Made by a program: the position numbers and the translations under genes | Notes under the pieces: generated by a model | What the model saw: the letters and a program-made list of their open reading frames with translations, nothing else | The model's database searches: none | What the model was told of the DNA's origin: nothing | Assembly (NCBI RefSeq): GCF_014644295.1 | Contig: NZ_BMKK01000002.1 | Coordinates: 558,001-622,000, forward strand | From: Emticicia aquatilis | GTDB taxonomy: Bacteria; Bacteroidota; Bacteroidia; Cytophagales; Spirosomataceae | Direction of reading: 5' to 3' | Length of the DNA stretch: 64,000 nucleotides | Part shown: positions 1 through 64,000 of the stretch, piece after piece | Layout: every line of letters starts with the position of its first letter | How positions within the stretch are numbered: the stretch's first letter is position 1

Positions 1-1420
1 TTGCTTTTGCAATGATTACTGTGTTTTTATATTCTTTTACATGCTCAACAAATGCTGGTGTTAGTTCATCTAAGCTTACCTCTACAAAATTGATTGTTTG
101 ATGTAATTGTTTGGCTGGATTGAAAAATTCTTCAACCGTAAACAATGGCAATTTATTTTGTAAATCTGACTGAGTCAACCAAACATCATAATCAAGAATT
201 TCTTTGAGGCCATTTGGCAACATAAATGGCACAGATTTTTTGCCAGAATAAATATAATCTGCTCCTAAATCGTTCATTCTCCATTTATCTGGCAATGGCA
301 AATAAAAATGACCGATTGGTTTTAAATCATCATGAGATTCGACCTCTATTTTAGAGAAATCGGCAATGACTCTCGGTACATTTAAGGCTCCAAAGTTTCC
401 AACCTCAAAAGTCTCTCTACGACTATAACTGTATGGATTTATGGGTGAAACTTCAATTAGTTCTGAATTATGAGTTCTGAATGCTGAGTTATTTTTCTTT
501 ATCTCGAAACTTTCCTTTTCTCTTAAATCAGCACTTTTAGTTATAAGTGAACGAGCCACTGGAGCTTCAAATTCTGGGTCTTCGGTTAAACTTACACGAA
601 CAGTGTCGCCTAAGCCATCTTCGAGCAACGTACCGATTCCCATTGAAGATTTTATTCTACCGTCTTCTCCTTCACCTGCTTCAGTTACACCTAAATGTAG
701 TGGATAAGGTTTTAGTTTTTCTCCTTCAAGTCTTTGTACTAAAAGACGATACGCCTGCACCATTACTTGTGGGTTCGATGATTTCATCGAAATCACGATA
801 TTGAAATAGTTTTCATCTTCGCAGATTCGTAAAAACTCTAATGCTGATTCAACCATTCCGAGCGGTGTATCTCCATAGCGGCTTAAAATACGGTCTGAAA
901 GCGAGCCATGATTCGTTCCGATTCTCATGGCAGTACCATATTCTTTACAAATTTTCACAAGCGGCATGAAACGCTCTCTGATACGCTCTAACTCAACTTG
1001 ATAGCTTTCTTCGGTATAATCAATTACTTCAAAACGCTTTTTATCGGCATAATTTCCTGGGTTTATACGTACTTTTTCTACGATACGGGCAGCCAGTTCG
1101 GCTGCATTTGGCGTAAAGTGAATATCGGCAACTAAAGGTGTATTATAGCCCCTTCTTCTTAATTCATTCTTAATATTTTCGAGATTCTGAGCTTCTTTTA
1201 CGCTCGGAGCTGTGATACGCACCAACTCACAACCGCTTTCTATCATTCGTATTGACTGTTCAACCGAACCCAGCGTATCCATTGTGTCAACAGTTGTCAT
1301 TGACTGCACTCGAATCGGATAGTCTGAACCTAAATAAAGGTCGCCAATTTTTACTTGATTCGTGATTCGGCGAGAATACTCAGTAAGAGAATGACAGTAT
1401 TTTTTTTGAAAATCTTGCAT
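1..1420 (-). CDS. ispG: 4-hydroxy-3-methylbut-2-enyl diphosphate synthase IspG (3' end outside window)
   Basis: This gene makes HMBPP from MEcPP, the penultimate step of the MEP isoprenoid pathway, using a 4Fe-4S cluster. The reading frame is open from ATG at 1420 to the window edge, about 473 codons, so the C-terminus with the cluster cysteines is not visible. The N-terminal TIM-barrel reads like IspG (VQSMTTVDT near residue 40, [19 protein letters not shown]). The length before the edge and the extra middle domain point to the long IspG form with an inserted domain, which is typical of Bacteroidota and Chlamydiae. A short Asn/Ser-rich linker at 456-490 is encoded by degenerate tandem heptamers like those found between genes elsewhere in the window. 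Confidence 0.93.
456..490. repeat. Degenerate tandem heptamer inside ispG
   Basis: Five consecutive 7-bp units (ATTAGTT, CTGAATT, ATGAGTT, CTGAATG, CTGAGTT on the + strand) lie inside the coding frame of ispG and encode roughly [11 protein letters not shown]. The same kind of unit occurs outside genes at 22492-22533. Confidence 0.7.
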
Positions 1421-1575
1421 GAAAAATATAAAAAGAAATGGATTACCTCAAAAACGATTGAATTTAAATGGGACCTAACTTAATCATTCATAGAATTTTA
1501 CAAACTCAATTAATGATTTCTTAGCACAGGTTAAGCTAATCAAAAATAATAAAATAATTATTTTAGTTTTGTTAT

Positions 1576-1591
1576 TATTTTTGCAAAAATA
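1576..1591. promoter_or_regulatory. Palindromic pair of divergent -7 elements
   Basis: TATTTTTGCAAAAATA is a perfect 16-bp palindrome. Each half matches the Bacteroidota -7 consensus TAnnTTTG, one facing queE and one facing ispG. It sits in the 283-bp region between these divergent genes. I found no convincing -33 TTTG at the right distance for either direction, so promoter function is inferred only. Confidence 0.4.
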
Positions 1592-1676
1592 GTCATCATT
1601 ATAACTATAATAACGATAGAAAGGTTGAAAATTTGTCAACTATTCTTTTTAAGGTCGTATTTTGGTTATTTTTTGG

Positions 1677-1684
1677 TATTTTTG
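1677..1684 (+). promoter_or_regulatory. -7 element upstream of queE
   Basis: TATTTTTG matches TAnnTTTG exactly and lies about 20 bp before the queE start codon. This would give a very short leader. No good -33 box is seen. Confidence 0.4.
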
Positions 1685-1703
1685 CAGATATTTTAATTAT
1701 TAA

Positions 1704-2315
1704 ATGATTTCTACTGAAAATAAATTACCTGTCATGGAGGCGTTTTATACACTACAAGGCGAAGGTTTTCATGCGGGAAGGGCAGCGTATTTTATTCGTT
1801 TGGGCGGGTGTGATGTAGGCTGCGTATGGTGCGATGTGAAAGAATCGTGGGATGCTGAAATTCATCCTAAAATAAGCATTAGCCAAATTGTGGCTGATGC
1901 AAGCCAACACAATGGCCGTTTAGCTGTGATTACAGGTGGCGAACCTTTAATGTATAATTTAGATGAATTGACAACAGCTTTGAAAGAAGCTGGTTTTCAG
2001 ACTAATATCGAAACTTCGGGAGCTCACCCAATGTCTGGACATTGGGACTGGGTCTGTTTTTCACCGAAAAAATTCAAAGAGGCTCACCCAAGTATTTTTG
2101 AGCAAGCAAATGAGCTAAAGGTAATTGTTTATAATAAATCTGACTTTAAGTTTGCAGAAAAATACGCTAAACTTGTCAATAAAGATTGCCAGCTTTTACT
2201 TCAGCCCGAATGGAGCAAGAAAGATACGATGCAGCCTTTGATTGTTGAATATATCAAGCAAAATCCACAATGGAGAATTAGTTTACAGACTCACAAGTAT
2301 TTAGATATTCCATAA
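1704..2315 (+). CDS. queE: 7-carboxy-7-deazaguanine synthase QueE
   Basis: QueE is a radical SAM enzyme that converts 6-carboxytetrahydropterin to 7-carboxy-7-deazaguanine, on the route to preQ0 and queuosine. The protein is 203 aa, a normal size. It begins with the family signature EAFYTLQGEGFHAGR (residues 12-26), followed by the radical SAM cysteines C36-x3-C40-x2-C43 (GCDVGCVWCD) and the glycine motif ITGGEPLM. The gene stands alone, with no queC, queD or queF beside it. A TAnnTTTG element lies just upstream and a perfect 12-bp inverted repeat just downstream, where it converges with the next gene. Confidence 0.93.
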   Translation: MISTENKLPVMEAFYTLQGEGFHAGRAAYFIRLGGCDVGCVWCDVKESWDAEIHPKISISQIVADASQHNGRLAVITGGEPLMYNLDELTTALKEAGFQTNIETSGAHPMSGHWDWVCFSPKKFKEAHPSIFEQANELKVIVYNKSDFKFAEKYAKLVNKDCQLLLQPEWSKKDTMQPLIVEYIKQNPQWRISLQTHKYLDIP

Positions 2316-2319
2316 GAAT

Positions 2320-2367
2320 TGTACCGTAGGTTTGGAGTTGAGCAGTTATGTTCAGACCTACGGTACA
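2320..2367. repeat. REP-like inverted repeat between convergent genes
   Basis: The arms TGTACCGTAGGT (2320-2331) and ACCTACGGTACA (2356-2367) are perfect 12-bp complements separated by 24 bp. There is no T-run, so it is not a classical terminator, although it lies between convergent queE and the FAD oxidoreductase. The core CCGTAGG recurs in the nested palindromes at 19311-19466. Confidence 0.75.
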
Positions 2368-2375
2368 GATTTCAA

Positions 2376-3491
2376 TTATAAAGTCTTGCCGTGAGTGGCT
2401 CTGATAATTGGATTTAATAAAAATGGAACTTTTTTAAGTGTAGAGATTGCTAAATTAGAATTAAACTCATCGCCAAAAAGTTTTTGAAGTTGTCGGCCAC
2501 GCCATAATCTATTTCGGAAATTCTTATCCCACTGATTGGTATAAGTTTCCTCCATTTCTGCCCTACTGATTTTTTTACGCAAAAAGTCATTGATAATGTC
2601 TGAGGCAATAACCCCTGCTCGAATGGCTATTGACATACCATTTCCAGCCAATGGAGTAATCAAACCTGCCGTATCGCCTACCATCAAGATATTTTTATGG
2701 ACCGCCGATTTGGGAGTAAAAATGATTTCGTTGATAACCAATGGCCGAGCAAACAAAAACTCAGCATTCTGAAAAATATCAAACAAAAATGGATTTTGAC
2801 ACATGAACTCCAATTCCATTTCGTGGATTCCTCCGCTTTGTTTTACATTTTTTCTTTCGGAAAGATAACATAAACAATATTTATCATCTTCGATTGCCGA
2901 AATACCGCAATAGCCACCATTAAAATTATGAAGAGCTATCAAATCTTTGGGGAAATCGTATTTTATATGATACTTTACCCCTACAAATGACTGTTTTTGT
3001 TCTGGAAATTGGCGAAAAAGTGATTTATCAAGCTTTCCTCGCTTGCCATACGAACCAATTACAAGGTTTGTCTCGAAAGTTTGATTGGTATTTGTCTCAA
3101 CAAAAAATTTTTCGTTGATTTTCTGAATATCATCAACACTCGTATTTAATAGAAATGTAACTCCTGATTTTTGAGCAATATTATAAAGTTCGTAATCGAG
3201 AGTGTATCTACTAATACCAAAACCACCCATTTTAAGGTTGGTTTCGAGGCTTTTTCCTTTTGTTGATGTAAGTTTAAACTTATTGATATTTGTGCAGCCC
3301 AAGTGCTCTAAATCCAAGCCAAGGTGTTCAAGAAATGGCCTTACTTCGTTTGAAACATACTCGCCACAAACTTTATTAAATGGGTAAGCATATTTTTCAA
3401 TCAATAATACCTTGTAATCTTTTTCTGCAAGTTGTATAGATGAAATCAGGCCGCCAAGCCCACCTCCAACAATTATGACGTCATAATCCAT
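2376..3491 (-). CDS. FAD-dependent oxidoreductase, geranylgeranyl-reductase-like
   Basis: This is a 371-aa flavoprotein of the PHBH/geranylgeranyl reductase type. A Rossmann FAD motif (VIIVGGGLGGL) starts at residue 5, CGEYVSNEV follows in the early part, and the second FAD motif (MVGDTAGLITPLAGNGMS) lies near residue 270. Relatives reduce isoprenoid chains or hydroxylate aromatic and polyketide substrates. The substrate here cannot be read from sequence. The gene begins 3 bp after the stop of the vanadium-haloperoxidase-like gene at 3495-4997, so the two are almost certainly co-transcribed, which suggests oxidative tailoring of one compound. Confidence 0.8.
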   Translation of the reverse strand: MDYDVIIVGGGLGGLISSIQLAEKDYKVLLIEKYAYPFNKVCGEYVSNEVRPFLEHLGLDLEHLGCTNINKFKLTSTKGKSLETNLKMGGFGISRYTLDYELYNIAQKSGVTFLLNTSVDDIQKINEKFFVETNTNQTFETNLVIGSYGKRGKLDKSLFRQFPEQKQSFVGVKYHIKYDFPKDLIALHNFNGGYCGISAIEDDKYCLCYLSERKNVKQSGGIHEMELEFMCQNPFLFDIFQNAEFLFARPLVINEIIFTPKSAVHKNILMVGDTAGLITPLAGNGMSIAIRAGVIASDIINDFLRKKISRAEMEETYTNQWDKNFRNRLWRGRQLQKLFGDEFNSNLAISTLKKVPFLLNPIIRATHGKTL

Positions 3492-3494
3492 AGG

Positions 3495-4997
3495 TTATTT
3501 TTTATATCGCAATGAAAGTGCGTTTTTTCCAACGATTTTGCCTAACTCTTCGCCTTGTTCAATTCCATCTCTAAAATGGATACCACCATAAACCCTCGAT
3601 ATACTACATTCTTTGGCAGCAGTCCAAAAAGACGAAAAAGTCTTTGGTGGGCCAACAAAGTACTTTGAATAATCAGTAAAGCCTACATTATCGCCAATTT
3701 TTGATGTAAGCACAGTGGCCATTGTTGAAGTCTGTGCCGAATGTCCCGATGGAAATTCAGGGAATGGAGGCGTAAGCAATGCTGGTTCCCACTGATTATC
3801 AATGTATTTTTTGATATAAGCGATTGGTCGAATAAGATTGTTTTGATACTTAATTCTCCATGTTACTATGAAAGCATCACTGATGGCAATCGCTAAGTTG
3901 CTGTAAAGCTCGGTAGCACTTGCTAAATCAACTGGTTTTTGCTTTAAAACTTGAGTCAAAATCGAAATTGAGTGTCCGGGAGCCGTATAGGTAAAAGTTG
4001 CGGCATCATCCCAAAAGTTAGCTATTTGTAACTTCTCACTGTTTGGCACAACTTGTTTTGAAATATCATACACTTCTTTAGCCATTTTATAGAAAGCTGA
4101 GTTTGGATAAATCGAAAACTCAACTTTGGGCTTTATATCAATTTCTTCTTGGTTTTTAGCTAAAAAGGTTCTGTTTTCTCCCCATTTCGGGTGCAGTGGC
4201 CCAGTATTTTCTAAATCTGCTACTCGATTGATTTCAAAACATGACTGACAAATTGGCAATTTATACCCCATACTGTAGGTACGCAAAAATGATTGATGTC
4301 CGCCATCATTCTTTGAATACTCATAAATCCAAAAAGCAATCTTTGCTCCATAAAGTTTCGATTTTTTCATGGCATCAGGCGAAAGCTGTCTGGTAAAATG
4401 GGCATTGACTGAATCATTAAGAGCATAAACTTTTTCCATCCAAATGTAAGGTGCAGAAATAAAAAGCTTGTCAACCAATTTAAAAACTGCTGAATTTAAA
4501 GCCACCGCTGGATTGAAAAATCTACTATCAATATTCAAACTATCGGGGCGATGAAATTCTTGTAACTGGTCAGAAAGAGAAATATTCCCCATATTGGCTG
4601 GTAAAATTGATTCATAAGCTGCCAGATTGATGTAAGCCATGTTTCGAGATGCCACATTGGGGCTATATCCTTGAGTTTGTTCGATTAACTCAAAAATCAA
4701 TTCGTGCCATTTAACAAGCAAATCAGAATTTGTATAATCATAAACTCTCATAGGCTCAACTTTGTTCGGTGTCGGATTTCCGATTTGGGTATTCTCGGGT
4801 GTTAGCACTTCTTCCAATTCGTCAGCTTTGGTGGCTTTTTCTGTTTTTATTACTTTTTCCGGTACAGCCTTAGGTTTTTCCTTATTTGTAGGTGGAACTG
4901 GCTTAGGGGTAGTCTTTTTTGCAGCCGTTGTTGTGGTTTGTGCAATACCAAATGTTACACTCAAAATGATAAGTAATAGGGATAGTATTTTACGCAT
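3495..4997 (-). CDS. Secreted vanadium-dependent haloperoxidase-like (PAP2 superfamily) protein
   Basis: The 500-aa protein has a Sec signal peptide (hydrophobic residues 4-18, ending ...FGIAQ), a Lys/Pro/Thr-rich linker to about residue 70, then an all-helical domain. The PAP2/vanadium haloperoxidase signature is complete: K383-x6-R390-P391, PSGH at 416-419 and SRVYGGIH at 467-474. These residues hold phosphate or vanadate in the family. Such proteins are either haloperoxidases or acid phosphatases, and the length and context favour the haloperoxidase-like group common in Bacteroidota. The next gene, an FAD oxidoreductase, starts 3 bp downstream. Confidence 0.82.
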   Translation of the reverse strand: MRKILSLLLIILSVTFGIAQTTTTAAKKTTPKPVPPTNKEKPKAVPEKVIKTEKATKADELEEVLTPENTQIGNPTPNKVEPMRVYDYTNSDLLVKWHELIFELIEQTQGYSPNVASRNMAYINLAAYESILPANMGNISLSDQLQEFHRPDSLNIDSRFFNPAVALNSAVFKLVDKLFISAPYIWMEKVYALNDSVNAHFTRQLSPDAMKKSKLYGAKIAFWIYEYSKNDGGHQSFLRTYSMGYKLPICQSCFEINRVADLENTGPLHPKWGENRTFLAKNQEEIDIKPKVEFSIYPNSAFYKMAKEVYDISKQVVPNSEKLQIANFWDDAATFTYTAPGHSISILTQVLKQKPVDLASATELYSNLAIAISDAFIVTWRIKYQNNLIRPIAYIKKYIDNQWEPALLTPPFPEFPSGHSAQTSTMATVLTSKIGDNVGFTDYSKYFVGPPKTFSSFWTAAKECSISRVYGGIHFRDGIEQGEELGKIVGKNALSLRYKK

Positions 4998-5143
4998 TTG
5001 AAATTCCTGATTTTAGTTTAGCCAAAGTTTAGGGTTTAAAAATGATGATTTTTAAACAATTATTACCTACAAATTTAATTTATTTCTTCACTTAAAAAAA
5101 ATCAACGTAATTTAGAGCCACAAAAATTAACATCATCAATACA

Positions 5144-8038
5144 ATGCCCACAAAAAAACTTTTTCTGTTGGATGCAATGGCTCTTATCTACAGAGCTCAC
5201 TTTGCTTTTATCAAAGCTCCACGAATTACCTCTACTGGCCTAAATACAAGTTGTGTATTCGGCTTTGCCAATGCAATTTTAGAAGTGATTCAAAAAGAAA
5301 AACCTACGCACATAGGTGTTGCCTTCGACTTACCGGGGGGTACATTTAGAAATGAATGGTTTCCAGAATATAAAGCTAATCGTCAAGAACAGCCAGAAGA
5401 TATTACGATTGCGATACCTTATGTAAAAAAATTGGTCGAAGCAATGGATATTCCATTGTTGATGATACCGGGCTATGAAGCTGATGACGTAATCGGGACC
5501 ATTGCTAAGAGAGCGGCAAAACACGATTTTGAGGTATTCATGATGACCCCTGATAAAGATTACGGGCAGTTGGTAGAAGACCATATATATATGTATAAAC
5601 CAGCGATTTTTGGAAAAGATGCCGAAAAGTTGGGAGTAAAAGAAGTTTGTGAGAAATGGGGTATCGAACGACCAGAACAAGTAATTGATTTGCTTGGACT
5701 AATGGGCGATGCCGTTGATAATATCCCGGGCGTACCGGGGGTTGGTGAAAAAACGGCCGCAAAATTGATTGCAACTTATGGCTCGGTTGAGGGTTTGTAT
5801 GAAAATGCTGATAAATTGACTGGAAAAATTGCCGAAGCAATCAGAAATAACAAAGAACAGGCATTTTTATCAAAAAAACTGGCTCGAATCGAGTTAGATG
5901 TTCCGATTGATTTTGATGAGGAATTCTTGAAAATAACAGCACCAAAGCCCGAACTCATGTCGCCACTTTTGGATGAATTAGAGTTCCGCACGCTGCGTAA
6001 AAGATTATTACCAAACGAACCACAAGAGCCTTCGGCAAGTAGTAAACAGCCTTCGAGCAGTGCATCCTCAAATGCTGTTCCGCCTGTTAATGCCATAAAA
6101 GCAAAGTCTGGTACACAAATTTCGATGTTTGAGGCAATGGCTTCTCCATCAAATGCTTCAACTGCTGAACCATCACAAACGCCATTTGAAGAGGAAGAAG
6201 AACTACAATTTAGAGCCAATGCTGTCAAAGATACGATTCTAAATAAAGTTCATGAATATCATTTGATGGATACTCCTGCCCTACGCAAAAGTTTGATTCA
6301 GTACCTGAGTAATCAAGACGAATTTTGTTTTGATTCAGAAACCACTTCGGTTGATGCCGTTGATGCAGAAATTGTTGGACTTTCATTTGCCTATTACGCA
6401 GGTGAAGCCTTCTACGTTCCGATTCCAAGCGACCAAGCAGAAGCCCAACTGGTGATGAATGAATTTAAAGAAGTATTTGAAAATGAATCGATTACAAAAA
6501 TCGGACAAAACATCAAATACGACCTCATGGTACTTAAAAACTATGGCATTGAGCTGAAAGGTACAATGTTTGATACAATGCTGGCTCACTACATCATCGA
6601 ACCCGAACAACGCCACGGAATGGATTATTTGGCAAATGTTTACCTCAATTATGACCCAGTTTCAATCGAAACGTTGATTGGCAAAGGCAAAGGGCAAGGT
6701 AGCATGAGAGATGTGGCAGTTGAAAAAATTAAAGATTATGCCGCCGAAGATGCCGATATAACGCTACAACTTAAACAAATACTCGAACCAAAATTGGCCG
6801 ACTCTCAACAGCAAAAGCTACTCGAAAAAGTAGAAATGCCTTTGGTGAATGTATTAGCCAATATGGAAATGGAAGGTGTAAGAATTGATATGAATGCCTT
6901 ACATGAAATGTCGAGTGTGCTTGAAACTGACGTAAAGCAAATCCAAACTGATATTTTCACATTGGCTGGTCAGGAATTTAATGTTGCTTCGCCAAAACAA
7001 TTGGGTGATATTTTATTTGAAAAACTCAAACTTGATAGCAAGGCAAAAAAAACCAAAACTGGACAGTATGCCACTGGTGAAGATATTTTATCGAAACTCG
7101 AAAACGACCACGAAATTGTTCGTAAAATACTGGATTTCAGAGAATTAGTAAAACTCAAGAATACTTACGTTGATGCTCTTCCATCGTTGGTTTCAAAAAA
7201 GACAGGACGAATCCATACATCTTATAATCAAGCAGTTGCGGCAACGGGACGTTTGAGTTCAACGAATCCAAACTTACAAAATATTCCGATTCGCACGCCA
7301 CGTGGGCGTGAAATCAGAAAAGCATTTGTACCTCGAAACGAAGATTATGTAATTCTTTCTGCCGATTACTCGCAAATCGAACTCCGCATCATGGCGGCAT
7401 TCAGTGGCGATGAAAGTATGCTCGAAGCCTTCAATCAAGGCATTGATATTCACTCAACTACGGCCTCAAAAGTTTTCAAAGTAGGTATTCCTGATGTTAC
7501 TTCAGATATGCGTCGGAAAGCAAAAATGGTCAACTTTGGTATTATCTACGGTATTTCGGCTTTTGGTTTATCACAAAGGCTCAATATTCCTCGTGGCGAA
7601 GCCAAAGATATTATTGATGCCTATTGGATTGAGTTTCCAAAAATCAAACAATTCATGGACGACACCATCAACAAAGCCCGTGAAATGAAGTTTGTTGAAA
7701 CCATTTTAGGTCGCAGAAGATATTTGCGTGATATAAACTCACAAAATATGACTGACCGAGGTTTTGCCGAGCGTAATGCCATCAATGCTCCCATTCAAGG
7801 CTCAGCGGCTGACATGATAAAAGTTGCAATGATAAATATTCATGATTTCATGAAACAAGAACAACTAAAATCACGCATGATTCTGCAAGTGCATGACGAA
7901 CTTGTTTTTGATGCTCATCGTTCGGAAGTTGATTTCTTAAAAACTAAGGTAAATGAATTGATGTGCACGGCAATTCCGATGGCTGTTAAAATGGAAACTG
8001 GAATGGGAATTGGCGAAAACTGGTTAGAAGCACATTGA
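5144..8038 (+). CDS. polA: DNA polymerase I
   Basis: PolA fills gaps and removes RNA primers in replication and repair. The 964-aa product carries all three domains. The 5'-3' exonuclease spans about residues 1-290 (LLDAMALIYRAHFA, GYEADDVIGT, LMGDAVDNIPGVPG). A Ser/Pro/Ala-rich linker (about 295-345) leads to a 3'-5' exonuclease with an intact DxE (FDSETTS), so proofreading is probably active. The polymerase domain has motif A DYSQIELR (about 740), motif B RRKAKMVNFGIIYG and motif C QVHDE (about 917). The gene appears monocistronic and ends about 90 bp before the start of the Xre antitoxin. Confidence 0.97.
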   Translation: MPTKKLFLLDAMALIYRAHFAFIKAPRITSTGLNTSCVFGFANAILEVIQKEKPTHIGVAFDLPGGTFRNEWFPEYKANRQEQPEDITIAIPYVKKLVEAMDIPLLMIPGYEADDVIGTIAKRAAKHDFEVFMMTPDKDYGQLVEDHIYMYKPAIFGKDAEKLGVKEVCEKWGIERPEQVIDLLGLMGDAVDNIPGVPGVGEKTAAKLIATYGSVEGLYENADKLTGKIAEAIRNNKEQAFLSKKLARIELDVPIDFDEEFLKITAPKPELMSPLLDELEFRTLRKRLLPNEPQEPSASSKQPSSSASSNAVPPVNAIKAKSGTQISMFEAMASPSNASTAEPSQTPFEEEEELQFRANAVKDTILNKVHEYHLMDTPALRKSLIQYLSNQDEFCFDSETTSVDAVDAEIVGLSFAYYAGEAFYVPIPSDQAEAQLVMNEFKEVFENESITKIGQNIKYDLMVLKNYGIELKGTMFDTMLAHYIIEPEQRHGMDYLANVYLNYDPVSIETLIGKGKGQGSMRDVAVEKIKDYAAEDADITLQLKQILEPKLADSQQQKLLEKVEMPLVNVLANMEMEGVRIDMNALHEMSSVLETDVKQIQTDIFTLAGQEFNVASPKQLGDILFEKLKLDSKAKKTKTGQYATGEDILSKLENDHEIVRKILDFRELVKLKNTYVDALPSLVSKKTGRIHTSYNQAVAATGRLSSTNPNLQNIPIRTPRGREIRKAFVPRNEDYVILSADYSQIELRIMAAFSGDESMLEAFNQGIDIHSTTASKVFKVGIPDVTSDMRRKAKMVNFGIIYGISAFGLSQRLNIPRGEAKDIIDAYWIEFPKIKQFMDDTINKAREMKFVETILGRRRYLRDINSQNMTDRGFAERNAINAPIQGSAADMIKVAMINIHDFMKQEQLKSRMILQVHDELVFDAHRSEVDFLKTKVNELMCTAIPMAVKMETGMGIGENWLEAH

Positions 8039-8062
8039 TATAGTTATTTGGTGAATAAACTT

Positions 8063-8108
8063 AGTGGAAATTTGTCTTGCATATTCAGACATTTTTCCAC
8101 TATATTTG
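8063..8108 (+). promoter_or_regulatory. Promoter and operator-like inverted repeat of the Xre-RES module
   Basis: The arms AGTGGAAATTTGTCT (8063-8077) and AGACATTTTTCCACT (8087-8101) are complementary at 13 of 15 positions around a 9-bp spacer. The repeat overlaps a Bacteroidota promoter: TTG at 8077-8079, 21 bp, then an exact -7 TATATTTG at 8101-8108. A start near 8115 places the first ATG at 8129. This is the expected place for autorepression by an Xre antitoxin. Confidence 0.7.
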
Positions 8109-8128
8109 TTCAAGCAAACGATATAATT

Positions 8129-8524
8129 ATGACCGCCGTCAGCACAAAATCCAATAGCTACTCGCTACTAATGCAGGCATACGAAGGTATTAGTGCAAAA
8201 AAAATGCAAGAATTGATGGTTGCAACACATCAAGAAAAGAATTTCTTTGCCGATATCCTTCATATTTCACCAAAAACGCTTGATAGATACATCAAAGAAG
8301 ATAAAAAATTTAACCCAACTGAAAGTGAGAAAATGCTTAAACTTGAACAAGTTTATGAGTGGGGCAAAGAAGTATTCGGAGATGTTGATACTTTTAATAG
8401 GTGGATTATAAAACCCGCATATGGCTTAGGCGATAGAATTCCAAAAATACTAATGCAAACCCATGGAGGCTTGACTTTGGTAGAGGATGAGTTAATCAGA
8501 ATTGCATATGGTGCATTGGCTTGA
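8129..8524 (+). CDS. Xre/MbcA/ParS-family antitoxin
   Basis: This is the antitoxin half of a type II Xre-RES toxin-antitoxin module (131 aa). An N-terminal DNA-binding helical region (FFADILHISPKTLDRYIKED) is followed by the ParS/MbcA toxin-binding domain (YEWGKEVFGDVDTFNRWI, then KPAYGLGDRIPKILMQTHGG). The frame is open back to a TTG at 8048, but the promoter's -7 element at 8101-8108 makes ATG 8129 the likely start. In this family the antitoxin inserts into the toxin active site and also represses the operon. The toxin gene follows after 39 bp. Confidence 0.88.
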   Translation: MTAVSTKSNSYSLLMQAYEGISAKKMQELMVATHQEKNFFADILHISPKTLDRYIKEDKKFNPTESEKMLKLEQVYEWGKEVFGDVDTFNRWIIKPAYGLGDRIPKILMQTHGGLTLVEDELIRIAYGALA

Positions 8525-8563
8525 AAGTAAATCCATAAACAACAATATGTATATTAAAAATTA

Positions 8564-9013
8564 ATGATTGTTTATAGAATTACGACCCCTAAATATGCTC
8601 AACTCACAGCATCTGGAAGAAGTGCAAGATGGAATAGAAATGGCCAATTTGTCATTTATTTTGCGGGAAATATATCGCTGGCTTGCCTTGAAAACGTAGT
8701 TCATAGAGATAGTGAGGGGTTAATTGGTAATTTCAGTTTGATGAGTGTAGAAATTCCCAAAAAGGTTTCTATTAAAATAATACAAATTGATGATTTACCC
8801 GAAAATTGGTCTGATAAATTTAATTTTGAGATTTGCCAAGAGATTAGTACAAAATGGTTAAATAATCTTGAAAGTTGTGTACTATGCGTGCCATCAGTTA
8901 TTGTTCCACTCGAATCTAATTATTTAATAAACCCTCAACATCCCGACTTCAGATTCATAAAACTACTCTCAGTAGAAAAATTCAATTTCGATAATCGTAT
9001 AAAATCTACATGA
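8564..9013 (+). CDS. RES-domain toxin (NAD+-degrading type)
   Basis: A 149-aa RES domain protein. RES toxins of Xre-RES modules (MbcT, ParT) consume NAD+ by phosphorolysis, hydrolysis or ADP-ribosyl transfer. Visible family features are the early Arg (VYRIT, residue 5), SARWN, YFAGN with LACLENVVH following, and a C-terminal PSVIVPLESNYLINPQHPDF segment. The domain looks intact. The last four bases overlap the start of the MobA-like gene (ATGA at 9010-9013), so the toxin is translationally coupled to an unrelated envelope operon. The exact NAD+ chemistry cannot be told from sequence. Confidence 0.87.
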   Translation: MIVYRITTPKYAQLTASGRSARWNRNGQFVIYFAGNISLACLENVVHRDSEGLIGNFSLMSVEIPKKVSIKIIQIDDLPENWSDKFNFEICQEISTKWLNNLESCVLCVPSVIVPLESNYLINPQHPDFRFIKLLSVEKFNFDNRIKST

Positions 9014-9612
9014 ATGTATCAATAATTATTCTTGCTGCGGGTGCATCTTCTCGTATGGGAGCTCCGAAGCAACTTTTATTAATAGATGGAAAAACGCTCA
9101 TCAAACGTATCTGCGAAACAGCAATGGACACCACTTGCTACCCGATTGTAACAGTTTTGGGAGCAAATAGAAATCTGATTCGTCAAGAGACCGAACGAAT
9201 GCCCATAACCATCATTGATAATCCTCAATGGGAAAAGGGAATGTCGAGTTCGATAAAAATGGGTTTGGCGGGTGCCTACATGACCGAAAAAGAAATTGAA
9301 GCTGCAATTTTCTTGACGGTTGATATGCCTTACGTAAATGCTGAATTAATCAATAAAATGATTGAAAAAGCCAAATCTGATGATAATATTGAAGTCGTAG
9401 CCTGTAAGTACGACAATCAGATTGGTATTCCGGTTCTATTTAAACGAAGCTTATTTACTGATTTACTCGAACTCACTGGCGATGAAGGTGCAAAAAAAGT
9501 AGTCATGAAAAACAAAGACAAAACCGCTCTGATTGATTTTCCTGAAGGTAAATTGGATTTGGATACCATCGACGAATATCGCAATTTTGTATCAAATTAT
9601 AACTCAAATTAA
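9010..9612 (+). CDS. MobA/MocA-like nucleotidyltransferase
   Basis: A 200-aa NTP transferase with the GT-A Rossmann signature ILAAGASSRMGAPKQLL (residues 7-23) and a metal-binding DMPY near residue 105. It most resembles CTP:molybdopterin cytidylyltransferases (MocA/CoxI type). No molybdenum-cofactor gene or Mo hydroxylase is nearby. Instead it overlaps the RES toxin by ATGA at its start and the acyltransferase by TAATG at its end. That coupling to envelope genes leaves room for a role in activating a sugar or another envelope precursor. Family assignment is firm and substrate unknown. Confidence 0.83.
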   Translation: MNVSIIILAAGASSRMGAPKQLLLIDGKTLIKRICETAMDTTCYPIVTVLGANRNLIRQETERMPITIIDNPQWEKGMSSSIKMGLAGAYMTEKEIEAAIFLTVDMPYVNAELINKMIEKAKSDDNIEVVACKYDNQIGIPVLFKRSLFTDLLELTGDEGAKKVVMKNKDKTALIDFPEGKLDLDTIDEYRNFVSNYNSN

Positions 9613-10511
9613 TGAAACGCATTGGTTTTTATATAGCATTACCTTTCATATATTCAATTTCGTACTTACCCTTTAGTATTTTATATCTAATTTCTGATTT
9701 TCTGTATATGATAGTTTATTACGGAATTGGCTATCGAAAAAGTGTAGTTCGTCAGAATTTACAAAGGAGTTTTCCAGAAAAATCTACTGAAGAATTATTA
9801 AAAATCGAAAAGGATTTTTACCGTTATATTGTTGATTTCTTCCTCGAAATGCTCAAATGTGTGACGATAAGTCAGGCAGAACTAAAAAAACGATGGAGCA
9901 TTCAAAACGATGCCATTCTTGATGAATTATTGGCCGAAAAACGAAATATTATCGTTACGGCAGGACACTTCGGAAACCATGAATTAGCAAATTTAGCTCT
10001 TTCATTCTTAATAAAATACCGAGTGAAAGCCGTTTATCGACCATTAAATAACAAATACTTCGATGATTTCTTTAAAAATTTTAGAGAAAGATACGGTAGT
10101 ATTATGATTTCAATGGCAAACGCCTCGAAAGAAATAGCTCAACCTGAAAATTTCAATTATGCGTTCTTTTTAGTAAATGACCAATCTCCCCCACCCGAAC
10201 GCTCTTATTGGACAACTTTTCTGAATCAAGAAACAGGCTTCTTTACAGGAATCGACCGTTTCGCACGTCAGTATGATATGCCAGTAGTCTATATGTGTAT
10301 CGACCGATATGCTCGTGGCAAATACAAAGTAAACGTTGAGTTAATCACAAAGACTCCAAATGCTTTGCCAGAAGGAGAATTATTAGAAATTCATGCCCGA
10401 AAACTCGAACGTGATATTAAAGCAAATCCTTCAATCTGGTTTTGGTCGCACAAACGTTGGAAATACACGAAAGTTAACGGAGAAATTGTACCAGTAAGCT
10501 ACAAAAAATGA
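9612..10511 (+). CDS. Lysophospholipid / lipid A acyltransferase, LpxL-HtrB family
   Basis: A 299-aa inner-membrane acyltransferase of the LpxL/HtrB family, which adds secondary acyl chains to lipid A. It has an N-terminal hydrophobic anchor (residues 5-37) and the catalytic HX4E motif in TAGHFGNHEL (the family uses D or E here). The segment YRPLNNKYFDDFF and the C-terminal WFWSHKRWKY are typical of the family. Its start overlaps the stop of the nucleotidyltransferase and its stop overlaps the start of the GT9 gene, so the three genes form a tightly coupled envelope operon. Confidence 0.88.
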   Translation: MKRIGFYIALPFIYSISYLPFSILYLISDFLYMIVYYGIGYRKSVVRQNLQRSFPEKSTEELLKIEKDFYRYIVDFFLEMLKCVTISQAELKKRWSIQNDAILDELLAEKRNIIVTAGHFGNHELANLALSFLIKYRVKAVYRPLNNKYFDDFFKNFRERYGSIMISMANASKEIAQPENFNYAFFLVNDQSPPPERSYWTTFLNQETGFFTGIDRFARQYDMPVVYMCIDRYARGKYKVNVELITKTPNALPEGELLEIHARKLERDIKANPSIWFWSHKRWKYTKVNGEIVPVSYKK

Positions 10512-11440
10512 AAAAAACTAAGTTTCTAATTTTAAGATTTTCATCAATCGGTGATATTGTATTGACTACACCCGTAGTTAGGTGTATAAAATCGCAATAT
10601 CCTGAAGCTGAGGTACATTTTGCCACAAAAAAACAATTCAAAGTTTTAGTCGAAAACAATCCTTATATCGACAAGTATCATTTATTAGAAAAATCGCTAA
10701 ATCCTTTTATAAAAACCTTACAATCAGAGGATTATGACTACGTAATAGACTTACACAATAACCTACGAACCTCAATAATAAAATTCCGACTTTCAAAAAA
10801 AACATTTAGTTTCGATAAACTCAACTTCAAAAAATGGCTTTTGGTTAATCTTAAAATTCATCAAATGCCAGACATTCACATTGTTGACCGATACCTAAAA
10901 ACAGTAGAAAGTTTGGGTATTAAAAATGATATGAAAGGGCTTGATTATTTTATCCCCGAAAAAGATAAAGTTCAGATAAACGAATCATATATAGCCTTTG
11001 CAATCGGTGGGCAACATTCCACCAAAAAACTTCCAACCAGCCGAATCATTGAAATCTGCCAAAAACTCAATAGTAAAATTATGCTTTTGGGAGGAAAAGA
11101 AGACTCTCCCGCCGCCGAAGAAATTGAAAAAGCAGTTGGCGAAAAAATAATAAATGCTTGCGGAAAATATAATCTCAATCAATCAGCATCGCTTGTTCAG
11201 CAGGCCGAGTACCTCATTACTCACGATACAGGCTTAATGCACATTGCGTCAGCATTAAAGAAAAAAGTCGTTTCGATTTGGGGAAATACCGTTCCAGAAT
11301 TTGGAATGTACCCATATTTGACCGAATTCAAAATCATTGAAAATAAAGAACTTTCGTGCCGTCCGTGTTCCAAAATTGGTTATAGTAAATGCCCCAAAGG
11401 TCATTTTAAGTGCATGAACGACCTTAATTTAGATTTTTGA
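10508..11440 (+). CDS. Glycosyltransferase family 9 (ADP-heptose:LPS heptosyltransferase-like)
   Basis: A 310-aa GT-B glycosyltransferase of family 9. It opens with the heptosyltransferase signature ILRFSSIGDIVLTTPVV (residues 7-23), and the C-terminal domain has FAIGGQHSTKKLP and THDTGLMHIASAL, which contact the nucleotide sugar. These enzymes add heptose to the LPS core, although in Bacteroidota the real donor may differ. It overlaps the acyltransferase by ATGA. A Cys-rich tail (CRPCSKIGYSKCPKGHFKC) is common in GT9 members. A weak hairpin with T-run follows at 11444-11461. Confidence 0.88.
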   Translation: MKKTKFLILRFSSIGDIVLTTPVVRCIKSQYPEAEVHFATKKQFKVLVENNPYIDKYHLLEKSLNPFIKTLQSEDYDYVIDLHNNLRTSIIKFRLSKKTFSFDKLNFKKWLLVNLKIHQMPDIHIVDRYLKTVESLGIKNDMKGLDYFIPEKDKVQINESYIAFAIGGQHSTKKLPTSRIIEICQKLNSKIMLLGGKEDSPAAEEIEKAVGEKIINACGKYNLNQSASLVQQAEYLITHDTGLMHIASALKKKVVSIWGNTVPEFGMYPYLTEFKIIENKELSCRPCSKIGYSKCPKGHFKCMNDLNLDF

Positions 11441-11443
11441 ACT

Positions 11444-11461
11444 AAAGGACATTTCCTTTTA
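11444..11461 (+). terminator. Weak candidate terminator after the GT9 gene
   Basis: AAAGGA, a short loop and TCCTTTT lie just after the stop codon. The stem is only 6 bp, so the call is tentative. Confidence 0.35.
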
Positions 11462-11526
11462 TCTCATTTTAGTGCATTCTCGTCTCCAAATTGAAGCTTT
11501 GATAAGGTTTTAAACATGTTTCTCAC

Positions 11527-11534
11527 TATTTTTG
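11527..11534 (+). promoter_or_regulatory. -7 element upstream of the M28 peptidase
   Basis: TATTTTTG matches TAnnTTTG exactly, 26 bp before the start codon. A TTTG lies 25 bp upstream (11498-11501), slightly farther than the usual 17-23 bp. Confidence 0.45.
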
Positions 11535-11560
11535 TTAAAACATCTTAACCTTCATCATTC

Positions 11561-12925
11561 ATGAAAAAAATCTATCTTATTATTTTTAGTGCAGTAATTT
11601 CTTTTACTTCTTTCTCTCAAAAAATCATTAACCGTGACCCACAAATCGAGGCATTGGTTAGTCAAATTTCTGCCGATAGTCTGAAAAAATTCGATGAAAA
11701 ACTCGTTTCATTTGGTACTCGTAGTACACTCTCAACAACTACTGATACCAAACGTGGAATTGGAGCCTCACGACTTTGGGTTTTGAGTAAATTTCAAGAA
11801 TTTGCTAAAACCTCCGAAGGGCGAATGACGGCAGTGCTTGATACTTTCACACTCCAACCTGATGGTCGTAGAATTGACAAAACAATTGCAATGGCAAACG
11901 TTATGGCGACTTTGAAAGGAACTGACCCTAACGACGACCGAATTTTTATGGTAAGTGGCCATATCGACAGCCGTGTGACAGATGTAATGAATCGTGAATC
12001 AGATGCTCCCGGTGCAAACGATGATGGTAGCGGAACTGTTGCCGTTATCGAATTAGCCCGTGTAATGGCAAAATCAAAATTTCCTGCAACAATTATTTTT
12101 GTGGTAGTTAGTGGTGAAGAACAAGGCCTACTCGGTGCTAATTATTTAGCCGAAAAAGCCTTGAAACAAAATTGGAACTTAGAAGCTTTATTAAACAATG
12201 ACATCATGGGTTCTAATAACTCCAACGAAACCAATATCATTGACAATACACGTCTAAGAATTTTCAGCGAGGGTTTACCAGCTTTTGAAATGGATAAAAA
12301 AGTCGGAGCAATTCGTCAGTATGGTGTAGAAAATGATGGAAAAGCACGTCAATTGGCCCGTTATGTCAAAGAAACTGGCGAACGCTACGTTGATAATTTG
12401 GAAGTAGTGATGATTTACAGAAATGACCGTTTCTTGCGTGGAGGTGACCATACCCCATTTGTTAATCGTGGATTTGCGGCGGTTCGTTTGTCTGAAATGA
12501 ACGAAAATTTCCTTCACCAACACCAAGACCTTAGAGTCGAAAAAGGTGTAGAATACGGAGATTTAATAAAGTTTATGGATTTTGAATATCTACGCAAAAA
12601 TACCTGCGTAAACCTTGCTTCACTGGCTAATCTTGCCAAATCGCCATCAATGCCACAAGATGTAGTTTTAGATGTGCGTGGTTTGGGAAATTCGACCAAT
12701 TTAAATTGGAAAGCACCAAAAACAGGAAAAGTAAAAGGATATTATGTTTTGATGCGTGAAACTGCCATGCCGTACTGGCAAAAGAAATTTTTTACTACCA
12801 ACCTAAAAATTTCATTGCCATACTCAAAAGATAATTATTTCTTCGCCGTACAATCAGTCAGTGAAGATGGTAACGAAGGCTTGCCTGTTTTGCCAAGAGT
12901 TGGGCTTCGTAATGCTGGAGAATAA
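11561..12925 (+). CDS. Secreted M28 family metallopeptidase with C-terminal FN3-like domain
   Basis: A 454-aa aminopeptidase-like zinc peptidase with a Sec signal (residues 1-19, ending FTSFSQ). The M28 zinc ligands are all visible: SGHID (His), GANDDGSG (bridging Asp), SGEEQGLLG (catalytic Glu and Glu ligand), NNDIMG (Asp) and GGDHTPF (His). After about residue 365 a FN3-like beta domain follows (LDVRGLGNSTNLNWKAPKTG, then YYVLMRE). It probably acts in the periplasm or outside the cell in peptide scavenging. No T9SS sorting domain is seen. A good terminator follows at 13036-13068. Confidence 0.9.
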   Translation: MKKIYLIIFSAVISFTSFSQKIINRDPQIEALVSQISADSLKKFDEKLVSFGTRSTLSTTTDTKRGIGASRLWVLSKFQEFAKTSEGRMTAVLDTFTLQPDGRRIDKTIAMANVMATLKGTDPNDDRIFMVSGHIDSRVTDVMNRESDAPGANDDGSGTVAVIELARVMAKSKFPATIIFVVVSGEEQGLLGANYLAEKALKQNWNLEALLNNDIMGSNNSNETNIIDNTRLRIFSEGLPAFEMDKKVGAIRQYGVENDGKARQLARYVKETGERYVDNLEVVMIYRNDRFLRGGDHTPFVNRGFAAVRLSEMNENFLHQHQDLRVEKGVEYGDLIKFMDFEYLRKNTCVNLASLANLAKSPSMPQDVVLDVRGLGNSTNLNWKAPKTGKVKGYYVLMRETAMPYWQKKFFTTNLKISLPYSKDNYFFAVQSVSEDGNEGLPVLPRVGLRNAGE

Positions 12926-12933
12926 TTAAAAAT

Positions 12934-12968
12934 AGTCAGCAGTCCATAGTACTCAAGTCAACAGTATG
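12934..12968. repeat. Degenerate tandem heptamer (GTCnAnn type)
   Basis: Units such as GTCAGCA, GTCCATA and GTCAACA repeat with roughly 7-bp periodicity. Related segments occur at 24106-24132, 27696-27722 and 57601-57623. Confidence 0.5.
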
Positions 12969-13035
12969 CTACGAATTACTGATTAATCAGTAAATTCTTC
13001 CTAATTATATTTGAAAAATATTTGATATAGTCACA

Positions 13036-13068
13036 AAAAATCGACTCTTTCAGGTCGATTTTTTTATT
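13036..13068 (+). terminator. Intrinsic terminator after the M28 peptidase
   Basis: AAATCGAC (13038-13045) pairs with GTCGATTT (13054-13061) around an 8-nt loop, and the T-run continues to 13065. Confidence 0.85.
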
Positions 13069-13091
13069 TTTCACCTAAACCTTTCTCACAA

Positions 13092-13451
13092 ATGGAAATC
13101 ATTGCAAAAATTCTTATCGGTTTGGTGGCAATAGAGCATTGCTACATTCTTTGGCTCGAAATGTTTGCTTGGACAACCAAAGCTCCGGGCGTATTTAAAA
13201 GTCTAAAAAAAGAACTTTTTGAACCAACCAAAGCCCTTGCTGCTAATCAAGGTCTTTACAATGGCTTTTTGGCTGCTGGATTATTTTGGTCGTTGCTCAT
13301 CGAAAATCACGCTTGGTCTATTTATGTAGCAGTTTTTTTCCTTTCGTGTGTCATAATTGCAGGAATTTATGGTGGATTGACTGCTGGTAAAAGAATTTTT
13401 TATGTTCAAGCAGTTCCTGCAATTTTAGCTTTAATTGCCGTGCATTTATAA
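13092..13451 (+). CDS. DUF1304 family small membrane protein
   Basis: A 119-aa integral membrane protein matching DUF1304: an early EHCYILWLEMFAW segment, the family motif NQGLYNGFLAAGL near residue 55, and four predicted membrane segments (about 3-22, 58-72, 78-98 and 103-118). Function is unknown. It appears to be a single-gene unit, bounded upstream by the terminator at 13036-13068 and downstream by paired palindromes and the terminator at 13547-13574. Confidence 0.87.
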   Translation: MEIIAKILIGLVAIEHCYILWLEMFAWTTKAPGVFKSLKKELFEPTKALAANQGLYNGFLAAGLFWSLLIENHAWSIYVAVFFLSCVIIAGIYGGLTAGKRIFYVQAVPAILALIAVHL

Positions 13452-13453
13452 AT

Positions 13454-13540
13454 GTGGTGCGAACTTTAAGTTCGCATTGAATAAACAGACTTTTATGTAT
13501 TCAAACTATTTCTATTAGACGAACAGAATGTTCGCTCCAC
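13454..13540. repeat. Inverted pair of REP-like palindromes with GTGG tetranucleotides
   Basis: Copy 1 is GTGG followed by the perfect palindrome TGCGAACTTTAAGTTCGCA (13458-13476). Copy 2, on the opposite strand, ends at 13540 with GTGG (CCAC on +) and contains CGAACAGAATGTTCG (13520-13534). The two share GTGGwGCGAACwTT and face each other, the layout of a REP doublet (REPIN). Confidence 0.7.
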
Positions 13541-13546
13541 AAAAAG

Positions 13547-13574
13547 AAAATGCCCACCAAACGGCGGGCATTTT
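13547..13574. terminator. Bidirectional intrinsic terminator between DUF1304 and amt
   Basis: AAAATGCCC (13547-13555) pairs with GGGCATTTT (13566-13574) around a 10-nt loop, with A and T runs on the two sides. It can serve the + strand DUF1304 gene and the - strand amt gene. Confidence 0.85.
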
Positions 13575-13654
13575 GACTTATGGAGTACAACAAAACCACA
13601 ATAAAAGTACGGTTTTAACCGCAATTGTGATTTTGTTACAAAAGTATGAATATT

Positions 13655-14980
13655 TTATGCTTCTACCAATGATTCGTCGTGTTGACTGATGTCAAGACCA
13701 GCTTTTTCGTCAGCCTCAGATACACGAAGTGGTAAAATCAAATCAGTGATTTTCAACATTACAAACGACATCGCAAAAGCAAATACAGAAACAATTACTA
13801 ATGCAATTACGTGATTGATAAACAATTTCGACTCACCGAAGAACAAACCTTGGTCAACAACCGCAGCATTGATTCCTTTGTTAGCAAATACACCAGTCAA
13901 CAACATACCAACCATACCACCAACACCGTGGCAAGGGAATACGTCAAGCGTATCATCCAAAGCAGTTTTTGTTTTTAAGTGAGCTAAATAGTTAGAAATC
14001 AAAGATGAAATTGTACCGATGAAGATAGCGTGAGGGATTGTTACGAAACCAGCACCTGGCGTGATTGCAACTAAACCAACAACTACACCAATACAGAAAC
14101 CAAGAGCAGATACTTTTTTGCCATTTGCAGCATCAAGTAATACCCAAGCTAAACCAGCAGCAGCAGCAGCAGTGTTTGTAGTAGCAAAAGCCGAAGCAGC
14201 CAAAGTACCAGCACTTAGAGCAGAACCTGCGTTGAAACCAAACCAACCGAACCATAATAAACCTGTACCCAATAATACGTAAGGAATATTTGCAGGTGGA
14301 AGGAAGCTACCTTCTACGTGTGTACGACGACGTTTCAAGTAAATTGCACCAGCCAAAGCAGCCCAACCAGCCGACATGTGTACAACAGTACCACCAGCGA
14401 AATCAAGAACTCCCATTTTGAAAAGGAAACCTTCTGGGTGCCATGTCCAGTGTGCTAAAGGAGCATATACGAAGATACTGAACAAAATAATGAACAATAC
14501 ATAAGATTTGAAGTTGATACGCTCAGCTAATGAACCAGTTACAAGAGCTGGAGTAATTACAGCAAATTTCAACTGGAAGAAAGCAAATACTACTAATGGA
14601 ATAGTTGGAGCAAGTGACCACGGTTTGCTTTCTAAAACACCTGCAAACATGAAGTGTGTCATTGGGTTTCCAACAAAACCTCCGATTGATTCTCCGAAAG
14701 CAAGGCTATAACCTACTGTAACCCAAAGTACAGAAATCACACCCATTGCAATAAAGCTTTGTAACATTGTTGAGATAACGTTTTTGGTGTTTACCATACC
14801 GCCATAGAAATAAGCTAAACCAGGGGTCATGATTAATACCAAAGCTGTACTAACTAACATCCAAGCAGTATCGCCTGAGTTAATTCCTTCTGTAACGATT
14901 GTTGAAGGCACCGCAGGAAGCAACAACGCAACTACGGCAAGCACTAACAAAATAATCAGGGGAAGCGGATTTTTACGCAT
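13655..14980 (-). CDS. amt: Ammonium transporter
   Basis: A 441-aa Amt/Rh family channel with about 11 to 12 membrane helices that takes up ammonium. Signatures include DTAWMLVSTALVLIMTPGLAYFYGG (in pieces from about residue 37), FAGGTVVHMSAG near 195, and LLWFGWFGFNAGSA. The C-terminal cytosolic tail is short and acidic. The usual glnK/glnB partner is not adjacent. Instead an outer-membrane porin gene lies 61 bp upstream in the same direction, so the pair may be a nitrogen-responsive import unit for both membranes. Confidence 0.95.
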   Translation of the reverse strand: MRKNPLPLIILLVLAVVALLLPAVPSTIVTEGINSGDTAWMLVSTALVLIMTPGLAYFYGGMVNTKNVISTMLQSFIAMGVISVLWVTVGYSLAFGESIGGFVGNPMTHFMFAGVLESKPWSLAPTIPLVVFAFFQLKFAVITPALVTGSLAERINFKSYVLFIILFSIFVYAPLAHWTWHPEGFLFKMGVLDFAGGTVVHMSAGWAALAGAIYLKRRRTHVEGSFLPPANIPYVLLGTGLLWFGWFGFNAGSALSAGTLAASAFATTNTAAAAAGLAWVLLDAANGKKVSALGFCIGVVVGLVAITPGAGFVTIPHAIFIGTISSLISNYLAHLKTKTALDDTLDVFPCHGVGGMVGMLLTGVFANKGINAAVVDQGLFFGESKLFINHVIALVIVSVFAFAMSFVMLKITDLILPLRVSEADEKAGLDISQHDESLVEA

Positions 14981-15041
14981 AGTGATTTGAGGTTTAAATG
15001 TTGTACAAAAAATTAAGTATTGGTTTAGGTTAATAACGAGT

Positions 15042-16169
15042 TTAGAATTTGAAGATTAAAGCTCCACCGAAAGTCGATTGAGAGTCTTTCGTATATTTAC
15101 CATCTTTGTCTTCAAATTGAGCCATTCCAGCTTTTGATTTTGCGTAGCTATCAATACGGAACTCTGGCTTGAATAATAAATTATCAGAGATAATAACGTT
15201 TCCTGTCAATGTGAATGAATTTACAGAAGTTCCGTTACCTTCACGGTTTTTCAATGCTCTGATACCTGATTTATTATCGAAATATTCGTAACGAACTCCT
15301 AAACCAAATTTATCAGACAATGAAGCTTGTGCATATACAGCAGCACCACCCCAGTTTAATTTATCTTGCGAACCATAAGCTGCATTCACACCTAACAAGA
15401 ATTTCTCAGTAATTTGGTATGAAGTTGTTAAGTCAAACAATGAATAGTATGATTTTGCATCAACACCTTCATCACTACCAATCCAGTTTACATATAAATT
15501 CCAACCTTCAGCAGGTGAAACATAGAACTGAGCCATTGTTCCGAGTTTGCTGTTGTTATCATCTTTCGAGTCAATACCATTTACTAAACCGAAAGTCAAT
15601 GATGATTTAGCTGAAGTAGCAACTGTAGCTTTCAAACCTGTATGGTAGAATGGACCATTGTTAAAGAGGTTTGATAATGAGTAATTGTAATTAACTGGGG
15701 CATCAATTACTTCATAACCGATGTGAGTACCCCACTGACCAGCCGTAATCGATAATTTGTCAGTTGCTTTCCAAGTCAAGTATGCTTGTTTGATAGCAAG
15801 TGCAGTTCCTGTTGCTTCTTTGCCGCCAACCAAAACACGACCTAAAGCATTACCATAATTACCTAAGTCGCCGTGGTTACCGAATGTTAAGTCAATAACT
15901 CCATCAACTTTGTCAGTAGAGTAAGTCATTTTTGTTTGAGCCAAACCAACTTGAAATTGTCCAACCTTTTGGTCGAATGCTCTTTCGTATCCGGATGCTC
16001 CTAAATTTGATTTTGATTTTGGTGCGTTAAAGTTTCCGAAGAAATAAGTATCAACGTATCCTGAAAACGTGAAAGGGCTTTTCTTTTCTTCTGATTTTGT
16101 TGTAGCATCTTGAGCAAATACGTTTACTACTGTAAACAATGAAAGTACGGTAAAAAATGATTTTCTCAT
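15042..16169 (-). CDS. Outer-membrane beta-barrel porin
   Basis: A 375-aa protein with a Sec signal (residues 1-19, ending VNVFAQ) and alternating beta-strand sequence through to a C-terminal FGGALIFKF, an aromatic end typical of outer-membrane barrels. It resembles the Bacteroidota porin family often annotated bbp2/OmpL-like. The gene lies 61 bp upstream of amt on the same strand with no terminator between, which suggests co-expression for ammonium or small-solute entry. The substrate is inferred from context only. Confidence 0.78.
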   Translation of the reverse strand: MRKSFFTVLSLFTVVNVFAQDATTKSEEKKSPFTFSGYVDTYFFGNFNAPKSKSNLGASGYERAFDQKVGQFQVGLAQTKMTYSTDKVDGVIDLTFGNHGDLGNYGNALGRVLVGGKEATGTALAIKQAYLTWKATDKLSITAGQWGTHIGYEVIDAPVNYNYSLSNLFNNGPFYHTGLKATVATSAKSSLTFGLVNGIDSKDDNNSKLGTMAQFYVSPAEGWNLYVNWIGSDEGVDAKSYYSLFDLTTSYQITEKFLLGVNAAYGSQDKLNWGGAAVYAQASLSDKFGLGVRYEYFDNKSGIRALKNREGNGTSVNSFTLTGNVIISDNLLFKPEFRIDSYAKSKAGMAQFEDKDGKYTKDSQSTFGGALIFKF

Positions 16170-16528
16170 AATTTTCTTTGGTTTAATTAATCATTGGTTA
16201 GATTTAATTCTCATGCAAATCTTCGTTAAAAATTAATTAAATCCAAATTTTAAGTATAAAAAAATCCAATATTTTTAAATATTTTATCTAAAACACAAAA
16301 TATATGTTTAAAAATTAAACTATTTATAAAAAAAGTTATATTTTACATTAAAACGAATATTATTTTGACTTTAAAGCTTTTTAACAAATTATATTCCGAA
16401 ATACAATTTATTCTTAATATTGTACAATTTCAAGAAAAACACAAAAAAACCCCAAATCAGAATAACTAATTTGGGGCTACTTATTTAGTATAATATACTT
16501 ACAACTACTACTCAATCATGACACGGCA
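16170..16528. other. Gene-free AT-rich region between the porin and ferredoxin genes
   Basis: The 359 bp between two - strand genes hold no credible ORF. The part next to the porin is very AT-rich and presumably carries the porin-amt promoter, but no exact TAnnTTTG was found. The ferredoxin terminator lies at 16443-16476. Confidence 0.7.
16443..16476 (-). terminator. Intrinsic terminator of the ferredoxin gene
   Basis: CCCCAAAT (16450-16457) pairs with ATTTGGGG (16469-16476). On the - strand the hairpin is followed by a run of seven T, about 55 bp after the ferredoxin stop codon. Confidence 0.85.
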
Positions 16529-16879
16529 TTATGCCTCAGCATGTAACCATGCTTTTTTAGCCAATAAAGTTTCGTCATCTTCTACGTGGTCTGGGTCAGG
16601 CACACAGCAATCTACTGGACAAACCGCCGCACATTGTGGTTCTTCATGAAAACCATGACACTCCGTACATTTGTCTGAAACAATATAATAGAACTCATCA
16701 GATACTGGAGCCATTGGGTCTTTTCCACCGATTACGGTTCCATCTTCTAATTCTACTTCTGTGAGTTTTGTTCCACCAGACCAAGTCCATTCAACACCAC
16801 CTTCATAAATGGCTGTATTTGGGCATTCTGGTTCGCATGCACCACAATTGATACACTCGTCAGTTATAATGATTGCCAT
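16529..16879 (-). CDS. 2x[4Fe-4S] ferredoxin
   Basis: A 116-aa low-potential electron carrier. The first cluster motif is C9-x2-C12-x2-C15-x3-C19P ([12 protein letters not shown]). The second is the longer [13 protein letters not shown] followed by CPVDCC, the extended spacing of Allochromatium-type ferredoxins. Between the two lies an insertion of roughly 40 residues ([10 protein letters not shown], then [13 protein letters not shown]), as in many Bacteroidota homologues. The gene is divergent from the LuxC-type acyl-CoA reductase, each with its own TAnnTTTG element in the 116 bp between the two ATG codons. Confidence 0.92.
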
Positions 16880-16917
16880 ACTCTCTCTATATATTTAATA
16901 GTTTACTAAACTTTAAA

Positions 16918-16925
16918 CAAATATA
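16918..16925 (-). promoter_or_regulatory. -7 element of the ferredoxin gene
   Basis: On the - strand this reads TATATTTG, an exact TAnnTTTG, 38 bp before the ferredoxin ATG. No -33 box at ideal distance was seen. Confidence 0.5.
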
Positions 16926-16950
16926 AGGCTTCAAAGTTTCAGTTTACTTG

Positions 16951-16958
16951 TATTTTTG
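16951..16958 (+). promoter_or_regulatory. -7 element of the acyl-CoA reductase gene
   Basis: TATTTTTG matches TAnnTTTG exactly. A transcript starting near 16965 would exclude the upstream TTG (16948) as start and leaves ATG 16996. Confidence 0.5.
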
Positions 16959-16995
16959 TAAGATTTTACAAACGAGCAATAATTTTCTAAAAATA

Positions 16996-18015
16996 ATGCA
17001 ATATAAAAAACATATTATTACATTTTCAAATCTTGGTGAATTCATTCTACAAATTTTGAATGATGAACCATTAAAGCCTCTATTTTCGTCGGCAAGAAAT
17101 GAGAACGGATGGTTTACAGAAGATAACGTAAAGCTGGCTGTTGAAAATATCGCCAAAATTTATTTGAATAAAGTAGCTCTCGAAAAATTTGCCGAAAAAT
17201 ATTCAATTTCAGAAAACAACAATCCTAAGAAAATTGGTATCGTAATGGCTGGGAATATTCCTGCGGTTGGTTTTCATGACTTACTTTGTACGGTACTGAC
17301 AGGTAATATCGCATTGATTAAACTTAGTTCGAGCGACACCGCTACGATGATGTTTTTAATCAATAAGCTTTTTGAGTTAGACCCATCATTGAAAGAAGTG
17401 ATTAGAATTGCTCAAAGATTAAACGATGCTGATGCTCTAATTGCAACAGGAAGCGATAACACAGCTAAGCATTTTGAGTATTATTTTGCATCAAAACCAA
17501 GAATTATACGCAGAAACCGCACATCGGTTGCAGTGATTAATGGTAACGAAACTCGTAGTGAATTAGCCGATTTGGGTAATGATATTTTCCAATACTTTGG
17601 TTTAGGTTGTAGAAATGTATCTAAACTTTATGTACCAATCGGCTATCAGTTTGATAAATTTTATGAATCAATTGAATATTGGAGTACCATTCGTTTGCAC
17701 CATAAATACAACAATAATTATGATTATAATAAATCAATTTATTTAGTCAATCGAGTACCACATTTAGATAATGGATTTTTAATTTTGAAAGAAGATGAGG
17801 CATTGGTTTCGCCAATTTCAGTTTGTTATTATGAAACCTACGAAAATGAAACGCATTTAGCTCAACTTTTAGAAGAAAACGCCGAAAAAATTCAGTGTAC
17901 AGTTTCAACCGATGCTAAATATGAAAATAGTTTCAGATTTGGTGAAGCACAAGTACCAAAACTTGAAGACTTTGCCGATGGAATTGATACGATGTTTTTT
18001 TTGATGAATTTGTAA
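16996..18015 (+). CDS. LuxC-type acyl-CoA reductase
   Basis: A 339-aa member of the LuxC/acyl-CoA reductase branch of the aldehyde dehydrogenase superfamily, which reduces acyl-CoA to aldehyde with NADPH. Visible motifs are IGIVMAGNIPAVGFHDLL (nucleotide binding), TGSDNTAKHFEYYF, and the probable nucleophile Cys in FGLGCRNVSKLYVP. No luxD/luxE partners are present. In Bacteroidota this gene is repeatedly found beside the ferredoxin that lies divergent here. I use ATG 16996 rather than TTG 16948, because a -7 element at 16951-16958 lies between them. Confidence 0.87.
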   Translation: MQYKKHIITFSNLGEFILQILNDEPLKPLFSSARNENGWFTEDNVKLAVENIAKIYLNKVALEKFAEKYSISENNNPKKIGIVMAGNIPAVGFHDLLCTVLTGNIALIKLSSSDTATMMFLINKLFELDPSLKEVIRIAQRLNDADALIATGSDNTAKHFEYYFASKPRIIRRNRTSVAVINGNETRSELADLGNDIFQYFGLGCRNVSKLYVPIGYQFDKFYESIEYWSTIRLHHKYNNNYDYNKSIYLVNRVPHLDNGFLILKEDEALVSPISVCYYETYENETHLAQLLEENAEKIQCTVSTDAKYENSFRFGEAQVPKLEDFADGIDTMFFLMNL

Positions 18016-18022
18016 AATCAAG

Positions 18023-18062
18023 GAAGCCTTCGGACTGAGGATTTCTCATTTGCGGAGGCTTC
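18023..18062. terminator. Hairpin between convergent genes
   Basis: GAAGCCT (18023-18029) pairs with AGGCTTC (18056-18062), with an inner TGAG/CTCA stem. It is followed on + by TTTC. It probably ends both the acyl-CoA reductase and the VWA genes. Confidence 0.6.
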
Positions 18063-18073
18063 TTTCAAATAGA

Positions 18074-19288
18074 CTACGAATTAAATTTCAACTTACTGTT
18101 TTTCAAACATTTCATGGCTTTTTCTAAACCACTGATTGTTAGCGGAAACATTCGATTATCAGACCATTTTCTGATTTCTTGAATTGTGTGGGTATATTGC
18201 CAGTAACCATCATTAATTGGATTTAGCCAAATCAGGTTTGGGAATTTATCTCTAAATCGTTCGAGCCAAACCGTGCCAGCTTCAGCATTGAAATGCTCTA
18301 CACTACCTCGTGGTTCGGATAACTCCCACGGCGACATCGAGGCATCGCCAACAAAAATCACTTTATAATCTTTGTTATATTTATTCAATACATCCCAAGT
18401 AGAGATTTTATCTTCATATCGGCGATTATTATCTTTCCACATATTTTCATACACACAATTATGAAAGTAGTAAAATTCTAAATTTTTGAACTGATGCTTG
18501 GCCGAAGAAAAGAGCATCGAACACTCTTCAACGAAATCATCCATTGAACCACCCACATCAAGCAACAATAATATTTTTACTCTGTTTTGCTTTGATGCCT
18601 GCATTTTTATATCCAGAAATCCCGCATTATTGCATGTTCGGTCGATGGTTTCTTCCAAGTTCAATTCATCTTCTACACCTTCACGAGTCAAGATTCGTAA
18701 AAGTCTTAAAGCCATTTGGGTGTTACGTGTATTTAACTCAAGATTATCATCATAATTCTTGAACTCACGTTTATCCCAAATTTTGGCAGCATTTTTTCCG
18801 CCGCCTTTCCCTCCTATTCTGATTCCAGCTGGATTATAACCTCCATTTCCAAATGGTGAAGTGCCACCCGTTCCAACCCATTTGGTTCCGCCTTCGTGGC
18901 GTTCTTTTTGTTCTTCAATTGTTTTTCTTAACCTTTCCAGCAATTCGTCTAAACCACCAGCCGCTTTGATAGCTTCTTTTTCCTCTTCTGATAATTCACT
19001 TAAAAACTTTTTTATCAGCCAACTATCATCAATTTTTAGAAAATCTTCTACTCGAACCTCCTCAACGCCATCAAAAAACTGACTAAATAACCTATCAAAT
19101 AAATCAAGATTCTGTTCATGTTTTACATAAATAGCACGACTCAGAAAATAAAAATCTTCGGTGTTATAGACCACGACTTCTTTATTGAGAGCTTCTAACA
19201 AAGTCAGATGCTCTCGAAGGTTGACCTTTAGGTTATTTTCTCTAAGATGATAAAAGAAATTGGTTAGCATTTGGTGAATTAATAACAT
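18074..19288 (-). CDS. VWA domain protein, CoxE-like
   Basis: A 404-aa protein with an N-terminal helical region, a Gly-rich linker near residues 135-165, and a C-terminal von Willebrand A domain. The metal-site motif is DVGGSM rather than the classical DxSxS, so one Ser is Gly, as in many CoxE-type relatives. MoxR ATPases and VWA proteins act as pairs that remodel or load cofactors into target proteins. The matching MoxR gene lies 273 bp upstream on the same strand. ATG 18 bp downstream (19270) is an alternative start. The target complex is unknown. Confidence 0.85.
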   Translation of the reverse strand: MLLIHQMLTNFFYHLRENNLKVNLREHLTLLEALNKEVVVYNTEDFYFLSRAIYVKHEQNLDLFDRLFSQFFDGVEEVRVEDFLKIDDSWLIKKFLSELSEEEKEAIKAAGGLDELLERLRKTIEEQKERHEGGTKWVGTGGTSPFGNGGYNPAGIRIGGKGGGKNAAKIWDKREFKNYDDNLELNTRNTQMALRLLRILTREGVEDELNLEETIDRTCNNAGFLDIKMQASKQNRVKILLLLDVGGSMDDFVEECSMLFSSAKHQFKNLEFYYFHNCVYENMWKDNNRRYEDKISTWDVLNKYNKDYKVIFVGDASMSPWELSEPRGSVEHFNAEAGTVWLERFRDKFPNLIWLNPINDGYWQYTHTIQEIRKWSDNRMFPLTISGLEKAMKCLKNSKLKFNS

Positions 19289-19310
19289 TCTATTTTAATA
19301 ATTCAATTTA

Positions 19311-19466
19311 GTAGTCCATAGGACTTTTATATCGGTAAAAACTAAGTTTTGGTCAATATTAGAATGCCGTAGGTATTCAACAAATTGAGATAATAGTTTA
19401 ATACCTACGGCATTTTTGTTGTAATTTTTAGGTTTTATGCTACCAATTTGAAAGTCCTACGGACTA
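19311..19466. repeat. Nested REP-like palindromes
   Basis: The outer arms TAGTCCATAGGACTT (19312-19326) and AAGTCCTACGGACTA (19452-19466) match at 14 of 15 positions as inverted repeats. The inner arms AATGCCGTAGGTATT (19363-19377) and AATACCTACGGCATT (19400-19414) match at 15 of 15. All four contain a GTAGG-like core (ATAGG in one arm). The 273-bp gap between the MoxR and VWA genes consists largely of this structure. Confidence 0.75.
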
Positions 19467-19542
19467 TAATTGCTCTCACTAAATCTAACATTCTAACCAA
19501 TCTTAATTGTAAAGATTTTAAAGACACAATACAAGAAGAAAT

Positions 19543-19567
19543 GACAAGTTAGAAACTTGTCCTACTT
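19543..19567 (-). repeat. REP-like palindrome forming the MoxR stop codon region
   Basis: On the - strand it reads GTAG then GACAAGTTTCTAACTTGTC. The TAG of the GTAG tetranucleotide is the stop codon of the MoxR gene. A sister copy ends the next gene upstream at 20456-20482. Confidence 0.75.
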
Positions 19568-20416
19568 AACACCTTTCTCCCTTAAAGCCTTAAATAAATC
19601 ATAGTCTGATTCATTCTTTAGTAATGCTCCAAGATACGGAGGTATTTCGTTCATTTTATTCAAATCTTCTAAATCTTCGGCCGAAACTTTACCAACCAAA
19701 AGCAAACGAAGCCAATCAATTAATTCGCTGGTAGATGGTTTTTTCTTGATATTTTTTACTTCTCTGATACCAAAGAAGGTTTTTAAAGCATTTGTAAGAA
19801 GCGTTTCTTCGAGTTTTGGATAATGAACATCAACAATCTGTTGCATGGTTTCTTTATCGGGAAAACGAATGAAATGAAAAAAGCAACGACGTAAAAAGGC
19901 ATCGGGTAGTTCTTTTTCATTATTGGAAGTGATAATGATTATAGGACGATGCTTGGCTTTGATGGTACGTTTGAGTTCGTAACAATAAAACTCCATGCGG
20001 TCGAGTTCTTGCAATAAATCATTCGGAAACTCAATATCAGCTTTATCAATTTCATCAATTAATAGTACAGATTGTTCATCCGTCTCGAATGCTTCCCAAA
20101 TTTTACCTTTTTTGATATAATTTTCTACGTGATGCACACGGTCATCGCCCAGTTGAGAATCTCTGAGCCTCGATACTGCATCGTATTCGTAAAGCCCTTG
20201 CTGAGCGGTAGTAGTTGATTTTACGTGCCAAGTAAATAATTGTTTGTTGAGTGCCTTTGCAACCTCAAAAGCCAACAAAGTTTTCCCAGTACCAGGTTCG
20301 CCTTTAATCAATAGTGGGCGTTGCAAAGCCACAGCAGCATTTACAGCAGTTTGAAGCTCACGAGTAGCTACATAATTAGAAGTGCCTTGAAAACTGGCGT
20401 TTTGTTTGTTTTCCAT
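19562..20416 (-). CDS. MoxR-family AAA+ ATPase
   Basis: A 284-aa AAA+ ATPase of the MoxR type with Walker A GEPGTGKT (near residue 40), Walker B LLIDEIDKAD, sensor 1 ITSNNEKELPDAFLRRC including the arginine finger, and a C-terminal lid domain. MoxR proteins work with VWA proteins as chaperone-like activators. The partner VWA gene lies downstream. An acidic protein of unknown function precedes it by 60 bp. The stop codon TAG is part of a REP-like palindrome. Confidence 0.9.
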   Translation of the reverse strand: MENKQNASFQGTSNYVATRELQTAVNAAVALQRPLLIKGEPGTGKTLLAFEVAKALNKQLFTWHVKSTTTAQQGLYEYDAVSRLRDSQLGDDRVHHVENYIKKGKIWEAFETDEQSVLLIDEIDKADIEFPNDLLQELDRMEFYCYELKRTIKAKHRPIIIITSNNEKELPDAFLRRCFFHFIRFPDKETMQQIVDVHYPKLEETLLTNALKTFFGIREVKNIKKKPSTSELIDWLRLLLVGKVSAEDLEDLNKMNEIPPYLGALLKNESDYDLFKALREKGVK

Positions 20417-20423
20417 ATAAATT

Positions 20424-20453
20424 GTAGAACAATTTTCTAAATTGTTTTGCTAC
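20424..20453. repeat. REP-like palindrome upstream of MoxR
   Basis: GTAGAACAATTT pairs with AAATTGTTTTGCTAC across TCT, with a 3-nt bulge. It has the same GTAG + ACAAnTTTCTAAnTTGT design as its neighbours and lies between the acidic protein gene and the MoxR start. Confidence 0.6.
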
Positions 20454-20455
20454 GG

Positions 20456-20482
20456 TGAACAAGTTAGAAACCTGTTCTACTC
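20456..20482 (-). repeat. REP-like palindrome at the stop codon of the acidic protein gene
   Basis: On the - strand it reads GTAG then AACAGGTTTCTAACTTGTTC. Its TAG is the stop codon of the gene at 20477-21007, at the same offset as in the copy at 19543-19567. Confidence 0.75.
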
Positions 20483-21007
20483 TTCTTCGCTCGTAAAACT
20501 ATAAAGAGTTGGGTCGAGTTTGAGCGTTCCAGCGTTAAATTCATTGATAAATTTAGTAATTACCTCATGAGTAATTTCTTCAACATTCAACGAAACATCC
20601 AAGCCAATTCCATATTCAAAGTCTGGCTCAACTTCCACAAATTCTTTTACTTTTATTACTTCTTCTTCTTCCAATTCTTCAATGATTTCTTCGAGCATTA
20701 ACTCTAAGTCTTCATCAATTTTGTGATTGGGCTTACGCTTGTCAATCTCCACATAATTTGGATATGCTTTTTTCATTCGAGTTTCAGCTTCTTCAAAAAC
20801 TAAACTGCTATGATTCAAACGAAGTGTACCCATTACGGCATCATAAATTACTTCTTTGCCTTCGTGTTTTCCAACAAACTGAAAATGAGCAAATTCTCCC
20901 GAATCGTTCATGCCATCTTCATCTTCCACAATCACATAATTTTGTCCTTCTTGCTCACACTCTTTTTTGAGTTCGGCAATCTCTTCAGGGTCAAATCCTT
21001 CGTTCAT
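20477..21007 (-). CDS. Acidic conserved hypothetical protein next to MoxR
   Basis: A 176-aa cytosolic protein that I do not recognise. It is strongly acidic, with a Glu-rich stretch at about residues 100-125 (LELMLEEIIEELEEEE), and has no signal peptide, membrane segment or cysteine-rich motif. It starts with DPEEIAELKKECEQEG, a probable helix, then a beta-rich part. It lies upstream of the MoxR-VWA pair on the same strand and may be an adaptor or substrate of that system; this is inference from position. The stop codon lies in a REP-like palindrome. Confidence 0.7.
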   Translation of the reverse strand: MNEGFDPEEIAELKKECEQEGQNYVIVEDEDGMNDSGEFAHFQFVGKHEGKEVIYDAVMGTLRLNHSSLVFEEAETRMKKAYPNYVEIDKRKPNHKIDEDLELMLEEIIEELEEEEVIKVKEFVEVEPDFEYGIGLDVSLNVEEITHEVITKFINEFNAGTLKLDPTLYSFTSEEE

Positions 21008-21057
21008 ATCTTTATTGTTTAAAATTGTATAATCTATTAATGAAATTCGGTCAAATC

Positions 21058-22491
21058 TTAGAATTGGAAATAGATAAATTGAGAATTATTATATACTCCA
21101 AAACATAAAATCAAAAACAAAACAAGGTAATAAGCACCCCATCTCTGCCATTTTGGCTTTGCTTCAAACCATTTTGCGATACTTCGGCCACGCTGCTGCC
21201 ATTGCACAAACTCCATGATTAACATTGAAACGATGATTATATATAAATCATTCAAACCAATCATATCTATTACTTGCGAGAGCGTATGTGTACTGCTTTT
21301 TAGAATATTTTTTACTACATAAATTGAGTCGGCGTTTGAATGTGCCGCAAAAAATATCCAAGCGAAAGCCACCAATATAAAAGTTATGGTCGTATTGACT
21401 AAATCTCTCAAAAAAGCTGAAGGTAAAATCGAAAGGACTTTATCTTGTGCCGATTTGGTAATTTGTCCAAAAATAAGATAAATACCATGTAATGCTCCCC
21501 AAATAACAAAATGCCAGCTTGCACCATGCCAAAGCCCCGACATCATGAATACAAAGAAAAGATTGAAGTATCGGCGGTATTTCCCAACTCTATTTCCACC
21601 GAGCGGTATATATAGATAATCTCGGAACCAAGTTGAAAGTGAAATGTGCCATCTACGCCAAAATTCAGAAATATTTTTTGAGAAATACGGTCTATCGAAG
21701 TTTTTCATTAAATCAAAACCCATCACACGAGCTGAGCCAATGGCAATATCTGAATAGCCAGAAAAATCGCAGTAAATTTGAAATGTAAAGAAAAGAGTAG
21801 CAATAATCAATGGAAGCCCTTGATAATCAGTCGGATTTCCATAAACCTTATTTACAAACAATGAAAGTCGGTCGGCAATCACTACTTTCTTAAACATCCC
21901 CCAAAGCATCAAACGCAAACCACTTTTGGCCAATTCGTAATTAAACTCGTGCTTTTCATAGAATTGATGTATCACATTCTGCGGACGTTCGATTGGCCCA
22001 GCCACTAATTGTGGATAGAACATTACATAAAGCGAATAGATACCAAAATGACGCTCGGCTTTCTGATTTCCACGATAAACCTCAATCGTGTAACTCATGG
22101 CTTGGAATGTGTGGAAGGAAAGCCCAATCGGCAAAATTATATCCCAATGAGGCAGCAAGTTTTCGGGAGATATTTTAAAGAGAACCGAATTAAAATTATC
22201 AATAAAGAAGTTATAATATTTAAACACCGAAAGCACACCGATATTAGCTACTAAGCTCATAATCAATGCCATTTTTCGATTTCGCCCTTGCGACTGCTCA
22301 ATCCAAATACCAGCTATATAGTCAATTACAATAGTGAAAAATAAAATAAGAATATAGATTGGAATAAAAAAACTATAAAATACACAACTGGCCATTAGTA
22401 AATGAAACCAACGGTATTTATGCGGAAGGGCAAAATAAATAAGCGTAACGAGGGGAAAAAATATTAGAAATTCAAAAGAATTAAAAAGCAT
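21058..22491 (-). CDS. MBOAT family O-acyltransferase (AlgI/DltB-like)
   Basis: A 477-aa polytopic membrane protein of the MBOAT family. It has about ten hydrophobic segments and the core signature PQLVAGPIERPQNVIHQF near 175, SEFWRRWHISLSTWFRDYLY near 265 and the catalytic His in MMSGLWHGASWHFVIWG near 315. AlgI-type members move acetyl groups across the membrane to acetylate exopolysaccharides. The usual AlgJ/AlgX-like SGNH partner is not adjacent here. Tandem heptamers run up to the base before the ATG. Confidence 0.9.
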   Translation of the reverse strand: MLFNSFEFLIFFPLVTLIYFALPHKYRWFHLLMASCVFYSFFIPIYILILFFTIVIDYIAGIWIEQSQGRNRKMALIMSLVANIGVLSVFKYYNFFIDNFNSVLFKISPENLLPHWDIILPIGLSFHTFQAMSYTIEVYRGNQKAERHFGIYSLYVMFYPQLVAGPIERPQNVIHQFYEKHEFNYELAKSGLRLMLWGMFKKVVIADRLSLFVNKVYGNPTDYQGLPLIIATLFFTFQIYCDFSGYSDIAIGSARVMGFDLMKNFDRPYFSKNISEFWRRWHISLSTWFRDYLYIPLGGNRVGKYRRYFNLFFVFMMSGLWHGASWHFVIWGALHGIYLIFGQITKSAQDKVLSILPSAFLRDLVNTTITFILVAFAWIFFAAHSNADSIYVVKNILKSSTHTLSQVIDMIGLNDLYIIIVSMLIMEFVQWQQRGRSIAKWFEAKPKWQRWGAYYLVLFLILCFGVYNNSQFIYFQF

Positions 22492-22533
22492 GTTCGAGAG
22501 TTCTGAGTTCTAAATTCTGAGTTCTGAGTTTTA
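22492..22533. repeat. Tandem heptamer abutting the MBOAT start codon
   Basis: Six 7-bp units (GTTCGAG, AGTTCTG, AGTTCTA, AATTCTG, AGTTCTG, AGTTTTA) begin at the base next to the ATG complement at 22489-22491. They would occupy the entire proximal leader of the MBOAT mRNA. Confidence 0.75.
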
Positions 22534-22634
22534 ATTAACACAAAACTACTTTACTTTTCAAAGTTCCGTGTTTATTTTGATTTATAAAAGTTTTTCGAGC
22601 AAAACCATTCAGTTTCACAAAGCCTTACAATCAA

Positions 22635-22663
22635 AAAGGCATCGAAGATGCTTCGATGCCTTT
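22635..22663 (-). terminator. Intrinsic terminator of the E2 gene
   Basis: AAAGGCATCGAAG (22635-22647) pairs perfectly with CTTCGATGCCTTT (22651-22663) around ATG. On the - strand a T-run follows. Confidence 0.9.
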
Positions 22664-22765
22664 ATTTATACCCCAAAAAACAATAAAATCTTTTCTAATA
22701 ATTGCAGAAAATAAAGCAATTTTAATGCCAGATTTTATTAATTTGGGTAAAAATAGTATATTTTA

Positions 22766-24070
22766 TTAGAATAAATTGCGGTCTAAATCAAAATTTTCTA
22801 AATAATCAGAAACTCGTTTTACAAACTGCCCACCCAACGAACCATCAACTACTCGATGGTCATAGGTATGAGAAATAATCATTTTCTGGCGAATACCAAT
22901 GGTATCTCCTTGTGGGGTTTCGATAACCGATACCTTTTTCTGAATTACACCAAAAGCCAAAATTGATACTTGAGGCTGCACCAAAATCGGTGTTCCAGCA
23001 ATATTACCAAAAGAACCAATATTTGAAACTGTCAGTGTTCCATCGGCCAAATCATCGGCTTTTAATTTATTGTTTCTTGCACGATAAGTAAGGTCGTTGA
23101 TTTTCTTCGTCAAGCCAATCAAGCTGTAAGAATCAGCTTCGTGAATGACAGGCACAATCAAATTACCATTTGGAAGAGCAACCGCCATTCCGATATTGAT
23201 TTTTCCTTTTTTAATGATTTTGTCGCCATCGACTTGCACATTAATCATCGGAAAATCTTTGATAGCTTTCACAACGGCTTCAATCAAAAGAGGTGTGAAA
23301 GTAATATTTTCGCCAGTATCTTGCTTAAATTTACCTTTGGTTTTACCACGCCAAACAGCTGCATTTGTCATATCCGTTTCAACGAAAGAAGTAACGTGTG
23401 GAGCAATTCGTTTAGACTCAACCATACGCTCGGCAATCATCTTACGCATTCTGTCCATTTCGATGATTTGGTCGCTACCCGAAGCCACAACTATGCGTTC
23501 GGGAGCAACAGAAGCTGACACAGCAACAATTGGTGCTACCCCTTGCTTGATAAATGCCAAAATATCGTCTTTAGTTACTCGGCCTTCTAAACCAGTACCA
23601 ACTATTTTATCCAATTGCTCAAACGAAATACCTTCTTCTTTGGCAATATTCAAGACCAAAGGTGAGTAAAATCTATTATTTGATGGCGTTGTTGCTTGTG
23701 CAGCTACGGTTGGAGTAGTAAGAATATTTACCAAATCGCCCACTGGTTGCTCGATAAGCTTTTCGACCTCAGCCAAACTTTCGGTTTTCGACTCTTCTAC
23801 TACTTTTGGTTGAGCAACTGTTTCTTCTCCCGCTACATCAATGATACAAATCGGTTTACCGATAACAGCTACTTCGCCCTTTTGTACCAAAAACTCTTTA
23901 ATAACCCCCGAATGCGATGCACCTATTTCAGTGTCGATTTTATCGGTTGCTACTTCCAAAATCATATCATCGGCTTCAATTCTATCACCAACATTTTTTA
24001 GCCAGTTTAAAACCGTACACTCAAAAATACTCTCACCCATTTTGGGCATTATCATTTCAATTAAAGCCAT
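22766..24070 (-). CDS. 2-oxo acid dehydrogenase E2 (dihydrolipoamide acyltransferase)
   Basis: A 434-aa E2 core subunit. Domains in order: a lipoyl domain with the swinging-arm Lys in EVATDKIDTEIG (K44), an Ala/Pro/Thr-rich linker, an E3/E1-binding domain (YSPLVLNIAKEEG, then GTGLEGRVTKDDI, about 135-170), and the catalytic acyltransferase domain ending with the active-site HTYDHRVVDG near 405. A single lipoyl domain and the overall sequence fit a branched-chain or generic 2-oxoacid complex, and the substrate cannot be fixed. No E1 or E3 gene is adjacent. Confidence 0.92.
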   Translation of the reverse strand: MALIEMIMPKMGESIFECTVLNWLKNVGDRIEADDMILEVATDKIDTEIGASHSGVIKEFLVQKGEVAVIGKPICIIDVAGEETVAQPKVVEESKTESLAEVEKLIEQPVGDLVNILTTPTVAAQATTPSNNRFYSPLVLNIAKEEGISFEQLDKIVGTGLEGRVTKDDILAFIKQGVAPIVAVSASVAPERIVVASGSDQIIEMDRMRKMIAERMVESKRIAPHVTSFVETDMTNAAVWRGKTKGKFKQDTGENITFTPLLIEAVVKAIKDFPMINVQVDGDKIIKKGKINIGMAVALPNGNLIVPVIHEADSYSLIGLTKKINDLTYRARNNKLKADDLADGTLTVSNIGSFGNIAGTPILVQPQVSILAFGVIQKKVSVIETPQGDTIGIRQKMIISHTYDHRVVDGSLGGQFVKRVSDYLENFDLDRNLF

Positions 24071-24105
24071 AGTTTAAAGTTTTGTTGAAGTTTCTTTTAT
24101 AGCCC

Positions 24106-24132
24106 ACAGTCAACAGACAATGGTCGATAGTT
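24106..24132. repeat. Degenerate tandem heptamer (GTCnAnn type)
   Basis: Units GTCAACA, GACAATG and GTCGATA lie in the gap between cinA and the E2 gene. It belongs to the same family as 12934-12968, 27696-27722 and 57601-57623. Confidence 0.55.
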
Positions 24133-24166
24133 CTAAAACAATAAATTCTTGTCAGTCGTTTAAAAA

Positions 24167-25426
24167 TTAACTTTCATAATCTCCGTTCATCATTTTACGG
24201 AGTAAATTCAAGGCTACAACGCTACCATATTGAATATTAGTGTCTCTTTGGTTAGCCATTTGAATTTTTCGAGCTATTGTTCGGCCTTCCATCGCACAAG
24301 CAATCCAAAGTGTGCCTACTGGCTTTTCGGGTGTTCCTCCATCGGGGCCAGCAATGCCACTTGTTGCAATCGCAAAATCAGTTTTCATCAATTTTCTTGC
24401 TCCATCTGCCATTTGTGTTACTGTTTCTTCACTTACAGCTCCGTGTTGAGCAATAGTTTCGACATTTACGCCCAAAACATTTATTTTCACCGAATTATCA
24501 TAACTCACCACACTTCCCATGAAATAAGCAGAGCTACCTGGCACTTTAGTAAACATGTGCGAAATATAGCCACCTGTACAGCTTTCGGCAGCCGAAACTG
24601 TTAGTCCTTGCTTCTTCAATTCTTTGCCGATAGCCACTTCTAAATCATCATTATCAAAACCAAAAACCGACGAACCAATGAGCGGTAAAACCTTTTCTAT
24701 TTCAGCATCAACATCTTTTCTGAGTTGTTCCTCGTCAGTACCAACGGCTGTAAGTCTCAATCTCACTTGTCCGAAACTTGGCAAATAAGCCAATTTGATA
24801 TGTTCGGGCAAATTATCTTCCCAATTTTCGATTTTTTCAGCCAAAAACGACTCTCCCACTCCAATCGTACGAATCATTTTATGGTAGATTATCGGAGTTT
24901 CGAAGAAAGTTTTCAAACGAGGAATTACTTCGTTGGCCATCAAATATTTCATTTCGTGCGGCACACCCGGCATCGAAACGAAAACTTTTCCATTACGCTC
25001 AAACCACATTCCCGGGGCAGTGCCAGTTTTATTAGCTAAATAAGTACAACGACTCGGAACGGCTGCTTGTAAACGATTCAACTCTGTCATTGGGCGGCCT
25101 CGCTTTGTGAAAAAATCCGTAATAAATGCTAAGGCATCTTCATTAATAACCAACTCATCATCAAAGTATTTACAAAGCATTTTCTTCGTAATATCGTCCT
25201 TTGTTGGGCCAAGTCCTCCTGTGAGTAATATGATGTCGGCACGTCCTTCAGCTTCTGCCAAAATCTGTAATATTTTATCTTCTTGGTCGCCTACCGACGA
25301 TTTCCTAACCGTCTTGATTCCTATTTTATCTAATTCCGTACTCATCCACTGAGTATTGGTATCAGTTATTTGTCCATATAAAATTTCGTCACCAATTGTT
25401 ACTACTTCCGCTAAAATGGGTCTCAT
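24167..25426 (-). CDS. cinA: CinA family protein (nicotinamide-nucleotide deamidase)
   Basis: A 419-aa two-domain CinA. The N-terminal MoCF-like (COG1058) domain shows VTIGDEILYGQITDTNTQW and TGGLGPTKDDIT. The C-terminal PncC domain (about 255-415) shows SAAESCTGGYISHMFTKVPGSS and TSGIAGPDGGTPEKPVGT, with the catalytic Ser/Tyr region intact. The enzyme deamidates NMN to NaMN in NAD recycling, and the N-terminal domain may hydrolyse ADP-ribose. It is transcribed on the same strand as the downstream E2 gene, 96 bp away. Confidence 0.95.
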   Translation of the reverse strand: MRPILAEVVTIGDEILYGQITDTNTQWMSTELDKIGIKTVRKSSVGDQEDKILQILAEAEGRADIILLTGGLGPTKDDITKKMLCKYFDDELVINEDALAFITDFFTKRGRPMTELNRLQAAVPSRCTYLANKTGTAPGMWFERNGKVFVSMPGVPHEMKYLMANEVIPRLKTFFETPIIYHKMIRTIGVGESFLAEKIENWEDNLPEHIKLAYLPSFGQVRLRLTAVGTDEEQLRKDVDAEIEKVLPLIGSSVFGFDNDDLEVAIGKELKKQGLTVSAAESCTGGYISHMFTKVPGSSAYFMGSVVSYDNSVKINVLGVNVETIAQHGAVSEETVTQMADGARKLMKTDFAIATSGIAGPDGGTPEKPVGTLWIACAMEGRTIARKIQMANQRDTNIQYGSVVALNLLRKMMNGDYES

Positions 25427-25570
25427 ATAAAGATTTAATTAAATAAAACGCAGGACAATGATGTAGTTTTGTAGTTCCAAAACTTTCACGGCACAAAAAT
25501 ACAATTTTCGCTGTTGATTCGTTAGTTAGACAATTAATTATTCACAAAAACAATTAGAAAATTCATTCAA

Positions 25571-26302
25571 ATGAAAAGATTACTCTCTATTTCCTTATTA
25601 ATCAGTATTTTGACGCTTCAAAGTTGTGCTGGACAGAAGATTAATCTCGGAAAAGTTTTAGATGGTGTTTTAAGCCAGACACAAGGCGGCGGAGCATTGA
25701 CCAACGATGATGTGGTAATGGGTCTTAAAGAAGCCTTGAAAGTAGGTATCAATAAAGGAGCAGATAGTGCTTCAAAAACAAATGGATTTTATTTGAATCC
25801 TAAAATTAAGATTCCTTTTCCTCCAGAAGTTCAGCGTGTAGAAACCGCACTTCGTAAAATTGGTTTAGGAAACGAGGTTGATAAGTTTGTATTATCGCTT
25901 AATCGAGGGGCAGAAGAAGCAGCAAAAGAGGCCAAACCAATCTTTATTAATGCGATTCTAAGTATGTCTTTTTCGGATGCTTGGGGAATTTTACGTGGCG
26001 ATAAAAATGCAGCAACTATGTTTTTGAAACGCACAACTTCTGACGCATTGGTTCAGGCTTTTATGCCAGTTGTTGAAAAAGCACTTCAAAAAACGCAAGC
26101 AACCAGATATTATACAGATTTGGCTACAACCTACAATGCTTTGCCATTTACTCAAAAAGTAAATCCTGACTTGAAAGGTTATGCAACTCAAAAAGCTATT
26201 GATGGCTTATTTATTTTAGTTGAACAAGAAGAAGCCAGAATTAGAGAAAATCCATTAGCCCGAACTACCGAAATTTTGAAAAGAGTTTTTGGTGCGTCTT
26301 GA
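25571..26302 (+). CDS. DUF4197 lipoprotein
   Basis: A 243-aa protein with a lipoprotein signal peptide: a hydrophobic stretch then LQSC with the lipid Cys at residue 19. The mature part matches DUF4197 (KEALKVGINKGADSASKTNGF, split near residue 57, and later AFMPVVEKALQKTQATRYY). The family is mainly alpha-helical and found in the envelope of many proteobacteria and Bacteroidota. Function is unknown. It is flanked by cinA on the other strand and a strong terminator downstream. Confidence 0.85.
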   Translation: MKRLLSISLLISILTLQSCAGQKINLGKVLDGVLSQTQGGGALTNDDVVMGLKEALKVGINKGADSASKTNGFYLNPKIKIPFPPEVQRVETALRKIGLGNEVDKFVLSLNRGAEEAAKEAKPIFINAILSMSFSDAWGILRGDKNAATMFLKRTTSDALVQAFMPVVEKALQKTQATRYYTDLATTYNALPFTQKVNPDLKGYATQKAIDGLFILVEQEEARIRENPLARTTEILKRVFGAS

Positions 26303-26315
26303 TAAATTATTACCT

Positions 26316-26352
26316 AAAAAAGCCATGAAAGTCAGACTTTCATGGCTTTTTT
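26316..26352. terminator. Bidirectional terminator between the DUF4197 gene and rhaT
   Basis: AAAAAAGCCATGAAAG pairs with CTTTCATGGCTTTTTT around a short loop. It lies between convergent genes and has A/T runs on both sides. Confidence 0.92.
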
Positions 26353-26390
26353 GTTATCTCACATTTTTGCTTATCTAAACAAAAAATTAA

Positions 26391-27461
26391 TTACTTCAAC
26401 GAATTACCATAACCAACAATCAGAACAGAAAGTATAATGGTTAGAATTCCGATAACGATTGTTCGGAGTGTTTGCTTCGATACTCCCTTCCATTCCTTCA
26501 GAACTAATCCCCATGAGTTGGCAACTAAAATAATGAATGCCATGTGCAAAATCCATGAACTTGGGCCATTTCCGAGCTTGCTTTCTCCCATACCGTAGAA
26601 AAAGAATTGTAAAAACCACGTTGTTCCTGCAATTGCCGAGAAAATATAATTTTTTAATAGTGGCGTTTTTGAGTTGGTATAATCACCAAAAGTTTTGTTG
26701 GTGAAATTAAGGTACATACACCAAATAAAATTAGTAGTAAGTCCACCCCAAAGAATTACAACATACACTACGTTATTTCTAAATAAAAATTCTCCTTGAC
26801 CTGGATTTTGAGCCACCCAAATTTCATTGGCTACTTTCGACATACTCGAACCAGCTTCAATACCAAAACTGAAACAAGCACTCAAAACCCCAGAGATAAC
26901 AGCAACAATTAAACCTTTTGTTATCTGAAATTCATCATTTGCTTTTTCTGCACCGTCAAGGTCTTTGTCTTTCATTCCACCCGCTTTTCCACAGATAACA
27001 ATGCCAACAACACAAACGAGAAGCCCCAAAAGAACCATCTGCCCCCAATTGGTGGTCATGAGGTCGGTAATGGTATCTTTTCCAGCGGTTGGCACAAAAT
27101 CATAATAAACCGAAGGAATAATTGAGCCAAAAACCGAACACAAACCAAGTATAATTGAACTTCCCAATGAAACACCAAGATAACGAACACCAAGACCGTA
27201 GGTTAGCCCACCTATTCCCCAAAGTAAACCCATCAGATAAGTCCAGAAAATGGTATTTCCAGCTTCACCCGAAATAATACTGCCGAAATTCGGAATAGTT
27301 AGATAAGCAGCCAACGGCGGAACAATTAGCCACGAACATAGTCCCCCAACTATCCAGTAGCTTTCCCAAGCCCAGCCTTTAACTTTTTTATATGGAATGT
27401 AGAAACTCCCTGATGCGAAACCGCCCAAGAAGTGAAAAATAATACCTAAGATTGCAGTCAT
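26391..27461 (-). CDS. rhaT: L-rhamnose/proton symporter RhaT family
   Basis: A 356-aa transporter with about ten membrane helices in the RhaT (drug/metabolite transporter superfamily) pattern: an N-terminal GIIFHFLGGFASGSFYIPY, then WESYWIVGG and WTYLMGLLWGIGGLTYGLG. It imports L-rhamnose with protons. No rhamnose isomerase or kinase gene lies next to it, so the substrate is inferred from family. A -7 element is seen at 27524-27531. Fucosidase and other glycan genes occur farther on in the window. Confidence 0.88.
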   Translation of the reverse strand: MTAILGIIFHFLGGFASGSFYIPYKKVKGWAWESYWIVGGLCSWLIVPPLAAYLTIPNFGSIISGEAGNTIFWTYLMGLLWGIGGLTYGLGVRYLGVSLGSSIILGLCSVFGSIIPSVYYDFVPTAGKDTITDLMTTNWGQMVLLGLLVCVVGIVICGKAGGMKDKDLDGAEKANDEFQITKGLIVAVISGVLSACFSFGIEAGSSMSKVANEIWVAQNPGQGEFLFRNNVVYVVILWGGLTTNFIWCMYLNFTNKTFGDYTNSKTPLLKNYIFSAIAGTTWFLQFFFYGMGESKLGNGPSSWILHMAFIILVANSWGLVLKEWKGVSKQTLRTIVIGILTIILSVLIVGYGNSLK

Positions 27462-27523
27462 TTTTGTTTAATAGGGTTAGTTTTTTGTAGTTTTTAAATA
27501 GGGCGGCTTCCGCAATTATTTTT

Positions 27524-27531
27524 CAAAAATA
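27524..27531 (-). promoter_or_regulatory. -7 element upstream of rhaT
   Basis: It reads TATTTTTG on the - strand, 62 bp before the rhaT ATG. There is no clear -33 box. Confidence 0.4.
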
Positions 27532-27695
27532 ATATTGGGCGACTAAAAATACTATCCTGTACTCTCATGCGAAAGATAATTTGTGTTTTTTTATAAAATA
27601 AGTTCAGAGTAAATTAGATTTCTGTGGTTGCAAGTATGACATCAACAAATATAATATCTGTATTTAACTGATAATAAGGATTTTATACAAGTGTA

Positions 27696-27722
27696 AACTG
27701 CCGACTGTTGACCATAGACTAC
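27696..27722. repeat. Degenerate tandem heptamer (GTCnAnn type)
   Basis: On the - strand it reads GTCTATG, GTCAACA, GTCGGCA, with 7-bp periodicity. Confidence 0.55.
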
Positions 27723-27782
27723 TTATTTTGAACTTTATCTCGCAAAAACCTATTATTTACTGAAACAGTTATAGAATCAAAT

Positions 27783-28130
27783 ATGAAAAAATCAGAAATT
27801 AATTTTACTGTAGAATTAGATGAAACTCGTATTCCAGAAAGAATTTTTTGGGATGCTACCGAAAACCCAAATGAAGGAATCAATGAAACTAAAGCGATTG
27901 CCATTGGAGTTTGGGACCATTATCACCGTGGTTTATTAGGAATCAATCTTTGGACAAAAGATATGCCCGTTGATGAAATGAAGCATTTTGCAGTTGATAT
28001 TGTTGGAAATGTAGCACAATTAGTTGCCGATGCAACTGGAGATAAAAAACTAATCGAAATTTTAGAAAGCACTTGTCGCAGCATGAAGCGTCATATTGAC
28101 GAAGAAGCGAAGAAAGAAGCTCAAGCATAA
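27783..28130 (+). CDS. gldC: Gliding motility protein GldC
   Basis: A 115-aa cytosolic protein matching GldC: SEINFTVELDETRIPERIFW at the N-terminus, then AIGVWDHYHRGLLGINLWTKDMPVDEMK. In Flavobacterium johnsoniae GldC enhances gliding but is not strictly essential. Its presence, with the T9SS-tagged protease elsewhere in the window, supports a gliding Bacteroidota host. It is a single-gene unit closed by a strong terminator at 28134-28170. Confidence 0.93.
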   Translation: MKKSEINFTVELDETRIPERIFWDATENPNEGINETKAIAIGVWDHYHRGLLGINLWTKDMPVDEMKHFAVDIVGNVAQLVADATGDKKLIEILESTCRSMKRHIDEEAKKEAQA

Positions 28131-28133
28131 AAC

Positions 28134-28170
28134 AAAAACGGCTGAATCCTGAGTATTCAGCCGTTTTTTT
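28134..28170. terminator. Bidirectional terminator between gldC and the desaturase
   Basis: AAAAACGGCTGAAT pairs with ATTCAGCCGTTTTT (28155-28168), and a T-run follows. It lies between convergent genes. Confidence 0.92.
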
Positions 28171-28187
28171 ATGTTTCTGACATCAAC

Positions 28188-28931
28188 TTACGCTTTTTTC
28201 GGAGTAATGATTTTTGTCCAAGTCAATAATTTAATCAACGGATAAGTTGGGTCGAACTCATACCATTTCTTAGCAAAATTGATTGACATCGGATGTTTGT
28301 GGTGATTGTTCTGAAACAATTCGCCCATCATCAAAACATCAAAAATCAACGAGTTCTTTGACTCATCATGGTTGTCAAAATTTTGATAACCATATTTATG
28401 TCCACTCCAGTTTACGATAGCTCCGTGAATTGGCCCCATCAAAAAGTGGATTGGTAAAAGGAAGAAAAATCCCCAGTGAATATCAAAATAGAAAAAGCCA
28501 ATTACATAAAAAGCAATATAGGCAAATCCCCAAGCCAAACGTGAAACCCAATTATCTCCGATTTTATCAATCAGATTCCATTCGGGTAAATCTTTCTCAA
28601 AACGCTCTTCAATTTTGAATTTGTAGTTCAAAACTGCATTATAAATATCTTTGGTTTTCCACATCATCGTAAACAAATTTTCGGTGTGATGCGGCGAGTG
28701 AGGGTCTTTTTCAGTATCACTATATGCGTGGTGCATACGGTGTAAAACAGCATACGAACGTGGATTCAGATAAGACGAACCCTGTGTAATGTAAGTAAAA
28801 AAATAAAAGAATCGCTCCCAAAATTTGTTCATAGTAAACATTTTGTGAGCAGAATAACGGTGCAAGAAAAATGTTTGACTGAAAAGCGACAAATACCAAT
28901 GAGCAAAGAAAAACGAAAGTGCAGCAACCAT
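28188..28931 (-). CDS. Acyl-CoA / fatty acid desaturase
   Basis: A 247-aa integral-membrane di-iron desaturase of the delta-9 stearoyl-CoA type. The three His boxes are HRYSAH (residues 24-29), HRMHH and QNNHHKH near the C-terminus, with hydrophobic segments between. It introduces a double bond into acyl chains to tune membrane fluidity. The frame runs up to a TTG at 28970, but an exact -7 element (TATATTTG, 28968-28975) overlaps it, so ATG 28931 is the likely start. Confidence 0.88.
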   Translation of the reverse strand: MVAALSFFFAHWYLSLFSQTFFLHRYSAHKMFTMNKFWERFFYFFTYITQGSSYLNPRSYAVLHRMHHAYSDTEKDPHSPHHTENLFTMMWKTKDIYNAVLNYKFKIEERFEKDLPEWNLIDKIGDNWVSRLAWGFAYIAFYVIGFFYFDIHWGFFFLLPIHFLMGPIHGAIVNWSGHKYGYQNFDNHDESKNSLIFDVLMMGELFQNNHHKHPMSINFAKKWYEFDPTYPLIKLLTWTKIITPKKA

Positions 28932-28967
28932 GCTTAGAAAATAGAAGTTTTGTTGTTTTTGAAAATA

Positions 28968-28975
28968 CAAATATA
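28968..28975 (-). promoter_or_regulatory. -7 element of the desaturase gene
   Basis: It reads TATATTTG on the - strand, an exact TAnnTTTG, 37 bp before ATG 28931. Confidence 0.5.
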
Positions 28976-29075
28976 CAAGTCTAACACAAAAGAAGTATGG
29001 AAAGTTGGTTACGTATATGGGTCAAACATAAAGTTCTTCAAAATATCCAAAAAATATTCTCAAAATTATCCAATT

Positions 29076-29735
29076 TTAGTAACTTGTAAAGGCATATTGC
29101 ACCAAATTAGCACCCATTTGCAATGCTTTCGTACGAAGCTCTTCGGGGTCATTATAGACACTTCTATCTTCCCAGCCGTTTCCTAAATCACATTCATAAC
29201 TAAAATAACAAACTAAACGCCCTTGCCAGATGAGTCCGAATCCTTGTGGAGCATTGCCGTCATGCTCATGCACTTTGGGCAAACCAGTAGCAAATTTATA
29301 TTTCTGCTGATAAACTGGGTGAGAAAATGGCAGCTCAACAAATTCTAATTCTGGAAAAACTTTTTTCATCTCACGACGAATAAATTTATTCAAACCATAA
29401 TTATCATCAATATGAAGAAAGCCGCCAGAAATTAAATATCTACGAAGGTTTTGAACCTCGCCATCATTGAAAACTACGTTTCCGTGACCAGTCATGTGAA
29501 TAAATGGGTATTGGAAAATATCGGTGCTACCGACCTCAATAATATCTTCTTCGGGGAAGATATTCATTTTAAGATTTTGGTTGCAGAATTTAATCAAATT
29601 TGGTAACGATGTCTTATTGGCATACCAGTCACCACCGCCACCGTATTTCAGTTTACCGATTTTAATTGTCGGCTGTTGTGCAAAAGCAAGGTTTGCAGCA
29701 ATTATACTGAGAAATATTAAAATATTTTTTTTCAT
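29076..29735 (-). CDS. DUF4159 secreted protein
   Basis: A 219-aa protein with a Sec signal (residues 1-19, ending LAFAQ) and a DUF4159 domain: IKIGKLKYGGGGDWYAN, IHMTGHGNVVF, then RRYLISGGFLHIDDNYG, and a C-terminal CYFSYECDLGNGWED. The fold resembles a ThuA/GATase-like flavodoxin domain, but no catalytic function is established. It lies downstream of rsmE on the same strand with a 57-bp gap containing a REP-like palindrome at the rsmE stop. Confidence 0.87.
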   Translation of the reverse strand: MKKNILIFLSIIAANLAFAQQPTIKIGKLKYGGGGDWYANKTSLPNLIKFCNQNLKMNIFPEEDIIEVGSTDIFQYPFIHMTGHGNVVFNDGEVQNLRRYLISGGFLHIDDNYGLNKFIRREMKKVFPELEFVELPFSHPVYQQKYKFATGLPKVHEHDGNAPQGFGLIWQGRLVCYFSYECDLGNGWEDRSVYNDPEELRTKALQMGANLVQYAFTSY

Positions 29736-29773
29736 AAAGTCAATTTATAAAATCTTTACTACCAACTAAAATT

Positions 29774-29798
29774 GACAGATTGAAAACCTGTCTTATAA
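29774..29798 (-). repeat. REP-like palindrome at the rsmE stop codon
   Basis: On the - strand the rsmE stop TAA is followed directly by GACAGGTTTTCAATCTGTC. The palindrome sits at the same offset from the stop codon as the copies at 19543 and 20456, but the tetranucleotide is ATAA rather than GTAG. Confidence 0.65.
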
Positions 29799-30485
29799 AA
29801 ATGTATTCACTACCGTACAAGCCACAACACCTGCGGTCTCAGTACGTAATCTCGAATTTCCGAGTGTAACTACTTGAAAACCAGTTTGTTTTGCCATTGC
29901 AATCTCTTCTTTGGTAAAATCTCCTTCGGGGCCAATCATCATTAAAACTTCCTTTTTATCAGCCACTACATCTTTTAAAGGTTTTGCATCATCAGTTAGA
30001 TGAGCAATAAACATAGCTTCAAAGTTTGCGTTATTAATAAATTTATCAAAATCTGTCAATTCATTGATTTTAGGCAAATAGGCTTTGAGAGATTGTTTCA
30101 TTGCCGAAATTGCTATTTTTTCAAGCCTTTCAGTTTTCTGATTTTTTCGTTCCGAATGTTTGGTTTGAATTAACGTAATTTCGTCGATACCTATTTCAAC
30201 GCATTTTTCAATAAAATATTCGATGCGGTCAGCGTTTTTGGTTGGAGCAATCGCTATATGTAGATAATGGTTACGTTTCTCAAACGCTCGTTCAACCGAC
30301 AAAATCTTGACTTCACATTTTTTTTCATGTGCTTTCACAATTTCGCACTCAAACAAACCTCCCACTCCATCAACAACATGAATTTTATCTTTGATGTTTT
30401 TTCGTAGCACTTTTACACAATGCCTTGAGTCTTCTTCACTTAAAATTGGAGTTTTTTCAATATCAGATTGATAAAAAAGCAGCAT
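29793..30485 (-). CDS. rsmE: 16S rRNA m3U1498 methyltransferase RsmE
   Basis: A 230-aa SPOUT methyltransferase that methylates N3 of U1498 in 16S rRNA. The N-terminal PUA-like domain has DSRHCVKVLRKNIKDKI. The SPOUT domain shows EYFIEKCVEIGIDEITLIQT, MMIGPEGDFTKEEI and the knot LGNSRLRTETAGV near the C-terminus. Length is normal. It begins 2 bp after the stop of the SGNH esterase gene, so the two are co-transcribed. Confidence 0.95.
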   Translation of the reverse strand: MLLFYQSDIEKTPILSEEDSRHCVKVLRKNIKDKIHVVDGVGGLFECEIVKAHEKKCEVKILSVERAFEKRNHYLHIAIAPTKNADRIEYFIEKCVEIGIDEITLIQTKHSERKNQKTERLEKIAISAMKQSLKAYLPKINELTDFDKFINNANFEAMFIAHLTDDAKPLKDVVADKKEVLMMIGPEGDFTKEEIAMAKQTGFQVVTLGNSRLRTETAGVVACTVVNTFL

Positions 30486-30487
30486 CT

Positions 30488-32383
30488 TTAATTATTTTTA
30501 CAACCACCTATTTCAGCCGAAAAGTCGCTACCGAGTTCGGCATCAAAACCATGATTCAAATCTATTGATTTTTTTGCTTCCAAAGATAGTTGTTTTGCAT
30601 TAGTTATCGAAACGATTGTAGTAATTGATATATTCGCTCCGATGTAAGCTACTGCTGGAAGCGTCTTTAAATTAACATTATCAAGGCATTTTAAGGCCAC
30701 TTCTTTTGTATTTGACTTAGTATTTGGTGCATTTTCAGCAAAAACTCTGTAAAAATAAATTTTACCCAGTTCGGCTTGTGTATCATAATAATTACCGCCC
30801 GACACAACACCAATTTCACCAAAGCTATTATTATCAGTCGAACGCTCTACATGATATTTGGTCTGAGCATTGCTATTCCAAGTGAGTTTAACTTGAACAT
30901 CTTCATTAACTTCGGTATTGAGCGTAATTACTGTTGGTGGAGGTAAAATAACTGGTGTTTCGCCACCAATACTTATGTTGTCAAAACTAAAGGCACGCAT
31001 TCCATATTTGTTTTTGAGATGAACCCCGTTATAAAAACTCACCCCAAATTCGCCATAAGCATTAGGCAGATAAGAAACCGTTTTTGCGTTTTCAATATTG
31101 GCAACCGTCAAAAATATTCTATTACCAATGCCTTCTCCGCTTTGTACAACATCATTTCGGCCATCGACATAAATGAAATCTTTCATACTCCACGTTTTAC
31201 CGCTGGCTGATGAGTCTTGCGGATAAATCATTTCCATACCTTCATCAAACTCTAAAACTAATTTCTGATTTTCCCAATATACTTTTTTTATATCAGGCGA
31301 ATAAACTTGTGAAGACTGATTATCATTATATATTTCTCGCCCAACTATTCTTGCAAGTTCATAGGCCGTTTGACTGTAACCTTTCAGGCCATAATGCAAA
31401 CCATCGTATCCGCCAGTTCCAACAGTACTCATAGTTGTGATTTTGGGCATAAGATATTTTGTGCGTCTTTGATAATCACGCAAAAAACCAGCTTTACTGT
31501 TGTTGACTGTGAGAATGTTTGTCTGAATATTGAAGACTTTCTTGAGATTCGGAAAATCAAGGTTTAGGTTATTGTAAAGCTTTTCAAACTCAGCTGGGTA
31601 TTGCTCGGACTCCAATTGAAATGAACCATCGCTTTCGCCATGTCGAAAAATCACATATTTGATTTGGTCTTTCACATCACTGAATATCGTTTGTAAAAGC
31701 AATTTACCATAATGAGTATTTTTATCAGCAGGGTTTTCAGAATTTCGATTGTTTAGTCCTTTTATGTCAGAACCGCCCACCGAACCAACTATTACGCCTA
31801 CAGGATAATTATATTTTCCACAAAGAAATTTCTGAAATTCGAGCGTTCCAGTGCCTGGCCAAGTTGAGGTTTTGTAAGGTAAAACCCATTCACTATCGCC
31901 ATTATCGAAGTTAGCAACCGTAAAAAATCTCATTAAAGGATTTTCGGCGGGTCTGTAAGTGTCAATTCCTCCAGAACCAAGTGCATTTGACTGGCCATAT
32001 ATCAAAAATAAATCGCCAACCGCTACTTGAGTTGATTTCTTAATTTCTCTTGTGTCATCAAGTGTCAGAATGAATGTATAATTAAAATTTCCAGCTTTTA
32101 AGGTTGGTGAAAATGTAAAATCAGCAGAAGCATCCAATGTTTGTTCTGAAAAAACATTTCCATCTTGAAGAATTTTTAAAGAAATTGAAGAATGTCCGTT
32201 TTCGGTGATTTTTCCTTTTACTTGAAAAATAGCTTCATCTTGGTCATTACGTTGTAATACTTGATTATTGGCAGGAAATTTAGACAGATTTACCTGAGAA
32301 AAAACCTCTACACTACTCAGAAAGAGCAGAAATGCCATTAGGATGGAGCAATATTGATTCTTAAATGGGGGCATTACAGACAT
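30488..32383 (-). CDS. Secreted SGNH (sialate O-acetylesterase-like) protein with FN3 and coathanger-like tail
   Basis: A 631-aa exported protein. After a signal peptide (to about 30) comes an Ig-like segment (FPANNQVLQRN), then an SGNH esterase domain with the catalytic Ser in GQSNALG (S132), RHGESDG and the His in DGLHYG. A FN3 domain (VQVKLTWNSNAQTKYHVERS) and a C-terminal repeat domain (LSLEAKKSIDLNHGF, then AEIGGC) follow. The tail resembles the '3-coathanger stack' domains of Cytophagales surface proteins. The N-terminal and C-terminal parts are paralogous to the protein at 59009-61723. Likely role: removing acetyl groups from glycans at the cell surface. It is co-transcribed with rsmE. 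Confidence 0.82.
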   Translation of the reverse strand: MSVMPPFKNQYCSILMAFLLFLSSVEVFSQVNLSKFPANNQVLQRNDQDEAIFQVKGKITENGHSSISLKILQDGNVFSEQTLDASADFTFSPTLKAGNFNYTFILTLDDTREIKKSTQVAVGDLFLIYGQSNALGSGGIDTYRPAENPLMRFFTVANFDNGDSEWVLPYKTSTWPGTGTLEFQKFLCGKYNYPVGVIVGSVGGSDIKGLNNRNSENPADKNTHYGKLLLQTIFSDVKDQIKYVIFRHGESDGSFQLESEQYPAEFEKLYNNLNLDFPNLKKVFNIQTNILTVNNSKAGFLRDYQRRTKYLMPKITTMSTVGTGGYDGLHYGLKGYSQTAYELARIVGREIYNDNQSSQVYSPDIKKVYWENQKLVLEFDEGMEMIYPQDSSASGKTWSMKDFIYVDGRNDVVQSGEGIGNRIFLTVANIENAKTVSYLPNAYGEFGVSFYNGVHLKNKYGMRAFSFDNISIGGETPVILPPPTVITLNTEVNEDVQVKLTWNSNAQTKYHVERSTDNNSFGEIGVVSGGNYYDTQAELGKIYFYRVFAENAPNTKSNTKEVALKCLDNVNLKTLPAVAYIGANISITTIVSITNAKQLSLEAKKSIDLNHGFDAELGSDFSAEIGGCKNN

Positions 32384-32425
32384 TCTATTGTTTTTTGAAT
32401 TAAATAGAAAAATCGTGCCAAAAAC

Positions 32426-32461
32426 AAAAAAGGTACTTTCTTCTGCAAGAAAACACCTTTT
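32426..32461 (-). terminator. Intrinsic terminator of the L,D-transpeptidase gene
   Basis: AAAAAGGT-ac-TTTCTT pairs with AAGAAA-ac-ACCTTTT around CTGC. On the - strand a T-rich run follows. Confidence 0.75.
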
Positions 32462-32475
32462 CGCAAGAGATTTTG

Positions 32476-33222
32476 TTATTTTACTATATATCTACCAGAA
32501 TCTTCAATTACTATTTCGGGCAATTTTTTAGAACTTTCAAAAGCATCAAAACCCGGTTTTAACCACGACCAAAAGGCCAATAAACTGGCATCAGTACCAA
32601 ATTCATTATTGATTGCTTTATAATTTTGCTCATTCATAACGGTTGGAAATATATGAACATTGATTTTCCCACCCGCACTTTTGGCTTTTGCAGCCAATAA
32701 ATATAGTTCTTTGATATTTTCATCACCAATCGGAATACATCCAATCGTCACGCAATGACCATGAATAAAAATATTATCTCCAGGATTAAGCTTATCAGCA
32801 AAGACGAGGTCTGATTTATTCGGATAATTGATTCTGAACGAGAGATAATATTGGCTTTGTGGATTAAACAAATCTACTTCATAAAATCCCTCTGGAATTT
32901 GGCGGTCGCCTGAGCGACGCTTTGGCCCCAAAAAACCAGTTGTAGCACAATAGTCATAGGTTTTGACCAATGTAAATGTTTCGTCAGATTTATTTTTTGC
33001 CCAAACTTCAAGCTTCTGTTCTTTCTTGAAGGCCCTTAGAAATAAATCAAAATTGGTAGTATTAATACTTTTTGAAGCCAATAAATCATTAATGGCTTTC
33101 GATTTTTCTTTATTGGCAGCAAAAACCCTTGGGAATTTAAGTTGCTGCTCGAAAAAATTTGTAGGGGGAGTCATTGACATAAGGATTGATGTCAAAAGAA
33201 TCATCGTAAAGGTTCTTTTCAT
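32476..33222 (-). CDS. L,D-transpeptidase family protein (YkuD/YafK-like)
   Basis: A 248-aa envelope protein with a hydrophobic N-terminus. The YkuD active-site motif HGHCVTIGCIP is complete (H154/H156, catalytic C162), preceded by YYLSFRINYPNKSD. The early RVFAANKEK and YAFK-type domain order suggest the YafK group, which in E. coli cleaves Lpp from peptidoglycan rather than making 3-3 crosslinks. It is a single-gene unit with its own terminator. Confidence 0.88.
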   Translation of the reverse strand: MKRTFTMILLTSILMSMTPPTNFFEQQLKFPRVFAANKEKSKAINDLLASKSINTTNFDLFLRAFKKEQKLEVWAKNKSDETFTLVKTYDYCATTGFLGPKRRSGDRQIPEGFYEVDLFNPQSQYYLSFRINYPNKSDLVFADKLNPGDNIFIHGHCVTIGCIPIGDENIKELYLLAAKAKSAGGKINVHIFPTVMNEQNYKAINNEFGTDASLLAFWSWLKPGFDAFESSKKLPEIVIEDSGRYIVK

Positions 33223-33332
33223 TTTTGTTTTAGGGAGTATAAATTTGCGAACTCCGTAAATTTTGTTCTTTTTTTGAATATTTCACAATTTAGACGCAAA
33301 AATTTACCTAAAATATACAAATTCTCGCAATT

Positions 33333-34223
33333 TTATTTTCCCACCAACCATTTCAAAAATTGTGGCATTGCTTCGCTCCACGTTTTCTGATTATGTTCAC
33401 CGCCAACAATCTCGACGTACTCAATGTCTCTGCCACGCACATAACCTTTTCCTTCTAATTCTTTTATTAAATCGAGTGTATCGTCAATCGAATCAATAAT
33501 CCCATTATTATTTCGGTCATCTTGCTCGTCGTTAGTGCCACATTCCAACCAAAATTTTTGTCCAGCATTATAGTTGCCATTTCTTACCAAAACGTGCATA
33601 ATTCGGTCATTGTGGTCGTCGTAGCCATCTTCATAGGCCTTTTTTCGCCACCAAAAAGAAGCACTAAATGCACCTACTTTTGAGAAAAATTCAGGATTAC
33701 CCCAAACAATGTCCATTGCAGAAAGTCCTCCCAACGAAAAACCACAAAAATAATTATTAGTGTTTGAGGCGGACGCTTTGTAATTTGATATGATGAATGA
33801 AAAAAACTCCGATACTACGAAATTCTTGTAAGCCTCTGCTAAATTTCCACGGTTTTTATAATCAGGCATTGAAGCCGTACCGTATTCTTTCAAACGATTT
33901 TCGTTGGTGTGTAGGCCTACAAAAATCAAAGGTTCGATTTCGGCATGGGCATATAATTTGTTTAGTGTCTGTTCGATTTTGAGGTGTTCAAAGTCTTGAC
34001 CATCATTCATGTACAACACTTTCAAATCAGATAAATTATCATAATTGGGGGGTAAAACTACATCATAAACTACCTCTCTGTTGAGGAATGAAGATTTGAA
34101 TTTTTGATTTTTAATAACTAAAGCCTTTTGCACGTACTTGGATTTTTTTGTGATGAAAGATTTGGCAAAATTAACAATTCCTTTACCTTCAAAAATAAAA
34201 AAATCAAAAATCATTTGTTTCAT
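33333..34223 (-). CDS. Esterase family alpha/beta hydrolase with EF-hand-like loop
   Basis: A 296-aa putative esterase (Fes/PF00756 type) with the nucleophile Ser163 in GFSLGGLS, a strand-turn YMNDGQDFEHLK near 71-82, and the catalytic His in GGEHNQKTW near 277. Between them, residues 236-247 read DRNNNGIIDSID, a textbook calcium-binding EF-hand/dockerin loop. There is no clear signal peptide. It is divergent from the esterase and amidoligase genes starting at 34469 and may belong to the same pathway. Confidence 0.82.
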   Translation of the reverse strand: MKQMIFDFFIFEGKGIVNFAKSFITKKSKYVQKALVIKNQKFKSSFLNREVVYDVVLPPNYDNLSDLKVLYMNDGQDFEHLKIEQTLNKLYAHAEIEPLIFVGLHTNENRLKEYGTASMPDYKNRGNLAEAYKNFVVSEFFSFIISNYKASASNTNNYFCGFSLGGLSAMDIVWGNPEFFSKVGAFSASFWWRKKAYEDGYDDHNDRIMHVLVRNGNYNAGQKFWLECGTNDEQDDRNNNGIIDSIDDTLDLIKELEGKGYVRGRDIEYVEIVGGEHNQKTWSEAMPQFLKWLVGK

Positions 34224-34468
34224 TGCAGAAATTGGACTAATATTTCAAAGAAATTTTAGATTCCGTTAAACGCAAATATTCGATACAGATAATATATCTG
34301 TTGATTCTGAACAAAATAATATTTTACAAAAACACAAAAACACAACAATTTACAGACAATTAAAAATCACAATCCGCTGATTATCAATATTTTATTTGGC
34401 GACTTGATTTTTAAAATTAAAAACAAAATACGAATTTTGCACTTTCATCAAACGTACATCGAAAATTT

Positions 34469-35185
34469 ATGCAAGAAAAACATATAAAGTTTTATTCACA
34501 CATCATGAGTCAAGACATCGACATTCTGATTAGTGGTCACTGGGGCTATCCTATTTTAATGTTTCCTACGTCGATGGGAAATTATCTACAAAACAAAGAT
34601 TTCGGACTTCTGGACACCGTTGGTGATTTGGTTGATGCAGGAAAAATAAAACTTTATAATGTCGATAGTATTGATTTCCAAAGCTTCTATGCCAAGGATT
34701 TGCCTGCTCATGTAAAAATTTACAATTACAATTTATATACACAATTTCTGAAAGAAGAACTCGTACCTGCTATTCAGCGTGAATGTGGAGTGCATAGAAT
34801 TGCTGTTGCTGGTTGTAGTTTTGGGGGCTATCATTGCTCAAACTTTGCTTTCAAAAATCCTGATTTGGTTGCTCACATGTTTAGTATGAGCGGAGCATTT
34901 AGTATCAAGAGTTTCATGAAAGGCCACTACGATGATAATGTGTATTTCAACGAACCAATGGATTTTATGAACCACGCAGAATCTTGGAAATTCAATCACA
35001 TGAATATCGTTTTAGGTACATCAGACTGGGATATTTGTCGTGAAGATAATCTAAATATGTCGAGACTTTTGGCAAATAAAGGCATCAATCATTGGTATGA
35101 CGAAAAACGTTGGGCAAGCCACGATTGGCCACTTTGGAAAATGATGTTTTCGGAGTATGTCAGAAAAATGCCACTTTATAGTTAG
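34469..35185 (+). CDS. Esterase family alpha/beta hydrolase
   Basis: A 238-aa cytosolic putative esterase. The nucleophile Ser117 sits in VAGCSFGGYH. A probable acid lies in LGTSDWDICRED and the His in WASHDWPLWK near the C-terminus. There is no signal peptide. It is the first gene of a + strand series with two ATP-grasp-type proteins, a COG2170 ligase and an amidotransferase. A hydrolase in such a set may trim or release the amide product, or act as a thioesterase. The 133-bp gap to the next gene carries a CCCCC/GGGGG palindrome. Confidence 0.82.
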   Translation: MQEKHIKFYSHIMSQDIDILISGHWGYPILMFPTSMGNYLQNKDFGLLDTVGDLVDAGKIKLYNVDSIDFQSFYAKDLPAHVKIYNYNLYTQFLKEELVPAIQRECGVHRIAVAGCSFGGYHCSNFAFKNPDLVAHMFSMSGAFSIKSFMKGHYDDNVYFNEPMDFMNHAESWKFNHMNIVLGTSDWDICREDNLNMSRLLANKGINHWYDEKRWASHDWPLWKMMFSEYVRKMPLYS

Positions 35186-35284
35186 TGATTAGTTACTGGT
35201 TGTCAGTTATCTGTATAGCAAAAAATACATTTTCATCAAAAACGTGCTTTAAACAACCCCAAAAGCACAGCATAACCTTAAATC

Positions 35285-35314
35285 AAGTCCCCCCATTGGG
35301 GGTTAGGGGGCTAA
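35285..35314. repeat. C/G-rich palindromic repeat in front of the ATP-grasp gene
   Basis: A CCCCCC run, ATT, then GGGGG-TTA-GGGGG. The C5/G5 arms can form a tight hairpin that ends about 13 bp before the ATP-grasp ATG. I recall similar C5/G5 elements as widespread intergenic repeats in Bacteroidota. Confidence 0.65.
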
Positions 35315-35318
35315 CAAC

Positions 35319-36320
35319 ATGAAAAAAATAGGTATATTATTTGGAATGGAAGATACGTTTCCATGGGCTTTTATTGAACAAGTAAACAAAACTGCTCCTG
35401 CTGGAATTATTGCTGAGGCGGTTCAAATTGATAAAGTTGAGCAAGGCGTACCTACAGATTACGCAGTAATTATTGACCGTATTTCGCAAGACGTACCATT
35501 TTACAGAGCATATTTGAAAAATGCAGCTCTTTGCGGAACGGCCGTTATCAATAACCCATTTTGGTGGAGTGCCGACGAAAAATTCTTCAATAACTGTTTA
35601 GCAGTAAAACTCGGTGTTCCTGTTCCGAAAACTGTCCTTTTACCATCAAAAGAGCGTCCAGACGATACAACCGAAAAATCATTCCGCAATTTGGTTGCTC
35701 CACTTGACTGGGGATATATGTTCAATCAAATCGGTTTCCCCGCTTACATGAAACCACATGCTGGTGGAGGCTGGAAAAGTGTTTACAGAGTTGATAATCC
35801 TGATGATTTGTGGCACAAACACGGCGAAACTGGTCAACTTGTAATGCTTTTGCAAGAAGAAATCCAGTTTACAGATTATTATCGTTGTTATTGCTTAAAT
35901 GGCAAATATGTGCATATTATGCCTTATGAGCCACGCAATCCGCACCATTTGAGATACGCAACTCAGCCAAAAACAACAGGCGAAGCACATAAAAAACTCA
36001 TGGCTACTATAACTGACTATGTGTTGAAATTGAATCACGCTTTGGGGTATGATTTTAATACGGTTGAATTTGCTATCCGTGATGGTATTCCGTACGCTAT
36101 TGACTTCTGTAACCCTGCTCCTGATGCCGATATTCACTCAGTTGGACAAGGAAACTTCGATTGGATAGTAGAAAATGCAGCCAAAATGGCAATTGAAAGA
36201 GCAATCGAACAAGTAGATGGCAAAAACAACTGTACTTGGGGAACCTATGTAAGAGAAGCAGCAATGCCAGCAGCACCAGCCGCAGTTCCTGTCAAAAAAG
36301 CTCCAGCTAAGAAAAAATAA
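35319..36320 (+). CDS. ATP-grasp ligase with Ala/Pro/Lys tail
   Basis: A 333-aa ATP-grasp enzyme of the RimK/glutathione-synthetase-like type. Visible elements are the ATP-binding Lys in PAYMKPHAGGGWKSVY near 142-157, VMLLQEEIQFTDYYRCYCLNG (in two halves) and the metal/substrate site NTVEFAIRDG with IDFCNPAPD near 255. ATP-grasps join a carboxylate to an amine through an acylphosphate. The last 20 residues are a low-complexity Ala/Pro/Lys tail (MPAAPAAVPVKKAPAKKK), absent from typical members and perhaps nucleic-acid- or membrane-contacting. A terminator follows at 36331-36364. Confidence 0.85.
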   Translation: MKKIGILFGMEDTFPWAFIEQVNKTAPAGIIAEAVQIDKVEQGVPTDYAVIIDRISQDVPFYRAYLKNAALCGTAVINNPFWWSADEKFFNNCLAVKLGVPVPKTVLLPSKERPDDTTEKSFRNLVAPLDWGYMFNQIGFPAYMKPHAGGGWKSVYRVDNPDDLWHKHGETGQLVMLLQEEIQFTDYYRCYCLNGKYVHIMPYEPRNPHHLRYATQPKTTGEAHKKLMATITDYVLKLNHALGYDFNTVEFAIRDGIPYAIDFCNPAPDADIHSVGQGNFDWIVENAAKMAIERAIEQVDGKNNCTWGTYVREAAMPAAPAAVPVKKAPAKKK

Positions 36321-36330
36321 AACAATTTTG

Positions 36331-36364
36331 AGCCGTGTTATTGAAAAATAGCACGGCTTTTCTT
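36331..36364 (+). terminator. Intrinsic terminator after the ATP-grasp gene
   Basis: AGCCGTGTTATT pairs with AATAGCACGGCT (one G-U) around GAAA, followed by TTTCTTT. It would separate or attenuate transcription between the ATP-grasp gene and the COG2170 ligase gene. Confidence 0.8.
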
Positions 36365-36388
36365 TAAATTGTATTTTTAATCAACATA

Positions 36389-36430
36389 ATTCTCATTCTT
36401 CATTCTACATTCTTAATTGTGCGAAAGCAC
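36389..36430. repeat. Tandem heptamer followed by a GNRA hairpin
   Basis: ATTCTCA, TTCTTCA, TTCTACA, TTCTTAA units (36389-36418) are followed by GTGC-GAAA-GCAC (36419-36430), a 4-bp stem with a GNRA tetraloop, 18 bp before the ligase ATG. Confidence 0.65.
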
Positions 36431-36447
36431 TTTATACCGAATAAACT

Positions 36448-37545
36448 ATGTCTCTATTTACTTTAGGTATTGAAGAAGAGTTTCAAACCATTGACCCAAA
36501 AACTCGGGAATTACGCTCTCACATGTCGAAACTGGTCGAAGGTGGGCAGGTAATTTTACAAGAACGCATCAAACAAGAAATGCACCAAGCGGTGGTTGAG
36601 ATGATTTCGAGTGTTTGCGAAAATATCCAGCAAGCACGAGAAGAAGTGACTTATCTCCGCCGAATGCTTTTTGATTTGGCTGCTAAACAAAATCTACACA
36701 TTGCGGCAGCAGGAACGCACCCATTTTCGGACTGGCAAAAACAGCTTATCACCGAAGATGCTCGCTACGATAAGCTAATAGACGATATGCGTGATGTGGC
36801 TCGCTCAAACCTCATTTTTGGCTTGCACGTACACGTAGGTATTCCAAGCCGTGAAGAAGGGATGCAAATTCTGAACGCTGCACGCTATTTTTTACCACAC
36901 ATCTACGCACTTTCGACAAACTCACCTTTTTGGTGCGGTCGAAATACAGGTTTTAAATCTTATCGTTCAAAAGTTTTCGATAAATTTCCTCGCACGGGTA
37001 TTCCCGACTATTTTTCGAGCGTAGCCGAATACGATAATTATGTAAACTTGCTCATCAAAACTGGTTGTATCGACAACGGCAAGAAAATTTGGTGGGATTT
37101 ACGTCTGCACCCATTTTATCCGACAATCGAATTCCGCATTTGTGATATTCCGATACGTGTCGATGAAACCATTTGTTTGGCGGCCTTAATGCAAGCAATT
37201 GTAGCTAAACTTCATAAATTACACCAACAAAATCTTAGTTTCCGTCCATATCACAAAATGCTCATCAGTGAAAATAAATGGCGAGCTGCTCGTTACGGAA
37301 TCCACGGTAATTTGATTGATTTTGGTAAAGAAATTGAGGTACCATACTCGCACTTGGCTGAAGAGTTGATGGAATTTGTTGATGATGTTTTAGACGAACT
37401 TGGAAGTAGAAAAGAAGTGGAATACATCCACGAAATATTGAAAATGGGAAGCGGTGCAGACCGACAACTAAAAGTTTTTGAAGAAACTAAAAGCCTAAAA
37501 TCTGTTGTTGATTATATAGTAAACGAGACCAAAATCGGGCTTTAA
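36448..37545 (+). CDS. Carboxylate-amine ligase (COG2170, YbdK/GCS2 family)
   Basis: A 365-aa member of glutamate-cysteine ligase family 2. It opens with the family signature FTLGIEEEFQTIDPKTREL, and has AAAGTHPF near 90, FGLHVHVGIP near 130 and the active-site LRLHPFYPTIEFRICD near 225. The E. coli homologue YbdK has weak gamma-glutamyl-cysteine ligase activity, and the true substrate of the family is generally unknown. Position between two ATP-grasp-like genes and an amidotransferase suggests it makes one amide bond of a multi-step product. Confidence 0.9.
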   Translation: MSLFTLGIEEEFQTIDPKTRELRSHMSKLVEGGQVILQERIKQEMHQAVVEMISSVCENIQQAREEVTYLRRMLFDLAAKQNLHIAAAGTHPFSDWQKQLITEDARYDKLIDDMRDVARSNLIFGLHVHVGIPSREEGMQILNAARYFLPHIYALSTNSPFWCGRNTGFKSYRSKVFDKFPRTGIPDYFSSVAEYDNYVNLLIKTGCIDNGKKIWWDLRLHPFYPTIEFRICDIPIRVDETICLAALMQAIVAKLHKLHQQNLSFRPYHKMLISENKWRAARYGIHGNLIDFGKEIEVPYSHLAEELMEFVDDVLDELGSRKEVEYIHEILKMGSGADRQLKVFEETKSLKSVVDYIVNETKIGL

Positions 37546-37562
37546 ATAAGGAATCTCTTTAA

Positions 37563-37596
37563 TTTGAGGGTATATTTTCGTAAATTTACCCTCAAA
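37563..37596. promoter_or_regulatory. Perfect inverted repeat in the leader of the amidotransferase gene
   Basis: TTTGAGGGTA (37563-37572) pairs with TACCCTCAAA (37587-37596) over a 14-bp spacer and ends 14 bp before the ATG. There is no T-run, so an operator or leader hairpin is more likely than a terminator. Confidence 0.55.
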
Positions 37597-37610
37597 ATAC
37601 ACCCATAAGT

Positions 37611-38435
37611 ATGAAAGAAGATATTAAAATTGCAATTTTAGATATGTACAATGGCTTTGCCAACGAAGGTATGCGTTGTATAAAAATGTTGTGCGGAGAA
37701 TTTCTTGCACAAGAGGGTATCAAGGGAAACTACGATATTTTTGATGTAAGAAAAAAGAACGAAATACCTAAAATTGAGGATTATGATATTTTCATTTCGA
37801 CTGGTGGCCCAGGAAATCCATTACCTGAAGGACACGAATGGGAAGCCAAATTTGGCAATTTTCTTGACCAAATTTTTGCCTACAATCAAGCAAATGACAA
37901 CAAAAAATATTTGTTTTTGATTTGTCACTCTTTCCAAGTTGCCAGCCATCATTTGCAATTAGGGTATATTTGTAAGCGTCGCTCGACTTCGTTTGGAGTC
38001 ATGCCAATTCATCGAACAAGCGATGGTGAAACTGAACCGTTTTTCAATGGTTTACCCGAAATTTTCTATGCCGTTGACTCAAGAGATTATCAGATGATTC
38101 AGCCAAACTGGCAGAAAATCAATGATTTTGGAGCAAAAGTACTGTGTCTCGAAAAAATCAGAGAATACGTTCCGCTCGAAAGAGCTATTATGGCTATTAG
38201 ATTTTCTGAGGAAGTTTTTGGTACTCAGTTTCATCCCGAAGCCGATGCCGAAGGTATGCTCCGCTATTTCAAACAAGAAGAAAAAATGATTGCTGTAATC
38301 AGCGAACATGGTTCAGACAAATACGAACAAATGATTGACCACCTCGATGACCCTGATAAAATCATGCTCACCGAGTCGATAATCATCCCATCGTTTTTGA
38401 ATCATGCTGCCGAACAAATTTTAGCAGTTGCATAA
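37611..38435 (+). CDS. Stand-alone class I glutamine amidotransferase
   Basis: A 274-aa GATase1 domain protein related to GMP-synthase-type amidotransferases, which release ammonia from glutamine. The catalytic Cys105 lies in FLICHSFQ, where the usual G-x-C-x-G elbow lacks both glycines. His208 and Glu210 lie in GTQFHPEAD. An oxyanion-type STGGPGNP is at 63-70. There is a C-terminal extension of about 50 residues. It starts 65 bp after the COG2170 ligase and ends 12 bp before the next gene, so it likely feeds ammonia to one of these ligases or hydrolyses a gamma-glutamyl intermediate. Confidence 0.87.
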   Translation: MKEDIKIAILDMYNGFANEGMRCIKMLCGEFLAQEGIKGNYDIFDVRKKNEIPKIEDYDIFISTGGPGNPLPEGHEWEAKFGNFLDQIFAYNQANDNKKYLFLICHSFQVASHHLQLGYICKRRSTSFGVMPIHRTSDGETEPFFNGLPEIFYAVDSRDYQMIQPNWQKINDFGAKVLCLEKIREYVPLERAIMAIRFSEEVFGTQFHPEADAEGMLRYFKQEEKMIAVISEHGSDKYEQMIDHLDDPDKIMLTESIIIPSFLNHAAEQILAVA

Positions 38436-38447
38436 ATTCCCTCTATT

Positions 38448-39644
38448 ATGATTCCTGCCATCCGACAACAATTCAACGAAAGTTTCACGACACAAAAATA
38501 TGAAGCAATGATTGCGGAAATTCATAAAGATTTCCCCAATCAGCTTGATTTTAGAGTTGCCGAAACCCCTGTTTTCGTTCCGAAAGAACTAAAAATCAAG
38601 CTATTACAGGCTTGTAATGATATTATTGAGGTCTTACTGAAGCCCGATTTTAAGGAAAAAACTAATCGTGCAATTCCTGCCAATCAGAATGTGCCGAATG
38701 AAGACGCTCACCCAAGTTTTTTGGCAATTGACTTTGCAGTTTGCAAAGACCAAAATGGCGAGTTGAGTCCGCAACTCATTGAGCTACAAGGCTTTCCTTC
38801 GCTGTTTGGTTATCAATGGTATTTGGGGCAGAAATACCGCAAGTTTTTTATCGACCCAAAAGGCTTTAGTCAATATTTCAATCGTCTTTCGATGGCATCT
38901 TATGTCGATGAAATGAAAAAAGTTTTGTTGGGCGAGGAAAATGCTGAAAATGTAATTTTGCTCGAAATTTACCCCGAACAGCAAAAAACACGCTTAGATT
39001 TTGAAATTACTCGACAACTTTGGGGAATCGAACCCGTTTGTTTGACCAAAATCAAAAAAGTTGGCCGACAACTTTTCTATGAAAAGAATGGAAAAACCAT
39101 TGAAATCAAACGTATATATAATCGACTGATTTTTGATGATTTATTACAGAATTTTCCCGACTTGCAAACTAATTTCAAAATGACTGATGATGTGGATGTC
39201 AAATGGGTGACTCACCCAAATTGGTTTTTCCGTATCAGTAAGTTCACTTTACCTTTGCTCAAAAGTGTATTTGTACCGCAAAGTTATTTTTTATCAGATT
39301 TGAAAGAATACCCCACCGACTTAGAAAATTATGTTCTAAAACCATTATTTTCATTCGCAGGAAGTGGTGTAAAACTTAATTTTACGAAAGAAGAATTGGA
39401 TGCCATTGCTGATAAGGAGAATTATTTGATTCAACGAAAAGTTAAATACGAACCAATTATCGAAGATAAAGAAGGAAATATGATAAAGACTGAAATCAGA
39501 ATGTTATTTACATGGGAAGATAATGCTCCTCGACCAAAACTTGTTACAAATCTGGCTCGTTTAAGTCGTGGGGAAATGATTGGTGTAAACTTCAATAAAA
39601 ATTTCGATTGGGTAGGCGGTAGTTGTGCCTTTTTTGAAGATTAA
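38448..39644 (+). CDS. ATP-grasp-like protein (glutathionylspermidine-synthase-like)
   Basis: A 398-aa protein that I assign to the circularly permuted or atypical ATP-grasp group by pattern: an acidic/substrate segment PQLIELQGFPSLFGYQ near 110, IKRIYNRLIFDDL near 220, the probable ATP-binding YVLKPLFSFAGSGVKL near 295, YLIQRKVKYEP near 330 and the metal-site-like KTEIRMLFTW near 350. It ends the series and lies 12 bp after the amidotransferase, so the two are co-transcribed. The substrate is unknown. The assignment is weaker than for the first ATP-grasp in the cluster. Confidence 0.7.
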   Translation: MIPAIRQQFNESFTTQKYEAMIAEIHKDFPNQLDFRVAETPVFVPKELKIKLLQACNDIIEVLLKPDFKEKTNRAIPANQNVPNEDAHPSFLAIDFAVCKDQNGELSPQLIELQGFPSLFGYQWYLGQKYRKFFIDPKGFSQYFNRLSMASYVDEMKKVLLGEENAENVILLEIYPEQQKTRLDFEITRQLWGIEPVCLTKIKKVGRQLFYEKNGKTIEIKRIYNRLIFDDLLQNFPDLQTNFKMTDDVDVKWVTHPNWFFRISKFTLPLLKSVFVPQSYFLSDLKEYPTDLENYVLKPLFSFAGSGVKLNFTKEELDAIADKENYLIQRKVKYEPIIEDKEGNMIKTEIRMLFTWEDNAPRPKLVTNLARLSRGEMIGVNFNKNFDWVGGSCAFFED

Positions 39645-39668
39645 TTTTGGAAAAATGATAATAAGTTG

Positions 39669-39718
39669 AGAGTCAGTGTCTAATATTGCAAAATTTAGAC
39701 ACTGACTCTTTTTATTTT
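39669..39718 (+). terminator. Intrinsic terminator at the end of the amidoligase series
   Basis: AGAGTCAGTGTCTAA (39669-39683) pairs perfectly with TTAGACACTGACTCT (39695-39709), followed by TTTTATTTT. Confidence 0.92.
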
Positions 39719-39793
39719 ATTCAAATTAATTTCTTATTAATTCATTATTATTAAAATATTTTATTTTTACTCGAAATAAATCAATCTTTCAAA

Positions 39794-41230
39794 ATGAAAT
39801 ATAAAATAATTTTATCTACCCTACTATTTTTTTCTTTAATAAGTGAAAGTGGTTTTGCACAAAATACTATTCACCCAACTTCGTCGCTTTATCAATATCC
39901 AAAAGAACCCGAAGTTCGTCAAAAACTCGAAAATTGGCGTGACCTCAAATTTGGTATGATTATCCACTGGGGGCTTTATGCTGTGCCTGGTATCATCGAG
40001 TCTTGGTCGATTTGTAATGAAGATTGGATTACAAGAGATTCAATGAGCAGATATGACGACTACAAAAAATGGTACTGGGGACTCAGTAAAGATTTTAATC
40101 CAACCAAGTTCGACCCCGAATCTTGGGCAAAAGCAGCCAAAAGTGCAGGTATGAAATATTTGGTTTTTACGACCAAACACCACGACGGCTTCAATATGTT
40201 TGATACCAAATACAGTGATTTCAAAATCAGCAATGGTCCTTTTGCCAATAATCCACGTGCAGATGTAGCCAAATATGTTTTTGATGCTTTTCGTAAAGAA
40301 AATTTCATGATTGGAGCATATTTTTCAAAACCCGACTGGTACACACAGTATTATTGGTGGGACAGATACGCTACACCCGACCGTAACGTAAACTACGATA
40401 TTCGCAAAAACCCATGGCGTTGGAATAAATACAAAGAATTTACCTACAATCAAATCAATGAACTTACCTCAAACTACGGAAGCGTAGATATTTTGTGGTT
40501 AGATGGTGGTTGGGTACGTCCGTTAAACACCGTAAATGATGAAGTACGCTCGTGGGGAGCACCGATTCCGCCATTCAGTCAAGAAATTGATATGCCGAAA
40601 ATAGCCACCATGGCACGCAAAAATCAACCAGGTTTATTGATTGTTGATAGAACAGTTCATGGGCCATACGAAAACTATCGAACACCTGAGCAGACAATTC
40701 CGAAGACTAAATCAGATACTCCGTGGGAAAGCTGTATCACACTTGGTGGTGCTTGGGGCTACGTGCCAAACGATAATTTCAAAACGGCATCAAAAGTAAT
40801 TCACACTTTAATTGAAGTGGTAGCCAAAGGCGGAAGTCTTTTATTAGGGGTTGGCCCAACCGCAGAAGGAACATTACTTGATGCACAAGTAGAAAGATTG
40901 AACGAGATTGGTAAATGGTTAGATAAAAACGGAGAGGCAATTTACGGTACCCGTGCAACCGACCATTTTAATGAGAATGATATTTATTTTACGAAAGGGA
41001 AAGGAAATAATTTGTATGCTTTAGTGAAAATAAATGAAGGTTCTGCTCCGAGTGCAAGTATTTCTTGGACAAAAAATATCCCAAAATCTGGCAGCAAAAT
41101 AACACTATTGGGAGAAGATATTTCGTTGAAGTGGGAAAAGAAAGGTGAAAAAGTTTTGGTATATTTACCGAAAGAAATTACCGAAAAATATCATTCATCA
41201 CCAGCTTTGGCTCTCAGATTTGAGAAATAA
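39794..41230 (+). CDS. Secreted alpha-L-fucosidase, GH29
   Basis: A 478-aa glycoside hydrolase of family 29 with a signal peptide (residues 1-22). Family features: KFGMIIHWGLYAVPG near 50, KYLVFTTKHHDGFNMFDT near 125, and the likely nucleophile Asp in VDILWLDGGW near 235. It removes alpha-L-fucose from glycans such as fucoidan or host-type glycans. It is followed within 20 bp by a sialidase-like glycosidase, so the two form a small glycan-degrading operon. No SusC/SusD pair is adjacent. Confidence 0.93.
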   Translation: MKYKIILSTLLFFSLISESGFAQNTIHPTSSLYQYPKEPEVRQKLENWRDLKFGMIIHWGLYAVPGIIESWSICNEDWITRDSMSRYDDYKKWYWGLSKDFNPTKFDPESWAKAAKSAGMKYLVFTTKHHDGFNMFDTKYSDFKISNGPFANNPRADVAKYVFDAFRKENFMIGAYFSKPDWYTQYYWWDRYATPDRNVNYDIRKNPWRWNKYKEFTYNQINELTSNYGSVDILWLDGGWVRPLNTVNDEVRSWGAPIPPFSQEIDMPKIATMARKNQPGLLIVDRTVHGPYENYRTPEQTIPKTKSDTPWESCITLGGAWGYVPNDNFKTASKVIHTLIEVVAKGGSLLLGVGPTAEGTLLDAQVERLNEIGKWLDKNGEAIYGTRATDHFNENDIYFTKGKGNNLYALVKINEGSAPSASISWTKNIPKSGSKITLLGEDISLKWEKKGEKVLVYLPKEITEKYHSSPALALRFEK

Positions 41231-41249
41231 AGTCTATTCAACCCTATCT

Positions 41250-42272
41250 ATGAAAACCATCCATCTATTCACCATCATCCTACTATTGGCATTTAATTGT
41301 TTTTCACAAGTAACATTAATCAAAGAAGGATTCATTGATGCAAACCCCGAAGAAAAATCTTGCCATGCCTCAACTATTGTAGAGCTTTCTGGCGGCAAAT
41401 ACATGGCAGCTTGGTTTGCTGGAGAACACGAAAACCACCCCAAAGTGTGCATTTGGGTTTCGACAAAAATTAAAGAAAATTGGAGCAAACCTGTAAAAGT
41501 GGCTGATGGTATCTATGAAGGCACTCAATATGCTTGTTGGAATCCGGTTTTGTTTAAAAACCCATCGGGTAAATTATTTTTATTCTACAAAGTTGGCATC
41601 AATCCAAGAGAATGGTGGGGAATGATGAAGACTTCTTTGGATGAGGGCAAAACTTGGTCGGCCGCTACTCGCCTACCCAATGATATTTTGGGACCAATCA
41701 AAAACAAAAGTATTCAACTCAAGAACGGTGATATTTTACACCCATCAAGCACCGAAAGTGTAGATAGCAAAGTTTGGCATACACACGTCGAGATTTCGGA
41801 TGCAAATGGCGAAAATTGGCGAAAAATTCCGATTGAATGCGGTGAATATGGTGTAATTCAGCCTTCGGTATTGATTCATAAAGATGGAAGATTGCAAATG
41901 CTATTGCGTAGCCGTCAAAACAAAATTATTCAGTCGTGGTCGTCGGATAATGGAAAAACTTGGAGAGAACTCACTCCCATAAATTTACCCAATCCAAATT
42001 CGGGTATTGATGCTGTTACGCTAAAAGATGGTTCATTCTTATTAGTTTACAACCCACTTCCATCAGGGAAGGAATGGTCGAATGGCAGAAATGTATTAAA
42101 ATTGGCACATTCGACCGATGGAATTAATTGGACAGATATTTATACACTTGAAAATAAAGAAAAAGGAGAGTTTAGCTACCCTGCAATCATTCAATCTTCT
42201 GATGGTTTAGTACATATCACCTACACTTTTGACCGAAAATTGATTAAGAATGTAGTTTTGAGTGTAAAATAA
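41250..42272 (+). CDS. Secreted sialidase-family (BNR/Asp-box) glycosidase
   Basis: A 340-aa six-bladed propeller protein of the sialidase superfamily with a signal peptide (MKTIHLFTIILLLAFNCFSQ). Asp-box repeats are visible as SLDEGKTW, SSDNGKTW and STDGINW. The early HASTIVELSGGKYMAAWF and GEHENHP strands are family-like. The frame extends upstream to 41145 inside the fucosidase gene, but ATG 41250, just before the signal peptide, is the clear start. True exo-sialidase specificity is uncertain, because the FRIP motif is not evident. It is co-transcribed with the GH29 gene and ended by the 42282-42326 terminator. Confidence 0.82.
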   Translation: MKTIHLFTIILLLAFNCFSQVTLIKEGFIDANPEEKSCHASTIVELSGGKYMAAWFAGEHENHPKVCIWVSTKIKENWSKPVKVADGIYEGTQYACWNPVLFKNPSGKLFLFYKVGINPREWWGMMKTSLDEGKTWSAATRLPNDILGPIKNKSIQLKNGDILHPSSTESVDSKVWHTHVEISDANGENWRKIPIECGEYGVIQPSVLIHKDGRLQMLLRSRQNKIIQSWSSDNGKTWRELTPINLPNPNSGIDAVTLKDGSFLLVYNPLPSGKEWSNGRNVLKLAHSTDGINWTDIYTLENKEKGEFSYPAIIQSSDGLVHITYTFDRKLIKNVVLSVK

Positions 42273-42281
42273 AAGTTTTCC

Positions 42282-42326
42282 AATAATTAAAATCCCCACA
42301 AAATTTGTGGGGATTTTTAATTATTA
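42282..42326. terminator. Long bidirectional terminator
   Basis: AATAATTAAAATCCCCACAA pairs with TTGTGGGGATTTTTAATTAT, nearly perfect over about 20 bp with one bulge. It lies between the convergent sialidase-like gene and the hypothetical gene whose stop is at 42327. Confidence 0.9.
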
Positions 42327-42920
42327 CTATTTACTCACCTTAATCTTTGTAATTGTATTCGATACAACTTCTTCATAATAAGCCATTACTTTTCGACCAT
42401 TGATTTTTACCATTTCAGGGGTTACATAATAATCGAATAATAGTTTTTGGTTATCAGTTGTTGTAATAGAAATTGTGCTTGGCAAATCACTTTCGGTTAC
42501 TTTTCCAGCTCCTCTCAATACACCTACAACAATCTGCACATTATCACTAAACTGCATTGGCTCAGTATTTATAGCAGATTTTCCGTTGATTTGTAAATCG
42601 ATTAAGGAATTTGTAAAATCGCTATTATAAGTAAATGCTACGTATTTGCCTTTCCATTTCTGCAAAATTCCCATATTTACATTTTTTACTTCTTCAAGAT
42701 TTATTGTAAAGTACTCTGAGAATTTACGCTCGGGAAACTCAATATGTAGGGTAGCCAAAGGATAGCCCGAATCCTCCACTCCTCTTAAAATGCCCAACTC
42801 ATTTATTCCATCATCAACTAATGTTTTATTAGTCTTTGGAATTGCCGAATTGCTATGATTTGAGATAAACAACAAAGAAAAAACGAGTAAAATGGCAGCG
42901 ATTATTTGAAAATTTTTCAT
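42327..42920 (-). CDS. Exported hypothetical protein with internal duplication
   Basis: A 197-aa protein with an N-terminal hydrophobic segment (residues 5-20) consistent with export or a membrane anchor. I do not recognise a family. The mature part seems to contain two copies of one module. The first has ELGILRGVEDSG, TLHIEF and KWKGKYVAFTY; the second has VVGVLRGAGKVT, TISITT and KINGRKVMAYY. This suggests two similar small beta domains. The gene stands alone between terminators. Confidence 0.72.
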   Translation of the reverse strand: MKNFQIIAAILLVFSLLFISNHSNSAIPKTNKTLVDDGINELGILRGVEDSGYPLATLHIEFPERKFSEYFTINLEEVKNVNMGILQKWKGKYVAFTYNSDFTNSLIDLQINGKSAINTEPMQFSDNVQIVVGVLRGAGKVTESDLPSTISITTTDNQKLLFDYYVTPEMVKINGRKVMAYYEEVVSNTITKIKVSK

Positions 42921-42982
42921 TTGATAATAGGTTTATAGTGATTAGTTTTAGTTTGTAAATAACTCATTAATTAGCGATATAT

Positions 42983-43016
42983 ACAAAAAAATGCTCCACA
43001 ATTTCGTGTGGAGCAT
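42983..43016 (-). terminator. Intrinsic terminator of the aconitase gene
   Basis: ATGCTCCACA (42991-43000) pairs with TGTGGAGCAT (43007-43016). The - strand T-run (seven T) follows. It lies about 60 bp after the aconitase stop. Confidence 0.9.
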
Positions 43017-43078
43017 TTAGCAATTTTATTACTTTAAGCGAACATTAATACATCAAAAGCTCTGTTCACTTCAACTAA

Positions 43079-45349
43079 TTATTTGTTAACTTCTGCAGCA
43101 ATCAAGTTCAATGCCGAACCAGCCTTAAACCACTCAATTTGACTTGCGTTATAAGTGTGGTTCAATTTGATTTCTTCCGAAGAGCCATCTTTGTGCGTAA
43201 TAACCAAAGTCAATGGCACACCCTCAGAGAACGTTGTTAAACCTGTGATTGCAAAAGTATCATCTTCTTTGATTTTATCGTAATCTGCTGGATTTGCAAA
43301 TGTTAATGCCAACATACCTTGTTTTTTCAAGTTTGTTTCGTGGATACGAGCAAACGAACGAACAATGATAGCACGAACACCCAAATGACGAGGCTCCATA
43401 GCAGCGTGTTCACGAGATGAACCTTCGCCATAGTTTTCGTCACCTACAACGATTGTACCTACGCCAGCGGCTTTGTACGCACGTTGTACAGCTGGAACTT
43501 CACCATACTCACCTGTCAATTGGTTTTTAACCGTGTTTGCTTTATCATTCACGAAGTTAATGGCACCAATCAAAAGATTATTCGAGATATTATCAAGGTG
43601 TCCACGGTATTTTAACCACGGGCCAGCCATTGAAATATGGTCAGTTGTACATTTTCCTTTAGCTTTAATCAATAATTTCAAGCCCGAAAGGTCGGTTCCT
43701 TCCCAAGGTTTGAATGGGTCAAGTAATTGCAAACGGTCAGATTTTGGACTTACCGCGACTTTTACTTTGCTACCATCTTTCTTAGGTTTTTGGTATCCAG
43801 CATCTTTCACATCAAAGCCCATTGGAGGCAATTCTACGCCAAATGGGTTCTCAAGTTTCACCTGTTCGCCATTTTCGTTAGTCAATGTATCTTTTACTGG
43901 GTTGAAAGTTAAATCACCAGCGATGGCAAATGCTGTAACAATTTCAGGAGAAGCCACAAATGCGTGTGTATTTGGGTTACCATCAGCACGTTTTGCAAAG
44001 TTACGGTTGAATGAAGTGATGATTGAGTTACGCTCACCTTTTTCAGCACCGTGTCTTGCCCATTGACCAATACATGGTCCACAAGCGTTGGCTAAAACTA
44101 CACCACCGATTGCATCAAATTTAGCTAAGATGCCATCACGCTCTGCTGTGAAACGTACTAATTCAGAACCTGGAGTGATTGTGAATTCTGCTTTCGCTTT
44201 TACGTTTTTAGCAGCTGCTTGTGACGCTACCGAAGCAGCACGTGTCATATCTTCATAAGAAGAGTTGGTACACGAACCGATAAGACCCACATCTAATTTT
44301 TGCGGCCATTTATTTTTGATAACTGCTTTCGCAAATTTTGATAAAGGCCAAGCCAAATCTGGCGTGAATGGACCGTTGATTCTTGGCTCCAATCTCGAAA
44401 GGTTGATTTCGATTACTTGGTCGTAGTATGCTTCTGGATTATCAATACATTCTTGGTCAGGGCGTAACAAATCTTTGATACCATTTGCTAAAGAGGCTAC
44501 TCTTGCACGGCCAGTTGCTTTTAAGTAAGCGGCCATTTTGCGGTCATAACCAAACAATGAAGTAGTAGCACCGATTTCAGCACCCATATTACAGATAGTA
44601 CCTTTACCAGTTGCCGATAAGCTATCAGCACCTTTACCGATATACTCAACGATATAACCAGTACCACCTTTTACTGTTAAACGCCCAGCAACTTCCAAGA
44701 TAACGTCTTTTGCAGAAGCCCATCCTTTTAATTTACCTGTTAATTTAACTCCAATTAATTTTGGCATTTTCAATTCCCAAGCCAAGCCTGCCATAACGTC
44801 GCAAGCATCAGCACCACCAACACCAATCGCTACCATACCCAAACCACCTGCATTTGGTGTGTGAGAGTCAGTACCAATCATCATACCACCTGGGAAGGCG
44901 TAGTTTTCGATAACTACTTGGTGAATAATACCAGCACCTGCTTTCCAGAAACCGATACCATATTTATTTGAAACAGAAGCTAAGAAATCATAAACTTCTT
45001 TGTTTTTTTCGGTAGCAATTTTTAAATCGTCAGTCGCACCCACTTTTGCTTGAATCAAGTGGTCGCAGTGTACCGTTGAAGGCACAGCTACTTTCGGTCG
45101 ACCCGCCGACATAAATTGTAATAATGCCATTTGAGCAGTTGCATCTTGCATAGCTACACGGTCAGGAGCAAAATCTACGTAATCAGCTCCACGGTTGTAA
45201 GCTTTGGTCGGCGAACCTTCCCACAAGTGCGAATAAAGAATTTTTTCGGCCAAAGTAAGCGGACGACCAACTGCCTTACGTGCAGCGGCTACTCTTTCTG
45301 GCATTCGAGCGTAAACGCTCTTAATCATATCTAAGTCAAAAACTGCCAT
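43079..45349 (-). CDS. acn: Aconitate hydratase
   Basis: A 756-aa aconitase that isomerises citrate and isocitrate in the TCA cycle with a 4Fe-4S cluster. Cluster cysteines are seen in [11 protein letters not shown] near residue 358 and [11 protein letters not shown] near 425. The C-terminal swivel domain has [18 protein letters not shown] and [12 protein letters not shown]. Length and sequence resemble the mitochondrial-type enzyme common in Bacteroidota rather than E. coli AcnA (about 890 aa) or AcnB. It is a single-gene unit. Confidence 0.95.
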
Positions 45350-45537
45350 TAGTTAAAATAATTTAAGATTTATTGTTACCGAAATTCGATGTAATTATGA
45401 GTTGAACAAAAGTACGAAACTATGATTAATTACATGAATGATTTCTTGCAAAAATAGAATAGAAGGAATGTAAATACAACCTTTGAGGTCGATTATCTTA
45501 AAAATTTATCAAAAAAAGCTCAATTTTAATCAAAAAC

Positions 45538-45568
45538 AAGAAAGCCCTCGTGTTTGGAGGGCTTTCTT
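45538..45568 (-). terminator. Intrinsic terminator of the M4 protease gene
   Basis: AAGAAAGCCCTC (45538-45549) pairs with GAGGGCTTTCTT (45557-45568). On the - strand GTTTTTG follows. It lies about 40 bp after the protease stop. Confidence 0.88.
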
Positions 45569-45608
45569 GGGTAAATATTATAGTTTTAAAAGATAATATT
45601 TTGATATT

Positions 45609-47852
45609 TTAATTTTCTATAACCAAAACTTTCGAGAATTGTTTAGGAACAGAATTTTCAGAGTACTGCACTGCTTTTATCACATAATTACCTTTTGGTA
45701 GGTCTTGGATATTATACTGCAATACATTTTCACCAGCTTTTACTTGTGAAGTTTTTCGGATATAAGTTCTACCAATCATATCGCTCACCTGAATCATCAA
45801 ATCAGAATCTGACTTAGATTTGTATGTCAAATGCACCGCTTCTTTACTCGGATTGGGGTAAGTACTCATCGACAATATTCCTTCATCTTTTATCGCAGCT
45901 TCAGAGAGTAGTTCAACTTGTTTCGAAATACTCTCGCCCGTTTCACCTTTGGTATTTTTAGCGATTACTCTCCAAGCAAGCGTTTGTCCATTTGCTAAAT
46001 TTTCGATACTCGCAAAGTTTGAAGATGTTTTCAAATAGCTTTCCCAAGCACCATCTTTCCAAACTTCAACTTCATATTCGTTGGCTCCCTTAACAGATTC
46101 CCAAGTTCCATTGAATGAATTTTCTGTAACATCAATGTTTTGTAGGTTTGTTGGAGCTGCCAAACGTAATGCAGGAGTTGGATAAGCGGCACCTACACCT
46201 ACTGCATAGAAAGCATTGGTTGTGGCAATTACTTGAGCCGAACCTGCACCAAATAAATCAATAGCTGCTTGAATAGCCCCTGTTCTTGCACCAGCATAGT
46301 TTGTGCTTGATGTCATATACACAGTTTCCATACGATACGTAATTTTAGCAGCATCTAAGATTCCGATGCCTGTTACATTATAGGCATTTCCAATATCATT
46401 AGTACCAGTTCCACCAGTTGTTAATAAATAGAACCAAAAATTCAACACACCACTATTTGTATGAACACCGCAATAATCATTTGATGATGATGGTGTACAG
46501 TTAGGATTTATCCAATAAGTACCGCCATAAGTATCTGGGTCAGAGAATTGATTTGGATTTTGCATATTTCTGAAACCTTGGTGGTTTGCAATGTCAAAGT
46601 CCTCGCCTACTTTCCAAGTACCTTTGGTTGGGAATTTATAATACTCTACACAAGCCCCCCAAATGTCGCTTAATGCCTCATTCAAAGCACCTGATTCTTT
46701 TTGATAAACCAAATTGGCTGAACTTGAACAAACCGCATGACCTAACTCGTGCGAGCATACATCTTGTGAAGTTAGTGGGTCGAATGTTGTACCATTTCCA
46801 TCACCATAAGTCATACGAACACCATCCCAGAAAGCATTTACGTAGTTGGTAGAATAATGCACGTAGCTTTTAATTTTTGCTCCTGCATTATTATAGCTAT
46901 TACGGCCGTGTACATTCTTAAAGTAATCATAAGTATTTTGAGCTCCAAGATGGGCATCTAAAGCTGCGTTGTCTTTGGTAGCATTGGCATATTCTGTCCA
47001 AGAGTTATTTGCATCAGTAAAATCTGTTGCCGTATTATAACTTGTTTTTTTCTTTAGATTATAGGTTTCAACGCCTAAACCTCTACTAACGTCTCTCAAA
47101 CGATAAGAACCATTGAAGCTATCTGTTGTTGAAGACTGTGTACCAGAATAACGTGTAGCGAAAGTTCCAGGGGCTGCTGCATGATGAATGATAGCATCAC
47201 TAAAAATCCATTCGCCGTTTTTTGCATCTATATAAACGTTTGCACGACTGAGTGGTTGAGTTGCATAAATATCAAACTTCCATGCCAAACGTGGTTTGAT
47301 TTTATCGGCCTTGGTTAAACCTTGAAAGTTTTCAATAATAACTAATTCTCCTGCTGGAGCATATTTACCTTTCACTTTTCCATAATATTCGGCTGCATCC
47401 TCTGTATTCCACATATATTCAGTTGCACCTACTACTTTCAAAGCATTTGCCAATGCAGTAGCCTCTGACAATGACGCTTTAGTATCAAAATCGTCGTCAA
47501 CTTTCTTATAATCACCACTCATGGTTTCAATAAATCCATTGCGAGCGTGCGTCACGTACGTTCCAAATTCAACTTTAATTCCTTTAAAATACTGTTGATG
47601 CTTAGTGTGCGTAAACCCTAAACCATCTTTTTCAGATTTTTCGGGTTTAAAATCATTATTAATACTTGATTTTAGATAATTTTTGATAGCTTGCTTAGAA
47701 TCAGCTTCATCTTTTTTGCTATCATCTCTAAACTGAACGAAAGTAGGTGTGTCGTTATCCGAATCACGGCTTTCTTTTTTTGCATCATTTTGTGCGAATG
47801 TAAAGAGCGAAATTCCGGAAAACAGAATTCCTAAGGGGTAAATTTTTCTCAT
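45609..47852 (-). CDS. Secreted M4 metallopeptidase with T9SS sorting domain
   Basis: A 747-aa thermolysin-family zinc protease. Order: signal peptide (1-20), FTP/PepSY propeptide (about 45-225), M4 catalytic domain with HELGH at 368-372 and the third ligand Glu392 in NEALSDIWG, a FN3-like domain (about 575-655), and a C-terminal type IX secretion sorting domain (YPNPSKEAVHL, then YNIQDLPKGNYVIKA). The protein should be exported through the outer membrane by T9SS and then cleaved or anchored. It likely digests external protein. Confidence 0.94.
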   Translation of the reverse strand: MRKIYPLGILFSGISLFTFAQNDAKKESRDSDNDTPTFVQFRDDSKKDEADSKQAIKNYLKSSINNDFKPEKSEKDGLGFTHTKHQQYFKGIKVEFGTYVTHARNGFIETMSGDYKKVDDDFDTKASLSEATALANALKVVGATEYMWNTEDAAEYYGKVKGKYAPAGELVIIENFQGLTKADKIKPRLAWKFDIYATQPLSRANVYIDAKNGEWIFSDAIIHHAAAPGTFATRYSGTQSSTTDSFNGSYRLRDVSRGLGVETYNLKKKTSYNTATDFTDANNSWTEYANATKDNAALDAHLGAQNTYDYFKNVHGRNSYNNAGAKIKSYVHYSTNYVNAFWDGVRMTYGDGNGTTFDPLTSQDVCSHELGHAVCSSSANLVYQKESGALNEALSDIWGACVEYYKFPTKGTWKVGEDFDIANHQGFRNMQNPNQFSDPDTYGGTYWINPNCTPSSSNDYCGVHTNSGVLNFWFYLLTTGGTGTNDIGNAYNVTGIGILDAAKITYRMETVYMTSSTNYAGARTGAIQAAIDLFGAGSAQVIATTNAFYAVGVGAAYPTPALRLAAPTNLQNIDVTENSFNGTWESVKGANEYEVEVWKDGAWESYLKTSSNFASIENLANGQTLAWRVIAKNTKGETGESISKQVELLSEAAIKDEGILSMSTYPNPSKEAVHLTYKSKSDSDLMIQVSDMIGRTYIRKTSQVKAGENVLQYNIQDLPKGNYVIKAVQYSENSVPKQFSKVLVIEN

Positions 47853-48024
47853 AAGTATAGATTTTTAATTAAATTGATAAAAGGGTTAAAATTCAATTAA
47901 AGCAATGAAAAAAAAATACATTTTCAAAATTAAAGAGGCAGAAATATGAGGTGCTTTTCAATAAAATTATCAAGAGGTATCATCAATAAAAAGATATTTT
48001 TTTGGCAATTTTTTACAGAAAATA

Positions 48025-48053
48025 GTTGTTTTATGAATCAAGGCTTATATTTG
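48025..48053 (+). promoter_or_regulatory. Promoter of topA
   Basis: GTTG at 48025-48028 lies 17 bp before an exact -7 TATATTTG at 48046-48053, 26 bp before the topA ATG. This fits the Bacteroidota TTG-N17-23-TAnnTTTG consensus. Confidence 0.65.
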
Positions 48054-48079
48054 GGCCATAATTATCAAAATCAGGATAG

Positions 48080-50548
48080 ATGTCGAAAAATTTAGTTATA
48101 GTTGAGTCCCCTGCCAAAGCCAAGACCATTGAAGGTTATCTTGGCAAAGATTTTACCGTTAAGTCAAGTTTTGGTCACGTAAGAGATTTACCTGATAAAG
48201 AATTAGGAATTGATGTAAAAAATCAGTTTTTACCTAATTATATAGTATCATCTGATAAAACAAAGGTGATAAGTGAGTTAAAGAAATTGGCAAAAGAATC
48301 GGAAACTGTCTGGCTCGCAACCGATGATGACCGTGAAGGAGAAGCCATTTCTTGGCACTTAAAAGAGGCTTTGGGCTTGACAGATTCAACGCCAAGAATT
48401 GTTTTTAGAGAGATTACCAAAAAGGCTATCACTACGGCAATCCAAAATCCACGTACAATTAACATGGATTTGGTAAATGCTCAACAAGCTCGCCGTGTAC
48501 TGGATAGACTCGTAGGTTTTGAATTATCTCCTGTTTTATGGCAAAAAATCCGTACGGGCGAACGCACAAACCTTTCGGCTGGGCGTGTTCAGTCGGTAGC
48601 CGTAAGAGTAATCGTTGACCGTGAGCGTGAAATTGATGCCCACGATTCAAAATCATCGTTTAAAGTTGTTGCTCAGTTTATTGTCGATAAAGGGAAGGTA
48701 CTTAATGCAGAACTTGGTAAAAATTTTGAAAAAGAAGCTGATGCCAAAGCATTTCTTGAAAAATGCGTTGGGGCAATTTTCACCATCAAAAATCTTGAAG
48801 TAAAACCAGCAAAGAAAACTCCTGCTGCACCTTTCACAACCTCGACATTACAGCAAGAAGCATCTCGTAAATTAGGTTTCTCAGTTTTGCAGACCATGAC
48901 GGTGGCTCAGAAACTTTATGAAGCTGGTAAGATTTCGTATATGCGTACTGACTCGACTAATCTATCTGATGAGGCAATCGAGAAAGCAAAGACGCAAATT
49001 GAGAATGCTTACGGAGAAAAATATGTAAAAACTCGCAAGTACAAAACCAAGAGCGAATCAGCACAAGAAGCTCACGAAGCGATTCGTCCGACCGATTTTG
49101 GTAGTGAAAAAGTTGATGGAGATAGAAATGAGCAGCGTTTATATGATTTGATTTGGAAACGCTCGATTGCTTCACAAATGGCTGATGCGGAATTAGAACG
49201 TACGATTGCAACGATTGGCATTTCGACCACTAACGAAGAGCTTGTGGCAACTGGTGAGGTCATCAAATTTGATGGTTTCTTGAAAGTATATCTCGAATCG
49301 AATGACGATGAAGACGAAGAAAATAAAGGAATGTTGCCACCATTAAGCATCGGTCAAATTCTCGACCTTGCTATGATGAAAGCAACTGAACGCTTCTCGA
49401 AACCACCAGCAAGATATACCGAGGCAAGTTTGGTAAAAAAACTCGAAGAAATGGGCATTGGTCGTCCATCAACTTACGCTCCTACAATTTCGACGATTAT
49501 CAAACGAAATTATGTTGTAAAAGAAGACCGACCTGGTAAGGAAAGAGAGTTCAAGGAATTTACTCTGAAAGAAAATACGATTTCGGAAAGAGTTGGGAAG
49601 GAAAACTATGGCACAGAAAAAGCCAAATTATTCCCAACGAACGTCGGAATGGTAGTAAATGACTTTTTGGTTGATAATTTTGATGCCGTAATTGATTATA
49701 ACTTTACGGCAAAAGTTGAGAAAGACTTCGATATTGTTGCCGATGGCAAAGCTCAATGGCAAAATATAATTGCGAGTTTCTACAAAGATTTCCATAGTAA
49801 AATTGAACAAGCCTCTGATGTAAAATCAACGGCTGGTACTCGTGAACTCGGAATCGACCCAAAAACTGGAAAAAAAGTAACGGTAAAAATCGGCAAATTC
49901 GGTCCTTATGTGCAGATTGGAGAAAAGGATGATGAAGAAAAACCTGTTTTTGTAAGCCTACAAAAAGGTCAGTTGATTGATACTATCACGCTCGAAGAAG
50001 GGTTGGCATTATTCGATTTACCAAAACTCCCTCGTGAAGTAGGTTTCTTTGAAGACCAACCAATTATTGTTTCGATTGGTAAATTTGGGCCTTATATCAA
50101 GCATAATGATAAATTTTATAATATTGATAAATCAGAAGACCCTTACAAAATAGACCAAGAGAAAGCCATCGAATTGATTGGTATTCAGCGAAATAGCAAT
50201 GATTTATCCCAACCAAAAGATTTGGGTATTTACGAAGGTTTGGCCGTAAACATTGGTAAAGGTAGATTTGGCCCGTACGTAAAACACGGAGATAAATACT
50301 ATAATATTGATAAAAAAACCGACCCTGCGACACTTACAATCGAAGGAGCGATTGAAATAATAAAAGCTAAAAAAGTAGCAGAAAGTAATAAAATCATAAA
50401 GGAGTTTGAAGAAAATAAAACAATTCAAGTGCTTAATGGCCAATATGGCCCATATATCAAAGCAGGAAAGCGGAATGTTAAGATTCCGAAAGGAACTGAC
50501 CCAGCAACGTTAACTTTGGAAGATTGCTTGAAATTGGCAAATGGTTGA
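48080..50548 (+). CDS. topA: DNA topoisomerase I
   Basis: An 822-aa type IA topoisomerase that relaxes negative supercoils. The Toprim domain begins NLVIVESPAKAKTIEGYLG with the acidic TDDDREGEAISWH at 81-93. The catalytic Tyr287 sits in SYMRTDSTNL. The C-terminus lacks zinc fingers. It carries four KFGPY-type repeats (KIGKFGPYVQIG, SIGKFGPYIKH, NIGKGRFGPYVKH, LNGQYGPYIKAG), common in Bacteroidota enzymes. It is a single gene with a clear promoter and a terminator at 50606-50650. Confidence 0.96.
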   Translation: MSKNLVIVESPAKAKTIEGYLGKDFTVKSSFGHVRDLPDKELGIDVKNQFLPNYIVSSDKTKVISELKKLAKESETVWLATDDDREGEAISWHLKEALGLTDSTPRIVFREITKKAITTAIQNPRTINMDLVNAQQARRVLDRLVGFELSPVLWQKIRTGERTNLSAGRVQSVAVRVIVDREREIDAHDSKSSFKVVAQFIVDKGKVLNAELGKNFEKEADAKAFLEKCVGAIFTIKNLEVKPAKKTPAAPFTTSTLQQEASRKLGFSVLQTMTVAQKLYEAGKISYMRTDSTNLSDEAIEKAKTQIENAYGEKYVKTRKYKTKSESAQEAHEAIRPTDFGSEKVDGDRNEQRLYDLIWKRSIASQMADAELERTIATIGISTTNEELVATGEVIKFDGFLKVYLESNDDEDEENKGMLPPLSIGQILDLAMMKATERFSKPPARYTEASLVKKLEEMGIGRPSTYAPTISTIIKRNYVVKEDRPGKEREFKEFTLKENTISERVGKENYGTEKAKLFPTNVGMVVNDFLVDNFDAVIDYNFTAKVEKDFDIVADGKAQWQNIIASFYKDFHSKIEQASDVKSTAGTRELGIDPKTGKKVTVKIGKFGPYVQIGEKDDEEKPVFVSLQKGQLIDTITLEEGLALFDLPKLPREVGFFEDQPIIVSIGKFGPYIKHNDKFYNIDKSEDPYKIDQEKAIELIGIQRNSNDLSQPKDLGIYEGLAVNIGKGRFGPYVKHGDKYYNIDKKTDPATLTIEGAIEIIKAKKVAESNKIIKEFEENKTIQVLNGQYGPYIKAGKRNVKIPKGTDPATLTLEDCLKLANG

Positions 50549-50605
50549 TTTTAAAGATTAAGTATCAATGCTGAATGAATAACGACATTTGTTCGCATTA
50601 AAAAT

Positions 50606-50650
50606 AAATGGCACAACTTATTAGAAATAATAATCGGTTGTGCCATTTTT
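50606..50650 (+). terminator. Intrinsic terminator of topA
   Basis: AAATGGCACAAC (50606-50617) pairs with GTTGTGCCATTT (50637-50648) and the T-run continues. Confidence 0.85.
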
Positions 50651-50672
50651 GTATAATCCAAACACATAAAAC

Positions 50673-51371
50673 ATGAAAAGAAAACTCGTAGTTTTGACAG
50701 GTGCGGGCATTAGTGCCGAAAGTGGTATCATGACATTTCGTGATGCGGGAGGTTTATGGGAAAATCATAGTATCGAAGAAGTCGCAACCCCCGAAGGCTG
50801 GCGTAAAAACCCAAAGTTGGTTTTGCAATTTTATAACGAACGCCGTGCAAAGGCCGCTGAAGCAGAACCAAACGCTGGGCATCTGGCACTTGCTGACTTG
50901 GAAAAATACTTTGATGTTAGAATCATTACTCAAAATGTTGATGGCTTGCACGAAAAAGCGGGTTCAACAAACGTTTTGCATCTTCATGGTGAACTTTCAA
51001 AGGTAAGAAGCGTCAAAAACGAAAACCTAATTTATGATATTGGTGCAAAATCTATCGAAATTGGAGATTATGCCGAAGATGGAGGACAGCTTCGCCCGCA
51101 TATAGTTTGGTTTGGAGAAATGGTGCCAATGATTGAGCCAGCAGCTGATTTGTGCCTTAATGCTGATATTTTTGTAGTAATTGGTACTTCAATGCAGGTA
51201 TATCCTGCCGCAGGATTGATTGGCTATGTGTCAGATGATGCTCCCAAATATATTATCGACCCAAATATGCCCGAGGTTTCTAACCTTTATCAAAATTTGA
51301 CTTTTATTACCGAAACAGCTACTATTGGCGTGCCACGATTGGCACAAAAACTTATCAAAGATTTTCAATGA
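50673..51371 (+). CDS. cobB: Sir2-family NAD-dependent deacylase lacking zinc cysteines
   Basis: A 232-aa sirtuin with GAGISAESGIMTFRDAGGLW (residues 10-29), TQNVDGLHEKAGS (86-98) and the catalytic His105 in HLHGEL. Residues Y54 and R57 (FYNERR) match the Y-x2-R of SIRT5/CobB-type desuccinylases and demalonylases. The small domain between 106 and 141 carries no cysteine at all, so the structural zinc site is absent. The only Cys is at 161. It overlaps the serine hydrolase gene by ATGA and is translationally coupled to it. Confidence 0.9.
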   Translation: MKRKLVVLTGAGISAESGIMTFRDAGGLWENHSIEEVATPEGWRKNPKLVLQFYNERRAKAAEAEPNAGHLALADLEKYFDVRIITQNVDGLHEKAGSTNVLHLHGELSKVRSVKNENLIYDIGAKSIEIGDYAEDGGQLRPHIVWFGEMVPMIEPAADLCLNADIFVVIGTSMQVYPAAGLIGYVSDDAPKYIIDPNMPEVSNLYQNLTFITETATIGVPRLAQKLIKDFQ

Positions 51372-52465
51372 GAAAAATAATTTTCTTTTTTTTAATGGTG
51401 AACTTCTCTTTTGGACAAACTTTCCAACAAGCTCTTGATTCGCTTCTTGAACATAAATTCCCTGCAAATTCGGCAGGGATAGCGGTGTTGGTAATAAAAA
51501 ACAATCAAGAAATCTACAAAAAAGGTTTTGGATTGGCCAACATTGAGAAAAAAGAAGCTATTACGCCCAACACAAATTTCAGAATGGCTTCTGTTTCAAA
51601 GCAGTTTACTGCAATGTGCATTATACTACTCGAAAAACAAGGAAAATTAAGTTATGAAGACAATCTTTTGAAATTCTTTCCTGATTTTGCTCCTTCTGTG
51701 GGGACAATTATTAAAATCAAACACTTACTGACTCATAGTTCTGGAATTATTGATTACGAAGATTTAATCCCCGAAAATCAAAAAAAACAAATTCTTGATG
51801 ATGATGTATTGGAGTTAGTCAAAAATCAAACAACAACTTATTTTGAGGCAGGTAAACAGTTTAGATATAGCAATACTGGTTTTTGTTTATTGGAACAGAT
51901 TGTAGAGAAAGTTTCAGGAGAAAAATACAGCAGCTTTATTGAAAAAAATATATTTCGCCCAGTTGGAATGTTAAATACAAGTATGTATTCCGAAAATGCT
52001 CAAATTCCAAACCGTGCAATGGGCTACACACGAAACGATAAAGGTGAAATCGCCTTTAGTGACCAAAGTATTACCAGTGCTACAAAAGGCGATGGATGTG
52101 TTTATACATCTTTAAACGACTATAAAAAATGGGTAATTGCATTACAAAAAAATCAATTAGTCAATCTGGAAACTCAACTCGCCAAAATAAATTTTCAGCT
52201 TAATAACACTTCAAAATTTGAATATGGATTTGGTTGGTTTAACTATCTCAATTCCAAGAATCAGCTTGAGTTATACCATACAGGAAGTACTTGCGGTTTT
52301 AGCAATTCTGTAAGTATCGTTCCAAAAAGCAATTATTTCTTTGTTTTCTTTTCAAATATTGCCAACAATCACGGAATTGAACAGCCAATCTATGATTTAA
52401 TGAAAAAGTATAAACTCACCGATTCGGAGATAAATTTTAAATTTTTACTTGAACAAACACGCTAA
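51368..52465 (+). CDS. Exported serine hydrolase, class C beta-lactamase family
   Basis: A 365-aa protein with a signal peptide (to about residue 17, ending SFGQ) and the AmpC/penicillin-binding fold motifs: SxxK in ASVSKQFTA near 76, YSN in FRYSNTGFCL near 160, and HTGSTCGF near 300 in place of the KTG box. Family members include esterases and D-peptidases, and true beta-lactamase activity is unlikely to be inferable. It is coupled by ATGA overlap to a cytosolic sirtuin, an odd pairing. A bidirectional terminator follows. Confidence 0.86.
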   Translation: MRKIIFFFLMVNFSFGQTFQQALDSLLEHKFPANSAGIAVLVIKNNQEIYKKGFGLANIEKKEAITPNTNFRMASVSKQFTAMCIILLEKQGKLSYEDNLLKFFPDFAPSVGTIIKIKHLLTHSSGIIDYEDLIPENQKKQILDDDVLELVKNQTTTYFEAGKQFRYSNTGFCLLEQIVEKVSGEKYSSFIEKNIFRPVGMLNTSMYSENAQIPNRAMGYTRNDKGEIAFSDQSITSATKGDGCVYTSLNDYKKWVIALQKNQLVNLETQLAKINFQLNNTSKFEYGFGWFNYLNSKNQLELYHTGSTCGFSNSVSIVPKSNYFFVFFSNIANNHGIEQPIYDLMKKYKLTDSEINFKFLLEQTR

Positions 52466-52466
52466 C

Positions 52467-52503
52467 AAAAAAGCCTCTGTTCGTTAAAAACAGAGGCTTT
52501 TCT
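52467..52503. terminator. Bidirectional terminator between the serine hydrolase and trxA
   Basis: AAAAAAGCCTCTGTT (52467-52481) pairs with AACAGAGGCTTTT (52489-52501). It lies between convergent genes. Confidence 0.92.
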
Positions 52504-52517
52504 TATATATAAACGTA

Positions 52518-52841
52518 TTAAACGTGAGCTTCCAACTTAGCAGTTAATACACTCTTTGGCACTGCACCAACGATTTTATCTACCACTACTCCACCCTTGA
52601 AAATCATCAAAGTAGGAATCGAACGGATACCAAAACTTGCTGGAACATTTGAGTTAGCATCTACATCCAATTTCCCAACAATTGCTTTTCCTTCATATTC
52701 ACCAGCAATTTCTTCAACAACTGGTCCTATCATTTTACATGGTCCACACCATTCAGCCCAAAAATCAACTAACACTGGTGTTTCTGATTTGATTAGTTCT
52801 GCAAAACTTGCATCTGTAATTTCAATTGCTTTACCTGCCAT
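52518..52841 (-). CDS. trxA: Thioredoxin
   Basis: A 107-aa cytosolic thioredoxin with the active site WCGPC (C32, C35) and the cis-Pro segment IRSIPTLMIFKGG. It reduces disulfides in ribonucleotide reductase, peroxiredoxins and other partners. Its own promoter must lie in the 86 bp before it, and no exact TAnnTTTG was seen. It is transcribed on the same strand as dnaE, which lies just upstream. Confidence 0.96.
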   Translation of the reverse strand: MAGKAIEITDASFAELIKSETPVLVDFWAEWCGPCKMIGPVVEEIAGEYEGKAIVGKLDVDANSNVPASFGIRSIPTLMIFKGGVVVDKIVGAVPKSVLTAKLEAHV

Positions 52842-52927
52842 TTCTGTAAATTCCTCTTCGGAAATTAATATTATTTATAATTTGTTTTATTGATAAGATA
52901 ACAAAACAGCATTAAATAAAAGTTCCG

Positions 52928-55900
52928 TTATGCCAAAACAACATTCTCCTCTCCAACCAACTCTTTCAATTCTTTTACAAAATCATTAGTTGAAGCCACT
53001 TTTTGTTTGCGAGAAAGCAACATTACATCCATTTTTTCCTCTGAATCATAGACTGACATTTTGAAATCAAAAGTACCTGGATAGCGAGAGGTTGTTTTTT
53101 GGATTTGTTCAATCAACTGAGCATTTACAAACTGTAAGCCCAACGAAATTTTCACTTCTTTGAATAATTTATTTCTGATTTCGCTCAATAATTCCATACC
53201 GAGCGGTTTAAATTCAAAATCGCCTTCACGACCCCATTTAGTTTGTACTTTTCCACGAATGAACAAAAACAAACCAACTTGCATATACTTCGAGAAATTC
53301 ACAAAGTCTTGTCCAAAAAACATCATTTCCATACTCGAATTATAATCTTCAATTTTCATTATTCCGAATGGATTTCCGTTTTTGGAAGTCTTGTGCATCA
53401 CGCTCGTAACTACCCCCCCAATAGCAAATTCTTTGTTGGCATTGAGTGGGTCGAAAACTTGGTCGAGTGGCACACAACGACGCATTTCAAGTCTAAATTC
53501 ATCGAGTGGATGGCCCGAAATATAAAAACCTACAACCTCTTTTTCAAACTTTAACTTCTGAATATCTCCCCATTTCTCACATTCTGGAATCTTTGGCTTA
53601 GCAATATCAAAAGCACCGCCCATGCCACCAAATAGCGAGTTTTGGCCTGCATCTTTATTTTCGTGATACTTATTGGCGTATTTGATGATTTTTTCAATCA
53701 AAGTTGTGCCATCGGTTTCATCGAAAAACTGACCTCGGTGTAAATCTGTAAAGCAATCGAATGCACCAGCATAAGCAAATGATTCAAGTGTTTTCTTATT
53801 TACAGTTCGTAAGTTTACACGAGTAATAAAATCAAAAATATCGGTAAAGTGTCCTTTTTTACGTTCTTCTATGATGGCATCAACTGCCGCATCTCCCGAG
53901 CCTTTGATACCACCCATGCCGAAACGAATTTCGCCTTTTTTGTTTACGCTAAACTGTTTCTGCGATTCGTTGACATCTGGCCCCAAAACTTGGAGTCCGA
54001 GTGCCTTACATTCTTCCATGAAAAATGTAATTTTATCAATATTACCCAACTGCGAAGTCATTACAGCCGCCATGTATTCTGAGGTGTAATGAGCTTTCAA
54101 ATAGGCCGTTTGGTAAGCCACAAAAGCATAGCAAGTCGAGTGAGATTTATTAAAGGCATAAGAAGCGAAAGCCTCCCAGTCAGTCCAAACTTTTTCGAGC
54201 GTTTTACCATCATGACCTTTTGCCATTGCTCCTTCCATAAACTTCGGTTTGAGTTTATCGAGTGTCGCACGGTCTTTTTTACCCATCGCTTTACGCAAAA
54301 CATCGGCGTCACCTTTTGAGAACCCAGCCAACTTCTGCGACAAAAGCATTACCTGCTCTTGATACACCGTGATTCCGTAGGTTTCACCCAAAAACTCCTC
54401 CATATCGGCTAAATCATACTTCACTTCTTCCCTACCATGTTTACGATTAATAAAGTTAGGGATGTAGGCAATCGGGCCGGGGCGATACAAGGCGTTCATG
54501 GCAATCAAGTCATCAAGTCTATCGGGTTTGAGTTCCTTCATGTATTTTTTCATACCATCGGATTCAAACTGAAACACCGCATTGGTTTCGCCACGTTGGA
54601 AAAGTTCGTAGGTAAGTTTATCATCGAGCGGAATATTATCAATATCTATTTCCACACCATGATTTTCCTTAATCATTCTGAGGCAGTCTTTGATAATCGT
54701 CAAATTTCGCAGACCCAAGAAGTCCATCTTGATTACGCCTGCATCTTCGATAATCTTTCCTTCGTACTGGGTAATCAACAATTCTGTTTCTTTTGAAGTA
54801 GAAACAGGTAAAATATTGAATAAATCTTCGGGAGCAATGATAATACCAGCAGCGTGGATACCTGTATTCCGTACTGTTCCTTCAAGTTTATGAGCTTGTT
54901 GTAAAACCTTACCTGTAAGGTCGTTGCCGTTGTACATCGCCCTAAACTTCTTCACATTTTCTATCTCGTCGGGCTGAATACCAACCTCCACCAAACTGCC
55001 CTTTCCTTCGAGTGGATAATTGACCATTTTCTCGAAATCAATACCGTAAGCGGGTTTGTCAGGCACGAGTTTTACGATATAGTTAGCATCTGCCAAAGGC
55101 AATTCCATCACACGAGCCACGTCCTTAATGGCTGATTTGGTAGCCATTGTACCATAGGTAATGATTTGAGCAACTTGATTTTTGGTGTATTTCTGAACCA
55201 CATAATCAATAACTTTCTGACGACCCTCATCGTCAAAGTCAGTATCAATATCGGGCATTGACTTACGGTCTGGATTCAAGAAACGCTCGAAAAGTAGCTG
55301 ATATTTGATTGGGTCAATGTTGGTGATACCGATACAGTAAGCCACCGCCGAACCAGCTGCCGAACCACGACCTGGCCCAATCATTACACCCATGTCTCGC
55401 CCAGCCTTGATAAAATCAGATACGATAAGGAAGTAACCCGCAAAACCCATTGATTTGATGGTAAATAGCTCAAAATCAAGGCGTTCCTGCACTTCTACCG
55501 AAATCTCACTGTATCGTTTTCTTGCACCTTCATAGGTAAGGTGCTTCAAGTATTCCCACTGATTGGCAACGTCATCGTCATGAATTTTAAATTCGTTTGG
55601 AATCGGGAAGTTAGGAAGCATGATGTCACGCTTCAATTTCAAAGTTTCTACTTTTGAAACAATTTCGTTGGTGTTGTCGATAGCCTCTGGCATATCGCTA
55701 AACAACGTGGTCATTTCTTGGGTAGTCTTGAAATAAAACTGGTCGTTGTAAAAGGCAAAACGAGTATCTTTTGATGAGCCTTCATCATCATTAAAATCTT
55801 TGGCTGAAGGCGTAGAAAACTTTTCGTTGGTATTGACACACAACAAAATATCATGAGCCACCCAATCTTGTTGGTCAACATAGTGGCTATCATTAGAGGC

Positions 55901-56506
55901 AATAACTTTTACTTGGTATTTCTTCGCAAATTTCACCAAGACTTCATTTGCCTTGATTTGTTCTGGAATATCATGTCGTTGAAGTTCTACGTAGTAATCT
56001 TCCCCAAATCTATCCAACCACCATTGAAATTCTTTTTCTCCTTCCTCCTCTCCCTTTTTGAGAATCATTTGTGGCACTGAAGCTCCAATACAGCACGTAG
56101 TGGCAATCAAACCATCTTTATACTGGTCAATCATGGCTTTTGTGATACGTGGATATTTGCCATACAAACCTTCGATATAACCCAAAGAGCAGAGTTTTAC
56201 GAGATTTTTATAGCCTTGGGCATTTTTGGCCAATAAAAGCTGATGATAACGTTTATCTTTTTGTTCTTTAGTGAATTGCTTACGATGATGGTCTTCTACC
56301 ACATAAAACTCACAACCAACAATTGGTTTTACGCCAAACTTGCCTGCGGTTGCCACAAAATCAAAAACCCCAAACATATTTCCGTGGTCGGTAATTGCCA
56401 TGGCGGGCATATTATCGGCTTGAGCTTTTTTGAAGAGTTTTTTGATGTCGGAAGCTCCATCGAGCAACGAAAACTGTGTATGATTATGTAAGTGCGAGAA
56501 TTGCAT
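52928..56506 (-). CDS. dnaE: DNA polymerase III subunit alpha
   Basis: The 1192-aa replicative polymerase. The N-terminal PHP domain has intact metal-ligand motifs (HLHNHTQFSLLDGAS at 5-19 and ITDHGNMFG near 38), so PHP exonuclease proofreading is possible. The family-C polymerase core has GPGRGSAAGS (377-386) and the catalytic aspartates D419 and D421 in PDIDTDFDD. A helix-hairpin-helix part and an OB fold (about 1000-1090) follow. No intein is seen. It is divergent from rpmI. Confidence 0.97.
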   Translation of the reverse strand: MQFSHLHNHTQFSLLDGASDIKKLFKKAQADNMPAMAITDHGNMFGVFDFVATAGKFGVKPIVGCEFYVVEDHHRKQFTKEQKDKRYHQLLLAKNAQGYKNLVKLCSLGYIEGLYGKYPRITKAMIDQYKDGLIATTCCIGASVPQMILKKGEEEGEKEFQWWLDRFGEDYYVELQRHDIPEQIKANEVLVKFAKKYQVKVIASNDSHYVDQQDWVAHDILLCVNTNEKFSTPSAKDFNDDEGSSKDTRFAFYNDQFYFKTTQEMTTLFSDMPEAIDNTNEIVSKVETLKLKRDIMLPNFPIPNEFKIHDDDVANQWEYLKHLTYEGARKRYSEISVEVQERLDFELFTIKSMGFAGYFLIVSDFIKAGRDMGVMIGPGRGSAAGSAVAYCIGITNIDPIKYQLLFERFLNPDRKSMPDIDTDFDDEGRQKVIDYVVQKYTKNQVAQIITYGTMATKSAIKDVARVMELPLADANYIVKLVPDKPAYGIDFEKMVNYPLEGKGSLVEVGIQPDEIENVKKFRAMYNGNDLTGKVLQQAHKLEGTVRNTGIHAAGIIIAPEDLFNILPVSTSKETELLITQYEGKIIEDAGVIKMDFLGLRNLTIIKDCLRMIKENHGVEIDIDNIPLDDKLTYELFQRGETNAVFQFESDGMKKYMKELKPDRLDDLIAMNALYRPGPIAYIPNFINRKHGREEVKYDLADMEEFLGETYGITVYQEQVMLLSQKLAGFSKGDADVLRKAMGKKDRATLDKLKPKFMEGAMAKGHDGKTLEKVWTDWEAFASYAFNKSHSTCYAFVAYQTAYLKAHYTSEYMAAVMTSQLGNIDKITFFMEECKALGLQVLGPDVNESQKQFSVNKKGEIRFGMGGIKGSGDAAVDAIIEERKKGHFTDIFDFITRVNLRTVNKKTLESFAYAGAFDCFTDLHRGQFFDETDGTTLIEKIIKYANKYHENKDAGQNSLFGGMGGAFDIAKPKIPECEKWGDIQKLKFEKEVVGFYISGHPLDEFRLEMRRCVPLDQVFDPLNANKEFAIGGVVTSVMHKTSKNGNPFGIMKIEDYNSSMEMMFFGQDFVNFSKYMQVGLFLFIRGKVQTKWGREGDFEFKPLGMELLSEIRNKLFKEVKISLGLQFVNAQLIEQIQKTTSRYPGTFDFKMSVYDSEEKMDVMLLSRKQKVASTNDFVKELKELVGEENVVLA

Positions 56507-56536
56507 TTTACTGAATTTTATTTAAAAATATTTTGC

Positions 56537-56592
56537 CGGACAATTTTCTAATTTGTCCTTTTCTGCTTCACAATTTGTGAAATTATGCTACG
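56537..56592. repeat. Two adjacent REP-like palindromes upstream of dnaE
   Basis: GGACAATTTTCTAATTTGTCC (imperfect stem, in the first half) is followed by TTCACAATTTGTGAA, a perfect palindrome around one base, and then CTACG (GTAG on the - strand). The first resembles the copies at stop codons elsewhere in the window. Confidence 0.6.
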
Positions 56593-56702
56593 AGTTTAAC
56601 CATAAATTTACTCAAAAAGTGTGAGTTTTTTGTTAGAAATTTAGATATAAGAAATTAAATCGTTGATAATCAAGTTTATAATTGAAAACATTTTCAAAAA
56701 AA

Positions 56703-56733
56703 TTTGAAAACTCAATATCAAATCGTATCTTTG
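56703..56733 (+). promoter_or_regulatory. Promoter of rpmI-rplT
   Basis: TTTG (56703-56706), 19 bp, then TATCTTTG (56726-56733), followed by CACCCC. This is a full match to the Bacteroidota housekeeping promoter. The predicted start near 56740 lies 35 bp before the rpmI ATG. Confidence 0.85.
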
Positions 56734-56774
56734 CACCCCAATTTACTTTTTGTTCAATACTTAATGTTTTAGCG

Positions 56775-56969
56775 ATGCCAAAGCAAAAAACCAATTCTGG
56801 AGCGAAAAAACGCTTCAAAATTACAGGGACAGGTAAGATTAAGCGTAAACACGCTTTTCATAGCCACATCCTAACAAAAAAATCAAACAAGCGTAAGCGT
56901 AACTTAGTTAAAGCTACCCTTGTAAGTTCGGCTGATACTAATCGTATCGAAGGATTATTATGTATGTAA
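56775..56969 (+). CDS. rpmI: Ribosomal protein bL35
   Basis: A 64-aa basic protein of the large ribosomal subunit ([20 protein letters not shown], then [11 protein letters not shown] and KSNKRKRNL). The frame extends upstream to 56682, but that segment contains the promoter, and MPKQK at 56775 is the conserved start. In most bacteria infC precedes rpmI. Here the divergent neighbour is dnaE and infC is absent. rplT follows after an unusually long 284-bp gap. Confidence 0.96.
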
Positions 56970-57253
56970 TTTGAGAAATTAAGAATTGAGAATGTAGAAC
57001 GGTTCGCCGTAGCGATTAAGAATGTTCTTCTAAATTTTCACATTCAGTTTTTAAGTTTTCAAATAAAAGTACATGGTTAAATGCAGTTCAAAAATTGATA
57101 CTGCCTATGTTTCACCCGACAAATGGCAAAAAAGAGTTATGAATTTTGAATTGAGGGTTCTGAGCTGTAAAATGTAATATTCATTCTACATTCTTAATTC
57201 TACATTCTCAATTGAATTAGCCGCCAACGTCAAAAAACAAAAACAACAAAAAA
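56970..57253. other. Repeat-flanked insert between rpmI and rplT
   Basis: The region carries a tandem heptamer (56973-56999), ACGG-TTCG-CCGT (56999-57010, UUCG-type tetraloop) and a second heptamer block (57179-57215). AATTGAGAATGTAGAA (56984-56999) and TTCTACATTCTCAATT (57199-57214) are perfect 16-bp inverted repeats that enclose about 200 bp. Inside is a possible 34-codon ORF (57073-57177) with no recognised relative, and a GCAGT/ACTGC pair. Confidence 0.65.
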
Positions 57254-57598
57254 ATGCCAAGAAGTGTAAACCACGTTGCGTCAAGAGCAAGACGCAAAAA
57301 AGTCCTCAAATTAGCCAAAGGTTATTACGGACGTAGAAAAAATGTTTGGACGGTTGCGAAAAACGCCGTTGAAAAAGGTTTAGTTTATGCCTATTCAGGT
57401 CGTAAACAAAAGAAAAGAAGTTATCGTCGATTGTGGATTGTTCGTATCAACGCTGGTGTGCGTCCATTAGGAATGTCATACTCTGTTTTGATTGATAAAC
57501 TCACAAAGGCAGGCATCGAACTTAACAGAAAAGTATTAGCTGACTTAGCAATGAACCACCCAGAAGCTTTCAAAGCTGTTGTGGAAAAAGTAAAATAA
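57254..57598 (+). CDS. rplT: Ribosomal protein bL20
   Basis: A 114-aa protein that binds 23S rRNA early in 50S assembly ([20 protein letters not shown], then [20 protein letters not shown]). L20 represses its own operon in several bacteria by binding a leader RNA, and here the long rpmI-rplT gap would be a place for such control (inference). A bidirectional terminator follows at 57633-57677. Confidence 0.97.
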
Positions 57599-57600
57599 TT

Positions 57601-57623
57601 TAGTCGATAGACCATAGTCGATT
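57601..57623. repeat. Degenerate tandem heptamer (GTCnAnn type)
   Basis: AGTCGATAGACCATAGTCGA: on the - strand GACTATG, GTCTATC, GACTA. It directly follows the rplT stop. Confidence 0.5.
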
Positions 57624-57632
57624 AATACAATT

Positions 57633-57677
57633 AAAAAAGGTATCAAATGAGCGAGTTTCGCAAAATTGATACCTTTT
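57633..57677. terminator. Bidirectional terminator between rplT and the NuiA-like gene
   Basis: AAAAAAGGTATCAA pairs with TTGATACCTTTTT around a long loop, with A/T runs on both sides. Confidence 0.85.
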
Positions 57678-57691
57678 TGTTTATAGCTGGA

Positions 57692-58117
57692 CTATGTTTC
57701 AATAATCAAAGTTTTCAGACCTTTCCATTTACCTTCTTTATCTTGCCCTATCAAATAGGCTTCAAACTCTACCCTGTTTCCTGCTCTTAAATATTCAATA
57801 TTAGTCAAATTAGCAGTTATCAATTCTTTCACTTTCAAAAAACTGGCTGCCCGCTGCTTTTCAAAATCTGTCCACCAGTCTTTTTCTATGATGATAGCAT
57901 CAAAGAACTTTTCCCAAGGCAAAACTTCAACTCTTACTGATGGTACAACTCCTATGTATTTTCTGAATAGAATTGTATCAAACGGAGCAGGATTATCAGC
58001 TTGCCAGTCAATTACTTTAATTTTCTCGTCAGATTCACTCGGATAAAACAGGCCATTGACACTTTCGGTCAGTGTTTCGACAAATGATTTTTCGGCAGTT
58101 TGAATGATTTCGCTCAC
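57692..58117 (-). CDS. Nuclease A inhibitor-like (NuiA family) protein
   Basis: About 141 aa from GTG 58117. The pattern VNGLFYPSESDEKIKVIDW followed by FRKYIG, FFDAIIIEKDWWTDFEKQRA and a C-terminal VEFEAYLIGQDKEGKWKGL fits the NuiA inhibitor family of Nostoc, which blocks a sugar-nonspecific nuclease. The frame reaches back to ATG 58255, but that 46-residue extension is AT-rich and overlaps a near -7 element (GATATTTG on the - strand, 58178-58185). GTG 58117 is therefore my preferred start. No NucA-type nuclease gene is in the window. Confidence 0.72.
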   Translation of the reverse strand: MSEIIQTAEKSFVETLTESVNGLFYPSESDEKIKVIDWQADNPAPFDTILFRKYIGVVPSVRVEVLPWEKFFDAIIIEKDWWTDFEKQRAASFLKVKELITANLTNIEYLRAGNRVEFEAYLIGQDKEGKWKGLKTLIIET

Positions 58118-58269
58118 TTTAGATAGGTTATAATAATTTCTTTTAACTTTTTTGTTACCTTTCAATGGTTTTTGTGTCAAATATCCGAAAATAATTTCAA
58201 TATATTTGGAATTAAATGTAAGTAAAATAGTAATATTGTGCCAATTAACAACCATTAAATCTTAAAAAA

Positions 58270-58863
58270 ATGTTAGAAGTATTGCAAGGTCTCATTCAAC
58301 AAGCTGGTCAAGGTGCTGTAGTTCAAAATCCAGAAGTACCTAACGAACACAATGAAGGCGTTATGAGCGAAGTAATGCAAGGCCTTATGGGAGGACTTTC
58401 AAACCAAGCTAATTCGCAAGGTGGTCTTGGTAGCTTAATCGGCTTATTAGGTGGCGGTGCTGGAAACGGTGGCAACTTAATGTCAAATCCGATTGTTGGA
58501 AACATTGCTCAAAGTGTAATTGGCAACCTTATGGAGAAATTTGGCTTGTCGAACTCAGCAGCTGCTGGTGTAGTAGGTAGTATGTTACCATCAGTTTTGG
58601 GTGGTCTTATCAATAAAACAAATGACCCAGATGATAGCTCAATTGATATGGGCGGTTTAATGGGTGCTATTACAGGTGGCAAAACATCAGGCATTGATTT
58701 TGGCAGTATTTTGAGCCAAGGTGCTGGTGCTTTAGCTGACGGTAAACTCGATATGAACGACCTTATGAACATTGCTGGAAGTGCAATGGGCGGTGGTCAT
58801 AACCAACAACAAAGCGGCGGTGGCTTAGGTAGCTTACTTGGCGGCCTATTTGGCGGTAAATAA
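58270..58863 (+). CDS. Glycine-rich hypothetical protein (DUF937/YidB-like)
   Basis: A 197-aa protein without signal peptide, rich in Gly, Leu, Asn and Ser. Helical segments such as VMQGLMGGLSNQ, VGNIAQSVIGNLMEKFGLS and AAAGVVGSMLPSVLGGL alternate with Gly-rich loops, ending in GGGLGSLLGGLFGGK. This resembles DUF937/YidB-like proteins of unknown role. A near -7 (TAATATTG, 58231-58238) with TTTG 22 bp upstream may be its promoter. A long structured hairpin follows the stop codon. Confidence 0.7.
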   Translation: MLEVLQGLIQQAGQGAVVQNPEVPNEHNEGVMSEVMQGLMGGLSNQANSQGGLGSLIGLLGGGAGNGGNLMSNPIVGNIAQSVIGNLMEKFGLSNSAAAGVVGSMLPSVLGGLINKTNDPDDSSIDMGGLMGAITGGKTSGIDFGSILSQGAGALADGKLDMNDLMNIAGSAMGGGHNQQQSGGGLGSLLGGLFGGK

Positions 58864-58880
58864 TATAAACCAAAATTGCT

Positions 58881-58959
58881 AAAAAACGTAGTTAGTTAAA
58901 TATATCTGACCATTAAATAAATAATGGAAAAGATATAGACAACTGGCTACGTTTTTTTT
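58881..58959 (+). terminator. Long multi-stem hairpin with T-run
   Basis: AAAAAACGTAG closes against CTACGTTTTTT. Nested inside are AGTT/AACT, ATATC/GATAT and CCATTA/TAATGG pairs, giving an almost continuous 70-nt irregular hairpin followed by eight T. It could be a terminator or a small structured RNA. Confidence 0.75.
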
Positions 58960-58962
58960 CGT

Positions 58963-58970
58963 TAATTTTG
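58963..58970 (+). promoter_or_regulatory. -7 element upstream of the large SGNH esterase
   Basis: TAATTTTG matches TAnnTTTG exactly, 38 bp before the ATG. No good -33 box is seen. Confidence 0.4.
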
Positions 58971-59008
58971 GAACTGCATTTGTAACTTTATATAAAACTT
59001 AGCTCTCC

Positions 59009-61723
59009 ATGAGACTTGTATCTCCACTCACACTGTTGTTTTCATTGTTTTCTTTTGTTTCGATTGCTCAAATAAATATCACATTTCCAATGGAAAAGGC
59101 TGTATTTCAGAGAAATCAAAATAATACAGCCACCATATACCTTGCAGGAAATTATTCTTCGAGTATTTCCACAGTTGAAGCTCGATTCATTAATGCAACT
59201 AATAGCCAGGTTGTTATTGATTGGACAACTTTTACAACTAATATCAACGGTGGAATTTTTAGTGGATATGTTTCAAATGTGCCTGGAGGCTGGTACACTG
59301 TGGAAGTAAGAGGAAAATTAGGAACAAATATAGTTGGAACTGCAACATTGAATAGAGTTGGCGTCGGAGAAGTTTTTTTGATTGCGGGACAATCAAATTC
59401 TCAAGGGCTTGAAGGTAATCAAGGTGAAGTCGGAGCTTCTGACGAGAGAGTTTTGAATCATAATGAACTATCGTGGTACGATGGCGGATTAGGCCAATGT
59501 GATAAAAAATTTCCAAATTATCCATCATTTAGCCAAATTTTTAGCAACGGTGACACAAGAAGTAATCTTTCAAAAACAGGTTTTAATCCGTGGTGTTATG
59601 GAAAACTTGGAGATAACTTAGTATCAAAATTAGGGGTACCAGTAGTTTTCTTCAATGCAGGGGCAATCGCAACTTCTTCTATCAACTGGAAAGAAAGTTC
59701 AGACGGTTTAACGACAAACAGTCACTATAGTCAACAGCCCTATTGTAACGCATCAGGTGTACCTTATTCAGGGTTTGAACGGATTCTAAATTATTATGCT
59801 TCAGTTTTTGGAGCGAGAGCCGTTTTATGGCATCAAGGAGAAACCGACAATTATATACAAATAGCCGAAAATGCTTACACATCAAATGTGAATTATATAA
59901 TTAATAAGAGTCGTTCTGAAATTGGAAATGTTCCATGGGTAATTTCGAGAGCATCTGTTTTTGATAAAAATGCAAACGGTGGAGCAGGAAACTCCAATAG
60001 TTCAGTCATTAATGCTCAAAATTCCTTAATTAATAGTGGAAATAAAATATTCCCTGGCCCATATACCGATGATATTTTAGGCTCAAATCGTGGTGACGAA
60101 GTGCATTTTTATGGTTCAGGACTCATTGAATTGGCAAATAGATGGGATGCTGTTCTTAGCACAGACTTCTTTAATAATGCAACACCCATAACAGCACGAA
60201 ACTTTCCTCAGGTTTCAGTAAGTTGTCATTCATCAAATGAACTTCGACTTACTGCCCCATCTGGTTATAGTTCTTACAAGTGGGTGCGTATAGATACAGG
60301 TAATGAAGACTACGAAGATGCTACCGAAGCATCAAGCCAAAGTATAGACCGTTCTTCGGGAATTTATCGTTGTTATGTAACTGATGGTCAAGGTAATATA
60401 ACATTTACTCAACCAGTTACAGTACAAAATATAGCCTCTCAATGCAGTTGTGTAGGATTGACCAGTTGCTCGGGCGTAACTTATTTATCTGATAATCAAG
60501 CATGTAGCTCTTCAAATGGGTGGGGGCCAGTAGAAATGGATAAAAGCAACGGTGAAAACGGTGCTGGCGACGGAACAACAATTAAAATTAGAGGTGTCTC
60601 TTATTCAAAAGGTCTTGGCATACATGCAAACTCAACAATAATCTATAATCTCAACAATAATTTTGGTCGTTTTATTTCTACCATTGGAATTGATGATGAA
60701 GTTGCTAATGCAACAAATGGTGCGACAGTTGTTTTCAAAGTCTATAAAGATAATATTTTATCATACACGAGTGCCATGCTCAATAAGAGTAGTTCAGCTG
60801 TAAAACTTAATATCGACATAACTGGTGTAAACGAACTAAAATTAGAAGTCAGTGACGCTGGAGACAATAACTTTGCCGACCATGCCGACTGGGCAAATGC
60901 TCGTCTTCACTGTGTGGATACTCAAGCTCCTTCTGCTCCCTCTTCATTAACCGAAAGTTTACTCTCACAAAACTGTGTGACACTGACTTGGAATGCTTCA
61001 ACCGATAATATGGAAGTAGAAAAGTATAATATTTATCAAGATGGTGCTTTGATTGGTAGTGTTGATGCACCAACAACCACTTTTAGAGTAATGGGACTCA
61101 ATCAATTAAACTATTATACTTTTGTTGTAAAAGCTGTTGATTATTCAGGTAATGTTTCAAATCAAAGTAATCTATTGGAGATAGTTACTCTTCAAAATCT
61201 TATCATTTCCAACTCTAATAAAATTATAAATAAAGGTCAATCAAGTTCATTGTTGGCTTATGGCTGTTTTGGTGGTACAGTTACTTGGTCCAATGGCTCA
61301 ACTGAAAACCCTTTAGTTGTTAGCCCTACCGATACAACTATTTATAGTGTAAGCTGCAAAGTGGGCGATTGTACAAGTATTGTCACCAAAGACACCGTAA
61401 AAGTAATTCCTGACTGTAAAACACTCTATACCTTAGTTAAAAACAAAGATAATTTCAGTGGTACAAACACCTCTCTGACATTTAATGCTTCTCAAACTAT
61501 CAGTGCTACAAATATTATATCTTCGAGTGCAAAGATTAACTATAATGCGGCAAAATCTATCACACTACTACCTGGATTTAGTGCAGATAGTGGTACTGTT
61601 TTCAATGCAAAAATAGCTGGCTGCCCCAATACACAGTCTGTAATTCTAACACCATCTGACACTTTTGAGGTCATACCAAAAATCGAGACAAAAATTAGTT
61701 CTTCTGATTCTAAAACCCAATAA
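59009..61723 (+). CDS. Large secreted SGNH esterase with NPCBM and FN3 domains
   Basis: A 904-aa exported protein. Order: signal peptide (1-20), Ig-like part (ITFPMEKAVFQRNQN), sialate-O-acetylesterase-like SGNH domain with Ser129 in GQSNSQG, WHQGETDNY and the His in EVHFYGSG, an Ig/PKD-like piece, an NPCBM carbohydrate-binding domain (about 505-635, SYSKGLGIHANS), FN3 (about 640-730), a further beta domain and a C-terminal coathanger-like repeat (NAAKSITLLPGFSADSG). It is a paralogue of the 30488-32383 protein with an added NPCBM. Likely role: deacetylating extracellular polysaccharide. It ends 104 bp before dnaK. Confidence 0.85.
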   Translation: MRLVSPLTLLFSLFSFVSIAQINITFPMEKAVFQRNQNNTATIYLAGNYSSSISTVEARFINATNSQVVIDWTTFTTNINGGIFSGYVSNVPGGWYTVEVRGKLGTNIVGTATLNRVGVGEVFLIAGQSNSQGLEGNQGEVGASDERVLNHNELSWYDGGLGQCDKKFPNYPSFSQIFSNGDTRSNLSKTGFNPWCYGKLGDNLVSKLGVPVVFFNAGAIATSSINWKESSDGLTTNSHYSQQPYCNASGVPYSGFERILNYYASVFGARAVLWHQGETDNYIQIAENAYTSNVNYIINKSRSEIGNVPWVISRASVFDKNANGGAGNSNSSVINAQNSLINSGNKIFPGPYTDDILGSNRGDEVHFYGSGLIELANRWDAVLSTDFFNNATPITARNFPQVSVSCHSSNELRLTAPSGYSSYKWVRIDTGNEDYEDATEASSQSIDRSSGIYRCYVTDGQGNITFTQPVTVQNIASQCSCVGLTSCSGVTYLSDNQACSSSNGWGPVEMDKSNGENGAGDGTTIKIRGVSYSKGLGIHANSTIIYNLNNNFGRFISTIGIDDEVANATNGATVVFKVYKDNILSYTSAMLNKSSSAVKLNIDITGVNELKLEVSDAGDNNFADHADWANARLHCVDTQAPSAPSSLTESLLSQNCVTLTWNASTDNMEVEKYNIYQDGALIGSVDAPTTTFRVMGLNQLNYYTFVVKAVDYSGNVSNQSNLLEIVTLQNLIISNSNKIINKGQSSSLLAYGCFGGTVTWSNGSTENPLVVSPTDTTIYSVSCKVGDCTSIVTKDTVKVIPDCKTLYTLVKNKDNFSGTNTSLTFNASQTISATNIISSSAKINYNAAKSITLLPGFSADSGTVFNAKIAGCPNTQSVILTPSDTFEVIPKIETKISSSDSKTQ

Positions 61724-61727
61724 TACT

Positions 61728-61769
61728 CTGACAATCTGTCAGTATTTTCTGCCAAATTTATGCTTGGCA
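61728..61769 (+). promoter_or_regulatory. Two inverted repeats upstream of dnaK
   Basis: CTGACAATCTGTCAG (61728-61742) is a perfect palindrome around ATC. TGCCAA (61750-61755) and TTGGCA (61764-61769) form a second inverted repeat. A further CTGACA lies at about 61814, near the start codon. They are candidate heat-shock operators or promoter elements. No exact TAnnTTTG is present. Confidence 0.5.
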
Positions 61770-61827
61770 TTTCAATTGATGAGATATAAATCAAAACAAA
61801 TTGATTAAAAATACTGACACAAAAAAC

Positions 61828-63723
61828 ATGGGAAAAATTATTGGAATTGACTTAGGAACAACAAACTCGTGCGTTGCTGTGATGGAAGGAAACGAGCCAG
61901 TTGTTATTGCAAACAGCGAAGGTGCTCGTACTACTCCTTCGATTGTAGCATTTTTAGAGAATGGAGAAAAGAAAATTGGAGCACCTGCCAAACGTCAAGC
62001 TATCACTAACCCTAAAAATACTATTTCTTCTATCAAGCGTTTCATGGGTAAACGTTATACAGAAGTTGGAAGTGAATTGAAAACAGTCGCTTATGATGTA
62101 GAGCAAGGAGCAAACAACACTCCACGTGTACGCATCGGCGATAGATTATATACTCCACAAGAGATTTCGGCATCAATTCTTCAAAAAATGAAGCAAACTG
62201 CTGAAGACTATCTTGGCACAACTATCACTGAAGCGGTTATTACAGTACCTGCATACTTCAACGATGCTGAGCGTCAAGCTACTAAAGAGGCGGGTACAAT
62301 CGCTGGTTTAGATGTGAAACGTATCATCAACGAACCAACGGCTGCTGCTTTGGCTTATGGTCTTGACAAACAAGGAAAAGATATTACAGTTGCTGTATTC
62401 GACTTAGGTGGTGGTACATTCGACGTTTCGATTCTTGAATTAGGTGACGGTGTATTTGAAGTAAAATCAACCGATGGTGATACACACCTCGGTGGTGACG
62501 ACTTCGACCAAGTGATTATCGAATGGTTGGCAGATGAATTCAAGAAAGATGAAGGTATCGACCTCCGCCAAGATGCAATGGCTCTACAACGCTTGAAAGA
62601 AGCAGCTGAAAGAGCTAAAATTGAGCTTTCGAGTTCGGCACAAACAGAAATCAACTTGCCTTATATCTTCCCAGTGAACGGAATCCCGAAACACTTGGTA
62701 AGAAACTTGTCAAGAGCGAAATTCGAGCAATTAGCTGATAGTTTGATTCAACGTGCAATGGAGCCTTGCAAGCGTGCTATGCAAAATGCAGGTTTGAAAA
62801 TCAGTGATATTGATGAAGTTATCTTAGTTGGTGGTTCGACTCGTATCCCGAAAGTTCAAGAAGAAGTTGAGAAATTCTTTGGCAAAAAACCATCTAAAAA
62901 CGTAAACCCTGACGAGGCTGTTGCTATCGGTGCGGCTGTTCAAGGTGGAGTTTTGACAGGTGAAGTAAAAGATATTTTATTACTTGACGTTATTCCTTTA
63001 TCGTTGGGTATCGAAACTTTAGGTGGAGTATTCACAAAAATGATTGAGTCGAATACAACAATCCCAACTAAAAAGACTGAGGTATTCTCGACAGCGGCTG
63101 ATAACCAACCATCGGTTGAATTGCACATCTTGCAAGGTGAACGTCCAATGGCTACACAAAACCGTACATTAGGACGTTTCCACTTAGATGGTATTCCACC
63201 AGCCCCACGTGGTGTTCCGCAAGTAGAAGTAATGTTTGATGTTGATGCCAACGGTATCTTGAACGTTACAGCTAAAGATAAAGGCACTGGTAAAGAACAA
63301 AAAATCAGAATTGAAGCATCTTCAGGTTTATCAGACGCAGAAATCCAAAAAATGCGTGATGAAGCTAAAGCTAACGAAGAAGCCGATAAAGCTGAAAGAG
63401 AAAAAGTAGAGAAAGTAAATGCTGCTGATACCATGATTTTCCAAACTGAAAAACAGTTGAAAGAATATGGTGATAAACTTTCTGAAGGTAATAAATCTGC
63501 TATCGAAGGTGCATTAGCTGAATTGAGAGCTGCTCACGGCACAAAAGATTTAGCTGCAATTGACGCTGCAATGGAGAAAATCAATGCGGCATGGCAAGCT
63601 GCTTCGCAAGAAATGTATGCTGCCGGTGCAACTCCTGGTGCTGATGGTGGCCAACAAGCTGGTGGTAGCACAGCTACTGCTGACGAAGGTGTAACTGACG
63701 TAAACTTTGAAGAGGTAAAATAA
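61828..63723 (+). CDS. dnaK: Chaperone protein DnaK (Hsp70)
   Basis: A 631-aa Hsp70 that binds unfolded clients in an ATP-driven cycle with DnaJ and GrpE. The ATPase domain begins [19 protein letters not shown] and has [17 protein letters not shown] near 195 and [11 protein letters not shown] near 335. The substrate-binding domain and a Gly/Ala-rich lid end in TDVNFEEVK. The frame extends 9 codons upstream to 61801, but MGKIIG is the conserved start. dnaJ and grpE are not adjacent. Its leader has two inverted repeats. Confidence 0.97.
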
Positions 63724-63743
63724 TTTCTTTGAAGTAATATATC

Positions 63744-63780
63744 AAAAAGCCCCCTTTTCGAGAGAATTGGGGGCTTTTCT
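63744..63780. terminator. Intrinsic terminator of dnaK
   Basis: AAAAAGCCCCC pairs with GGGGGCTTTT, followed by CT. It lies about 20 bp after the dnaK stop and next to the stop of the - strand gene at 63782, so it may act both ways. Confidence 0.9.
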
Positions 63781-63781
63781 A

Positions 63782-63988
63782 TTATGCTTGACGGAAGTAT
63801 TTCCTATAAAAAATGATATATGAAGTTAAAAGATAAATGAAACCCAAAAACTGACTTACTCCGAACTGAATAAAAATTACGCTCAGAAAAAGAGCTATAA
63901 AAATCGTATAAAGAAACGGCCTCATATTTTCTGAAACTATTAATAATATAGATTTTAAGCAAAGACTTAGGCTAATCAGAATTAACAT
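63782..63988 (-). CDS. Hypothetical membrane protein (possibly cut by the window end)
   Basis: At least 68 aa, very hydrophobic, with two probable membrane segments (about 24-42 and 44-60) and a basic C-terminus (YRKYFRQA). The frame stays open through to the window end (63989-64000), so the true start may be outside. There is no recognisable family. The dnaK terminator just downstream and membrane-protein composition support a real gene, but only moderately. Confidence 0.45.
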   Translation of the reverse strand: MLILISLSLCLKSILLIVSENMRPFLYTIFIALFLSVIFIQFGVSQFLGFIYLLTSYIIFYRKYFRQA

Positions 63989-64000
63989 AGAATAAAGAAA

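Follow-up and report, generated by a model that had tools for sequence, protein, structure and literature searches.

A set of five consecutive genes in the Emticicia aquatilis window (the whole analysed stretch of 64,000 nucleotides) probably encodes a chromosomal non-ribosomal amide-bond-forming pathway with a small peptide-like or amide product, a reading to which we assign a probability of roughly 70%. The cassette is almost certainly one functional unit: in many Bacteroidota its genes (E2, P3, P4, P5 and P6) are retained or lost jointly and seem to move as a group, and this co-occurrence and joint variation suggest that they serve one pathway leading to a small peptide-like compound. The joint amide-bond-forming pathway proposed in an earlier note on this DNA is therefore retained, whereas its assignment of P5 as an ammonia donor and the equal status it gave to two esterases, E1 and E2, are not.

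The six open reading frames (ORFs) E1, E2 and P3 to P6 occupy positions 33333-39644 of the window, all at the positions given beforehand. E1 (33333-34223, minus strand) is divergently transcribed and is followed, as had been claimed, by five consecutive plus-strand genes, E2 (34469-35185), P3 (35319-36320), P4 (36448-37545), P5 (37611-38435) and P6 (38448-39644), which are separated by intergenic gaps of 133, 127, 65 and 12 bases. Terminator-like hairpins, both consensus matches only, lie between E2 and P3 (35289-35310, minus strand, C/G-rich) and between P3 and P4 (36330-36359, plus strand, with a T-rich tail), and thus the set may be transcribed here in more than one unit. An Rfam scan of positions 32000-41500 yielded nothing near a gathering score, the sole match reaching 10.9 of 47 bits. 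A fucosidase gene and the ORF after it were considered as further members and rejected, as they are not beside P6 in the inspected maps of other loci. The exception is a very close relative, which has an ORF of fucosidase length and the same cluster.

The co-occurrence on which the earlier proposal had been made to depend was borne out, as the genes co-occur, often adjoin and change together in Bacteroidota. Across 247 genomes of the phylum, strong matches were identified for P3 (86 genomes), P4 (79), P6 (73) and P5 (59), with pairwise Fisher p-values among these four genes of 1.7e-18 to 1.3e-42, and 41 genomes contain the full set from E2 to P6. P3 and P6 occur together in 70 genomes (P3 alone in 16, P6 alone in three), P4 and P6 in 68 (P4 alone in 11, P6 alone in five) and P5 and P6 in 46 (P5 alone in 13, P6 alone in 27). 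Weak matches had been removed by eye before counting, which reduced E2 from 112 to 95, P5 from 62 to 59, the alternative ATP-grasp c10 (described below) from 65 to 14 and M29 peptidases from 75 to three; the weakest matches kept had E-values of 3.2e-79 (c10) and 2.3e-131 (M29), and the three removed P5 matches 1.7e-5 to 6.2e-4. Within families in which both genes of a pair are mixed, concordance was complete for P4/P6 (69/69; 37.8 expected), P5/P6 (68/68; 38.2 expected) and P4/P5 (63/63; 34.8 expected) and nearly so for P3/P6 (71/74; 41.7 expected), values reached by none of 10000 shuffles. This test used the genomes with a family label, 63-74 of the 247 per pair, and presence lists and labels were transcribed by hand.

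Linkage was analysed in 141 loci, among them 80 named loci; a scan of named genomes with P6, of which the best 80 were kept, extended beyond the phylum. P5 and P6 lie on the same strand in 79 cases and on opposite strands in one more; 75 of the same-strand pairs are immediately adjacent, and 18 overlap by the ORF calls used. All counts from neighbourhoods are minimum values: genes of high-GC loci were displaced in the calls by long antisense ORFs, and four of 60 regions contained no core gene by clustering, three of them being centred on a match, including one in which P6 is fused and was hence missed. Some genomes carry the set split over two sites, two examples having P3-P4 apart from P5-P6. 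No relatives of P3, P5 or P6 were detected in a plasmid collection (tblastn, E 1e-5), and none of 57 pattern matches to P3 relatives in viral contigs was confirmed.

E1 and E2 encode Esterase-family alpha/beta hydrolases (Pfam PF00756; 93.3 and 40.6 bits, cut-off 22). E2 is a core member with strong matches in 95 of the 247 genomes, including 83 of the 86 with P3 (12 genomes have E2 alone and three P3 alone). E1, in contrast, was clustered in 37 of the 141 loci, a number that clustering may undercount, and is divergent from and directly adjoining E2 in 26, which is why we regard it as accessory and not, as previously held, as an equal member.

P4 encodes a COG2170/YbdK-type carboxylate-amine ligase of the GCS2 fold (Pfam PF04107; 215.4 bits, cut-off 21), which exceeds the cut-off of the NCBIfam carboxylate-amine ligase model NF010039 (556.1 vs 371 bits). 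It matches YbdK (1r8g, 3.4e-75) and, remotely, plant glutamate-cysteine ligase (2gwc, 7.7e-8). To our knowledge, the physiological role of COG2170/YbdK enzymes is still unclear. Besides this general model for P4, no NCBIfam cut-off is passed by any of the genes, as E1, E2, P3 and P5 match far below cut-offs only and P6 has no match at all; assignment to separate known pathways, the outcome that would have spoken against the earlier proposal, was thus not observed.

Structure prediction upheld the earlier assignment of P3 and P6 to the ATP-grasp enzymes. P6 passes no Pfam cut-off either (GSP_synth PF03738, 13.0 bits vs 29.3), and three of 25 aligned relatives match GSP_synth at E <= 0.01 (best E 0.00036). 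Its predicted structure (pLDDT 92.9) points to a circularly permuted ATP-grasp with the fold of glutathione synthetase, glutathionylspermidine synthase (GspS) and YgiC: the top matches are the GspS-like 3n6x, yeast glutathione synthetase 1m0w and YgiC 7uk8 (E 1e-13 to 5e-13), further ones include 7uk6, homoglutathione synthetase 3kal and the E-64 ligase Cp1B 9cjn, and all 29 PDB matches at E <= 0.001 belong to the glutathione synthetase/GspS group, with TM-scores by query length of 0.47-0.62 and identities of only 8-16%. Residues D95, E112, Q114, K298, E349 and R351 are invariant in 107/107 sequences. The acyl-phosphate residues of Cp1B form an RxD...ExN motif (R139, D141, E163 and N165) according to PMC12568646, whereas P6 reads AxD...ExQ, where ExQ was placed by aligning profiles of P6 and c10, a weak match (probability 26%), and AxD by eye. 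In this register, the P6 of the window lacks the Arg two positions before D95 and has Q in place of N, and its chemistry may therefore differ.

A second circularly permuted ATP-grasp, c10 (CP_ATPgrasp_2), is present in 13 of the 16 genomes that have P3 without P6. Of the 14 genomes with a strong c10 match, 13 lack P6 and one has it, and c10 sits between P3 and P5 in the loci with calls for both; P6 and c10 are exchangeable parts of the set.

P3 resembles a LysX/RimK/Ddl-fold ATP-grasp in its predicted structure (pLDDT 89.9), with fold matches to ArgX/LysX, Ddl and RimK and also to the graspetide ligase PsnB. Its match to Pfam R2K_2 is weak (20.8 bits, below the cut-off of 26.2), and four of 26 relatives match this model at E <= 0.01. 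Conservation of K145, Q179, R189, E250, D262 and N265 extends to 78-79 of 79 sequences, and position 153, a candidate for the second conserved lysine of R2K, is lysine in 66 and arginine in nine of the 79.

P5 encodes a stand-alone protein of the class I glutamine amidotransferase fold (Pfam GATase PF00117; 30.9 bits, cut-off 22.8) with an intact C-H-E triad (C105/H208/E210). Every genome with a strong P5 match among the 247 also has P6 or c10; P5 is missing in 27/73 genomes with P6, 28/86 with P3 and 32/79 with P4. Without a constant synthetase partner, ammonia donation, the role initially assigned to P5, is not supported. At four loci (three Pfam-tested), an M29-type peptidase takes P5's usual place directly upstream of P6, in three of them between P4 and P6, and this fits a hydrolase role of P5 at least as well as ammonia donation. 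The link is thin: M29 occupies the P5 slot in two of the 27 P6 genomes without P5, and close M29 matches occur in three of these 27 and in none of the 46 with P5.

Peptidases of other kinds, each limited like M29 to few lineages, adjoin the set elsewhere, including M42 before P5 (four loci), S10 after P4 (three loci) and M17 together with a third ATP-grasp (two loci). The M17, M29 and M42 aminopeptidases and the S10 peptidase fit the peptide-like product suggested previously. Furthermore, a LuxC-type acyl-CoA reductase, an SDR and a GFO/IDH/MocA oxidoreductase are encoded near the set in some lineages.

Putative catalytic residues of P3 to P6 are invariant or nearly so, and the folds match those of carboxylate-amine ligases. 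Product, substrates and step order are inferred, and the order is a guess. Like glutamate-cysteine ligases, P4 could couple an amine or amino acid to a carboxylate (probably gamma) of a glutamate-like acid. P6 would then phosphorylate a carboxylate of the P4 product or a related intermediate and couple a second amine or amino acid, and P3 might add one more residue. E2, together with E1 where present, may act on a precursor or product by cleaving an ester, P5 would act at the glutamyl end, rather as a gamma-glutamyl hydrolase or transferase, and the neighbouring aminopeptidases or carboxypeptidases of some lineages might trim or recycle the product. Counting against this reading of the set, P4 is missing in 5/73 and P5 in 27/73 genomes with P6, and neither is thus indispensable to every version.

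A gamma-glutamyl, glutathione- or glutathionylspermidine-like product is possible, and we put it forward tentatively. Somewhat more speculative is an undiscovered gamma-glutamyl oligopeptide or peptidyl-amine, made in many Bacteroidota by a glutathione-like assembly line alongside bacillithiol and encoded by a cassette passed between lineages. On this equally speculative proposal, the COG2170 ligase would take the first step of the assembly line, a ligase of a new glutathione-synthetase-fold family the second and a LysX/RimK-like ligase the third, with a glutamyl hydrolase for turnover. A simple substitute thiol was considered and rejected: among 80 chosen genomes, 40 that carry P3, P4 and P6 (the pathway) and 40 that do not (one of which has a divergent P3 and another an E2), the bacillithiol enzyme BshC (PF10079) was identified in 79 irrespective of the set, and a general thiol role would therefore be redundant. 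The sole BshC-negative genome has the pathway. GshB (PF02955) was found in 46 of the 80 genomes (22 pathway-positive and 24 pathway-negative), strongly (E < 1e-50) in 12 (four and eight), and a search of the E. aquatilis genome for this prokaryotic family gave no match.

Alternatively, the genes might serve the use of a gamma-glutamyl-protected amine or amino acid, in which P4 masks the amine, other enzymes process it and P5 removes the glutamate, as PuuA and PuuD do by gamma-glutamate masking and removal in putrescine breakdown. The GCS2 family of P4, the P5 triad (positions invariant in 88/88) and an ArgD-like class III aminotransferase that scores below NCBIfam cut-offs, which directly follows P6 in 16 of the 80 named loci and occurs in 23 of them, agree with this scheme. 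We consider it unlikely, however, as P5 is missing in 32/79 P4 genomes and P4 in 12/59 P5 genomes, Pfam identified no amine oxidase or aldehyde dehydrogenase among the recurrent clusters touching a core gene in at least three loci, and two ATP-grasp ligases are left without explanation. A role in modifying ribosomal peptides or proteins, with P3 and/or P6 adding amino acids or cyclising like RimK or graspetide ligases, appears less probable again. Whereas RimK and PsnB are among the fold neighbours of P3, and the R2K clade was proposed as protein modifiers in PMC4431377, no recurrent small precursor-like gene was seen among the called ORFs (at least 70 amino acids only). COG2170 enzymes, as far as we know, also act on small molecules. 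That these are unlinked housekeeping genes and chance neighbours in this lineage, as the split sets might suggest, can practically be dismissed, since the two example split genomes retain both halves and the 247-genome co-occurrence and within-family concordance (P4/P5 and P4/P6 without exception) contradict it.

This work could assign COG2170/YbdK enzymes to a pathway and might bring to light a small molecule that is common among environmental bacteria. P6 is present in roughly 30% of the 247 genomes, yet lies outside all Pfam and NCBIfam cut-offs, and a coherent pathway with near-perfect co-inheritance and replaceable parts makes a good target. No description of the gene combination was found in literature that included few subscription papers, and one may already have been published. 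In the amidoligase neighbourhoods of Iyer et al. 2009, ATP-grasp and GCS2-type ligases are reportedly linked with peptidases of unrelated folds.

Among known systems, operons mixing ATP-grasp with other peptide ligases are noted generally in PMC4431377, the text of which does not mention COG2170, GCS2 or esterase; P3 differs from the R2K clade by its score below the R2K_2 cut-off. The fungal E-64 pathway (Cp1B and an amide bond synthetase) likewise uses stand-alone enzymes to form two amide bonds in succession, but the consulted passages of PMC12568646 mention no such COG2170 enzyme, GATase or esterase. Peptide-spermidine ligase activity of YgiC/YjfC is given in the title of a reference in PMC12568646; these enzymes and glutathionylspermidine synthase are among the best P6 folds (3n6x, 7uk8 and 7uk6), whereas P6 scores below the GSP_synth cut-off and appears to differ in its motif. 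An M42 from one of the loci scored 36.7 bits against the NAGGN peptidase model TIGR03106, below the cut-off of 397.75. The NAGGN osmoprotectant cluster similarly combines an ATP-grasp, an amidotransferase and an M42 peptidase, but relies on an asparagine-synthase-type amidotransferase, and P5 is class I. Although glutathione and homoglutathione synthesis has no counterpart of P3, P5 or E2, and P4 falls in the YbdK/COG2170 branch, P4 is remotely related to plant glutamate-cysteine ligase and P6 has the predicted fold of eukaryotic glutathione synthetase.

All six genes of the set lay where an earlier note on this DNA had placed them, with the Esterase-family hydrolases E1 (33333-34223, minus strand) and E2 (34469-35185, plus strand) followed on the plus strand by P3 (35319-36320), P4 (36448-37545), P5 (37611-38435) and P6 (38448-39644). 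Pfam confirmed the identities proposed for both esterases, the GCS2/COG2170 (YbdK-type) carboxylate-amine ligase P4 and the class I GATase-fold protein P5; NCBIfam also supported that of the ligase, whose solved relatives include YbdK (3.4e-75) and, far more weakly, a plant glutamate-cysteine ligase (7.7e-8). The ATP-grasp matches of P3 and P6 fell below the curated cut-offs of Pfam and NCBIfam, and other tests of these two identities were therefore made using AlphaFold2 models built on alignments of 26 and 25 sequences (mean pLDDT 89.9 and 92.9, respectively). In Foldseek, the P3 model matched ArgX/LysX, D-Ala-D-Ala ligases, RimK and the graspetide ligase PsnB (E 4e-13 to 5e-12 among the 50 matches listed), and the P6 model matched a glutathionylspermidine-synthase-like protein, yeast, human and plant glutathione or homoglutathione synthetases, Escherichia coli YgiC and YjfC and the fungal ligase Cp1B (E 1e-13 to 2e-10). 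These matches of predicted structures bear out the description of P6 as 'ATP-grasp-like'. P6 is of the circularly permuted ATP-grasp kind, as are the enzymes that it matches; of 25 P6 relatives, 2-3 weakly match the Pfam models GSP_synth, CP_ATPgrasp_1 and ATPgrasp_ST.

P6 is carried by 38 of 58 relatives (own genome counted). Among 247 genomes drawn evenly from the Bacteroidota, 73 had P6, 86 P3, 79 P4, 62 P5 (59 strong) and 112 E2 (95 strong), and 41 hold all five. In presence tables compiled by hand from the search outputs (both, first only, second only, neither), the counts were 70, 16, 3 and 158 for P3/P6, 68, 11, 5 and 163 for P4/P6, 46, 13, 27 and 161 for P5/P6, and 47, 32, 12 and 156 for P4/P5. 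Fisher p values for pairs among P3-P6 ranged from 1.7e-18 to 1.3e-42; since relatedness inflates such values, presence was also permuted inside families varying for both genes, using genomes with a family label. Concordance in these mixed families was 69/69 for P4/P6, 68/68 for P5/P6, 63/63 for P4/P5, 71/74 for P3/P6, 66/69 for P3/P4 and 65/68 for P3/P5; 35-42 was expected, and none of 10000 shuffles attained any observed pair value.

Some parts appear in alternative forms. In lineages without P6, another circularly permuted ATP-grasp protein of 450-475 aa (c10; the single member tested matched Pfam CP_ATPgrasp_2 at 37.3 bits, cut-off 32) sits between P3 and P5. Strong c10 matches (E 3.2e-79 or better) occurred in 14 of the 247 genomes, 13 of them without P6 and all 13 with P3 and P5; the sole exception, G192, has the weakest of the 14 matches. 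Accordingly, c10 is present in 13 of the 16 genomes having P3 without P6, the other three (G064, G142, G215) encoding the most divergent P3, and no genome among the 247 had a strong P5 while lacking both P6 and c10. P4 is absent from five of the 73 P6 genomes (four in family f26) and P5 from 27. An M29-type peptidase (identified by Pfam for L191, L216 and L288) lies directly upstream of P6 in G111, G148 and the Ignavibacteria MAG loci L288 and L314, and between P4 and P6 in the first three. Its close form occurs in three of the 247 genomes, none with P5, and in the third, G263, is remote from P6. Though few, these cases suggest that P5 does the work of a hydrolase.

Gene order was compared across 141 loci: the window itself, 60 fetched regions, and 80 named loci from Cytophagales, Chitinophagales, Saprospiraceae, Cyclobacteriaceae, Ignavibacteria and unplaced Bacteroidetes MAGs, these being the 80 best among at least 573 matches. 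The commonest complete order was E1 (divergent), E2, P3, P4, P5, P6. P5 and P6 shared a strand in 79 cases, 75 of them with the two genes side by side (median gap 24 bases); the corresponding figure was 56 for P3-P4, 54 for P4-P5 and 44 for E2-P3. Within these best 80 matches, P3-P6 all lay inside the fetched stretch in 36 (both esterases in 22 of those), and the remainder held P5-P6 only (22), P6 only (13), P4-P5-P6 (7) or other sets (2); some of the contigs are short, and the clustering tends to undercount. The set is split in some genomes: E2-P3-P4 lie apart from P5-P6 in G245, for instance, as do P3-P4 in G205, in only loose agreement with the terminator-like hairpin that separates P3 from P4 in the window. 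The short AT-rich stretch at 36388-36433, between these two genes, matches four other genome sites at 90-100% over 25-39 bases and is, by sequence, a small dispersed intergenic repeat. L243 (G209) and L213 (G273), from the same genus, have a common cassette flank; in G209, however, E2 and P3 are missing from the stretch that joins P4 to this flank, and neither gene was found elsewhere in that genome.

In single-gene trees (24-31 chosen loci, no support values), G273 (f25, of another taxonomic order) paired with G249 (f19, of the window's taxonomic order) in five of five trees, and G281 (f25) with G120 (f26) in trees of the four genes present in G120; the P4 tree placed G281 with Cyclobacteriaceae MAGs. 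Because the same distant genomes pair in gene after gene, the cassette looks to have moved as a block. P3 and E2 of G162, G289 and G265 (L205, L206, L207) fall beside the window and Lacihabitans in these unsupported trees and P6 falls elsewhere, so that P6 alone may have been exchanged. The plasmid collection contained no relative of P3, P5 or P6.

Invariance at putative catalytic positions, read from motifs, suggests that P3-P6 are active enzymes: P5 C105/H208/E210 (88/88), P6 D95, E112, Q114, K298, E349 and R351 (107/107), P3 K145, Q179, R189, E250, D262 and N265 (78-79 of 79), and P4 H127, H129 and R230 (70/70) with E9 and E11 (69, one gap). P4 would catalyse the first step and P6, with its glutathione-synthetase fold, a later one, P3 being a third ligase. 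P4 followed by P6 would resemble glutathione assembly, with step order, amino acids and amine all conjectural. Several neighbours, each confined to few lineages, together point to peptide-like bonds. An M42 aminopeptidase lies directly 5' of P5-P6 in L235, L291, L297 and L300 (Pfam for the first three); an M17 leucyl aminopeptidase, an esterase and a third ATP-grasp protein adjoin the set in L207 and L210 (Pfam for L207, with eight genes in a one-strand run); and in three loci of family f42, namely L187 (Pfam), L237 and L238, P4 is directly followed by an S10 carboxypeptidase. A PF07969 amidohydrolase occurs in two arrangements, directly before P5 in five named loci and before P6 in five genomes of family f42, with one example of each identified by Pfam. 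An ArgD-like class III aminotransferase lies 3' of P6 in 16 of the 80 best-matching named loci. In Hymenobacter-type loci an esterase is fused to a DinB-superfamily domain. One such 538-aa fusion (L251:990-2603; cluster c14, in nine loci, adjoining a core gene in four) matches mycothiol-S-transferase at 25.7 bits (cut-off 27), a possible hint of thiol chemistry. An 867-aa ORF of G180 (L192:6637-9240) joins an N-terminal sodium:solute symporter (PF00474) to a C-terminal P6 relative; this permease-ligase fusion is a hint that a substrate or product is transported. In G134 (L233:7039-9277), P6 lies directly 3' of a Trp/Tyr-class tRNA synthetase (PF00579), and the gene 3' of P6 resembles glutamyl-tRNA synthetase by eye. 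In the window, a YkuD-fold protein adjoins the set (32476-33222; best NCBIfam match peptidoglycan mDAP protein amidase LdtF/DpaA, 137.7, cut-off 365). By sequence annotation, the cassette is flanked by glycan-related genes, namely a SASA-type esterase (30488-32383) and, downstream on the same strand with another ORF (39794-42272), an alpha-L-fucosidase (PF01120).

A simple substitute for a known thiol was rejected as the product, since BshC occurs in 79 of 80 genomes regardless of the set and PF02955 is unlinked to it (22 of 40 genomes with the set, 24 of 40 without). Amidoligase neighbourhoods were reportedly described by Iyer et al. in 2009, and this cassette may be among them. The parts consulted of the R2K paper (PMC4431377) do not name such a cassette. 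P6 may not be fully equivalent to glutathione synthetases, because it reads ExQ for the ExN of Cp1B and lacks the Arg of RxD (by weak alignment to c10 and by eye); five c10 sequences keep both RxD and ExN by eye. According to the portion seen of the Cp1B study (PMC12568646), the closest structural homologues of this E-64 pathway ligase are homoglutathione synthetase and YgiC/YjfC, the same group as those of P6.
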